Shown here: positions 1-39,137 of the stretch, in pieces
Position numbering within the stretch: the first letter of the stretch is position 1
Layout of the letters: every line of letters starts with the position of its first letter
Assembly: GCA_023266055.1 (NCBI GenBank)
Contig: JAHFRW010000004.1
Location: forward strand, 46,314-85,450
Source: Gammaproteobacteria bacterium
Lineage (GTDB): Bacteria; Pseudomonadota; Gammaproteobacteria; Ga0077554; Ga007554
Direction: 5' to 3'
DNA length: 39,137 nucleotides
Notes under the pieces: generated by a model
Database searches by the model: none
Told to the model about the DNA's origin: nothing
The model's input: only the letters and a program-made list of their open reading frames with translations
Made by a program: the position numbers and the translations under genes

Positions 1-65
1 AGTATTTTGCACGTCGATATCTTTATCCATATATATTAATATGTTATTTAAAATAAAAATGCGCT

Positions 66-1283
66 TCAATCCACCCGGACACGGGCAAAACGGCGCTTAC
101 CCACTTGCATGACGTGGTCACTGCCCGATTTAATTATCAGACCACGATCGTCTATACGGTCGCCATCAATACGTACCGCACCCTGCTGGATCATGCGCAG
201 GGCGTCGGAGGTGCTGAGGGTGAGTCCAGCGTCGCGCAATACTTGTGCAATGGGTAAACCGCCGCCAGGCGCGCCCGCTGCCTGGGCACTATTTAACCGA
301 ATCTCCGGCATGTCGTCCGGGGTTTCGCCTTTACGAAAGCGGGTGATGAAGGCCTGATTGGCGTGGTCGGCGGCCGCCGACCCATGAAAGCGGGCCACGA
401 TTTCGCTGGCAAGACGCACTTTGATGTCGCGCGGGTTGGCGCCCTGCTCGACTTCGTGGCGCCAACCCGCCAGCGTGGACGCGGTTTCAAAGCTGAGTAA
501 TTCAAGGTAACGCCACATTAATATGTCTGATATCGACATGAGCTTGCCGAACATGTCTTCAGGAGCATCGGTTATGCCTATATAGTTACCCAGCGATTTG
601 GACATTTTTTGCACGCCATCCAACCCCTCGAGAATGGGCAGGGTGATGACAGCCTGGGGCGACTGCCCATAGTGTTTTTGCAGTTCACGCCCCACCAGAA
701 GGTTGAATTTCTGATCAGTGCCACCCAGTTCGACGTCCGATTTCATGGCAACCGAGTCATATCCCTGCAGCAGCGGGTAGAGAAATTCATGGATGGCAAT
801 CGGCTGGTTGCCGGTGTAGCGCTTGTGAAAATCGTCGCGCTCGAGCATGCGCGCGACGGTGTGTCTGGCGGCCAGTTGCACCAGATCTGACGCTTTCATT
901 TCACCCAGCCAATGGGAATTGAACATGACCTGGGTCTTTTCGGGCGCGAGGATCTTGTAGATCTGGCTTTCATAGCTGCGAGCATTTTCGATGACTTCGT
1001 CACGCGTCAAGGGTGGGCGCGTGGTGTTTTTACCGGTGGGGTCGCCGATCATGCCGGTAAAATCACCAATCAGAAACTGCACTTCGTGCCCAAGCTGCTG
1101 GAATTGCCGCAACTTGTTGAGCAGGACGGTATGCCCAAGGTGCAGGTCGGGGGCGGTGGGGTCAAATCCTGCCTTGATGCGCAGGGGCTTGCCGGTACCC
1201 AGTTTTTGCCGCAGGTCGTCTTCGAGCAAAATTTCCTGCGTGCCGCGTTTAATAAGCGCGAATGCCTCTGTTGCAGACGTCAT
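66..1283 (-). CDS. tyrS: Tyrosyl-tRNA synthetase
   Basis: Charges tRNA-Tyr with tyrosine in the cytoplasm. The 405-residue product has the class I signature HLGH near residue 48 (HIGH-like), the KMSKS loop in [14 protein letters not shown] around residue 230, and a C-terminal S4-type RNA-binding segment ending in [11 protein letters not shown]. The length is normal for the roughly 400-residue TyrRS subfamily found in proteobacteria. The ATG at 1283 is preceded by a purine-rich GAGAGGG at a short spacing, which supports this start. It is divergent from the M23 peptidase and anmK genes, an arrangement common in proteobacteria. Nothing unusual is seen and identification is secure. Confidence 0.97.
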
Positions 1284-1661
1284 GTTACCCTCTCTCTATC
1301 AATAGGGTGTATTTTAAGCCAGTCCGCATAAAAAGTGTGATGTCTGTAGCAATTCCGAAACTTTTGATGTAAAAACATAGTCTTTTTCTTGTCATACTGC
1401 CTGTAAATGCAGTAATCTTGTACTGTTGGAATCCATTTATAGCCTTGGACACGGCGTACGCGCAGTAACATCAGGCATCCCCAAGGGGGACATTAAAGAC
1501 CAGATAAACCGAATGGTTGTTGGGCGTTGGGAGTATTTTTATACCACAACACGCTCCTTCTCTTAATGAGATTCTGACCAAACAGATTTTTTCATCACCC
1601 TGATCATAAGGGTGGCACGCATGCATCTGTACACCGTTTTGCAGATGCCAAAGGATTGCCA
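1284..1661. other. Divergent intergenic region tyrS / M23 peptidase
   Basis: About 380 bases without a convincing gene; the short open frames here have no ribosome-binding sites and resemble nothing known. Two small dyads are visible: TACTGC (1395-1400) with GCAGTA (1409-1414), and CACCCT (1596-1601) with AGGGTG (1609-1614). The second lies just before the M23 gene. Either could be an operator or leader hairpin, but nothing proves it. No promoter with two good elements was identified. Confidence 0.4.
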
Positions 1662-3017
1662 ATGAACATGACCGACAATGATGTTAAATTTTCCACACCG
1701 CCGCCGATAACGACAGGTATGTATGATATTAAATACCCTTATCGATCGATGCTGCTTATGGGCATTGTGGCGCTGGGCCTGGCGCTGATTTTCACGCCCG
1801 GCCTGCTGCATGATGCGCCCATAACAACTCGCGACGCCTCTGCCCTGTCTGCGACCCAGGCAACAATCCCGGCCGATAATACGGCGACCATGGCAGCGCC
1901 CACTGAACGCTGGGTTTCGGTTGAAATTCAACCGGGTGACATATTATCAAATGTTTTCAAGCAAGCCGGTCTCAATACTCAGCAACTCTATGAGGTGCTG
2001 GCATTGGGCGGGGAAGCGGCCAAACTGGCGCGCCTGTATCCAGGCAAGACGATGAAGATCAAGATGGGAGCTGAAGGGCGCCTGCATGAGTTGCTCTACG
2101 ATATTACGCCAACACGTACGCTGCATATTACAGGCGTGAATGAACAGAATGGCCCCAGTTTTCTGGCCAATACGGTGGAGCATCCGCTGGAACGGCGCGT
2201 TGCGCATGCCACGGCAACCATAGATAGTTCGCTGTATCTGGCGGGACAGAAAGCTGGCTTGTCTGATGGGTTGATTATGGAGATGGCCAATATCTTTGGC
2301 TGGGATATCGATTTTGCAACGGATATACGGCGCGGCGATAACTTCACGATGCTTTATGAGGAGTTTTACGCGCAAGGGGAACCGGTGCGCAAGGGTGATA
2401 TTATCGCGGCTGAGTTCACTAATGGCGGCAAGACGCTGCGCGCCGTGCGCTTTAATGACAGCAAGGGTCGCGCCAACTATTACACCCCGGACGGCATGGG
2501 CATGCGTAAAGCCTTTTTGCGCACGCCGGTAGAGTTTTCACGCATCAGTTCGGGCTTTAGCCTGGGGCGGATGCATCCGATCCTGAATCGTATTCGTTCA
2601 CACAAGGGCGTGGATTATGCCGCCCCTACCGGTACGCCTGTAAAAGCGGCGGGGGACGGCACTATTTCCTTTGTGGGCAACAAGAGTGGTTATGGCAAGA
2701 CGGTGGTTCTGCAACACGGTCGGCAATACTCTACGTTATATGCACATCTCTCGCGCTATCCGCGAGGGCTGCGTGAGGGTGGCCGTGTTGAACAGGGGCA
2801 GGTGATTGGTTATGTCGGACAATCCGGGTTGGCTACCGGGCCGCATTTACATTACGAGTTTCGCGTGAATGACCAGCATCGCAATCCCTTGACGGTCAAG
2901 CTTACACAGGCTGAAGCGATTCCCGCCAGGGAAAAATCAGAGTTTACCCGACAGGCAAAAGAACTGCTGGGGCAGCTCGCTTCACTTAAACGCGCGCCTG
3001 CTACCAGTACACCTTAA
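1662..3017 (+). CDS. LysM/OapA-type M23 murein endopeptidase (MepM-like)
   Basis: Probable periplasmic DD-endopeptidase that cuts peptide cross-links of peptidoglycan. A single N-terminal membrane anchor (SMLLMGIVALGLALIF) is followed by an OapA/LysM-like domain (WVSVEIQPGDILSNVF), a middle Csd3-like region, and a C-terminal M23 domain. The M23 zinc motifs are visible as HKGVD and the paired HLH of GPHLHYEF. The ATG at 1662 has AAGGA six bases upstream and is preferred over the in-frame TTG at 1656. It is followed nine bases later by anmK, so a cell-wall turnover and recycling pair is likely. The assignment to the MepM/YebA group is by domain order; exact bond specificity is not shown. Confidence 0.9.
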   Translation: MNMTDNDVKFSTPPPITTGMYDIKYPYRSMLLMGIVALGLALIFTPGLLHDAPITTRDASALSATQATIPADNTATMAAPTERWVSVEIQPGDILSNVFKQAGLNTQQLYEVLALGGEAAKLARLYPGKTMKIKMGAEGRLHELLYDITPTRTLHITGVNEQNGPSFLANTVEHPLERRVAHATATIDSSLYLAGQKAGLSDGLIMEMANIFGWDIDFATDIRRGDNFTMLYEEFYAQGEPVRKGDIIAAEFTNGGKTLRAVRFNDSKGRANYYTPDGMGMRKAFLRTPVEFSRISSGFSLGRMHPILNRIRSHKGVDYAAPTGTPVKAAGDGTISFVGNKSGYGKTVVLQHGRQYSTLYAHLSRYPRGLREGGRVEQGQVIGYVGQSGLATGPHLHYEFRVNDQHRNPLTVKLTQAEAIPAREKSEFTRQAKELLGQLASLKRAPATSTP

Positions 3018-3026
3018 TCAGCCATA

Positions 3027-4154
3027 ATGGCACTGTTCGTCGGCCTGATGTCTGGCACCAGTATGGACGCAGTCGACGCGGTACTGGTGGATCTGGCGGA
3101 TGCCGAAACAGGTTCGCCACCCAAGCTGCTGGCCTGCACGGATCTGCCGATTGCCCCCGAGTTACGTCGCGAATTACTGAGCCTGCGTCATGCCCCCCAT
3201 AATATTCTGGAGCAGATGGCACGGCTCGATGTAGAGATGGGGCGCTTGTTCGCCACAGCGACGCTTGATGTGGTGCGGCAAGCGGGCGTCAGCCCCGCAC
3301 AGGTCACCGCCATTGGCAGCCACGGTCAAACGGTGTTTCATCAACCACTCGGCACCCACCCCACCAGCGTGCAACTGGGCGATCCCAATGTGATCGCTGA
3401 GATTACCGGCATTACCACGGTGGCTGATTTTCGCCGTCGTGATATTGCTGCAGGTGGACAAGGGGCGCCATTGGTACCGGCGTTTCATCAAGCGGTCTTT
3501 CAGTCACGGGAAAAAAACCGTGTGGTGCTGAATATTGGGGGGATTGCCAATATTACGGTGTTACCTGCGGATACGCGACAACCGGTAACAGGCTTTGATA
3601 CCGGCCCCGGGAATGCGCTGATGGATGCATGGGCCAACGAGCATCTGGGCACACCGCGAGACGATAACGGACGCTGGGCCGCCAGCGGCGCAGCCTATCA
3701 ACCCTTGCTTGATATCCTGCTCAGAGATCCGTATTTCAACAAAGCCCCGCCCAAAAGCACCGGGCGTGAATACTTTCATCTGGAATGGCTGCGGGGCGCA
3801 TTACGTATTGGCAAGATGGCCGTGCTTCCATCGCACGATATTCAAAGCACGTTATGCGACTTGACGGCAACCAGCATCACCGAGGCGATCCTTGCCCATG
3901 CGGCAGATGTGCAGCAGGTGCTGGTCTGCGGTGGCGGCATTTATAATCAAACCCTGTTTTTGCGCCTGCACGAATTATTGCAACCACGTGAGGTGTTATC
4001 AACATCGATTTTTGGCATTGATCCTGACTGGGTCGAGGCGACCGCCTTCGCCTGGCTGGCGAAACAAACCATGGATGGCAAACCTGGAAATGTGCCCAGC
4101 GTTACAGGCGCACTGCATATGCGGGTGTTGGGGGCGATTTATCAGGCGGGGTGA
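3027..4154 (+). CDS. anmK: Anhydro-N-acetylmuramic acid kinase
   Basis: Phosphorylates and opens 1,6-anhydro-MurNAc released during murein turnover, giving MurNAc-6-phosphate for recycling. The 375-residue product begins with the family hallmark GLMSGTSMDAVDAVLVD and carries the ASKHA-type phosphate loop (GFDTGPGNALMDAW) and the adenosine-side motif VCGGGIYN. Full length for the family. It starts nine bases after the stop of the M23 endopeptidase gene, so it is probably co-transcribed; no strong ribosome-binding site is seen, consistent with coupling. Identification is secure. Confidence 0.96.
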   Translation: MALFVGLMSGTSMDAVDAVLVDLADAETGSPPKLLACTDLPIAPELRRELLSLRHAPHNILEQMARLDVEMGRLFATATLDVVRQAGVSPAQVTAIGSHGQTVFHQPLGTHPTSVQLGDPNVIAEITGITTVADFRRRDIAAGGQGAPLVPAFHQAVFQSREKNRVVLNIGGIANITVLPADTRQPVTGFDTGPGNALMDAWANEHLGTPRDDNGRWAASGAAYQPLLDILLRDPYFNKAPPKSTGREYFHLEWLRGALRIGKMAVLPSHDIQSTLCDLTATSITEAILAHAADVQQVLVCGGGIYNQTLFLRLHELLQPREVLSTSIFGIDPDWVEATAFAWLAKQTMDGKPGNVPSVTGALHMRVLGAIYQAG

Positions 4155-4202
4155 TACAACTGCCACAGAACAGTGTGTTGATCCGCGACTCCCGCGTCGG
4201 CT

Positions 4203-4240
4203 CTGCGCAAAGCGGGCGCTATGCCCGTGGCTTTGCGCAG
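4203..4240. terminator. Hairpin between convergent anmK and arsM
   Basis: CTGCGCAAAG (4203-4212) pairs perfectly with CTTTGCGCAG (4231-4240), and an inner GGGC/GCCC pair extends the stem. It sits between two convergent genes, as expected for a bidirectional terminator, but no T-run follows on either side. It may therefore be only a transcript-end stabiliser. Confidence 0.5.
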
Positions 4241-4260
4241 ATGCACAATTGACTCAAATA

Positions 4261-5064
4261 TCAGACCGTGGGCTTGATGGCTTCGATGGTGGCTGACACG
4301 ACATATTCGGCAATATCAGTTCCCGGTGCCCAATCGCGGATGAACGACTTGCTCTCGTCTTTTGGGATCACGCGAATTTGCGTAAATCCGCTCGCCCACA
4401 GCATTGCCTCAACGGAGGAAGCCATCGAAGCACCCGCCATGCAACCGGTATAAAGCGCCATATCCTGCTGAATCGCCACCGGCAATTCGGCAAAAGCCAC
4501 AACATCTGAAATGGCCAAGCGGCCACCCGGCCTCAACACCCGATAGGCTTCAGCAAAAACACGGGGCTTATCGGGTGACAGGTTGATGACGCAGTTCGAG
4601 ATAATGACGTCCACCACGCCATCTGCCACCGGCAAATGCTCGATTTCACCCAGACGGAATTCGACATTCCTGTAACCGCCCTGCGCCGCGTGGGTTCGCG
4701 CCCGGGATATCATTTCGGAAGTCATGTCCACTCCCATTACTTGACCCGTCTCACCCACCTGTCGTGCCGCGAGAAAGCAGTCAAAACCACCGCCGCTGCC
4801 CAGATCAAGCACCACCTCACCCGGTTGCAGTGCGGCAATGGCCTGCGGATTTCCACACCCCAACCCCATGTTGGCACCTTGCGGCACAGCACCGACCTCC
4901 TCCGCTGTATAGCCAAGCCCTTGGGATAGCGCTGCTACACTCGTCGTGGCCGTTGCGCTACAGCAGGCCGTACCGCAGCCACCACTTGCGCCATCATGCT
5001 CAGCCACACGACCATATTGCTGACGTACAGCCTGACGTATTTCGTCATGTTTCAAAGTGTCCAT
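4261..5064 (-). CDS. arsM: Arsenite S-adenosylmethionine methyltransferase
   Basis: Cytoplasmic SAM-dependent methyltransferase expected to methylate As(III). The Rossmann SAM loop is [17 protein letters not shown]. Four cysteine positions typical of ArsM/AS3MT can be seen: GCGTACC near the N-terminus, GLGCGNP just before the SAM loop, NCVINL in the middle, and TGCMAG near the C-terminus. The start at 5064 is chosen because AGGAG lies seven bases upstream; the frame stays open for 23 further codons but has no such site. It lies 89 bases downstream of a SigZ-type sigma factor on the same strand. No arsR or other ars gene is nearby, so the substrate is inferred from family motifs. Confidence 0.88.
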
Positions 5065-5153
5065 AAAATTGCTCCTGTCGTTCCGGGTTGCGACGCCTGT
5101 TGCGCCGTACCTATAGAGACGGAAGCCTGGCAAAAAAGATGCATGCCTTTATG

Positions 5154-5699
5154 TCAATCGCATTCATCATCACAACGCCTGTCCCGTGGCGTGTAATCAA
5201 TGACGCCACGCCGTCCGGTTTCGATGTCGCAACAATCGAGTAAACGCTGATGGAGTTTCGCTCTACCACGCTGAATCCTAGATTTTGCGTCAGAAAGAGA
5301 AATGCCCAAATGATCGGCTACCGCTTGCTGGGGTAAGCCCTGTATTTCAGAAAGCATCAGCGCAGAACGGTAAATTTCGGGCAAATCACCAAGCAGGGGC
5401 TGAATACAGGTTGCCAGTTCGGTAATATAGTCGCGTTCGGGTTCGGGCGCTGCCAGATCATCAGAAAGCTCAGCCCATGGCTTGCGCGATCGATAATGAT
5501 CAACGATCGCGTTCGCTGTAATGCGGAACAACCAGGCGGTGATGCTACCGTGGGATTTCACCGTATGCAGACTGGTATGCGCCTTGAGGAATACATCCTG
5601 GAGTATATCGTCTACTGCATCGCTCTCCCGCACACGTTTGGCAATGTAGTTGCGCAACCGGGTCTTGTGTTCCTGCCAGCAATCAAGTGTTGATATCAT
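5154..5699 (-). CDS. sigZ: SigZ-type ECF RNA polymerase sigma factor
   Basis: Group IV sigma factor that redirects RNA polymerase. Region 2 is visible as DAVDDILQDVFLKAH...ITAWLFRITANAIVDHYR and region 4 as LPEIYRSALMLSEIQGLPQQAVADHLGISLSDAKSRIQRGRAKL. The short C-terminal tail CCDIETGRRGVIDY followed by a Cys-rich end (CDDEC) is characteristic of the SigZ group and could bind a metal. No anti-sigma gene is adjacent on either side. The downstream arsM suggests a shared arsenic or stress response, but that is inference. Its first 17 bases overlap the end of a small upstream ORF. Confidence 0.85.
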   Translation of the reverse strand: MISTLDCWQEHKTRLRNYIAKRVRESDAVDDILQDVFLKAHTSLHTVKSHGSITAWLFRITANAIVDHYRSRKPWAELSDDLAAPEPERDYITELATCIQPLLGDLPEIYRSALMLSEIQGLPQQAVADHLGISLSDAKSRIQRGRAKLHQRLLDCCDIETGRRGVIDYTPRDRRCDDECD

Positions 5700-5913
5700 G
5701 GCTTATGATAACCTCATCAATCAGACACTGTGGATATTTCCAGAAATAATCCGTCATGGATACGGTGTGGCGGCACAGCGGCCATGAAAATTTTTCGCTC
5801 GGACCGCAGTTTTGGTTTGCAAAAGAGCCACCACCCACCTTTCCATAGTCAATGCCGGGCAGGTGCAGGATGTCGTCGGGCACCGGGCGGTACTCGATGG
5901 GCATAGGGGACAT
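5683..5913 (-). CDS. Small ORF overlapping sigZ start, possible gene remnant
   Basis: A 76-residue open frame from ATG 5913 (a TTG at 5919 is also possible) that ends 17 bases inside sigZ. No good ribosome-binding site is seen. The segment GGGSF...CGPSEKFSW...HTVSMTDYFWKY loosely recalls the start of formylglycine-generating-enzyme/SUMF1-type domains (GGSF followed by HTVS...F), but the rest of such a domain (about 200 residues) is absent. It could be an eroded N-terminal fragment or an unrelated small protein translationally coupled to sigZ. I do not recognise a function. Confidence 0.35.
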   Translation of the reverse strand: MSPMPIEYRPVPDDILHLPGIDYGKVGGGSFANQNCGPSEKFSWPLCRHTVSMTDYFWKYPQCLIDEVIISHDINT

Positions 5914-6123
5914 TCTCAAGGGTTAAATAGGTGGATATTCAACCAAACGGCAGTTTAGTAGAGGCGGTGGGGTGAAAACAATATTTTGAAGTGTTCGTCC
6001 AACATCTGTTGATAGCTGAAATGTACATGATTTTCCCGGTCAATCAGTGACGATGCAGCGTACCACTTGTCACCACAGGTAATAAAAAATCAAACATGAA
6101 TCCACGGAGGATGGCGCGTGTTT

Positions 6124-6564
6124 TCAAAGTAGCTTTCCCACTTCCCTGGCATGATTTTGAGCCTGGGCAAGGCGCGCATCGTTCCCTGCTTTCTGCTGCG
6201 CAGCCAGATCTGCCTGGGCCTTGGCAAGCTTTGCCGTATCGGCAGCGTTAGCTGTGGAAAGTATTCCCAGTGTGTTTGCCAGCGTGGTGCGTGCTAACAT
6301 GAGATCATTCAGCACTACCGTTAAACGATCCTGCATCGCAGGACGCCCATTATTCCTGAGGCGCTGGGCTTCATTACGAAAACTTTTGATGAGATCAACA
6401 ACGCGATCCATTGCTGCCAACGTGCCTGGATTCGGCAAATGCATTGCCGCCTTGAAAGCACTCTCGGCAAGGCCAGTGGCAAGTTTTAACTGTGTGTCCA
6501 GTGCTCTTTCGGCATTTTGCAAGGCACCATCATCGGTAGGCGTGATACTTTCAGAATCGGACAT
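6124..6564 (-). CDS. Hypothetical helical protein, 146 aa
   Basis: Unrecognised soluble protein with no signal peptide or membrane segment. It is rich in Ala, Leu, Lys and Gln, and its last 50 residues (ANAADTAKLAKAQADLAAQQKA...) look like a continuous amphipathic helix or coiled coil. The N-terminus is acidic and Ser/Thr-rich (MSDSESITPTDDG). The start at 6564 is chosen because GGAG lies six bases upstream; the longer frame to 6588 has no such site. It lies 63 bases downstream of gmk on the same strand, where many proteobacteria carry rpoZ; it does not resemble the omega subunit. Confidence 0.7.
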   Translation of the reverse strand: MSDSESITPTDDGALQNAERALDTQLKLATGLAESAFKAAMHLPNPGTLAAMDRVVDLIKSFRNEAQRLRNNGRPAMQDRLTVVLNDLMLARTTLANTLGILSTANAADTAKLAKAQADLAAQQKAGNDARLAQAQNHAREVGKLL

Positions 6565-6627
6565 TTCGCACTCCTTCGTTTCAATCACGGTTGAACCGCA
6601 ACGCTGTACTCATGAGGCAGACCATAT

Positions 6628-7281
6628 TTACTCCAGCAGTTGCGCCAGTAATGCCTGTAGCCGCACCGTTTGCGCCTTGATGCTCAGGCGTTGCGCCTGA
6701 ATAATGGTTTGCACGTCTCTGCATGCCGTATCAAAATCATCATTCACGACCAGGTAATCAAATGCGGCATAGTGACTCATTTCATTCACAGCATCACGCA
6801 TGCGTCGCGCAATCACATCTTCATTGTCCTGACCGCGCGCGCGCAATCGTTGGTCGAGTGTGGCGCGTGACGGAGGAAGAATGAAGATTTCAATGCAACC
6901 CGGTATTTTTGATTTGACCTGACTGGCGCCCTGCCAGTCTATTTCAAGAATGACATCAATGCCCTGACGCAGCTTGTTTTGCACTGCCGCAACGGAGGTG
7001 CCATAGCAGTTACCAAATACGTTGGCATGCTCCAGAAACACGCCTGCCGCAACCATTTCCTGAAATGTAGCTTGATCAACAAAATGATAATGCACGTCCT
7101 GCTGTTCGCCTGGCCGCATCGGCCGAGTGGTGTGTGACACTGATACGGCGATGCCTGGCGTGGCATCCACAACTGCCTTGACCAGACTGGTCTTGCCCGC
7201 ACCCGACGGGGCAGCGATGATATAGAGTGTAGCAGGCACGGTGGCTGCGGCGGTATCTTTGGGTCTTGACGCGTCTTGCAT
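6628..7281 (-). CDS. gmk: Guanylate kinase
   Basis: Converts GMP and ATP to GDP and ADP, an essential step in guanine nucleotide supply. The P-loop (APSGAGKTS), the GMP-binding segment (SHTTRPMRPGE...DYHF-like VHYHF) and the lid region (RLRARGQDNEDVIARRM) are all present. Start 7281 is preferred over the in-frame ATG at 7287 because AGGA sits six bases before 7281 and would abut the other. It follows yicC by 15 bases, the usual yicC-gmk operon. Length of about 217 residues is normal. Confidence 0.96.
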   Translation of the reverse strand: MQDASRPKDTAAATVPATLYIIAAPSGAGKTSLVKAVVDATPGIAVSVSHTTRPMRPGEQQDVHYHFVDQATFQEMVAAGVFLEHANVFGNCYGTSVAAVQNKLRQGIDVILEIDWQGASQVKSKIPGCIEIFILPPSRATLDQRLRARGQDNEDVIARRMRDAVNEMSHYAAFDYLVVNDDFDTACRDVQTIIQAQRLSIKAQTVRLQALLAQLLE

Positions 7282-7296
7282 AATCATTCCTGAATT

Positions 7297-8175
7297 TTAT
7301 TCGATGTTCTGGATTTGTTCGCGCATTTGTTCAATCAACACTTTCATTTCCACCGCAGCACGGGTGGTTTCCATGTCCACGGATTTGGAACCCAGCGTGT
7401 TCGCTTCACGGTTCAGCTCCTGCATCAAAAAATCCAGACGCCGTCCCACGGGCTCTTTTTGACTCAAGGTATGGCGTATTTCGTGAATGTGTCCACTGAG
7501 GCGTTCCAGCTCTTCATCCACATCCATTTTCTGGGCCAATACCACTAATTCCTGTTCGAACCGGGAGGCTTCCATGTCCAGTCTGGCCTCGGCAACACGA
7601 TTCAGCAAACGCTCTTTCCAGCGGGCTTTTACTTCGGGTAGACGCGCCTGCACCTGACCGACGCATCCTTCCAGCGCGACACCACGCTGCTCTATCACGT
7701 CCTTGAGTCGCACGCCTTCACGGGCACGGGCCTGAACCAGGTCGTTGAGTGCTTTGTCCAGTAACGCCAAAGCCATTTGATGCAACGGCTCCAGATTGGT
7801 TTCAACAATCTGCGACACGCCCGGCCAGCGCAGAATATCCAGCGCGCTGATATGTGAATCCAGCGGGATGGGGCGGCCCATCAATCCTTCGATTTCGCGG
7901 CTGGCGCTGAGCAGGCGACGCACCAGTTCCGTGTTCAACACCATCTCTATCGGCATCATGGCCGACGGACGAAAGCGTAAATTGCATTCGATCTTGCCGC
8001 GCCCCAACCTCGCGGCCAGCTTTTCCCGCACGGCCGGCTCCAGGCTGCGCAGATCGTCTGGCAAACGCGTTGAAACCTCCAGAAACCGATGATTAACCGA
8101 GCGCATCTCCCAGGTCAAGGCACCCCATTCGGTATCACTGTCACGGCGCGCAAACGCCGTCATGCTGTGTATCAT
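7297..8175 (-). CDS. yicC: YicC family endoribonuclease-like protein
   Basis: Member of the YicC/YloC stress-induced family, whose E. coli member acts in sRNA turnover. The N-terminal signature [10 protein letters not shown] and [18 protein letters not shown] and the C-terminal [18 protein letters not shown]...[17 protein letters not shown] are intact. The ATG at 8175 has an AGGGGAA site at normal spacing and gives the usual N-terminus; the six-codon longer frame is unlikely. About 292 residues, full length. It is divergent from rph and leads the yicC-gmk operon. Confidence 0.93.
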
Positions 8176-8240
8176 GTGAGTTCCCCTGAGCATTACCTGA
8201 TGGCCGGAAGGTGTTTTAGCCCTTTTGAGGACCCTTGGAG

Positions 8241-8246
8241 TATAAT
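8241..8246 (+). promoter_or_regulatory. Candidate -10 element for rph-rdgB
   Basis: A perfect TATAAT lies 31 bases before the rph start in the yicC/rph divergent region. No good -35 hexamer is found at 16-18 bases upstream, so this is a candidate only. Confidence 0.4.
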
Positions 8247-8277
8247 AACTTCTCTTTCATTCCAAAAGGCATTATTA

Positions 8278-8994
8278 ATGCGACCCAGCGGCAGAGCACA
8301 AAACGAACTACGTCACATTAAGCTTACCCGGCACTATACCAAACACGCAGAAGGCTCCGTACTCGTCGAATTTGGCGACACCAAAGTCATCTGCAACGCC
8401 ACCATCGAAGATAAGGTACCACGCTTTCTCAAGGGCACCGGCAAGGGCTGGGTCACCGCCGAATACGGCATGCTGCCGCGCTCCACCGGCCAGCGCATGG
8501 GCCGTGAAGCCGCTCAGGGCAAACAGGGTGGACGCACCATGGAAATTCAGCGCTTGATCGGCCGCTCCCTGCGCGCCGTGGTGGACATGCAAGCCCTCGG
8601 GGAGCGCAGCATCACGATTGACTGCGATGTCATCCAGGCCGACGGCGGCACCCGCACTGCCTCCATCACCGGCGGCTATGTGGCGCTGACCGATGCCATT
8701 GCCCACCTGTGCAAAAACAAAATCATCAAGACCAATCCGATTCACGGCTATATCGCCTCGGTTTCGGTCGGCATTTATCAGGGCACGCCAATACTGGATC
8801 TTGATTACAAGGAAGATTCTGAAGCTGAAACCGACATGAATGTGGTCATGAACGAAGCGGGCGCTTTTATTGAAGTGCAGGGCACCGCCGAAGGCCATGC
8901 GTTTCGCATGGATGAGATGCAAGCCATGCTGGAGCTTGCCAAAGGCGGTATCAGTGATCTGATTACAAAGCAGCAGACGGCGCTGCAGGGCTAA
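8278..8994 (+). CDS. rph: Ribonuclease PH
   Basis: Phosphorolytic 3'-to-5' exoribonuclease trimming tRNA precursors. From ATG 8278 the protein is 238 residues, exactly the common length. It begins [18 protein letters not shown] and contains the typical [42 protein letters not shown] and [19 protein letters not shown] segments. AAGG lies eight bases upstream. The frame is open further upstream, but that extension is not family sequence and overlaps yicC on the other strand. rdgB begins seven bases after the stop. Confidence 0.97.
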
Positions 8995-9001
8995 GTTCGG
9001 G

Positions 9002-9610
9002 ATGAAGCGTATCGTATTAGCCAGCGGCAACGCCGGTAAAGCCCGTGAAATCAGCCAGATGTTGGCTAATCATCGTATTGAAGTGCTGCCACAATCGACG
9101 TTCAATGTCACCGAAGTGGAAGAGACTGGTCTCACCTTCGTTGAAAACGCCCTGCTTAAAGCGCGCAATGCCGCCGCCCACAGCGGGCTGCCAGCCATCG
9201 CCGATGACTCAGGCCTGGAAGTGGACGCACTGAATGGCGCGCCGGGAATTTACTCGGCGCGTTATGCAGGCAGCACAGCCTCAGACAGCGATAACATCGC
9301 AAAACTGCTTGCCGCGTTGGCTGACACGGCTGGTGATGCACTTGGAGCGCAACGTACTGCGCGGTTTCAATGCCTGATGGTGTATATGGAACATGCCGAT
9401 GACCCCACGCCCATCATTTGCCAGGGCACCTGGGAAGGCCGCATTTTGCTGGAACCACGCGGCACGCAGGGCTTCGGTTACGACCCGGTGTTTTTTGTGA
9501 AGACCCATCACTGCTCGGCAGCAGAACTACCGCCCACCGTCAAAAATAATCTCAGCCACCGGGGGCAAGCGTTGCGCCAACTGCTCACGGCGTTGAGAGC
9601 ACGCCCATAA
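9002..9610 (+). CDS. rdgB: dITP/XTP pyrophosphatase
   Basis: Removes non-canonical purine nucleoside triphosphates (dITP, XTP) from the pool. The N-terminal nucleotide site (IVLASGNAGKAREI), the catalytic ADDSGLEVDALNGAPGIYSARYAG and the C-terminal GTQGFGYDPVF...LSHRGQALRQL are all present in 202 residues. It forms an operon with rph and is closed by a strong intrinsic terminator that overlaps its stop codon. hemW, a frequent neighbour, is separated from it by an opposing PBP7-like gene. Confidence 0.96.
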   Translation: MKRIVLASGNAGKAREISQMLANHRIEVLPQSTFNVTEVEETGLTFVENALLKARNAAAHSGLPAIADDSGLEVDALNGAPGIYSARYAGSTASDSDNIAKLLAALADTAGDALGAQRTARFQCLMVYMEHADDPTPIICQGTWEGRILLEPRGTQGFGYDPVFFVKTHHCSAAELPPTVKNNLSHRGQALRQLLTALRARP

Positions 9611-9649
9611 AAAAGGCGCTGGAGTATAGCCTCTCCGGCGCCTTTTTTT
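9609..9649. terminator. Bidirectional intrinsic terminator after rdgB
   Basis: An A6 tract and GGCGCTGGAG (9609-9624) pair with CTCCGGCGCC and the T-run (9633-9649), giving a 16-bp stem with one T-G wobble and a loop of about 8 bases. It carries T-runs in both directions, so it can end both rdgB and the convergent PBP7-like gene. Confidence 0.93.
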
Positions 9650-9665
9650 ATTGACCATGCGTTAT

Positions 9666-10688
9666 TTAATCAAGCTTGGCCAGCTTGTTTGCGGCAACAT
9701 CTCTTCCAGCACGCAATGACTTGGCTTCGATCCATTGTTTCAGCCGGTTGGCATCACCCAGGCGGCTGTGCATACCCTGTGAATCAAGCAGCACGATAAT
9801 CACTGGCTGCTGCGCAATCCGCGCCTGCATCACCAGACAACGCCCGGCTTCACTAATGTAACCCGTCTTGCTCAGACCAATATCCCAGGTATCACTCTTC
9901 ACCAGCGCGTTGGTATTACCAAAATGAATCGGGTGACGGTAGTCATCCAGCACCACTTCATAGGACTGGGAGGTGCTGAACTGACGAATCATGGCGTATT
10001 CGTACGAGGCATTCACCATTTTGGCCAAATCTTCAGCCGTGGATAAATTCCCGGCATTCAAGCCCGTGGAATCAAGAAAATGCGTCTGTGACATGCCCAG
10101 ATCACGCGCCTTTTTGTTCATGGCAGCGACAAAGGCCGGGGTACTGCCAGGATAAGTCCGCGCCAACGCCGATGCCGCACGATTTTCCGACGACATCAGT
10201 GCCAGGTGCAACATCGCCTTGCGGCTGAGGGTAGCGCCTACCTTGAGTTTGGAAGTGGAACCTTTCAGGGTATCCACATCATCTTCAGTGATGGAGAGTA
10301 GCTCATCCGGCGGCAAACTTGCATCCAGCGCCACCATGGCCGTCATCAGCTTGGTCAGGGAAGCAATGGGGCTTCTCACGCTGGAACGTTTGGCGTAAAT
10401 CACACTGCCATCTTCCTGGTTAATCACCAATGCCATGGACGAATGCAATATTGGCATGCCGTTGAGCGACGTAAGGCGCGGGGCATGCCGCTTTAGCACC
10501 AGTTTTTTCTGGCTCAGCACACGGTGCGACGCCTTGTTTATGCGCGTTATGGACTTTTTTGCGGCAACAGATTTGGACTTGGACACCGCCTTGTGGGGCG
10601 CATCAACGGAGGCCACTGACCGCTTCTCTGCCATGACGGGCATGGACAAACCCACCATTAAACTTGCAACCAATACTTTTATTAACAC
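9666..10688 (-). CDS. pbpG: D-alanyl-D-alanine endopeptidase (PBP7-like, S11)
   Basis: Periplasmic low-molecular-weight penicillin-binding protein of peptidase family S11. The active-site triad motifs are SLTK (SxxK), SSEN (SxN) and KTG in LSKTGYI; the MSSENRAA form is typical of PBP7. A signal peptide (VLIKVLVASLMVGLSMPVMA) is followed by a Lys/Ser-rich linker before the catalytic domain. I chose the GTG at 10688 because GAGGAGG lies eight bases upstream and this places the signal peptide at the very start; the upstream in-frame ATG would add 23 residues with no such site. About 340 residues. It lies between rdgB and hemW in opposite orientation. Confidence 0.88.
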   Translation of the reverse strand: MLIKVLVASLMVGLSMPVMAEKRSVASVDAPHKAVSKSKSVAAKKSITRINKASHRVLSQKKLVLKRHAPRLTSLNGMPILHSSMALVINQEDGSVIYAKRSSVRSPIASLTKLMTAMVALDASLPPDELLSITEDDVDTLKGSTSKLKVGATLSRKAMLHLALMSSENRAASALARTYPGSTPAFVAAMNKKARDLGMSQTHFLDSTGLNAGNLSTAEDLAKMVNASYEYAMIRQFSTSQSYEVVLDDYRHPIHFGNTNALVKSDTWDIGLSKTGYISEAGRCLVMQARIAQQPVIIVLLDSQGMHSRLGDANRLKQWIEAKSLRAGRDVAANKLAKLD

Positions 10689-11004
10689 TGACGATGCCTC
10701 CTCTGGCAAAACGCCCCACAACCCCATCAACAGCAGGCTCCGTGGCGTCAAAAGCAACTTGAAAACTGTTCTTTTTCCTTTTTTTCAATAACTTAATATC
10801 AAAATAAAGGCAGAACCTTGCGCTGCGCTCTTCCCTATTCCCCACCCAAGTGTACGGATATTATACACTATACCAGGGTAATAGCCATCACGCTGTGTAA
10901 TGGTACGCACTTTACCTTGATTTACAACAAAAAAACAATTCCCATGCATCATGGCCCAATGTCACAATGCACTCTTTACAAAGCGATACCCGCCCAGCAA
11001 CCTT
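10689..11004. other. Divergent intergenic region pbpG / hemW
   Basis: About 315 AT-rich bases containing the promoters expected for both genes, but I can name no element with confidence. No repeat, RNA gene or convincing small ORF was seen. The hemW reading frame is open back to an ATG at 10951, so part of this stretch may be coding. Confidence 0.35.
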
Positions 11005-12180
11005 ATGTTTAACTTTACCGCACTGCCGCCCTTGTCACTGTATATCCACATTCCGTGGTGTGTACGCAAATGTCCCTATTGCGACTTCAACTCCCATGAA
11101 GCCAGACAGCAACCACTCCCTGAGGCCGACTACATCACGGCGCTGATCGCCGATCTGGAGCAGGACCTGCCCGCCGTATGGGGGCGATCCATTGACAGCA
11201 TCTTTATCGGCGGCGGCACACCCAGCCTGTTTTCACCGGCCAGTATTGACCGGCTATTGTCCGAAGTACGTGCCCGCCTGCCCTGCAAACCCACGGCTGA
11301 AATCACCATGGAAGCCAACCCCGGCACCTGGGAATATGGCAAATTCCGTGAATTCCGCGCCCTCGGCGTCAATCGCCTGTCACTTGGCATCCAAAGCTTT
11401 GACGCTGACATGCTGAAACGTCTGGGCCGCATCCATGGCCCACATGAAGCCTTCAGTGCCGCCGAAACCGCGCATGCTGTCGGTTTTGACAACTTTAATC
11501 TTGATCTGATGTATGGCCTGCCCGGTAAATCCCAAGCGCAAACCCAGCTACAAGCTTTATCCGATATCGACCACGCCATCGCCCTGAAACCGACGCATAT
11601 TTCCCTGTACCAACTCACTCTGGAGCCAAATACCGCCTTTTATGCCAACCCTCCGCCCTTGCCCGGGGACGATATCCTCTGGGAAATGCAGGAACAGTGC
11701 CAGGCCCGGCTCGCCGCCCACCATTATGGGCAATATGAAGTTTCTGCCTACGCCCAACCGGGGCGGGAAAGCCGCCACAACCTCAATTACTGGCGCTTTG
11801 GCGATTACCTGGGCATCGGCGCGGGCGCCCATGCCAAAATCAGTGATGCGCAACACCAAACCATCACGCGCACCTGGAAAGTCAAAAATCCTCGCGATTA
11901 TATGGCCAAAGCTGCCAGCCATGGGCGGTTGGGCGGCACCCAGCGCGTAACACGGGCTGACGCGGGCATGGAATTCATGATGAACGCCCTGCGCCTCACC
12001 CAGGGCTTTCCCACTACCCTGTTCGCTGAACATACCGGCCTGCCGATCTCCACCGTCACGGCCGCATTAACCAAAGCCGAACAACAAAAGCTCATCATCT
12101 GGGACATTCACACCATTCGCCCCACCGAACTTGGCCAGCGCTTTCTCAATGACCTGATCGCACTATTTTTGCCAAATTAG
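11005..12180 (+). CDS. hemW: Radical SAM heme chaperone HemW
   Basis: Oxygen-independent coproporphyrinogen-oxidase-like protein of the HemW class, a heme chaperone rather than HemN. The radical SAM cluster motif is CVRKCPYCDF after the typical LYIHIPWC start, followed by FIGGGTPSLF, EANPG, SLGIQSF and a HemW-type C-terminal domain. The ATG at 11005 gives the usual family N-terminus (MFNFTALPPLSLYIHIPWC); an in-frame ATG at 10951 is also open and neither has a clear ribosome-binding site. Length is near 390 residues, normal for the family. Confidence 0.92.
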   Translation: MFNFTALPPLSLYIHIPWCVRKCPYCDFNSHEARQQPLPEADYITALIADLEQDLPAVWGRSIDSIFIGGGTPSLFSPASIDRLLSEVRARLPCKPTAEITMEANPGTWEYGKFREFRALGVNRLSLGIQSFDADMLKRLGRIHGPHEAFSAAETAHAVGFDNFNLDLMYGLPGKSQAQTQLQALSDIDHAIALKPTHISLYQLTLEPNTAFYANPPPLPGDDILWEMQEQCQARLAAHHYGQYEVSAYAQPGRESRHNLNYWRFGDYLGIGAGAHAKISDAQHQTITRTWKVKNPRDYMAKAASHGRLGGTQRVTRADAGMEFMMNALRLTQGFPTTLFAEHTGLPISTVTAALTKAEQQKLIIWDIHTIRPTELGQRFLNDLIALFLPN

Positions 12181-12349
12181 AAATAAGGCACCCCTACCCA
12201 CTGTATCGGCCCCGTGCTCATTTCTTGAGAAGATTTTGTGTGTCCTGTGATCCAGCGCCCAACTTTCAAAGGGTGCCAAATCCGGGAACACTCAAAATAA
12301 GGTATGATAATGAACCATTTCAATCAACCAGATACTACACACAAACCCA

Positions 12350-13201
12350 ATGCCTACCCTGATACTTCAAGGCGCCGCACTCACCCGCGAAGCCGCGCAT
12401 ACCATTGCCGATGAACTCAACGCCGCCACTAAAGAGCGTGGCAGCCATTACACCCTGCACACTGACAAACAAGTAAGCCCTGACACCTTGGCCGTGTTGC
12501 GTCACGCCGCGCGTTTCGACATTAATCTGCTGCCGGAAAATTTTAATCCCGCCCAGGTACAGCTGCTGGTCACCGACATGGATTCCACCTTCATCAATAT
12601 CGAGTGCATTGATGAGATCGCCGATTTTATTGGCGTCAAACCTCAGGTTGCGGCGATTACAGCCGCTACCATGCGAGGTGAAATTAATTTTGAAGCATCG
12701 CTGACACAGCGTGTTGCCTTACTCGCCGGGCTGGACGCCAGCGCCCTGGAACACGTGTATAACGAACGGCTCAAGCCTAACCCCGGCGCCGCAGAAATGG
12801 TGCGCGGGCTGCACGCGGCAGGCATCAAGACAGGTCTGGTGTCAGGTGGATTCACTTTTTTCACTGACCGTCTCAAGCAACGTTTCAGCCTCGACTATGC
12901 GCGCGCCAACGTACTGGAGATTGCCGACGCACGACTCACGGGCCGCGTTCTAGGCAAGATTACTGGCGCGGCAGGCAAAGCAGAATTTCTGTTGGAGCTA
13001 TGCAAGCAGCTCGGCATATCACCCCAACAAGTGGTGGCGATGGGCGACGGCGCGAATGATCTGGAGATGATGAAAATCGCCGGACTGAGCATTGCATATC
13101 ACGCCAAGCCCACGGTGCAGGCACAGGCGCATGCGGTGATTAATCATGGTGGGCTGGAGTGTGTTTTGGGGTTGTTGGATATTGGTAGTTATGCCGCATA
13201 G
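12350..13201 (+). CDS. serB: Phosphoserine phosphatase
   Basis: Last step of serine synthesis: O-phosphoserine to serine. HAD-family motifs are intact: DMDSTFINIECIDEIAD (motif I), SGGFTFF (motif II) and the lysine and DGANDLEMM region (motifs III/IV). An N-terminal region of about 70 residues precedes the HAD core. The ATG at 12350 has no visible Shine-Dalgarno sequence, and a TATGAT at 12303-12308 could be a -10 element close by. The HNH gene follows 12 bases after the stop, and the sequence becomes visibly AT-richer there. Confidence 0.94.
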   Translation: MPTLILQGAALTREAAHTIADELNAATKERGSHYTLHTDKQVSPDTLAVLRHAARFDINLLPENFNPAQVQLLVTDMDSTFINIECIDEIADFIGVKPQVAAITAATMRGEINFEASLTQRVALLAGLDASALEHVYNERLKPNPGAAEMVRGLHAAGIKTGLVSGGFTFFTDRLKQRFSLDYARANVLEIADARLTGRVLGKITGAAGKAEFLLELCKQLGISPQQVVAMGDGANDLEMMKIAGLSIAYHAKPTVQAQAHAVINHGGLECVLGLLDIGSYAA

Positions 13202-13213
13202 GAGAGCGTTGCA

Positions 13214-14116
13214 ATGACCGTTGTAACTACACTTGACCAAATCAAAGATAATATTGCCGAATTGGAACGTGGCAGAGCGTCACGGTTAAGCTCGAAGGTC
13301 GCTGAGTATCGAGCGCTTATCAAGCGAGGAACGTGTTTTGTTCCCTATGTGGCAGGGAATGGTTTGGCATTCGCGCCTTCAAGATTTGTTGGATACCGCA
13401 AAAACAAACTGGCTACACACGCGGACAATCCTGATCGAGATGGACGGATTACAAACGCAGCCATAAATAAAATAATCGGTTCAAAACCGCAGGCGAATGC
13501 TTTGCTTGAAGGGAAGTATAGCGCTTTCTGTGTGATGGCAGGTGTTCAACCATCCATTACGGGTGCGTTCGGTGTCGTTAGAAAGTATTGGATAACAGAG
13601 GAAATTGTTGGCATCTTGGAGTCGGATGTCGAAAAGGAAATAACGCAAGACCCAGAGATTAGCGAAACGGAGAAGCAGCAATTGGTTAAAGCCCGTATCG
13701 GGCAGGGCCAATTTCGTGATCGCCTGCTTTCGTATTGGCGTAAGTGTTGCCTAACAGGTTGCGATCATCAATCTATCTTACGGGCATCTCATATCAAGCC
13801 GTGGAGAGACTGCACGAATTCTGAGCGGCTCGATGTATTTAATGGTTTGCTTCTGGTGCCAAACATGGACACTCTGTTTGATAAGGGTCTAATCTCATTC
13901 AGCAGCAATGGCGAAATCCTTGTATCGCACCAGTTATCAGAAAATAATCAGAGCGCGCTTGGCCTCAGCGAAGAAATGCAAATAGTTCTTGCGCCAGAGC
14001 ATGAAAAATACATTGCATGGCATCGAGATAACATCTTTGCCAGCATGCGGCATAACCCTACGGTCAACCGGACGCTGCGCGATAAAGCCGCGCCGCGCCA
14101 GTTACCTTCACGTTAG
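13214..14116 (+). CDS. HNH endonuclease-like protein (possible cassette gene)
   Basis: A 300-residue protein with a C-terminal HNH_2-type nuclease domain: QFRDRLLSYWRKCCLTGC, then ASHIKPWR (His193), the family pattern DVFNGLLLVPNMDTLFDKG (Asn210, Asp219) and ISFSSNGEI. The N-terminal half (about 1-150) is unrecognised. AGGAGAG lies seven bases before the ATG. Its last codons (NPTVNRTLRD...) run into an attC-like palindrome and the stop codon TAG falls inside the presumed R' box, as is common for integron cassette genes. Role is unknown; restriction or phage defence is plausible but unproven. Confidence 0.82.
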   Translation: MTVVTTLDQIKDNIAELERGRASRLSSKVAEYRALIKRGTCFVPYVAGNGLAFAPSRFVGYRKNKLATHADNPDRDGRITNAAINKIIGSKPQANALLEGKYSAFCVMAGVQPSITGAFGVVRKYWITEEIVGILESDVEKEITQDPEISETEKQQLVKARIGQGQFRDRLLSYWRKCCLTGCDHQSILRASHIKPWRDCTNSERLDVFNGLLLVPNMDTLFDKGLISFSSNGEILVSHQLSENNQSALGLSEEMQIVLAPEHEKYIAWHRDNIFASMRHNPTVNRTLRDKAAPRQLPSR

Positions 14117-14118
14117 AG
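14050..14118 (+). other. attC-like recombination site 1
   Basis: Architecture in order: R''-like GCATAAC (14050-14056), 5-base spacer CCTAC, left arm GGTCAACCGG plus ACGCTGCGCG, loop ATAAAGC, right arm ending CCAGTTACC (to 14106), 5-base spacer TTCAC, then R'-like GTTAGAG (14112-14118). The arms pair with one extra C in GGT-C-AAC, matching the extrahelical base seen in L boxes of attC sites, and the two spacers are equal in length. GTTAGAG fits the GTTRRRY consensus except at the last base. Confidence 0.65.
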
Positions 14119-14136
14119 GTCAGAACTGGAGACCGC

Positions 14137-14733
14137 TTGAGAACGAATTATGTGCTTATAGACTATGAGAATGTCCGGCCTGACACTCTGACCGTTCTTG
14201 ACAAGGAACACTTTAAGGTCATCGTGTTCATTGGGGCCAACCAAGCAAAGATTCCCTTTGAAATGGCATCGGCAATGCAGCGCATGGGGGATCGCGCCAA
14301 GTACATCAAGATCACTGGCAATGGCTCAAACGCTCTCGACTTTCATATCGCCTTTTACATTGGACAGATCGCCACGCAAGAACCGCAAGCATACTTCCAC
14401 ATCGTCTCCAAAGACACGGGGTTCGACCCACTCATCCAACATCTCAAGACCAGAAAAATCTTGGCCTGTCGCTCGTTAGATGTGGCCAAAATCCGAACCG
14501 CGAAGGTTACCGATTCAAAATCGCCCAGCGAGAAGATGGCCATAATCGTAACGAACCTTCAGCAACGTGGTGCAGGTAAGCCACGAACAGTCAAGACCCT
14601 TTCCAACTCTATCAACTCTCTCTTTCAGGGGCAACTTCCAGAACAAGATCTGTCGCTTCTACTCGACGAGCTACAAAAACAGGGCATTGTTACAACCCAT
14701 GGCACACGGGTTTCTTATGTACTTCCCGCGTAG
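14137..14733 (+). CDS. NYN/PIN-like domain protein (possible cassette gene)
   Basis: A 198-residue protein with an N-terminal PIN-like (NYN-type) fold: NYVLIDYENVRPD (first acidic site), IKITGNGSNALDFHIAFYIG (second) and HIVSKDTGFDPLI (third acidic cluster). These suggest a metal-dependent RNase. The C-terminal 60 residues (LSNSINSLFQGQLPEQDLSLLLDELQKQGIVTTHGTRVSYVLP) look like a winged-helix segment. The start is TTG at 14137 with GGAG five bases upstream. It lies between two attC-like palindromes, 20 bases after the HNH gene. Substrate is unknown. Confidence 0.8.
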   Translation: MRTNYVLIDYENVRPDTLTVLDKEHFKVIVFIGANQAKIPFEMASAMQRMGDRAKYIKITGNGSNALDFHIAFYIGQIATQEPQAYFHIVSKDTGFDPLIQHLKTRKILACRSLDVAKIRTAKVTDSKSPSEKMAIIVTNLQQRGAGKPRTVKTLSNSINSLFQGQLPEQDLSLLLDELQKQGIVTTHGTRVSYVLPA

Positions 14734-14736
14734 CAT

Positions 14737-14806
14737 TTTTAATCCTGCGGTCAACCAAACGCTGTACCGTAGAGTCATGCAGCACTGGTTACCCTGAACA
14801 TTATAC
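14737..14806 (+). other. attC-like recombination site 2 (degenerate)
   Basis: A second copy of the palindrome follows the NYN gene. Its left arm CCTGCGGTCAACCAAACGCTG (14744-14764) matches site 1 at 18 of 21 bases. GGTCAACC (14749-14756) pairs with GGTTACC (14787-14793) with the same bulged C, and GCTG pairs with CAGC inside. The outer boxes are decayed (TTTTAAT and ATTATAC instead of RYYYAAC and GTTRRRY), so the site may no longer recombine. Confidence 0.5.
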
Positions 14807-14837
14807 ATAGCACAACCTGCACCAAGGAGCAAAGCAC

Positions 14838-15734
14838 ATGAAAACCACATTACATACGCTACTGCGAAGCATTGCCGTTGTATGGTTGCTGGTAACGTTA
14901 GCACCCCACGCCAATGCTGACCAGAAGTCTTTTTTATGGAAAATCACCTCAAAACAAAATGTAGTGTATATGCTGGGATCAGTGCATGTGGGAAATAGCG
15001 CGCTTTACCCGCTGAATAAAACTATTGAAGACGCGTTTACCCAATCCAGCGTGCTGGCCGTTGAGATGGATGGAACCAATGAGCAGGCCATGATGGCTAC
15101 CATGACGACGGCGCTTTACGCGCCACCGGATAACATCAAAAATCATCTGCCTCAGGACTTGATTGAGCGCATGCAGAAAATTCTCCCAAAATACAGCCTG
15201 CCCATTGAAGCGATACAGACCATGAAGCCCTATATGGCGGCAATGGTATTAACCCTTTCTGAAAGCGCACGTCTTGGATACAGCGCGGAATATGGCCTTG
15301 ATTTGCATTTTCTGGGTCGCGCCAAGGCTGATCAGAAAAAAATTATCGAACTTGAATCTGCCGACAGTCAAATCCGCATGATGGATGAGATGACCGGTAC
15401 AGAACAAACCGCCATGTTAAAACATACCATTGTCAGTATTGAAAAAAATAATATAGGTGACGAGTTAAAAGCGATGTTCAGTGCCTGGAAGCAAGGCGAC
15501 CCGGTACAACTGGCAACAATAGCCAATGCATCACTTGATGAAGTGCCCGAACTTAAGGACGTGTTTAATGAGAGGATGATCATCTCAAGAAACAAAGCCA
15601 TGACAGAAAAAATTGCAGCCTTCCTGAAAAACAAGGAAACCTATTTTGTGGTGGTGGGTGCAATGCATCTGACCGGTGAGCAGGGTATTATTAATCTGTT
15701 GCGCAAGAAGGATTTTCAGGTGAAGCAGCTTTAG
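14838..15734 (+). CDS. TraB/GumN family protein, exported
   Basis: A 298-residue protein with a signal peptide (LLRSIAVVWLLVTLAPHANA) and the TraB/GumN pattern: FLWKITSKQNVVYMLGSVHVG at the start of the mature chain and a closing VVVGAMHLTGEQGIINLLRKKDF. The paired SVHVG and GAMHL histidines are the conserved family features. AGGAG lies eight bases upstream of the ATG. The family is proposed to be related to metalloproteases (TIKI-like), but its bacterial role is not settled. It is the first gene after the attC-like region and is convergent with trmB. Confidence 0.85.
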   Translation: MKTTLHTLLRSIAVVWLLVTLAPHANADQKSFLWKITSKQNVVYMLGSVHVGNSALYPLNKTIEDAFTQSSVLAVEMDGTNEQAMMATMTTALYAPPDNIKNHLPQDLIERMQKILPKYSLPIEAIQTMKPYMAAMVLTLSESARLGYSAEYGLDLHFLGRAKADQKKIIELESADSQIRMMDEMTGTEQTAMLKHTIVSIEKNNIGDELKAMFSAWKQGDPVQLATIANASLDEVPELKDVFNERMIISRNKAMTEKIAAFLKNKETYFVVVGAMHLTGEQGIINLLRKKDFQVKQL

Positions 15735-15780
15735 GAAAACCCTCCGTTTATTGTCATTTCGCACGTTAGTGGGAAATCTT

Positions 15781-15862
15781 GCCCATTACCCGCACCGTAG
15801 ATACTGTTATCCGAGTCAACAGCCATGAAGAGCCGGATAACCGTATCTACGCAGGCCCATTA
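15781..15862. repeat. Large inverted repeat flanked by direct repeat GCCCATTA
   Basis: An 18-bp arm (15796-15813, starting CGTAGATAC) pairs with 15834-15851 (ending GTATCTACG) with a single mismatch around a 20-base loop. The same octamer GCCCATTA lies on both sides at 15781-15788 and 15855-15862. A smaller hairpin, TTTCGCAC / GTGGGAAA, is at 15757-15776. The element sits between convergent genes and could terminate both, although no T-run is present. Confidence 0.7.
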
Positions 15863-15864
15863 AA

Positions 15865-16584
15865 TTAAGATGCCTTCGCAAAAATCAAATCCCAAATTCC
15901 ATGCCCTAGTCGCTGCCCACGCCGCTCAAACTTGGTGTGGGGCCGGTGTTCGGGACGCGGCGCGTAATGTCCTGCACCGGCGGTGTTGACGAAACCCGGC
16001 GCCACGCTCATGACATCCATCATGTGCCGGGCATAGTCCTCCCAGTCCGTTGCCATATGAAAACGCCCGCCAGGCTTAAGCACACGATGGATGGACTCGG
16101 CAAACGTGGCATTCACAATGCGGCGCTTGTGATGGCGACGTTTGGGCCAGGGATCGGGGAAAAACAGGTACACGGCATCCAGCGACGCATCCGGCAGATT
16201 TTTTTGCAGCACGGTAATCGCATCCGTACTCATCACCCGCAGGTTTTTCAGCGCCCGTGCATGGGCTTTTTGCATGACACTCCCCAGACCGGGACGATGC
16301 ACATCAATACCCAGATAATTACCTCCAGGATCAGCGTGGGCCATCTCGACCAGCGCGTCGCCCATGCCGATGCCAATCTCCAGATACTGAGGGGCGTGGC
16401 GGCCGCCAAACAGCCGGGTAAAATCCAGCATGTCATGCTCCGCTGGCTGCGGTTCGAAGGTAGTAGCCAGCGCGACGCCGTATTCCGCCCATAACGACTC
16501 CAAGGCGTGACGCTGCGCATCGGTCGTGCGTCCGTCACGGCGTACAAAACTGCGGATGTGGCGATTTTCAGGGGATTTATTCAC
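15865..16584 (-). CDS. trmB: tRNA (guanine-N7-)-methyltransferase
   Basis: Makes m7G46 in the variable loop of tRNA using SAM. Motifs are YLEIGIGMGDALVEMA (SAM loop), NYLGIDVH and LFFPDPWPKRRHHKRRIV, the last being diagnostic for TrmB. The 239-residue length is normal. The start is GTG at 16584 (GTGAATAAATCC); only a weak purine stretch precedes it. It is divergent from the SDR gene with 44 bases between the starts, where TATA-rich hexamers suggest overlapping promoters. Confidence 0.95.
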   Translation of the reverse strand: MNKSPENRHIRSFVRRDGRTTDAQRHALESLWAEYGVALATTFEPQPAEHDMLDFTRLFGGRHAPQYLEIGIGMGDALVEMAHADPGGNYLGIDVHRPGLGSVMQKAHARALKNLRVMSTDAITVLQKNLPDASLDAVYLFFPDPWPKRRHHKRRIVNATFAESIHRVLKPGGRFHMATDWEDYARHMMDVMSVAPGFVNTAGAGHYAPRPEHRPHTKFERRGQRLGHGIWDLIFAKAS

Positions 16585-16628
16585 AAACAGGCTCTAAGGA
16601 GACTATAAAGCTATAGTATACTTGAAGA

Positions 16629-17387
16629 ATGACCACTTTTGAGCACAACCATCTGGCGGGCAAGGTCGCCCTCATTACCGGTGCCGCGCATCGCGTAGGG
16701 GCAATGATTGCGCGCCTGCTGCATGCCCAGGGCATGAACCTGGTGCTGCATTACCGCCATTCCGGTGAAGCCGCCCGGCAACTACAGGCTGAACTTCACG
16801 CCCTGCGTGCCGCGTCTGTCACACTGGTACAGGCCGACCTGCTCGATACCGCTCATTTACCCCGACTGGTAGACGCGGCACTGGGCGCCTGGCAACGCCT
16901 TGATGTATTGGTAAACAACGCCTCCAGCTTTTACCCCACCCCCGTGGGCAGTGTCACCGAAGCACAGTGGGATGATCTTACCGGCAGCAATCTCAAGGCA
17001 CCGTTTTTTTTGACGCAGGCCGCCGCCCCCTCTCTGGCACAACAGCATGGCTGCGTCGTGAACATTGTTGACATTCATGCCGACCGGCCACTGAAATCCC
17101 ACCCCGTCTATTGCGTTGCCAAAGCAGGGCTGGTGATGCTCACCAAGGCGCTGGCACGCGAACTCGGCCCGCAGGTACGCGTCAACGCCGTGGCACCCGG
17201 CGCGGTGATGTGGCCGGAACACACGCTGGATGTAGCCGCCAGGGACTATATTATTTCCCGCACTGCACTCAAACGCGAGGGCGCGGCGCACGACATCGCC
17301 CAGGCCGTGCTGTTTTTAATCCGCGACGCGGGCTACATCAGCGGCCATGTGTTGACGGTGGACGGTGGGCGCTCACTCAGTAATTGA
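16629..17387 (+). CDS. Pteridine reductase-like SDR oxidoreductase
   Basis: A 252-residue short-chain dehydrogenase/reductase. The cofactor loop ALITGAAHRVGAMIARLLHAQGMNLVLHYRHS has the H-R pair and HYR(H/S)S region typical of pteridine reductases and FolM. The NNASSF motif, catalytic YCVAK (YxxxK) and VDGG C-terminus are present. NADPH-dependent reduction of dihydropteridines is the likely reaction; folK and folB are in the window but not adjacent. It is followed 25 bases later by a beta-propeller gene. Distinction from other SDRs rests on the N-terminal motif. Confidence 0.78.
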   Translation: MTTFEHNHLAGKVALITGAAHRVGAMIARLLHAQGMNLVLHYRHSGEAARQLQAELHALRAASVTLVQADLLDTAHLPRLVDAALGAWQRLDVLVNNASSFYPTPVGSVTEAQWDDLTGSNLKAPFFLTQAAAPSLAQQHGCVVNIVDIHADRPLKSHPVYCVAKAGLVMLTKALARELGPQVRVNAVAPGAVMWPEHTLDVAARDYIISRTALKREGAAHDIAQAVLFLIRDAGYISGHVLTVDGGRSLSN

Positions 17388-17412
17388 ATCCTAAAAACGA
17401 CGAGAACATCTT

Positions 17413-18789
17413 ATGACGACGACAACCGCTACATCACACGACTTCGTCGTGGTTTACTACATCGGCAACCGCAAAACCGGCACATTGCATATCATCACCC
17501 GCAAAAATGGCATAACAACCCTCGAACATTTTCCAGCCGCACCTGACACCGGTCTGGAAAAGATGCGCAAACCGATACTGGTAGGCATGACAGCCGAGCG
17601 GAATGTTGTGTTGCTCAACCCCGTCACACGGGAAACGCATATCGAAACCGCGTTTCCTCTCGATGGTTTCCCGGCACATCTCTATGCTGACCCGTATTCC
17701 AATCGCGACTGGTTCATGAACGACGGCGACAAGGACACCGGCAATGACACCTTGAATTGTGGTAACAAGGGCTCATCCGTCACCGTCATCGCCAACACCA
17801 CCAGTCGCTTGAATGTACAGCACCTCAACACGCTGTGTGTCGGACGCGGCCATCACCAGACAGCATTTACCGCGCCCTCTCCCGCTGCACCTGACATGCC
17901 ACGTCGCGCCTATATCAGCAACCTTAACGATGGTACGATTTCCGTGATCGGTAACGATGAAAAAGAGGCGGACACTGATCTGAAGTTGCTTGCCACCATT
18001 AACCTCTGTGAGCCTGAACGGGAAGACGGTGCCGCCGACAAAATACCGACCGCCAGGGATGGCGGTCGCTTCCAGCATCCTGCTTCTGGCGACACTCGTA
18101 CCTCCATGCACAGCGGAAGTGCTGAAAATGCAGGAGCAACTTTCCAGCCCAACAGCGCCTTCCCGCACGGCCTGGCTTATTCATCGGTTACCGGAGAACT
18201 GTACAATCTCAACAGTGGGTATGGCACGCTCGCTATCATTAACCCGTTGACCCATGCCATCGAGGCGCGCATGCCGCTCAAGGGTTACAGCAATCTGTTT
18301 TCCGTACCGGGTCAACAAAGTGGCCGTTACCTCATCGCGCGCGGCGCCGACCGGAAAACCGATGCCAACCACGTCATCGCCAAAATCGCCGTGCTGGATA
18401 CCACGACCAAAAGCGTGGTGGATCATCTTGATCTGCCCGATATCTACTTCGGAAAATATTACTTCAACGCCGAAGCCACCAAACTCTACATGACCACCGG
18501 CAGCTCCGGCAGCCCGGAGCAACAAGCCAATATCAAAGCTGATGTACTGCTGGCATTTGATCTCACTGCGTTGCCCACGCTGCGCCTGATACAGGAAATA
18601 AAAACCGGCCCAGCCGGATCAGTGGCTTTCCTGGAAAAGAACGGCGTCACGGAGCGGGTCTTTTCATCCAATGCCGAAGCAGGATCGCTGGTCGTCATTG
18701 ACGGCAAGAGCGATGCCATACTGGAAACCATCGCCGTCACCGAAGGTGCATCCCATGCACGGGTCTGGATGCTGGGCGGCCGGGCGTAA
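17413..18789 (+). CDS. YncE-like beta-propeller protein, cytoplasmic
   Basis: A 458-residue protein made of repeated blade-like units such as RRAYISNLNDGTISVIGN, GELYNLNSGYGTLAIINPLTHAIEARMPL and SLVVIDGKSDAILETIAV, typical of YVTN/YncE seven-bladed propellers. Unlike most exported family members, no signal peptide or heme motif is visible. The middle (about residues 195-250) holds an insertion rich in Ser, Asp and Gly without blade pattern. It starts 25 bases after the SDR gene and is closed by a 12-bp hairpin, so the two probably form a transcription unit. Function is unknown; a binding scaffold is possible. Confidence 0.7.
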   Translation: MTTTTATSHDFVVVYYIGNRKTGTLHIITRKNGITTLEHFPAAPDTGLEKMRKPILVGMTAERNVVLLNPVTRETHIETAFPLDGFPAHLYADPYSNRDWFMNDGDKDTGNDTLNCGNKGSSVTVIANTTSRLNVQHLNTLCVGRGHHQTAFTAPSPAAPDMPRRAYISNLNDGTISVIGNDEKEADTDLKLLATINLCEPEREDGAADKIPTARDGGRFQHPASGDTRTSMHSGSAENAGATFQPNSAFPHGLAYSSVTGELYNLNSGYGTLAIINPLTHAIEARMPLKGYSNLFSVPGQQSGRYLIARGADRKTDANHVIAKIAVLDTTTKSVVDHLDLPDIYFGKYYFNAEATKLYMTTGSSGSPEQQANIKADVLLAFDLTALPTLRLIQEIKTGPAGSVAFLEKNGVTERVFSSNAEAGSLVVIDGKSDAILETIAVTEGASHARVWMLGGRA

Positions 18790-18840
18790 TAAGTCCAGCC
18801 ACATGCTACCGCTTTAGTATATATTCATCAGCAAGTAAAT

Positions 18841-18873
18841 CCGGGTGTAGAGAGCCATGCGCTCTACACCCGG
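18841..18873. terminator. Strong hairpin after beta-propeller gene
   Basis: CCGGGTGTAGAG (18841-18852) pairs perfectly with CTCTACACCCGG (18862-18873) around a 9-base loop. There is no T-run, but its position 50 bases after the stop and its strength suggest a transcript end separating this unit from the RiPP operon. Confidence 0.65.
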
Positions 18874-19188
18874 AAACATACTGTATTATGAATCTCACCT
18901 ATGCTCAATAAACCCACAGCCCTGCGGCACCCCCTATCTATTTTTATTCCTGAGTCAGCCTCCCACTAGAACACTGCTTGCAGAATCACCGTGCTTGCTT
19001 CCCTATTTATCTCTTTATTTTATGTGCCATGTATCCAACCTGTAACTTCCCAGAGCGTAGTCTGGATCATGTGGGGAATTTTGGCACGATACCACACACC
19101 GTCTCCACTAAATAAAGAACTCTAACCTTTTAGTGAATACGGTGAAATAAATGTGTCGGGTAATCATCACCAAAAAAGGAGTTTTATC
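18874..19188. other. Leader region of the RiPP operon
   Basis: About 315 bases from the hairpin to the precursor ATG with no credible ORF. It contains the 21-base motif shared with the protease promoter region (19027-19047) and ends in AAAGGAG seven bases before ATG 19189. No convincing -35/-10 pair was found, so control by an activator or an alternative sigma factor is possible. Confidence 0.4.
19027..19047 (+). promoter_or_regulatory. Shared upstream motif, copy 1
   Basis: CCATGTATCCAA followed by two variable bases and TGTAACT. The same motif occurs upstream of the serine protease gene at 24005-24025 with 19 of 21 identical bases. It ends about 141 bases before the precursor start. A regulator-binding site is inferred; no binding protein is known. 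Confidence 0.5.
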
Positions 19189-19419
19189 ATGACTGAAAAA
19201 GTACGTGGTTCCGATCAATTGAAACTGAATTGCTCCAGCTTTTCGGCCTTGACACAGGAGGAGCTGATGCAAGTCGCAGGCGGTCTGCACAGTGGGGGCG
19301 GTTTGTTTATGCGGCCTTTTCCACAAGGGATACCCTGGCCAGACCTGTTCATAAACCTGCCGCAGTTTAATCAGGTTAATCCAGTCATTAACGTCGGATT
19401 GACCAAGGGTGGATTTTAA
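19189..19419 (+). CDS. RiPP precursor peptide with double-glycine leader
   Basis: A 76-residue precursor. Residues 1-32 form a leader ending LTQEELMQVAGG, the classic double-glycine signal cut by C39 peptidases. The 44-residue core has no cysteine and is rich in aromatic-X-polar triplets: FMR (40-42), FPQ (44-46), WPD (50-52), FIN (54-56) and FNQ (60-62), with several prolines and a C-terminal TKGGF. Such triplets are the substrates of cyclophane-forming radical SAM enzymes. AAAGGAG lies seven bases before the ATG; an in-frame GTG at 19153 is an unlikely start. The maturase, adaptor and exporter genes follow on the same strand. Confidence 0.85.
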   Translation: MTEKVRGSDQLKLNCSSFSALTQEELMQVAGGLHSGGGLFMRPFPQGIPWPDLFINLPQFNQVNPVINVGLTKGGF

Positions 19420-19471
19420 ACTCACCGTAAGCTGCAACAAAATGTAATGCCTTGACCAGGAGGAAAACACC

Positions 19472-20554
19472 ATGAAATCGACAGAACAGACTCGCATTGT
19501 GCAGATACATCCGACACGTCGGTGTAATTTACGCTGTCGTCATTGCTATTCCTCCTCGTCACCTCAGGAGCGCGACATGCTTGATGCCGCGCTCCTTTTT
19601 GATGCCATCACGGACACTGCTGCTCTCGGCTACGACTGGGTCAGTTTTTCCGGTGGAGAACCCCTGCTCTATCGCCCCTTGCCGCAATTGCTGCGTCATA
19701 CCCAATCACTGGGCCTGCATACTGCCTTGGCTACCAATGGCATGCTCTTGAATGAGCGTCATTTAGATGCCATTACACCTTTCATTGATTTAATTGCCAT
19801 CAGTATCGACGGCATTCCTGAATCTCACAATAATATTCGTGCACATGAACATGCTTTTTCAAGCATGGCGTCAAATCTAGATAACCTGCGTGAGCGCGGC
19901 ATAAAGTTTGGATTTATTTTTACGCTCACCCAACACAACCTGCACGAACTCCAATGGGTCGCCGATTTTGCTCTCGATCAAGGCGCAAAATTGCTGCAAA
20001 TACACCCTCTGGATGAAGTTGGACACGCCATTGAACACATGATTGGTGAAACGCCCGATCATGTTGAAAGTGCTTACGCCTGGTTACTCGGCCAACAAAT
20101 TCAACGAACCTCTGAAGAACGCCTTGCCGTTCAGGTTGATTTGGTATTCAGTGATCACCTTAAAGCGTATCCGGAATTATTTTATGCGGGTGAAATGCTG
20201 CCAGAGGAAGACGTGTGCCTGGCTAATCTGTTATCACCACTAATAATAGAAGCCGATGGCACGGTCGTGCCATTGCAATATGGGTTCCCGCGCAATTATG
20301 CATTAGGTAACCTGGCCAGTACGCGCCTGCATACCATGGCGGATACCTGGCGAAAAAATACCAGGACATCATTCCACGCACTTTGCCGGGCCGCCTACGA
20401 ACAGGTGACAAATACGTCATCGTCACGTTTCGTCAGCTGGTACGATACTGTCGCCAGGTTAGGCCGGTCTTTATCCAGTCCAGCCATTGACTACCATAGC
20501 ATTCATGTACCGGTGCAACGACCCGTGTCTTTTATGCAGACAAATAACCGGTAA
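19472..20554 (+). CDS. Radical SAM peptide maturase
   Basis: A 360-residue radical SAM enzyme that probably modifies the upstream precursor. C18-x3-C22-x2-C25 (CNLRCRHC) binds the 4Fe-4S cluster; GGEPLLY (61-67) and the SID strand (111-113) complete the core. The C-terminal part has only Cys249 and Cys305 around an ADGTVVPLQYG...LGN segment, resembling a reduced SPASM/twitch domain. CAGGAGG lies eight bases before ATG 19472 and the stop is seven bases before the adaptor gene. Cyclophane (C-C) cross-linking is inferred from the core motifs; other carbon-carbon or epimerase chemistry is not excluded. Confidence 0.85.
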   Translation: MKSTEQTRIVQIHPTRRCNLRCRHCYSSSSPQERDMLDAALLFDAITDTAALGYDWVSFSGGEPLLYRPLPQLLRHTQSLGLHTALATNGMLLNERHLDAITPFIDLIAISIDGIPESHNNIRAHEHAFSSMASNLDNLRERGIKFGFIFTLTQHNLHELQWVADFALDQGAKLLQIHPLDEVGHAIEHMIGETPDHVESAYAWLLGQQIQRTSEERLAVQVDLVFSDHLKAYPELFYAGEMLPEEDVCLANLLSPLIIEADGTVVPLQYGFPRNYALGNLASTRLHTMADTWRKNTRTSFHALCRAAYEQVTNTSSSRFVSWYDTVARLGRSLSSPAIDYHSIHVPVQRPVSFMQTNNR

Positions 20555-20561
20555 CTGATTT

Positions 20562-21803
20562 ATGCGCACGGGTTTATTTCGCCAGGAGGTGTTACAACGG
20601 CCAGACAGCGCTGCCTTGGGGCAGGTAACGCTGACCACGCCCCCCTCTACAACACTCCTGATCATGGTTGCCACAGCCATTGCGATGATGTTGATCACAT
20701 TCGCGATATGGGGTGAATATACGCGCAAGGTTCATGTCACAGGATTTTTAGCGCCTGACAAAGGTCTCATCAAAGTATCGCCACCCATGGCAGGCACACT
20801 GATTGAAAAGCATGTCAAGGAAGGCCAGCAGGTAAAACAAGGCGATGTGCTATTCGTTCTCTCTACGGATCGTAGCACACCGATGATCACCAACACTCAG
20901 GTAGCGACGCTTCAACAACTGAACGAACGACGCAGCAGTTACGAATCTGAACGAGCCACGCAGCATAACATCGACAAGCTACAGCAAAACGGCTTGAAGG
21001 CGCGTATCGAGGCAAGCATTCATGAAATAGCGCTCCTCGATGCTGAACTGAAAACACAAACAACGCGTCTTGAAAGTGCGGAACAAACCGCCACCCGATT
21101 CGCTGAACTGGCCAGAAAACAATACATCCCCACTCTTCAGGCACAGCAAAAATACGAAGAAATGCTTGAACAGCGTGCGCGTCTTCAGGAAATGGAGCGG
21201 CGCCGTGCCAATCTTGTCGAGCAACGCACCACACTGAATGTCGAATTGGAATCCAGCGCATTGCGTGCCAGTGTACAACGTACTGAAATTGAACGTAATC
21301 TCGCCATACTGGAACAAGAACGCGTGGGTATGGAATCACAGCGGCTGGTGACCATTACCGCTCCCGCAGATGGGCAAGTCACGGCGATTGTTGCAGAGCA
21401 AGGGCAATATACACTGGCAGCCACACCGCTGCTGACGATCCTGCCAAAAGATGCAACCCTGCAGGCACAACTTCTAGTGCCAAGTCGGGCAATTGGATTC
21501 ATTGCACCCCAGCAAACTGTCGCCTTACGTTACCAGGCATTTCCTTATCAACATTTTGGCAATCATCCGGGCCGCGTAGTCGAAATATCAAAAACGCTGA
21601 TGGCGCCCACTGAAACCACTCTCGCCGTTCAGGAACCGGTATACCGTATCACCGTCGCCCTGGATGCGCAAACAGTGCGTGCCCAGGACAAAAATATGCC
21701 ACTGCAAGCGGGCATGTTGCTGGATGCGGATGTATGGCTGGAACGACGCTCTATCATTCAATGGATATTCGCCCCTCTTTACACCTTGAGCGGAAAGATC
21801 TGA
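20562..21803 (+). CDS. HlyD-family membrane fusion protein
   Basis: Periplasmic adaptor linking an inner-membrane ABC exporter to an outer-membrane channel. One transmembrane helix (TTLLIMVATAIAMMLITFAIWGEY, about residues 29-52) is followed by a lipoyl half-motif (GLIKVSPPMAGTLIEKHVKEGQQVKQGDVLFVL), long coiled-coil arms (about 110-250), the second lipoyl half (VTITAPADGQVTAIVAEQGQYTLAATPLLTILP) and a beta-barrel. 413 residues, normal for bacteriocin exporters. It starts seven bases after the maturase and ends two bases before the exporter start. No TolC-like gene is in the window. Confidence 0.93.
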   Translation: MRTGLFRQEVLQRPDSAALGQVTLTTPPSTTLLIMVATAIAMMLITFAIWGEYTRKVHVTGFLAPDKGLIKVSPPMAGTLIEKHVKEGQQVKQGDVLFVLSTDRSTPMITNTQVATLQQLNERRSSYESERATQHNIDKLQQNGLKARIEASIHEIALLDAELKTQTTRLESAEQTATRFAELARKQYIPTLQAQQKYEEMLEQRARLQEMERRRANLVEQRTTLNVELESSALRASVQRTEIERNLAILEQERVGMESQRLVTITAPADGQVTAIVAEQGQYTLAATPLLTILPKDATLQAQLLVPSRAIGFIAPQQTVALRYQAFPYQHFGNHPGRVVEISKTLMAPTETTLAVQEPVYRITVALDAQTVRAQDKNMPLQAGMLLDADVWLERRSIIQWIFAPLYTLSGKI

Positions 21804-21805
21804 AC

Positions 21806-23938
21806 ATGCAACTTAACACGACCTTGCAATTGGGCCTGCGTAAACGTATCCCCATCATTTTGCAAACGGAAACAACCGAATGTGGCGTTGCCTGCCTGGC
21901 AATGTGTGCCGCCTATTATGGACATAAAATTGATCTGGCCAGCTTACGCAATCGCTTTTCCGCCTCGCTACGCGGTACTACACTACAGGATCTTACCTGT
22001 ATCGCGGATTTTTTATCCCTGTCTTCCCGTCCGGTAAAGCTGGAATTAACTGACTTGAAAAAATTACACTGCCCGGCGATTCTACATTGGGATATGAATC
22101 ATTTTGTCGTGCTTGTTAAAGCACACTCAGATCACATCACAATTCACGACCCAGCCCATGGACGTCGTATTCTATCCATACAGGAAGTCTCTTCCCACTT
22201 CACGGGTGTAGCTCTGGAGCTATCACCCGATGAAGGTTTTGAACCACGATGTGAGCAACGTAGCATTTCCCTGCGACACCTGATTGGACGTTTACAAGGC
22301 TGGCAGAACGCGCTAACGAAAATCGTGGCATTGGCCTTTTCACTGGAAATTTTTGGCCTGGCCAGCCCGCTGTTCATGCAATGGGTCGTCGACAGCGCCA
22401 TTGTCTCAGCCGACAAGGATTTATTGACCGTACTTGCCGTGGGATTTTTATTGCTCGCCTTGATTCAGGTAGGCATGAGCGCACTACGCTCATGGTTATT
22501 GATGGCCTTGAGTGCGCAGCTTAATACTCAATTGATCGCCAGACTGTTCGGACATTTGCTGCAACTTCCCATCGGATTCTTCGTAAAACGTCATCTGGGT
22601 GATGTAGTATCACGTTTTGAGTCGTTAACTCAAATTCAACGCACGCTCACCGGCAGCTTTCTCGAAGCACTCATTGATGGCGTAATGGCCATTGCGATCC
22701 TGATCATGATGCTCATATACAGCCCCCTGCTAACGTTGATCGTCATCATCGCAGCGCTGTGCTATGGCACACTCCGCCTGATTTTCTATCGCCCATTGAG
22801 ACAGGCTGAAGAAGAACACATCGTGCGTGGTGCGAAGCAGCAATCCTATTTCCTGGAAAGCGTACGTGCCGTACAAAGCATCAAGTTACTCAATGGACAG
22901 CCGCAACGCCATACCCAATATCAGCACCTGACTGTTGACCATATGAATGCCGCCGTGCGTGTTCAACGCCTTGCCATCATGTTTAAGGCATTCAACGGCA
23001 GCCTGTTCGGAATTGAAAATATTGCAGTGATCTGGTTAGGTGCGAGCCTGGTCCTGGAAGGTGGATTTTCAATAGGTATGTTATTCGCCTTCATTGCCTA
23101 TAAACAAATTTTCATCACACGCATTGTCAGTGTCATCGAAAAAAGTGTGGAAATGACCATGCTGGGACTGCATGCCGAACGCGTAGCTGATATCGCACAA
23201 ACCGACCCTGAAAACTCCGGCCCCGGTGCCGGCCTGGGTACTGCCATTCCACAGCACTTTGATATCGAAATGCGCAATGTCGATTTTCGATACTCCACAA
23301 CTGACCCATACACATTACGTAATGTGAATATGCGCATCGAACAGGGGGAATCCGTGGCTATCATCGGCCCATCAGGATGCGGAAAAACCACGTTACTGAA
23401 ACTCATTCTTGGGATTTTCCCGCCGGATACCGGCGAGATATGTATCGGAGGAAGCAACATTCGACATTTGGATGCCAAACAGTATCGTTCTCTGGTAGGT
23501 ACTGTAATGCAGGACGATCACTTGCTCACTGGCTCTATCACTGACAACATCTGCTTCTTTGCGGAACATCCCGATCACGAACACATCATGCGTTGCGCGG
23601 CGCTTGCGGCAGTTCATGATGACATTCTCACCATGCCCATGGGTTATCACACCATGATTGGCGACATGGGTTCGGTGCTCTCTGGCGGACAAAAGCAACG
23701 TCTTCTATTGGCACGCGCCCTGTATAAACGTCCGCATATTCTGGTGCTCGACGAGGCGACCAGCCATCTCGATATCGCACGTGAAAAACACGTGAATCAT
23801 GCCATTCGCGATTTAAATCTCACCCGCATCATCGTCGCCCACCGCCCGGAAACTATTGCCAGCGCCGACCGTGTCATCGATCTGTCTGCCGCCAATACAA
23901 ACCCGACCAAGACGTATTCCGTGTGCTCGGCCGCTTGA
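21806..23938 (+). CDS. C39 peptidase-containing ABC exporter (PCAT)
   Basis: Cleaves the double-glycine leader and exports the mature peptide. The N-terminal C39 domain shows the catalytic Cys26 in TECGVACLAM, the oxyanion Gln20, the His in MNHFVVLVKA and the Asp in IHDPAHG. A six-helix membrane domain is followed by the ATPase: Walker A GPSGCGKTT, signature LSGGQKQR, Walker B ILVLDEATS and the His switch IVAHRPET. 710 residues, full length. The start at 21806 lies two bases after the adaptor stop; the upstream open frame overlaps the adaptor gene and is not family sequence. Confidence 0.95.
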   Translation: MQLNTTLQLGLRKRIPIILQTETTECGVACLAMCAAYYGHKIDLASLRNRFSASLRGTTLQDLTCIADFLSLSSRPVKLELTDLKKLHCPAILHWDMNHFVVLVKAHSDHITIHDPAHGRRILSIQEVSSHFTGVALELSPDEGFEPRCEQRSISLRHLIGRLQGWQNALTKIVALAFSLEIFGLASPLFMQWVVDSAIVSADKDLLTVLAVGFLLLALIQVGMSALRSWLLMALSAQLNTQLIARLFGHLLQLPIGFFVKRHLGDVVSRFESLTQIQRTLTGSFLEALIDGVMAIAILIMMLIYSPLLTLIVIIAALCYGTLRLIFYRPLRQAEEEHIVRGAKQQSYFLESVRAVQSIKLLNGQPQRHTQYQHLTVDHMNAAVRVQRLAIMFKAFNGSLFGIENIAVIWLGASLVLEGGFSIGMLFAFIAYKQIFITRIVSVIEKSVEMTMLGLHAERVADIAQTDPENSGPGAGLGTAIPQHFDIEMRNVDFRYSTTDPYTLRNVNMRIEQGESVAIIGPSGCGKTTLLKLILGIFPPDTGEICIGGSNIRHLDAKQYRSLVGTVMQDDHLLTGSITDNICFFAEHPDHEHIMRCAALAAVHDDILTMPMGYHTMIGDMGSVLSGGQKQRLLLARALYKRPHILVLDEATSHLDIAREKHVNHAIRDLNLTRIIVAHRPETIASADRVIDLSAANTNPTKTYSVCSAA

Positions 23939-24004
23939 AATAACAGGCCTCGTTCTCCGACTCATCAAGCTACAGGTTTGCTCTGTTTTTGATTACCTCT
24001 TTTC

Positions 24005-24025
24005 CCATGTATCCAATATGTAACT
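24005..24025 (+). promoter_or_regulatory. Shared upstream motif, copy 2
   Basis: CCATGTATCCAA, two variable bases, then TGTAACT, matching the copy upstream of the RiPP precursor at 19 of 21 positions. It lies about 50 bases before the candidate -35 element of the protease gene, a typical place for an activator site. Confidence 0.5.
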
Positions 24026-24074
24026 CCATCACTGTTATTTTGCGCTGGCGTGACGTTCGAGTGCCCGCAGGACT

Positions 24075-24104
24075 TTGACTTCACGAAACACTGATGATTA
24101 ATAT
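24075..24104 (+). promoter_or_regulatory. Candidate sigma-70 promoter of the protease gene
   Basis: TTGACT (24075-24080), an 18-base spacer and TAATAT (24099-24104). Transcription would start near 24111, about 24 bases before the ATG. It is the best-formed promoter I see in the accessory regions. Confidence 0.6.
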
Positions 24105-24134
24105 TTAATCTAATCGCGGAAAAGGAGATCTATC

Positions 24135-25193
24135 ATGAAAAAGTCTGTATTGACTCATGCTGCGTTAGGAGTGGCAATGGTGTTTACCTTGACACTCAAC
24201 ACAGTCGTGCATGCCGCACCCCCAGGAGGAAAATTCACCAAACAACCCGTGGCAACCCAGTTTGATCGTTCATTGAACTATGTGCCACCGGAACAACTGC
24301 CGATAGTGGATAGAGCCGCAGGATTGAGCGAAATGGAAATGCGTCAGCGCATGACGGCCGTTGCTGTGACTCCGGAAGGAGAAACCTACCAGGCGGAAGT
24401 TACGGCGGAAGACATGGCAATCTTTGAAAATGCACTGTCTGAAATCTCGGAATCCTATCAGGGCAAAAAACGCGACACAAAAAAATCTCCTAGAAGAGGT
24501 GTTGCGCCGGAAGTCAATGCGACATCGAATGGTGTAAATGCGGAGTCCGTCATCGGCACCGATCAACGTGTGCAGGTGTTCTCCACTACGACTTATCCCT
24601 GGCGTGCCGTAGGACGGATCGCTGTCGGATGCACAGGTACGCTGATCGGCCCACGCCATGTTCTAACTGCGGGCCATTGCGTGTATAACATCGCAAACAA
24701 TCAGTGGTATTCCAACCTGAATTTCACTCCGGGGAAAAATGGCAACAGCAATCCTTATGGTACAATTGCCTGGTCATCTGCCATTACTACCACGGGCTGG
24801 ACCGTCAACCACGATCGCAATCATGACTATGCCATGATCATTCTGGGGTCGCACATCGGCAACACAGTCGGCTGGCTCGGTTATGGTTACAACAACAGCC
24901 TGCCGTACTATACCGTCAATATTAACGGTTATCCTGGTGACAAACCCTTCGGCACCCTGTGGCATTCGAACTGTACCTTGGCTATCATACAGACTTATCG
25001 CCTCTACTATCCTTGTGATACTTATAACGGCATGAGCGGCAGTGGTGTATACGCCTATTTTCCTGCCACCAGTTCACGTATCATTTATGGCATCCATGCC
25101 TATGGTGTCGACTCAACCGGATATAATGGTGCGACACGGATCACCTCGGATGTCTATAGCCGCCTCAATAACTGGATCAGCGCCAATCCCTAA
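24135..25193 (+). CDS. Secreted V8/trypsin-like serine protease with propeptide
   Basis: A 352-residue exported S1-fold protease resembling glutamyl endopeptidases. A signal peptide (about 1-27, ending VVHAA) is followed by a propeptide of about 100 residues ending in a basic stretch (KKRDTKKSPRR, 111-121), then the catalytic domain. Catalytic residues are His181 (LTAGHC), Asp231 (NHDYAMI) and Ser301 (GMSGSG); Cys166/Cys182 and Cys280/Cys294 are positioned as disulfides. GAAAAGGAG precedes the ATG, very like the site before the RiPP precursor. It follows the RiPP exporter by 196 bases and shares an upstream motif with that operon. Its target is unknown. Confidence 0.9.
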   Translation: MKKSVLTHAALGVAMVFTLTLNTVVHAAPPGGKFTKQPVATQFDRSLNYVPPEQLPIVDRAAGLSEMEMRQRMTAVAVTPEGETYQAEVTAEDMAIFENALSEISESYQGKKRDTKKSPRRGVAPEVNATSNGVNAESVIGTDQRVQVFSTTTYPWRAVGRIAVGCTGTLIGPRHVLTAGHCVYNIANNQWYSNLNFTPGKNGNSNPYGTIAWSSAITTTGWTVNHDRNHDYAMIILGSHIGNTVGWLGYGYNNSLPYYTVNINGYPGDKPFGTLWHSNCTLAIIQTYRLYYPCDTYNGMSGSGVYAYFPATSSRIIYGIHAYGVDSTGYNGATRITSDVYSRLNNWISANP

Positions 25194-25227
25194 TGATGCA
25201 GGGTACACTTAATTTTCCATGCCTCTC

Positions 25228-25257
25228 AACCGGGTTCTCATGGGCCCGGTTTTTTTT
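25228..25257 (+). terminator. Intrinsic terminator after the protease gene
   Basis: AACCGGG (25228-25234) pairs with CCCGGTT (25245-25251) around a 10-base loop and runs into eight Ts. It ends 34-64 bases after the protease stop. The next gene's longest possible frame runs through it, which argues that translation of that gene begins after the hairpin. Confidence 0.85.
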
Positions 25258-25258
25258 C

Positions 25259-26161
25259 ATGCAATCTGGGCGGTGGAGTATCTTTGTCCTCGGCATGTAT
25301 CTATCACTGCCTGTGTATGGAGGCGGAACGATGACGCTAAAGGAAATGTCGTTCGTGAATTACCCCCTTTTATCCAGTGCCAGTTTGCACACGCATACTG
25401 GCGCGGCCACACCCGTTTTGCGTTTGTCATTTGCGGCACAATTCGCCAATGCCTGCCTCGCTACGCAGGGTGTGATGGCACGGTACATCGATAGGTTTTC
25501 TGTCACTAATGCCCGCGATGGCTTACGCATCATTATGATTGAGCAAAATCCCTCTCCCGACGGCTGCCCTGAGATTTATCAGCCTCAGCAAAAAATGTTT
25601 TCCATCGACATGTCCAGAGATGCTCCCATCAAACAGATACTGCTGTTAAATTATTTCGCACCACAGCACACCTGGCAAAGTGACCATCAAATTACCATGT
25701 TGGCGGTTGACAGGGCGATTGCCCGCAAATCGCCAACCCAGCATCAACCACTCATCCTGCAACGCTTAGGTGCCACCACGACATTACTGGCATTATCGAA
25801 TATAACGATCAAATCTGATGTGGGAACGGCGTCCATGCCTCGTTATGTCATTGCCTTTGATGTTCACTTTGCCAATCGCTGTGAGGCCGATAATGGCATT
25901 GAGGTTCGGCTGATTGAAAGTCGCAGCAACCCAAGTGCACCAGCATCGCAAATGATGTACGACTGGCTGCTGGTGATGCAACGCAATGGTGCCACACGCT
26001 GCGATAAAACAGCACAACCATTCGCACGGCACTTTACGCTGCAACGCGACCTCCACCCCTATTACAAACGGCAATTGCTCGTGCTTAATCCTCTGACGCC
26101 AATGGCAACAACACCCACAAAACCCTTTCATGCATTGAATGTCTGGCCAGGCACATCTTAA
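25259..26161 (+). CDS. Exported protein with two tandem Cys-containing domains
   Basis: Unrecognised protein of about 300 residues. An N-terminal hydrophobic stretch (WSIFVLGMYLSLPVYG) suggests export. The rest contains two similar halves: one with VLRLSFAAQFANACLA...DGCPEIYQ...FSIDMSRDAPIKQILLLN, the other with YVIAFDVHFANRCEAD...TRCDKTAQ...FTLQRDLHPYYKRQLLVLN. Each half keeps an FAN-x-C cysteine and a second cysteine about 45-50 residues later. Three starts are possible: ATG 25193 overlapping the protease stop, ATG 25259 right after the terminator (chosen, keeps the signal), and ATG 25331, which has GGAGG seven bases upstream but no signal peptide. A protease inhibitor or partner is conceivable from position only. 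Confidence 0.65.
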   Translation: MQSGRWSIFVLGMYLSLPVYGGGTMTLKEMSFVNYPLLSSASLHTHTGAATPVLRLSFAAQFANACLATQGVMARYIDRFSVTNARDGLRIIMIEQNPSPDGCPEIYQPQQKMFSIDMSRDAPIKQILLLNYFAPQHTWQSDHQITMLAVDRAIARKSPTQHQPLILQRLGATTTLLALSNITIKSDVGTASMPRYVIAFDVHFANRCEADNGIEVRLIESRSNPSAPASQMMYDWLLVMQRNGATRCDKTAQPFARHFTLQRDLHPYYKRQLLVLNPLTPMATTPTKPFHALNVWPGTS

Positions 26162-26299
26162 AGACCATTATAAAACTCAAGAGGCAAGCCTGTTTATCCA
26201 TGATTTCTGTAGGGGTCAAGATTTTCACACATCAACCGTAATATTTTCTATCCAAGCATTTTTGCTCCCACGTTTCCATCAAACAAAATGGATTGTATT

Positions 26300-26788
26300 T
26301 CACCACTCAAACCCCACCGCCCACAGCGGTTGTGAATGTTTTTCAAATTCATGCCACAGTGTGGCATAACTCTTTCCATTCACCGGATGCTTTTCATCGC
26401 CCGCAATTTCAGCCAACGGACACAATACAAAAGCGTAGCTCAGGATCTCGTTACGTGGCAGTATCAGGTTATTTTCGTTGAGCACTGCATCGCCATAGGT
26501 CAATAAATCAAGATCCAGAGTGCGGGAATTGAAACGCTGGCCGTTGCGTACCCGACCATGATGGTGTTCAATATCATGCAGATGCGTGTTGATGGCATGC
26601 ACATCCTGCTCCGTATCAAAACCGGCCACCAGATTATAAAAATCGTCACCGGCAAAACCTACCGGCTGGCTTTCATAAACCGATGAAATCACCAGATCAC
26701 CGAAACGTTCACGTAGTTCGGCAACACCCCTGCGAATGTTGACTATGCGCTCAATGTTGCTGCCAATGCTAATGTAAACTCGTGGCAT
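26300..26788 (-). CDS. folK: 2-amino-4-hydroxy-6-hydroxymethyldihydropteridine pyrophosphokinase
   Basis: Transfers pyrophosphate from ATP to hydroxymethyl-dihydropterin in folate synthesis. Motifs are VYISIGSNI at the start, YESQPVGF, the FYN substrate loop, and RFNSRTLDLDLLTYGD with the metal-binding Asp pair. The HPPK signature region is intact and 162 residues is normal. It lies 11 bases downstream of folB, so the two form an operon for consecutive folate steps (FolB supplies the FolK substrate). Confidence 0.95.
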   Translation of the reverse strand: MPRVYISIGSNIERIVNIRRGVAELRERFGDLVISSVYESQPVGFAGDDFYNLVAGFDTEQDVHAINTHLHDIEHHHGRVRNGQRFNSRTLDLDLLTYGDAVLNENNLILPRNEILSYAFVLCPLAEIAGDEKHPVNGKSYATLWHEFEKHSQPLWAVGFEW

Positions 26789-26799
26789 ATCAGGCTCGC

Positions 26800-27159
26800 C
26801 TAATTCGGATTCTGGCCGCGTTCAATAATCACACCCACGTCACGCGCACCACGCACGGCACCCTGTTTATTCACCTGTAAACGCAACCACGGCACCTGAA
26901 ACTCCGTCAACACGATCTCTGCCACACGCTCGGAAAGGGTTTCGACCAGTTGAAAATCGCTGTTACCCACAAAATCAATCAAACGCTTGGCCACCGCCTT
27001 GTAATTGAGGGTATCGTCAATACGATCCGTTTGTGCCGCCTTGCGAATGTCGGTTGCCATTTCAATATCAAGTATAATAGTCTGTTTGATACGCCGCTCC
27101 CATGCGTATATACCAATTACCGTATCAATCCGCAGGTCGCGTAGATATATAATATCCAT
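26800..27159 (-). CDS. folB: Dihydroneopterin aldolase
   Basis: Cleaves dihydroneopterin to hydroxymethyl-dihydropterin and glycolaldehyde. The 119-residue product starts MDIIYLRDLRIDTVIGIYAWERRIKQ, the usual DHNA N-terminus, and contains DTLNYKAVAKRLIDFV and the ETLSERVAE catalytic-site segment, ending in a KQGAVRGARDVGVIIER strand. ATG 27159 is preferred because a GGAAG site lies five bases upstream; the nine-codon extension is not conserved sequence. It is divergent from plsY, a classic gammaproteobacterial arrangement. Confidence 0.94.
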   Translation of the reverse strand: MDIIYLRDLRIDTVIGIYAWERRIKQTIILDIEMATDIRKAAQTDRIDDTLNYKAVAKRLIDFVGNSDFQLVETLSERVAEIVLTEFQVPWLRLQVNKQGAVRGARDVGVIIERGQNPN

Positions 27160-27258
27160 AATGACTTCCACCTTATCAAGAAACATTTATGAGTATACTT
27201 TACACGAAAACACGGTGAAATCCGCATCCATTAACCACTCACCCGTTATTAAGCACCC

Positions 27259-27852
27259 ATGACCATAGACATTGTATTGATTATTTTTGCTTACTTATCA
27301 GGCTCGTTGTCAACGGCCGTCATCGTCTCCAGGCTGGGACATATCCCTGATCCACGCACCCAGGGCTCGGGCAACCCTGGCGCTACCAATATGCTGCGCG
27401 TGGGTGGCAAAAAAGCGGCGGCATTGACCCTGCTGGGGGATATGCTCAAAGGCTTGATCCCCGTCTCGCTGGCATCTGTACTGGCAACAGATAATACCAT
27501 CCTGGCGCTGGTGGGCATGGCGGCTTTTCTTGGGCATCTGTACCCGGTATTTTTTGGATTTCGTGGGGGTAAAGGCGTAGCAACCTCACTGGGCGTGTTG
27601 CTGGGGGTTTCATGGATCGTGGGCCTGGGTGCGCTCATTACCTGGATATTCATGGCCAAGGTATTTCGTTATTCTTCGCTGGCCGCACTCACGACCGCTA
27701 TTCTGGCGCCCGTGTACCTGTGGCTGGTATGGCCCGCGCCTGCACTGTTAGCCATGGCATTGGCAATGAGTGCGCTACTGTTATGGCGTCATCGCAGCAA
27801 TATTCAACGACTCATCAACGGACAGGAAGAACGGCTTGCCCGCAAGAAGTAG
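27259..27852 (+). CDS. plsY: Glycerol-3-phosphate acyltransferase PlsY
   Basis: Inner-membrane acyltransferase that uses acyl-phosphate to acylate glycerol-3-phosphate, the first step of phospholipid synthesis. Its 197 residues include about five hydrophobic segments and the conserved loops GSGNPGATNMLRVGGK and FRGGKGVATSLGV. The start at 27259 gives the usual N-terminal helix. It is divergent from folB; a TATACT at 27194-27199 may be part of its promoter. A structured intergenic region follows. Confidence 0.95.
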   Translation: MTIDIVLIIFAYLSGSLSTAVIVSRLGHIPDPRTQGSGNPGATNMLRVGGKKAAALTLLGDMLKGLIPVSLASVLATDNTILALVGMAAFLGHLYPVFFGFRGGKGVATSLGVLLGVSWIVGLGALITWIFMAKVFRYSSLAALTTAILAPVYLWLVWPAPALLAMALAMSALLLWRHRSNIQRLINGQEERLARKK

Positions 27853-28013
27853 ACTCATGACTGTGTTGCTGCGCGCTATGCATGGATGCAGCGCCGTTGC
27901 CGAGAATGCACCCGCAAGGGGTACGCCGTGGTTGTAAGGGGCTAAAGCCCCAACAACACACGCAGCCGGAAGCGACCCATGCATGCCGGGTTACGGCAGC
28001 CTAATCCGACCGA
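27853..28013. other. Structured region between convergent plsY and rsgA
   Basis: A strong hairpin is centred at 27931-27956: GTTGT, then GGGGC-TAAA-GCCCC, then ACAAC. It is enclosed by an outer complementary pair, ATGCATGG upstream and CCATGCAT downstream, and GCCG/CGGC follows near 27986-27998. Together these could fold into a branched structure of over 100 bases. No T-run is present, so it is either an unusual bidirectional terminator, a repeat element or an RNA. Confidence 0.5.
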
Positions 28014-28937
28014 CTACATCAATGCGTGGTACGCAGCAAGGCGACGCGCATCAATTTCCCCTTCGCTCACCGCTTGCAGCACTCTGCAACCGGGTTCAAC
28101 CGTATGCTTGCAATCATTGAATTTACAGGCACCGAGATACGGACGAAATTCAATGAAGGCATGCTCGATCTGCGCACGATCAAGATGATGCAATCCAAAT
28201 ACCTGTAATCCAGGCGAGTCAATCAAATGGCTGCTGGCATCCAGATGATAAAGATGTGCCGCCGTGGTGGTATGACTCCCGGAGTCCAGCGCCGTTGAAA
28301 TTGCGGCGGTACGTATCTGCAAGTCGGGCAACAGTGCATTAACGATACTGGATTTCCCCATGCCGGACTGCCCGACCAATACACTGGTGTGCCCCTCGAG
28401 ATGAGTGCGCAAGGCTGTCACATCTTGCTTGGCACATAATGTTACCAGAGGATATCCAACATCACGATACAGTTGCAGCATTTTCAATGCCTGCTGCGTC
28501 TCCACCACCATATCGCTTTTATTAAGCACAATGAGCGCCTTAATACCTTCATTTTCAGCCGCCACCAGACAACGGTTAAGCAGCTCTTCATAAAAACTCG
28601 GCACCGCCGCCACCACAATAATTATTTGCGTAACATTGGCAGCAATAACTTTTTCACGAAACGCATCAGAACGATGCAACCGGGAACGGCGCGGCTCCAC
28701 TGACTCAATAACACCATGATCCGACTCCGTGAGTCTGATCTTCACATGATCACCACACACGACACCGGTTTTTTTGCCTCGCGTAACGCAGACAACCGCA
28801 CGACCATCTGCCAATTCCACAACCAACTGCCTACCGAAACCGGCAACGGCCTGACCTGACAAAAAAGGAAATGGCGTATTAATTAAAAAGAACTCCCCGG
28901 CAATACATAATCGATTACCATGACTTTTCGTTCTCAT
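28014..28937 (-). CDS. rsgA: Ribosome small subunit-dependent GTPase RsgA
   Basis: Circularly permuted GTPase acting in late 30S maturation. An OB-fold N-terminus (GRAVVCVTRGKKTGVVCGDHVKI) is followed by the permuted G motifs NKSD (G4), GQSGMGKSS (G1) and DSPGLQ (G3), then a C-terminal zinc knuckle with CKFNDCKHTVEPGC. 307 residues, normal. The gene is convergent with plsY; upstream on the same strand begins the degraded end of the surface polysaccharide cluster. Confidence 0.95.
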   Translation of the reverse strand: MRTKSHGNRLCIAGEFFLINTPFPFLSGQAVAGFGRQLVVELADGRAVVCVTRGKKTGVVCGDHVKIRLTESDHGVIESVEPRRSRLHRSDAFREKVIAANVTQIIIVVAAVPSFYEELLNRCLVAAENEGIKALIVLNKSDMVVETQQALKMLQLYRDVGYPLVTLCAKQDVTALRTHLEGHTSVLVGQSGMGKSSIVNALLPDLQIRTAAISTALDSGSHTTTAAHLYHLDASSHLIDSPGLQVFGLHHLDRAQIEHAFIEFRPYLGACKFNDCKHTVEPGCRVLQAVSEGEIDARRLAAYHALM

Positions 28938-28992
28938 TCATAGCGTAAACTGTTATTTTAAACAAAAAAACCGCAGGATATTTTATAATTGG

Positions 28993-29967
28993 TCATGCAT
29001 CTACCAATGAAAAATATTGTCTCGCAACAATATCCCATGTATAACGTCGGCAAGCAACTTCAAGCATATCCTGCCCGACTTTTTCGATCATGACCCCATC
29101 CAGAGACTTAACAAGCCGCTGCAACTCTGTACCATCACCAAAGAAAAGCGCCTTCTCTTCTGTAGTACAGCGATTATAATCACAATCAAAAGCCAGAACC
29201 ACTGTACCAAAGTGCATTGCCTCAACCAATGAGGGATTAGTCCCTCCCGCAGAATGCCCATGCACATAGATGAATGCACGCGATCGTAGCATTTTGAGTT
29301 TCCCCACATCATAAACAGGATCAAGCAAAAAAAGATGTTTAACATCAGCATAACGATCACGAAGACGTTGGCCATATTCGCTGTAATGCCAGTTACCCAC
29401 CATCACCAGAGGATGAGCATCAAGCCCCGAGAACGCCTCAAGAATGATATGCACGTTATTTTCCGGCTCGATGCGGCACACTGAAAAGGCATATCTTTCT
29501 GGAAGATCATGCCTGTCCATCTCTGTCGCCTCAACTGCCATGGCATGATCTCCACCATAGGCGATCACGTGGCTCTCCAACCCATAAGTTTGCATCACAT
29601 ATCTGGCAATGGCATTGTTATCGGAAATCACAACATGCGAAAAACGTACCGCCATTTTTTCTGAAAACCGTAAAAACCACTTTGCCAAACCTTGCCATTT
29701 CGCCCTGCGCCATTCAATACCATCTATGTTGACAATAATTCGAGCCGATGAAAAAAACCTTACAAGCGGCAGCGCAATTGCACCCGACACTCCCAACAAA
29801 AAAATGACATCGTTACGGTTCCAGATCGCCGAAACCAATGAAACGATATCGTAGGGAATGCTCTGAACGCCATTGGGATCGCATCGAGGTGGTACATTTA
29901 AATCCTGAAAAAGGAAAATCGTTACAGGCTGCCTGGGCGGAGGCTGCTTAATGCAAATACGCGACAA
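28993..29967 (-). pseudogene. N-terminally truncated DUF1972-type glycosyltransferase
   Basis: The frame encodes a GT-B glycosyltransferase of the DUF1972/rhamnosyltransferase type from about NGVQSIPYDIVSLVSAIW onward, including LGVSGAIALP, IIVNIDGIEWRRAKW, SEKMAVRFSHVVISDN, AYGGDHA and the GT4-type donor region GTNPSLVEAM. The expected first 60 or so residues with the GTxGIPARYGGFE acceptor loop are missing. They are replaced by an unrelated MSRICIKQPPPRQ-like start from a TTG with no ribosome-binding site. It directly follows a 22-codon epimerase fragment, so a deletion joined the two. Probably inactive. Confidence 0.75.
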
Positions 29968-29979
29968 CTACGTTGACAA

Positions 29980-30048
29980 TTACCGCAAAGCACGGCAAAC
30001 CACCTGCCCAACGAAGCCATTAACACCGGTGACTAAAACCTGCTTCAC
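29980..30048 (-). pseudogene. 5' fragment of NAD-dependent epimerase gene
   Basis: The minus strand from GTG 30048 encodes MKQVLVTGVNGFVGQVV and five more residues before TAA at 29980-29982. This is the unmistakable N-terminal Rossmann loop (VTGxxGFVG) of a GalE/WbpV-type nucleotide-sugar epimerase. The rest of the gene (about 280 codons) is gone. Its start overlaps the stop of the preceding GT4 fragment as GTGA, showing the original operon joint. Confidence 0.75.
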
Positions 30049-30377
30049 GCCAACAACTCCCGGTATACAGCCAGCGTCTCGTTTATAACTTTTTCCACGG
30101 AAAATTCTGCTACCGCGATCTCCCGCCCTCTTGCCCCCATCCGGTGGCGTAACTCTGTATCCTCAATCAAACGCCGCAAGGCATCTGCCAACGCACCCGC
30201 ATCACGCACCGGCACAAGCAGCCCGTTGTCTCCGTGCCGCACAATCTCCCGGCAACCAGGTGTATCTGTGGTGATAATAGGCAGACCACAGGCCGCGGCC
30301 TCTATTAATACCTTTGGCACACCTTCACGGTAAGAAGGCAAACAAACAATATGGGATTGAAGAAATACTTCAAACAT
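30045..30377 (-). pseudogene. C-terminal fragment of a GT4 glycosyltransferase
   Basis: About 110 codons matching only the donor-binding half of a GT4 enzyme: SHIVCLPSYREGVPKVLIEAAACGLPIITTDTPGCREIV...GLLVPVRDAGALADALRRLIED...FSVEKVINETLAVYRELL. The first 250 or so residues are absent. The fragment begins four bases after the stop of the complete upstream GT4 gene, whose own C-terminal half is similar (PSYREGVPRTLLEAASMAMPVITTDAPGCRDTV). Deletion or recombination between the two paralogues could explain it. Probably non-functional. Confidence 0.75.
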
Positions 30378-30381
30378 ATTT

Positions 30382-31500
30382 TCACGCTTCCCCCACCAGC
30401 GCCACAACTTTCAAATAATGCTCAATAACAATCCGCTCATCAAACTCCCGCAACATTTTTTCCCGGCCTTTGCGGCCCATTTCGCGGCGTGCGCCCACAG
30501 GTAAATTCAGCATACGCTCCATTTTATTCGCCAAATCCATCGCATCTTTTGGTTGACACAAAAAACCCGTTACACCATCGTCTACGGTATCCCTGCAACC
30601 GGGCGCATCCGTCGTAATCACCGGCATGGCCATGCTAGCGGCTTCAAGCAAGGTGCGGGGAACGCCTTCGCGATAAGAGGGCAGCACCACGCAATCCGCT
30701 AAGCGGAGAATCGCAATCACGTCATCCGTGTGCCCGAGGTACTCCACAATGCCTTCCTTCTCCCACGTCTGAATTGTTTCCAATGGAATTGCCGAAGGAT
30801 TTTCCACGCCAACAAACCCGAGCAAACAAAAACGCGCGGCGGGATACTGGGACTTCAAGCTTCGCGCAGCTTCCACATACTCCCCCACACCTTTGTCCCA
30901 CAGCATACGGGCGACAAGCAAAAACACGAGACCCCGTTCGTCATTTTCACCACCTTCCTCTTTGGGTAAAAAATGCATCACATCAACGCCGGAACCTGGA
31001 ATACGCTCCGCTTTATCCGGCGGCACCAGTCCCAACGCCAGGAACATGTTCATATCTTCCCGGTTCTGAAAAAACACCCTGAACGCCCGCCGAAATATCC
31101 ATCGGTAAAGCCCTTGCACCAGCCAGGTAAGCGGACTCCGTCGAATAAAAACGCGCCCTAATCCAGACACATTCGCCACCGTAGGAATGCCCACCATTGC
31201 CGCCGCCAAAGCACCATAGATATTGCCTTTAGGCGTGTAACTCAACACCAGATCTACGCCCTCCTTTTTAAAAAGGCGATAGAGCGCCCACACCGTTTGC
31301 ATCTCTCGCAGTGGATTGATGCTGGCTCCCACCAATGGAATCGAAGCATGACGAATACCCGCTACACGCAGCTTTTCCACATAGGCATCATCTGGCCCAA
31401 TCGCCACCACCTCGTAGCCAGCGGTCATCAGCGCGCGCATTAAATTGAGACGGAAATTGAACAAATACCAAGTGGTATTGGCGAGAACAGCAATGCGCAT
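30382..31500 (-). CDS. GT4 family glycosyltransferase
   Basis: A complete GT-B fold glycosyltransferase of about 372 residues. It starts MRIAVLANTTWYLFNFRLNLMRAL, contains the acceptor-domain pattern VLSYTPKGNIYGALAAAMVGIPTVANVSGLG and the donor-domain motif VVLPSYREGVPRTLLEAASMAMPVITTDAPGCRDTV with the E-x7-E type GT4 glutamates. The N-terminal NTTWYLFNFR and TPKGNIY resemble enzymes that add N-acetylhexosamines in O-antigen units. ATG 31500 is used because it gives the normal N-terminus. It follows asnB by 60 bases. Sugar specificity is not known. Confidence 0.88.
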   Translation of the reverse strand: MRIAVLANTTWYLFNFRLNLMRALMTAGYEVVAIGPDDAYVEKLRVAGIRHASIPLVGASINPLREMQTVWALYRLFKKEGVDLVLSYTPKGNIYGALAAAMVGIPTVANVSGLGRVFIRRSPLTWLVQGLYRWIFRRAFRVFFQNREDMNMFLALGLVPPDKAERIPGSGVDVMHFLPKEEGGENDERGLVFLLVARMLWDKGVGEYVEAARSLKSQYPAARFCLLGFVGVENPSAIPLETIQTWEKEGIVEYLGHTDDVIAILRLADCVVLPSYREGVPRTLLEAASMAMPVITTDAPGCRDTVDDGVTGFLCQPKDAMDLANKMERMLNLPVGARREMGRKGREKMLREFDERIVIEHYLKVVALVGEA

Positions 31501-31560
31501 GTAGAAAAATCTCAGCCATAAATGACTATACTTCGTTGCACTAACCGAGTAACCCAATAA

Positions 31561-33558
31561 CTATTGCTGCTCCAGCCACGCCTGAAACATCAGCACATCC
31601 CACAGGTGATACTGCCAATTCCGCCTCCCTGAAAGATGCTCCAACCACTTCTCCCGAATCGGCCCAGGATTGAAAAAGCCTTCCTCCCGCAAGCGTTTCT
31701 CATCAAGCAGAGATTCCGCCCATTCACGCAACGGCCCACGCAGCCAGGCATCAATAGGAATACCAAAACCCATTTTGGGGCGATCGATCAATTCTTTGGG
31801 GACATATTTATGCAATACCTGCCGCAGCAACCATTTTCCTTGCCCATTGCGTATCTTCATGGAAAGCGGAATCTGCCAGGCAAACTCCACCAGCCGATGA
31901 TCCAGAAATGGAACACGCGCCTCCAGGCTCACGCCCATGCTGGCCCGATCCACTTTCACCAGAATGTCGTCAGGCAAATAACTCACCGTATCCAAATACA
32001 TCATCCGTTGGGTAAAATCGGGCAGGTTCGCCCATTGACCTTGATCCGTAAGAACTGTGAGCGGCTCAGAGGCCCCCAGCACCACGGAAGCGGGATCTTT
32101 CCAATGAGAAACCAGCCCCAGATACATCTCTTCTGGATGATCAACAGCCAATATTTCCGCCAGCTTGTGCAGCTTATCACCCAGGTTGCGCTGCTTGATT
32201 TTATCCGGCAATACGGGTCCCAGTTTTTGAAATAAGAGGTTCCAAGTCTGCGGTGATAAAGTTTCCAGCGTCCTGGCTGTCGCGCTCCTCAACCCCTTCG
32301 GCATCCGCCCGATTCTTTCCCAGATGCTCCGCCCCCAAAAGTATCGGTTATACCCCGCGAAAAGCTCGTCCCCCCCGTCCCCGGACAAACTGACAGTCAC
32401 ATGCTGCCGCGCCAATTGAGAAACCAGAAACGTCGGAATCTGCGATGAATCCGAAAATGGTTCATCATACAATGTTGGCAATTTAGGAATCACCGCCATT
32501 GCTTCTTCCGGCGTCACATAAAGCTCCGTATGATCGGTGCCCAGGTATTTAGCTACCGCCTTGGCATGTTTGGCTTCGTTATATTCTTCCTCATTGAACC
32601 CGATGGTAAATGTCTTTACCGGCCTGTCGCTTTGCGCCTGCATCAGCGCGACCACCGAGGAAGAATCTACCCCGCCCGACAAAAATGCACCCAGCGGCAC
32701 ATCCGCCATCATCTGCTGACGCACCGCATCTTTCAGCAAGATTTCCAACTCACCCACCGCCTGTTCAGCCGTTCCCACAAATGGATTAGCTACGCCAGCT
32801 TCGGCCACTTGCGCTACTGACCAATAAGTCACCACATCAGGCTCACGCTGCCGCAGGGAAACCGTTAACAAGCATCCCGGCCGCAGCTTGGCAATACCTT
32901 GATAAATAGAATATGGAGCAGGGATGTAGTTGTATCTCAGGAACATACACAGCACATTACGATCAATCTCGCCCTTGAATGCGGGATGCGCACGCAGTGC
33001 CTTTAGCTCTGAACCAAATAAAAACGTATCGCCCTGCCAGCCGTAATAGAGGGGTTTTTCGCCAATGCGGTCGCGACCTAGCGTCAGTGTATTGGTTTGC
33101 TTATCCCACACCGCAATCACGAACATACCGATGGAACGCTTGATTGTTTCTTCGATACCCCACACATCAAGCCCGGCCAACAAAGATTCCGTATCCGAAT
33201 GCCCGCGCCACGCAACACCCCCTCTACTTTCATTCCCTCCGCCTTTCAGGGGGAGGGTTAGGGAGGGGGTAAAATCCTCCAGCGCACGCCGCAAATCCAG
33301 ATGGTTATAAATCTCCCCGTTAAACACCATCACATACCGGCCACTCGCCGAATGCATCGGTTGATGCCCAGCCGGAGACAAATCCACAATTGATAAGCGC
33401 CGATGTCCAAAACCAATGCGCTGCTCCACATCACCCCAATACCCCGCATCATCGGGGCCACGATGCACAATGGTATCGGCCATGCGCTTGAGCATAGCCT
33501 CATCGCTTTGATCGCCCTGCGCGACAACACCGCCTAGAAATCCGACGAGACCACACAT
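31561..33558 (-). CDS. asnB: Glutamine-hydrolysing asparagine synthase-like protein
   Basis: A two-domain amidotransferase of 665 residues. The N-terminal class II glutaminase domain starts with catalytic Cys2 (MCGLVGF) and includes HRGPDDAG and MVFNGEIYN. The C-terminal synthase has the PP-loop FLSGGVDSSSVVALM, SGDGGDELFAGYNRY and DRASMGVSLEARVPFLDHRLVEFA. In surface-polysaccharide clusters such proteins often amidate sugar acids rather than aspartate. A 54-bp palindrome adds 18 residues (TPSLTLPLKGGGNESRGG) in frame near residue 100, just before WRGHSDTE. Its ATG overlaps the stop of the preceding GT gene as TAATG. Confidence 0.92.
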   Translation of the reverse strand: MCGLVGFLGGVVAQGDQSDEAMLKRMADTIVHRGPDDAGYWGDVEQRIGFGHRRLSIVDLSPAGHQPMHSASGRYVMVFNGEIYNHLDLRRALEDFTPSLTLPLKGGGNESRGGVAWRGHSDTESLLAGLDVWGIEETIKRSIGMFVIAVWDKQTNTLTLGRDRIGEKPLYYGWQGDTFLFGSELKALRAHPAFKGEIDRNVLCMFLRYNYIPAPYSIYQGIAKLRPGCLLTVSLRQREPDVVTYWSVAQVAEAGVANPFVGTAEQAVGELEILLKDAVRQQMMADVPLGAFLSGGVDSSSVVALMQAQSDRPVKTFTIGFNEEEYNEAKHAKAVAKYLGTDHTELYVTPEEAMAVIPKLPTLYDEPFSDSSQIPTFLVSQLARQHVTVSLSGDGGDELFAGYNRYFWGRSIWERIGRMPKGLRSATARTLETLSPQTWNLLFQKLGPVLPDKIKQRNLGDKLHKLAEILAVDHPEEMYLGLVSHWKDPASVVLGASEPLTVLTDQGQWANLPDFTQRMMYLDTVSYLPDDILVKVDRASMGVSLEARVPFLDHRLVEFAWQIPLSMKIRNGQGKWLLRQVLHKYVPKELIDRPKMGFGIPIDAWLRGPLREWAESLLDEKRLREEGFFNPGPIREKWLEHLSGRRNWQYHLWDVLMFQAWLEQQ
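33217..33270. repeat. 54-bp palindromic repeat inserted in frame in asnB
   Basis: The ends ACCCCCTC (33217-33224) and GAGGGGGT (33263-33270) are perfect inverted repeats. Inside, CCCTCCGCCT and AGGGGGAGGG form a second stem with one mismatch. The length is exactly 18 codons and it interrupts a conserved part of the glutaminase domain without breaking the frame. Confidence 0.8.
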
Positions 33559-34649
33559 TAGTTGCGTCCCCTGGCGGCGTCTTCAAGCAGGCGCGCAATC
33601 TTTGGTGCGGTCACCTGCAATGAGTACTCTTGCTCAACACGTGCTCTCGCAGCCTGACCAAGACGTTGACGCAAAACCTGCTGATCAGCCAATTTAATCA
33701 AAGCATCAACCCATGCATCATTGTCGCCCGCCAACAATCCAACACTGGGAGAAACAATTTCTGAATTCACCCCGACGGGTGACGCAACAACTGGCCTGCC
33801 ACACGCCATATATTGAATGAGCTTATACCCACACTTGCCTCGCTCCCACGGCGAATCGCGCAACGGCATTATTCCAACATGAATAGATTCGAGTAATTTT
33901 GCTTCCGTATCTAACGACCAGTCATGCTGCTGAAACGACACCCCTGGGAAGATAAGTGGTGGAGCACCTATAGTTACAAAAATAATGTTCCTTGCTTGAG
34001 CAACCCTGCGAAGGGGGTCAGCAATGGCGCTCAAGTATTGAGAGGTTGAGGAGCTCCCTATCCAGCCAATTCTTAATACCCTATCAATCGGTTCAGGCGT
34101 AGCTCGATATCGATCAACATCCACAACCGTCGGAATGATAAGCACATTTTTTGCACCATTACGGCTCGCATAATCTGCCAAATAAGCGTTTCCCGCAGTG
34201 ACTGCGTAAGCGCCCGAAAGTAACGGTTTAAGCTTTTCTCCCAAGAGGGTACGAATTAATCTTGAATGATTTAAATCATAGTTGTGGAAAATCGCATCAT
34301 CATAGTCAACCACGTAAGGAATGCCGGATTTTGCCAGCAATGATTCGGCCACGCCCGGCAAATAGGGAAACAGCTCTTTTTCAACCCACACAACGTCAAA
34401 TCTCTTGATGGTCGCAATGTTGTGCAGTCGTCTGAAATATGCGTTAACTACAGATTTAAGATTTCTTAATCTATTCAAAGTCCAATTCTTAGATTGGTAT
34501 AGAGATGTCAAATAAGCATTGTCCAATAATGGCGCAACTGTTACCTCAATACCCATCGACTCAAATTTGGGTACATATTGCAACGACCTCAAGCGACTGC
34601 TCGCACCAAGGTTCTCATAGCGGCTCAAAATTAAAATCCGCAAGCTCAC
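33558..34649 (-). CDS. GT4 family glycosyltransferase
   Basis: A 363-residue GT-B enzyme. It starts MSLRILILSRYENLGASSRLRSLQYVPKFES, a family pattern in which the SSRLR region lies in the acceptor domain, and continues with VWVEKELFPYLPG, YVVDYDDAIFHNYD, IGWIGSSSTSQYL and the donor-site segment GIMPLRDSPWERGKCGYKLIQYMACGRPVVASPVGVN. The GTG start at 34649 overlaps the methyltransferase stop (GTGA) and its own stop overlaps asnB (TAATG), so all three are translationally coupled. Sugar specificity is unknown. Confidence 0.87.
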   Translation of the reverse strand: MSLRILILSRYENLGASSRLRSLQYVPKFESMGIEVTVAPLLDNAYLTSLYQSKNWTLNRLRNLKSVVNAYFRRLHNIATIKRFDVVWVEKELFPYLPGVAESLLAKSGIPYVVDYDDAIFHNYDLNHSRLIRTLLGEKLKPLLSGAYAVTAGNAYLADYASRNGAKNVLIIPTVVDVDRYRATPEPIDRVLRIGWIGSSSTSQYLSAIADPLRRVAQARNIIFVTIGAPPLIFPGVSFQQHDWSLDTEAKLLESIHVGIMPLRDSPWERGKCGYKLIQYMACGRPVVASPVGVNSEIVSPSVGLLAGDNDAWVDALIKLADQQVLRQRLGQAARARVEQEYSLQVTAPKIARLLEDAARGRN

Positions 34650-35263
34650 AATTCAACTCGGCGCAATTCGTAGCGTATCTCGTAACAAGGCAATAAGTAG
34701 CAAAACATCTCCTCGTACAACTCTTTCGTATAAGCGTTCAGATTTACGATGGCTCCAATAGTTTTTTTGAAAGCATGGCGAACATAGAACGGAGGGGGCG
34801 ACTTAAATCCGAGCCGAACATCCTCTACCGAAAATGTCAGCTCTCGTTGATAAGTCGGCACCTTACGAGAAAGATAGATATCCCTCGAAAAATAGCTCAT
34901 CGAGTACAAACCAAAAAAAGCCTTGTGTGTTATATCCGAGTAAAAGTATGGGTTGGAAAAGTGTGGCACGACAATAACCAATTTTCCGCCCTTTTTCAGA
35001 ACGCGAGCCAATTCAGTCAACAACATCGGGACATCTGGAACATGCTCAACAAAATGTGATGAATACACCTCATCGACCGCTTCCACTGGCAACGCTTTTA
35101 ATACCTCATACACGTCCCCAACCAAGTCAACACATTCGTAGTCGAGCAAGTCGACACCGATAGAAGCAGGATTTTTTTTTCTATTCCCACACCCTAATTC
35201 CAGGCTGACATATTGCCTGCATGCAAGATCCGACAAAAGGTTGTGCTTATCTATAAACCCCAT
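34646..35263 (-). CDS. SAM-dependent methyltransferase (type 11-like)
   Basis: A 205-residue class I methyltransferase. The SAM loop is VSLELGCGNRKKNPASIGVDLLDYECVDLVGDVYE, followed by DEVYSSHFVEHVPDVPMLLTELARVLKKGGKLVIVVPHFSNP, a pattern of Methyltransf_11 proteins of O-antigen clusters. ATG 35263 is preferred because GGAG lies six bases upstream; it overlaps the GT2 gene by 17 bases. A sugar or glycan end is the likely substrate from context, possibly capping chain growth, but this is not shown. Confidence 0.8.
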   Translation of the reverse strand: MGFIDKHNLLSDLACRQYVSLELGCGNRKKNPASIGVDLLDYECVDLVGDVYEVLKALPVEAVDEVYSSHFVEHVPDVPMLLTELARVLKKGGKLVIVVPHFSNPYFYSDITHKAFFGLYSMSYFSRDIYLSRKVPTYQRELTFSVEDVRLGFKSPPPFYVRHAFKKTIGAIVNLNAYTKELYEEMFCYLLPCYEIRYELRRVEL

Positions 35264-36191
35264 CAACTTCTCCACAAAAATAACCAATCAACTGGCGGTA
35301 AGCAATCAAGGTATTCTGCGCATCCGCCCATGATCGCCTAACGACACTCTGAACCAGCCTCAATGGCAACTCTACCGCAGTAAGAACAATCAATAGAAAA
35401 TAGGAAATTGCAGAATAATGCTTTTGCGCATACAACACTCTGCTTCTCAATGAATAAAACAAGCGAGTTGCCTTGACCCGCTCAGAACACCCGCCACCTT
35501 TATGGAAAGCTGTCGCATCCGAAATAAAATATGAGGTATAACCAAGCTGCATGGCTCTCAACGACAAATCCACTTCTTCAAAATACACAAAGAATCGCTC
35601 ATCAAATCCCTGACAGCGATCGAACAAGCTCTTCCTAATTAAAAAGAAAGCGCCAATAACTTGATCAACTGTCTGGCTTTCATTTAACTCATCAGGGGTC
35701 ATCAGGTGTGCAGGGAATAGGCTAGGGATCAACTTAGACAAACCCAAGGTTTTCCCAGCCAATATTCGCAAGGATGGAAAACGTGCGGCGGATGTCGTCG
35801 CATCTCCATTCTCGTCAACAAGCCTAATACCACAAATACCGACACCCGAATTTTCAGGTCGCTCCATAAAAGCCATGGTTATGGATAAGGTATCTTTGTA
35901 CAACGCCGCATCCGGATTAAGAAAAAGCAGATATTCGCCCTGAGCATGCTGAGCTCCCAAGTTACATGCTTTGCCAAATCCTAGGTTTTCTCCAGACAGA
36001 ATTACCGTAATGCCCAGAACGTCTGTAACCGTACTTTCCGAGCCATCCGTTGAGCCATTATCAACCACGATGGTTTGTATGACATAAGGCGCGCCAAATT
36101 TCTGGATTGAGTTGATGCAGTCACGTAGTTGGTGACCGGCATTCCAGTTGACGATGATAATCGATAGTAATGTGGGCTTTCTATAAGCCAT
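35247..36191 (-). CDS. GT2 family glycosyltransferase (rhamnosyltransferase-like)
   Basis: A 314-residue GT-A enzyme: LLSIIIVNWNAGHQLRDCINSI, VVDNGSTDGSE, ILSGENLGFGKACNLGAQHAQGEYLLFLNPDAAL (DxD-like NPDA) and GFDERFFVYFEEVDLSLRAMQLGY. This set is typical of WbbL-like rhamnosyltransferases. A C-terminal hydrophobic stretch (ISYFLLIVLTAVELPLRLV) may bind the membrane. Before the IS insertion its ATG overlapped the end of wzy: the pre-insertion frame of wzy would have ended at TAG 36181-36183 inside this gene. The coupling is now broken by the IS element 18 bases upstream. Confidence 0.88.
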   Translation of the reverse strand: MAYRKPTLLSIIIVNWNAGHQLRDCINSIQKFGAPYVIQTIVVDNGSTDGSESTVTDVLGITVILSGENLGFGKACNLGAQHAQGEYLLFLNPDAALYKDTLSITMAFMERPENSGVGICGIRLVDENGDATTSAARFPSLRILAGKTLGLSKLIPSLFPAHLMTPDELNESQTVDQVIGAFFLIRKSLFDRCQGFDERFFVYFEEVDLSLRAMQLGYTSYFISDATAFHKGGGCSERVKATRLFYSLRSRVLYAQKHYSAISYFLLIVLTAVELPLRLVQSVVRRSWADAQNTLIAYRQLIGYFCGEVDGVYR

Positions 36192-36209
36192 AAAATGGTT
36201 CCATGTACT

Positions 36210-36217
36210 TTATTTTA
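36210..36217. repeat. Target-site duplication, left copy
   Basis: TTATTTTA directly outside the left inverted repeat of the IS element, identical to 37199-37206. Eight bases is the usual duplication for IS1595-family elements. Confidence 0.9.
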
Positions 36218-37198
36218 GGCTCTAGTCTAATTGGTTAGTGACAAGATTATCACCTGCTGCCTGGGCCAAGAGCTGCAAGGGATTCAGCAAACCGCTGGTT
36301 GTCCGGTCGATGGCGCGGAACCAGCCCAGGTAACTTTCGAGATACTGAGTGGCCACACCATGGAAACGCTGCATCCAACTTTTTAACCGGGCGATGCGTG
36401 ATACCCATGTCTTTGGCCGCTGCTTTAAGGGCACGGGAGCCATCCGTACACAGCACGGCATCCTTGCTCAGGACGGGCTTCAGCGCCGCCGCGATATGGG
36501 CCGAATCATCGGCTTTCAACACGCAGTCCGTTGTGGTTCCAGAACGATCCCGGCTCACCAAGACAGGGGTTTGCTCGGTGGACAATCCGCGCTTCTTGGC
36601 CTTGCCTCCCCCGCTTGCGACCGATGCGCGGAAGGTTTTTAGACCCTTTGTGCGACTCAAGGAAGTACGTCTCATCGGATTCAACGATACCCACAAGGGC
36701 TTTAGCCTGAACGGTTTTAGGCAATTCAAGGAAGCGGTGACGCCAGCTAAAAGCGGCTTGATGCGATATATTCAGTTTCTCCGCCGCCTGTTTAAGCGGC
36801 AGTCCGTCTCGCAGCGCTTCGGCTTGGGCAACCCACTTGCCTTTCATGTGCAGCCGGGCCAGCGGTGTACCGGTCAGGGCGTTGAACGTCCTGGCACAGT
36901 CCCGGCACTTGAAGCGCTGCAAGCCGGATGCCGTGCCGTTCTTAACCATCGCTTTACTGCTGCAACACGGGCAGCATGGCTCTTCAGAGACGCCTTTCTC
37001 GATCAAGGCAATCGAAGAAACACGGCTTTCGCCCGCATTCAGTTCGATTGCCACCTGACGGCGTTGCAGCGGTGTCAGCCACTCCAGATTGGCGATCAAT
37101 TTCGTCAACTCGCGTTTGCGCATTTCCGCTCCTTTACCTGTTTCGACCCTCACCGGTCGCCTGATGAAATTGTATCACTAACCAATTAGACTAGAGCC
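36218..37198 (-). mobile_element. IS1595-family insertion sequence (ISXO2-type)
   Basis: A 981-bp element with perfect 24-bp terminal inverted repeats (36218-36241, beginning GGCTCTAGTCTAATTGG, and 37175-37198) and an 8-bp duplication TTATTTTA on both sides. It holds one transposase gene on the minus strand, broken by frameshifts. The family is assigned from the transposase: a Cys4 zinc-ribbon start and an ISXO2-type DDE region. It lies between wzy and the GT2 gene and supplies the present stop codon of wzy. Confidence 0.93.
36222..37123 (-). pseudogene. IS1595-type transposase, frameshifted
   Basis: Starts at ATG 37123 after AAAGGAG. The N-terminal zinc ribbon (CCPCCSSKAMVKNG...FKCRDCARTFNALTGTPLARLHMKGKW), a helix-turn-helix region and the first catalytic motif (VGIVESDETYF) are in one frame. 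An extra C in the run 36608-36612 shifts the frame; the second part (GGKAKKRGLSTEQTPV...LCTDGSRALKAAAKDMGITHRPV) is in frame two. Near 36392 it shifts again to LKSWMQRFHGVATQYLESYLGWFRAIDR, with a segment of about 20 residues apparently missing between HRPV and LKSWM. The transposase is therefore dead. Confidence 0.85.
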
Positions 37199-38417
37199 TT
37201 ATTTTATAAATCTTAGAAATCACAAAACCGATTAGCGCGAACTGAATCCAACTAGATAAGGAGACGAAAAGTGTTTCTTGAAATACTGATTGAAGGAGCG
37301 GCAAATATGAAATACAAAGCATATATAAAGCAAACTCATCTTTTTTATTGTTCATTGACCACCGGAATAGATATCCATACAGGTAACCAATAAATAAAGG
37401 CACAACAACAATACCCGACCACCCAAAATCTTGTACATATTGCAGATATGTTGTGTAAAGATTAGTCAAATGGGGAACAGGCACAAACTCCTGGACCAAA
37501 CTTACAGGTTTTTCAGCCAACCCCGCTGCAGCCGCGAGCGAGAAAAAAAACCTTAATGTATTGCTACCCCAATCACCACCAATTATATGAATTTGATTTT
37601 GATCAAGGTAAACTGATAAAGCAGGAATTGAACTAAAAAGATAATCGATAAGATCACTCATAGCGCCTAGCGCTGCTTCATCAGCCTTGCCCATAGCACT
37701 GCCCATGATCCAAAACACAACAAAAGTAAATGCTGAAAATGCTACTGAAATAATACCTACACGCCGAGTAATTATTTTCCTGTCACTACTAAATATATAA
37801 ACTAATCCAAGCAGCAAAAATATAAAAGCAATTGGTCCACGTCCCGTAGAAATAACAGCCATAAACAATGCCGCCACTAAAAAGTAACCAAACAATATTT
37901 TATGCAGCAGATTGGCCTCATTTCGGATAATGAGTATTTGTAATGCCAACATTACACCAAGCGCTATTGGACTCCCGTACTTATATAAGCCATAAATATC
38001 TTCATTCTCTATGGACATTAACGTCCTGGCATAAACAAGACTCTCTGCAAAATTCCCTTTATGTACAAGCTCAGAAAATATTCGATATTGTCCATAAAGA
38101 CATATAGCAACCACTATCGCAAAGATTAAAAACAAGGTGGTATCTCGCCTTACCTTTCGCGGATGGATAATATGACCTTCGAAAAAAACAGCAACTGAAG
38201 AAAGATGTGATCCAATCGAGAAAAAAATTGCACCAAGCACAACAATCAATAGTACTTCTGCTGATGGCTTAATGAATCTATCACTAAAAATAACAAGGCC
38301 AGCCAGTTGAATAGCCCATATAGCCGCATATACAACAGAGGGATGCAACCCCCTCTTCGTCATGAACAAATTTACGCAAGCTAATGCAATCAAGATCGCT
38401 AGTGCAATTATCAGCAT
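37191..38417 (-). CDS. wzy: O-antigen/oligosaccharide repeat unit polymerase (Wzy-like)
   Basis: A 408-residue polytopic inner-membrane protein with about ten hydrophobic segments and a large periplasmic loop containing STGRGPIAF and the stretch DQNQIHIIGGDWGSNTLRF, as in O-antigen polymerases. It is expected to join undecaprenyl-linked repeat units in the periplasm. The final residues ...SKIYKIRL end on a TAG that belongs to the IS inverted repeat. Removing the IS predicts an original ending KIYKIKYMEPFYGL, so nine residues were replaced by two. The loss is at the cytoplasmic tail and may be tolerated. Wzy proteins are poorly conserved, so the call rests on topology and context. Confidence 0.8.
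   Translation of the reverse strand: MLIIALAILIALACVNLFMTKRGLHPSVVYAAIWAIQLAGLVIFSDRFIKPSAEVLLIVVLGAIFFSIGSHLSSVAVFFEGHIIHPRKVRRDTTLFLIFAIVVAICLYGQYRIFSELVHKGNFAESLVYARTLMSIENEDIYGLYKYGSPIALGVMLALQILIIRNEANLLHKILFGYFLVAALFMAVISTGRGPIAFIFLLLGLVYIFSSDRKIITRRVGIISVAFSAFTFVVFWIMGSAMGKADEAALGAMSDLIDYLFSSIPALSVYLDQNQIHIIGGDWGSNTLRFFFSLAAAAGLAEKPVSLVQEFVPVPHLTNLYTTYLQYVQDFGWSGIVVVPLFIGYLYGYLFRWSMNNKKDEFALYMLCISYLPLLQSVFQETLFVSLSSWIQFALIGFVISKIYKIRL
37199..37206. repeat. Target-site duplication, right copy
   Basis: TTATTTTA, identical to 36210-36217, directly outside the right inverted repeat. Confidence 0.9.
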
Positions 38418-38607
38418 CTTTTTCTAACCTGATTAGATTTTGGCGAACATATTTTCGCGTGCAGCCCACAGAAAATCCATATCTTGCATCATTTACCATA
38501 CCCAAGTTAACGTCGCGCCCACCATACAATGTAAATATGGTTCATCATAAATATTAAGCAAAAGAAAACCTTTGCTTTTCCTCATGTGGTTGAATAGCGA
38601 TCCACAC

Positions 38608-38809
38608 CCGAATGGCACTTACTTAAGCCACAACTTAATGAATTATTTAAGAAAAATGCAAATCCATTTATGGGATGTGGTGACGAAGGAACCGCATCAA
38701 TCGCGACAGATACGGTTCCTTCGTCACCACATCCTACGGAAGCCTCACGGGCTTGCAAATATATTTCACTTATATTCAATTGGTTAGCCGTTAAGTAAGT
38801 GCCATTCGG
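38608..38809. repeat. 202-bp fold-back element between wzx and wzy
   Basis: The outer ends are perfect 19-bp inverted repeats: CCGAATGGCACTTACTTAA (38608-38626) and its complement (38791-38809). The centre is a perfect 22-bp inverted repeat (38673-38694 with 38713-38734, arm starting GGATGTGGTGACG) around an 18-base loop. The stretches between outer and inner arms are also loosely complementary. The region from wzy (38418) to wzx (38889) holds no credible gene; open frames through the element are by-products of the palindrome. Confidence 0.85.
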
Positions 38810-38889
38810 CCAAGACTCCAGAAATTAACGTTTTATATTTCATATTATATTTCATAAACAAGATATTTTTTATTTTTTCTGCTATTGGC

Positions 38890-39137
38890 TCACGTCAAAT
38901 AAATCCTGCGCGCCGCCCACAGCAACGTGGTATCCAACACCATTCTCCCAGTCCACGCAAATGCCGCTCCCACAACACCAAAATTGACAACCAGAAAATA
39001 TAATGCAAACAAAAATAACGGAAGCTCGATGATATGTAACTTGGCAGTGATATCTGCCCTGCCGTACGCGTGTAAAAGAGAAAAATACATCACGCCAAGC
39101 GAATTGGCAAATACTCCAACGCACAATATTTGCCCAA
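38890..39137 (-). CDS. wzx: Wzx-like polysaccharide flippase, C-terminal part
   Basis: The frame is open to the right edge of the window, so only about 82 C-terminal residues are seen. The visible part has two hydrophobic helices and the pattern LLHAYGRADITAKLHIIELPLFLFALYFLVVNFGVVGAAFAWTGRMVLDTTLL, typical of the end of O-antigen flippases of the MOP superfamily (GR.D..AK.H..E, then FG..G.A.AW..R...D). It would move lipid-linked repeat units across the inner membrane and is the first gene of the visible cluster in transcription order. Start not in the window. Confidence 0.8.
   Translation of the reverse strand, partial: GQILCVGVFANSLGVMYFSLLHAYGRADITAKLHIIELPLFLFALYFLVVNFGVVGAAFAWTGRMVLDTTLLWAARRIYLT

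Follow-up and report, generated by a model that had tools for sequence, protein, structure and literature searches.

The operon at positions 19189-23938 of the window (the whole stretch of 39,137 nucleotides analysed here) raises the question of what its radical SAM (rSAM) maturase does to the small precursor peptide encoded beside it. A first-pass annotation had proposed a three-residue cyclophane (triceptide-like) product, in which an aromatic ring in each of several core triplets bonds with the beta-carbon two residues further on. The genes, coordinates and gaps underlying this proposal were confirmed, and all checkable details of the sequence proved correct: precursor, maturase, HlyD adaptor and C39-peptidase ABC exporter form a single four-gene operon on the + strand (Table 1), with 52, 7 and 2 bases between the genes. 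Pfam matched the maturase to Radical_SAM (4e-23), the adaptor to HlyD_3 (1.3e-17) and the exporter to Peptidase_C39 (1.1e-37) together with ABC membrane and ATPase domains. The peptidase residues are intact, and with the ABC domains and the adaptor present the locus has the components of C39/HlyD peptide export. AAGGAG lies 5' of the precursor ATG and AGGAGG 5' of the maturase ATG, while a scan for sigma-70 promoters and terminators gave no clear excess over shuffled sequences.

Table 1. Coordinates of the operon, the core motif, the repeated element and the adjoining genes in the window.
Feature	Position	Strand	Details
21-bp element CCATGTATCCAACCTGTAACT	19027..19047	+	Upstream of precursor; 11-bp-spaced TGTATC/TGTAAC pair
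Precursor peptide, 76 aa	19189..19419	+	Leader 1-32 (..LTQEELMQVAGG), core 33-76; homologue alignment
Core motif FPQGIPWPDLF, residues 44-54	19318..19350	+	Alignment of five precursors
rSAM maturase, 360 aa	19472..20554	+	CxxxCxxC at 18-25; SPASM-like C-terminal domain without cluster cysteines (PLQYGF 267-272)
HlyD-type periplasmic adaptor, 413 aa	20562..21803	+	Pfam HlyD_3
C39-peptidase ABC exporter, 710 aa	21806..23938	+	Peptidase motifs ECG..ACL, HFVVL, HDP
Second copy of 21-bp element (CCATGTATCCAATATGTAACT)	24005..24025	+	Upstream of protease gene
Secreted trypsin-like serine protease, 352 aa	24135..25193	+	Pfam Trypsin 2.7e-9; signal-peptide-like start
322-aa protein, no family match	25193..26161	+	Overlaps protease stop

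The same arrangement was found in four other genomes of the same class, G314, G865, G943 and G922, the last two belonging to the genus of G865. Each carries one complete operon in the order precursor, maturase, HlyD, C39-ABC, so that a short precursor with a GG or GA leader adjoins a maturase and a C39 exporter in five operons from different genomes. The relatives' maturases are 46-58% identical to that of the window and group with it in one clade (support 100/98), and for three of the relatives the HlyD and ABC proteins show 37-60% identity to their window counterparts. Because all four of these additional operons are complete, share the gene order and have recognisable precursors, the locus is not a chance assembly; it is a real, rare RiPP family. 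The first-pass reading of an rSAM-modified RiPP with a double-glycine leader and C39/HlyD export is thus supported by Pfam and by the four additional operons. Its suspicion of a new subfamily was also borne out: this is a new subfamily of rSAM-modified RiPPs, as none of the best 25 NCBIfam matches of the maturase reached its cut-off or came near it (the best, NirJ, scored 105 bits where its cut-off is 515, and DynA 61 where it is 450).

The family is rare among the genomes sampled. Apart from the window genome itself, none of those searched from its genus and family carries the operon, and neither the relatives of G314 nor the family of the L009 genome yielded a further member in the genomes searched; the search of the G865 order covered the same 48 genomes as the family search that gave G943 and G922. 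No second such precursor was found in the window's own genome. A protein search of genome contigs returned generic rSAM relatives apart from one partial relative (54%), viral contigs gave generic rSAMs only, and the plasmids searched gave distant relatives only, one of them on a Mycolicibacterium plasmid. The partial relative is truncated where a Methylococcaceae contig begins (L009:2-1004). It diverges after approximately residue 225, a lone C39-type peptidase fragment comes next, and the locus looks rearranged or degraded. The nearest branches outside the maturase clade are a 313-aa enzyme in G744 and the enzyme on the Mycolicibacterium plasmid, pCBMA213_1. A 120-aa ORF (..VCKYGTCWDFEFKGP..) lies directly 5' of the former (L123:1124-2427), possibly forming a precursor-maturase pair with no exporter nearby, and a 118-aa ORF with GTVGPRGPHGPRPH lies 5' of the latter (L122:4542-6068). 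In G865 and G922, a second peptide with a GG/GA/GS leader is encoded directly 3' of the C39-ABC gene (L137:13149-13385, + strand, and L142:4211-4456, - strand); its core, RAQDM[YH]GNT[VI]SMEEYM...DFY.KGFN..KPNI, differs from that of the first precursor, and it was not found in the window or in the G314 and G943 stretches.

Alignment of the five precursors showed two conserved leader segments, RGS..L and LTxEExxQVxG[GA], and otherwise divergent cores whose conserved part is FPxG[IT]xxP[DE][LV]F, with diverging tails. Both Phe residues of the window motif, F44 and F54, are invariant. All five cores are free of Cys and hence of the Cys donors that would mark a sactipeptide or ranthipeptide, in line with the earlier view that thioether chemistry is unlikely for the 44-residue window core. 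The five triplets that had suggested cyclophanes (FMR, FPQ, WPD, FIN and FNQ) are all present in that core, where each of the five aromatics is followed by a polar residue at i+2 (p approximately 0.004 against shuffled cores). The G314 core is weakly enriched in the same way (5 of 6 aromatics, p 0.04). This enrichment, the two invariant Phe residues and the pairing of a Cys-free core with an rSAM maturase are what speak for a triceptide. In the more distant G865, G943 and G922 cores, however, there is no enrichment (p 0.62-0.88). Read in the order window, G314, G865, G943, G922, the aligned positions are FMR, WTS, WGP, WPR, WPN; FPQ, FPR, FPH, FPL, FPL; WPD, WPE, NPD, DPD, DPD; and FIN, FVQ, FTD, FRE, FRG, while FNQ is FAT in G314 and has no counterpart in the other three. 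Not one of the five triplets is kept as aromatic-X-polar in all five precursors, and the FRG of G922 offers no beta-carbon at residue 3 to bond. Homologues without conserved W/F-X-N/D/Q triplets had been named in the first-pass annotation as an outcome that would speak against its proposal, and this is largely what the five precursors show; the triceptide was dropped as first choice once the four homologous precursors had been found.

The maturase leads to a similar view. Of its five Cys (18, 22, 25, 249 and 305), only the first three, forming CxxxCxxC, are invariant across the five full-length maturases, in which GGEP is also kept. Cys249 and Cys305 had been noted as the only C-terminal cysteines, too few for a full SPASM enzyme. 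This is correct, and neither is conserved in the five: Cys249 occurs in the window maturase only, and Cys305 is shared with the closest homologue (2/5) and replaced by Ser in G865, G943 and G922. The G865 maturase has exactly three Cys in all. A remnant SPASM hairpin can still be recognised (I..DG.V.P....[YF].LGN), and the SPASM 'PC' position is taken by the invariant Leu of PLQYGF, part of an invariant VVPLQYGF stretch that is followed by FxxWY; in a profile alignment to an anaerobic sulfatase maturase, 'YPC' of that enzyme aligns with 'VPL' here. The rSAMs of the two neighbouring branches also lack the 'PC' Cys. PF13186 matched the C-terminal part weakly (E 0.14). The AlphaFold2 model, built on an alignment that is shallow for this five-operon family, retained the rSAM fold with a mean pLDDT of 75 and a poor C-terminal domain (approximately 35-78 by block), and its best PDB match was the RiPP maturase SkfB (TM 0.66). 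Since the cluster-ligand cysteines are replaced and only CxxxCxxC is conserved, the C-terminal domain appears to be a SPASM-derived fold from which the auxiliary clusters are absent.

Triceptide synthases have been found among SPASM rSAMs (PMC11002830), and the loss of the auxiliary-cluster cysteines in the present maturases argues against membership in that group. The models for XyeB, GrrM and FxsB, against which the first-pass annotation had wanted the enzyme compared, are not among its best 25 NCBIfam matches. These matches lie mostly in the N-terminal core, the C-terminal half alone matched no NCBIfam family, and the likeness to named cyclophane makers is confined to the shared rSAM core. 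The same core accounts for a PADLOC match to viperin, and a reading as a defence gene was dropped. Pfam, NCBIfam and fold searches did not identify an RRE domain. Judged from both precursor and enzyme, the triceptide reading fails defining tests; it is mostly not supported, and we regard it as quite improbable. A different oxidative outcome would be another type of cross-link, or an unsaturation, near FPxGxxxP[DE]LF, with a soluble electron acceptor in place of the auxiliary clusters. The SPASM descent of the C-terminal fold is consistent with this, and the invariant Phe, Pro and Gly and the conserved acidic residue could serve as reaction partners. In the SPASM peptide cross-linkers studied, however, auxiliary clusters are reported to be dispensable for SAM cleavage and essential for the modification, and a role as electron sink has been proposed for them (PMC8326336). 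As the present maturases have no conserved Cys to ligate such clusters, an oxidative cross-link seems unlikely.

A maturase without a built-in electron sink most likely performs redox-neutral hydrogen-atom chemistry. We therefore lean, with moderate confidence, towards a maturase that has a single cluster and a vestigial form of the SPASM fold and carries out such chemistry near the conserved motif, followed by C39 cleavage and export. The precursor would be bound through its conserved leader segments, and the enzyme, predicted to keep only the SAM-cleaving [4Fe-4S] cluster, would act at or near FPxG[IT]xxP[DE][LV]F, the predicted site of modification unless the motif serves binding or a receptor instead. 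Within this redox-neutral reading, Calpha epimerisation (L to D) is a tentative first guess, and radical decarboxylation, rearrangement or cleavage would be the alternatives. An external electron acceptor could also replace the auxiliary clusters, so that redox-neutrality need not be strict. In the C39 exporter family, the leader is removed after GG or GA and the peptide is exported by ABC-HlyD. The C39 domain here would cut after GG or GA in the same manner, and the core would leave through the ABC-HlyD conduit and a TolC-like partner encoded elsewhere.

A strict epimerase of the PoyD/EpeE type, with Cys305 as hydrogen donor, was the first choice as long as two maturases were known. The retention of Cys305 in the closest homologue and the aligned Cys in the enzymes of G744 and the Mycolicibacterium plasmid agree with it, and proteusin epimerases are RiPP enzymes with the rSAM cluster only and a critical catalytic Cys (PMC8326336). 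This candidate was dropped as first choice when three more maturases were found to have Ser at the position, although their precursors bear the same motif. The missing conserved Cys outside CxxxCxxC disfavours the standard epimerase mechanism for this maturase, and a Cys305-dependent enzyme is now very unlikely; with Cys305 set aside, some other residue, e.g. a Tyr, would need to act as hydrogen donor. The peptide could also be exported in the manner of a class II microcin, the rSAM step having been lost or directed at another substrate. The leader does match double-glycine bacteriocin models weakly (Pfam, NCBIfam), and the exporter is of the C39/HlyD type. As every one of the five operons has the maturase placed between its precursor and its exporter, and the enzyme retains CxxxCxxC and GGEP, this possibility is scarcely credible.

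A shared element, CCATGTATCCAAnnTGTAACT, occurs 5' of both the precursor (19027) and the gene for a trypsin-like protease (24005). None of 100 shuffled versions of the window matched the 21-bp element, and its inner pattern, with up to 2 mismatches allowed, occurs just twice in the 2.7 Mb genome, both times exactly and in the window. It is compatible with an activator box, the secreted protease is possibly co-regulated with the operon, and the 322-aa gene is probably on the same transcript as the protease. Such an arrangement suggests that the operon, the protease and the overlapping 322-aa gene make up a private regulon; duplication of an upstream stretch is the alternative explanation for the two copies. 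At the G314 locus the element is absent and no protease lies 3' of the exporter, so the link to the protease is local to the window genome. Elsewhere in the window, transposase-like reading frames overlap in different frames at 36250-37153 (an insertion-element remnant), and a SigZ-type sigma factor gene on the - strand adjoins a methyltransferase gene resembling arsenite methyltransferase at 4261-5699.

Auxiliary clusters are regarded as a hallmark of peptide-cross-linking rSAM maturases. A compact cluster-less family with a sharply defined target motif thus offers a clean test of the role of the SPASM fold and of the chemistry that survives the loss of the clusters. Its sequences make the ring-forming chemistry first proposed unlikely. 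They also hold a more general lesson, since the aromatic-X-polar triplets of a single precursor suggested cyclophanes, whereas four homologues show that the triplets are not the conserved feature. It is conceivable, though we put it forward tentatively, that the family represents a maturase type of its own, i.e. a SPASM-descended rSAM that has lost all auxiliary clusters, has no conserved Cys donor, introduces an undescribed redox-neutral change in FPxGxxxP[DE]LF and is here accompanied by a co-regulated secreted protease.

Compared with known systems, the operon resembles class II microcin export (C39-ABC plus HlyD) in leader type, C39 peptidase residues and adaptor, and differs in its added maturase and in that no immunity gene common to the five operons was recognised. 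The proteusin epimerases PoyD, OspD and PlpD are likewise RiPP maturases with the rSAM cluster only, but possess a catalytic Cys that is not conserved here and act on precursors with long nitrile-hydratase-like leaders. The epipeptide epimerase EpeE/YydG similarly acts on an exported peptide with a short leader, but has a second cluster and a catalytic Cys, and its profile match to the window maturase spans the N-terminal core only. With triceptide systems (XncB, OscB and MscB; XyeB/GrrM/FxsB), the family shares an rSAM adjoining a small precursor and an aromatic-rich, Cys-free core; the aromatic-X-polar triplets are similar in the window member but not conserved among its homologues, auxiliary-cluster cysteines are lacking, and the conserved motif is FPxGxxxP[DE]LF instead. 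The SPASM/twitch maturases SkfB, SuiB, PqqE and DynA share the overall fold and the hairpin of which a remnant persists here, and differ in that the auxiliary-cluster Cys of this hairpin has become an invariant Leu in the present family, in which the other SPASM cysteines are not conserved either.
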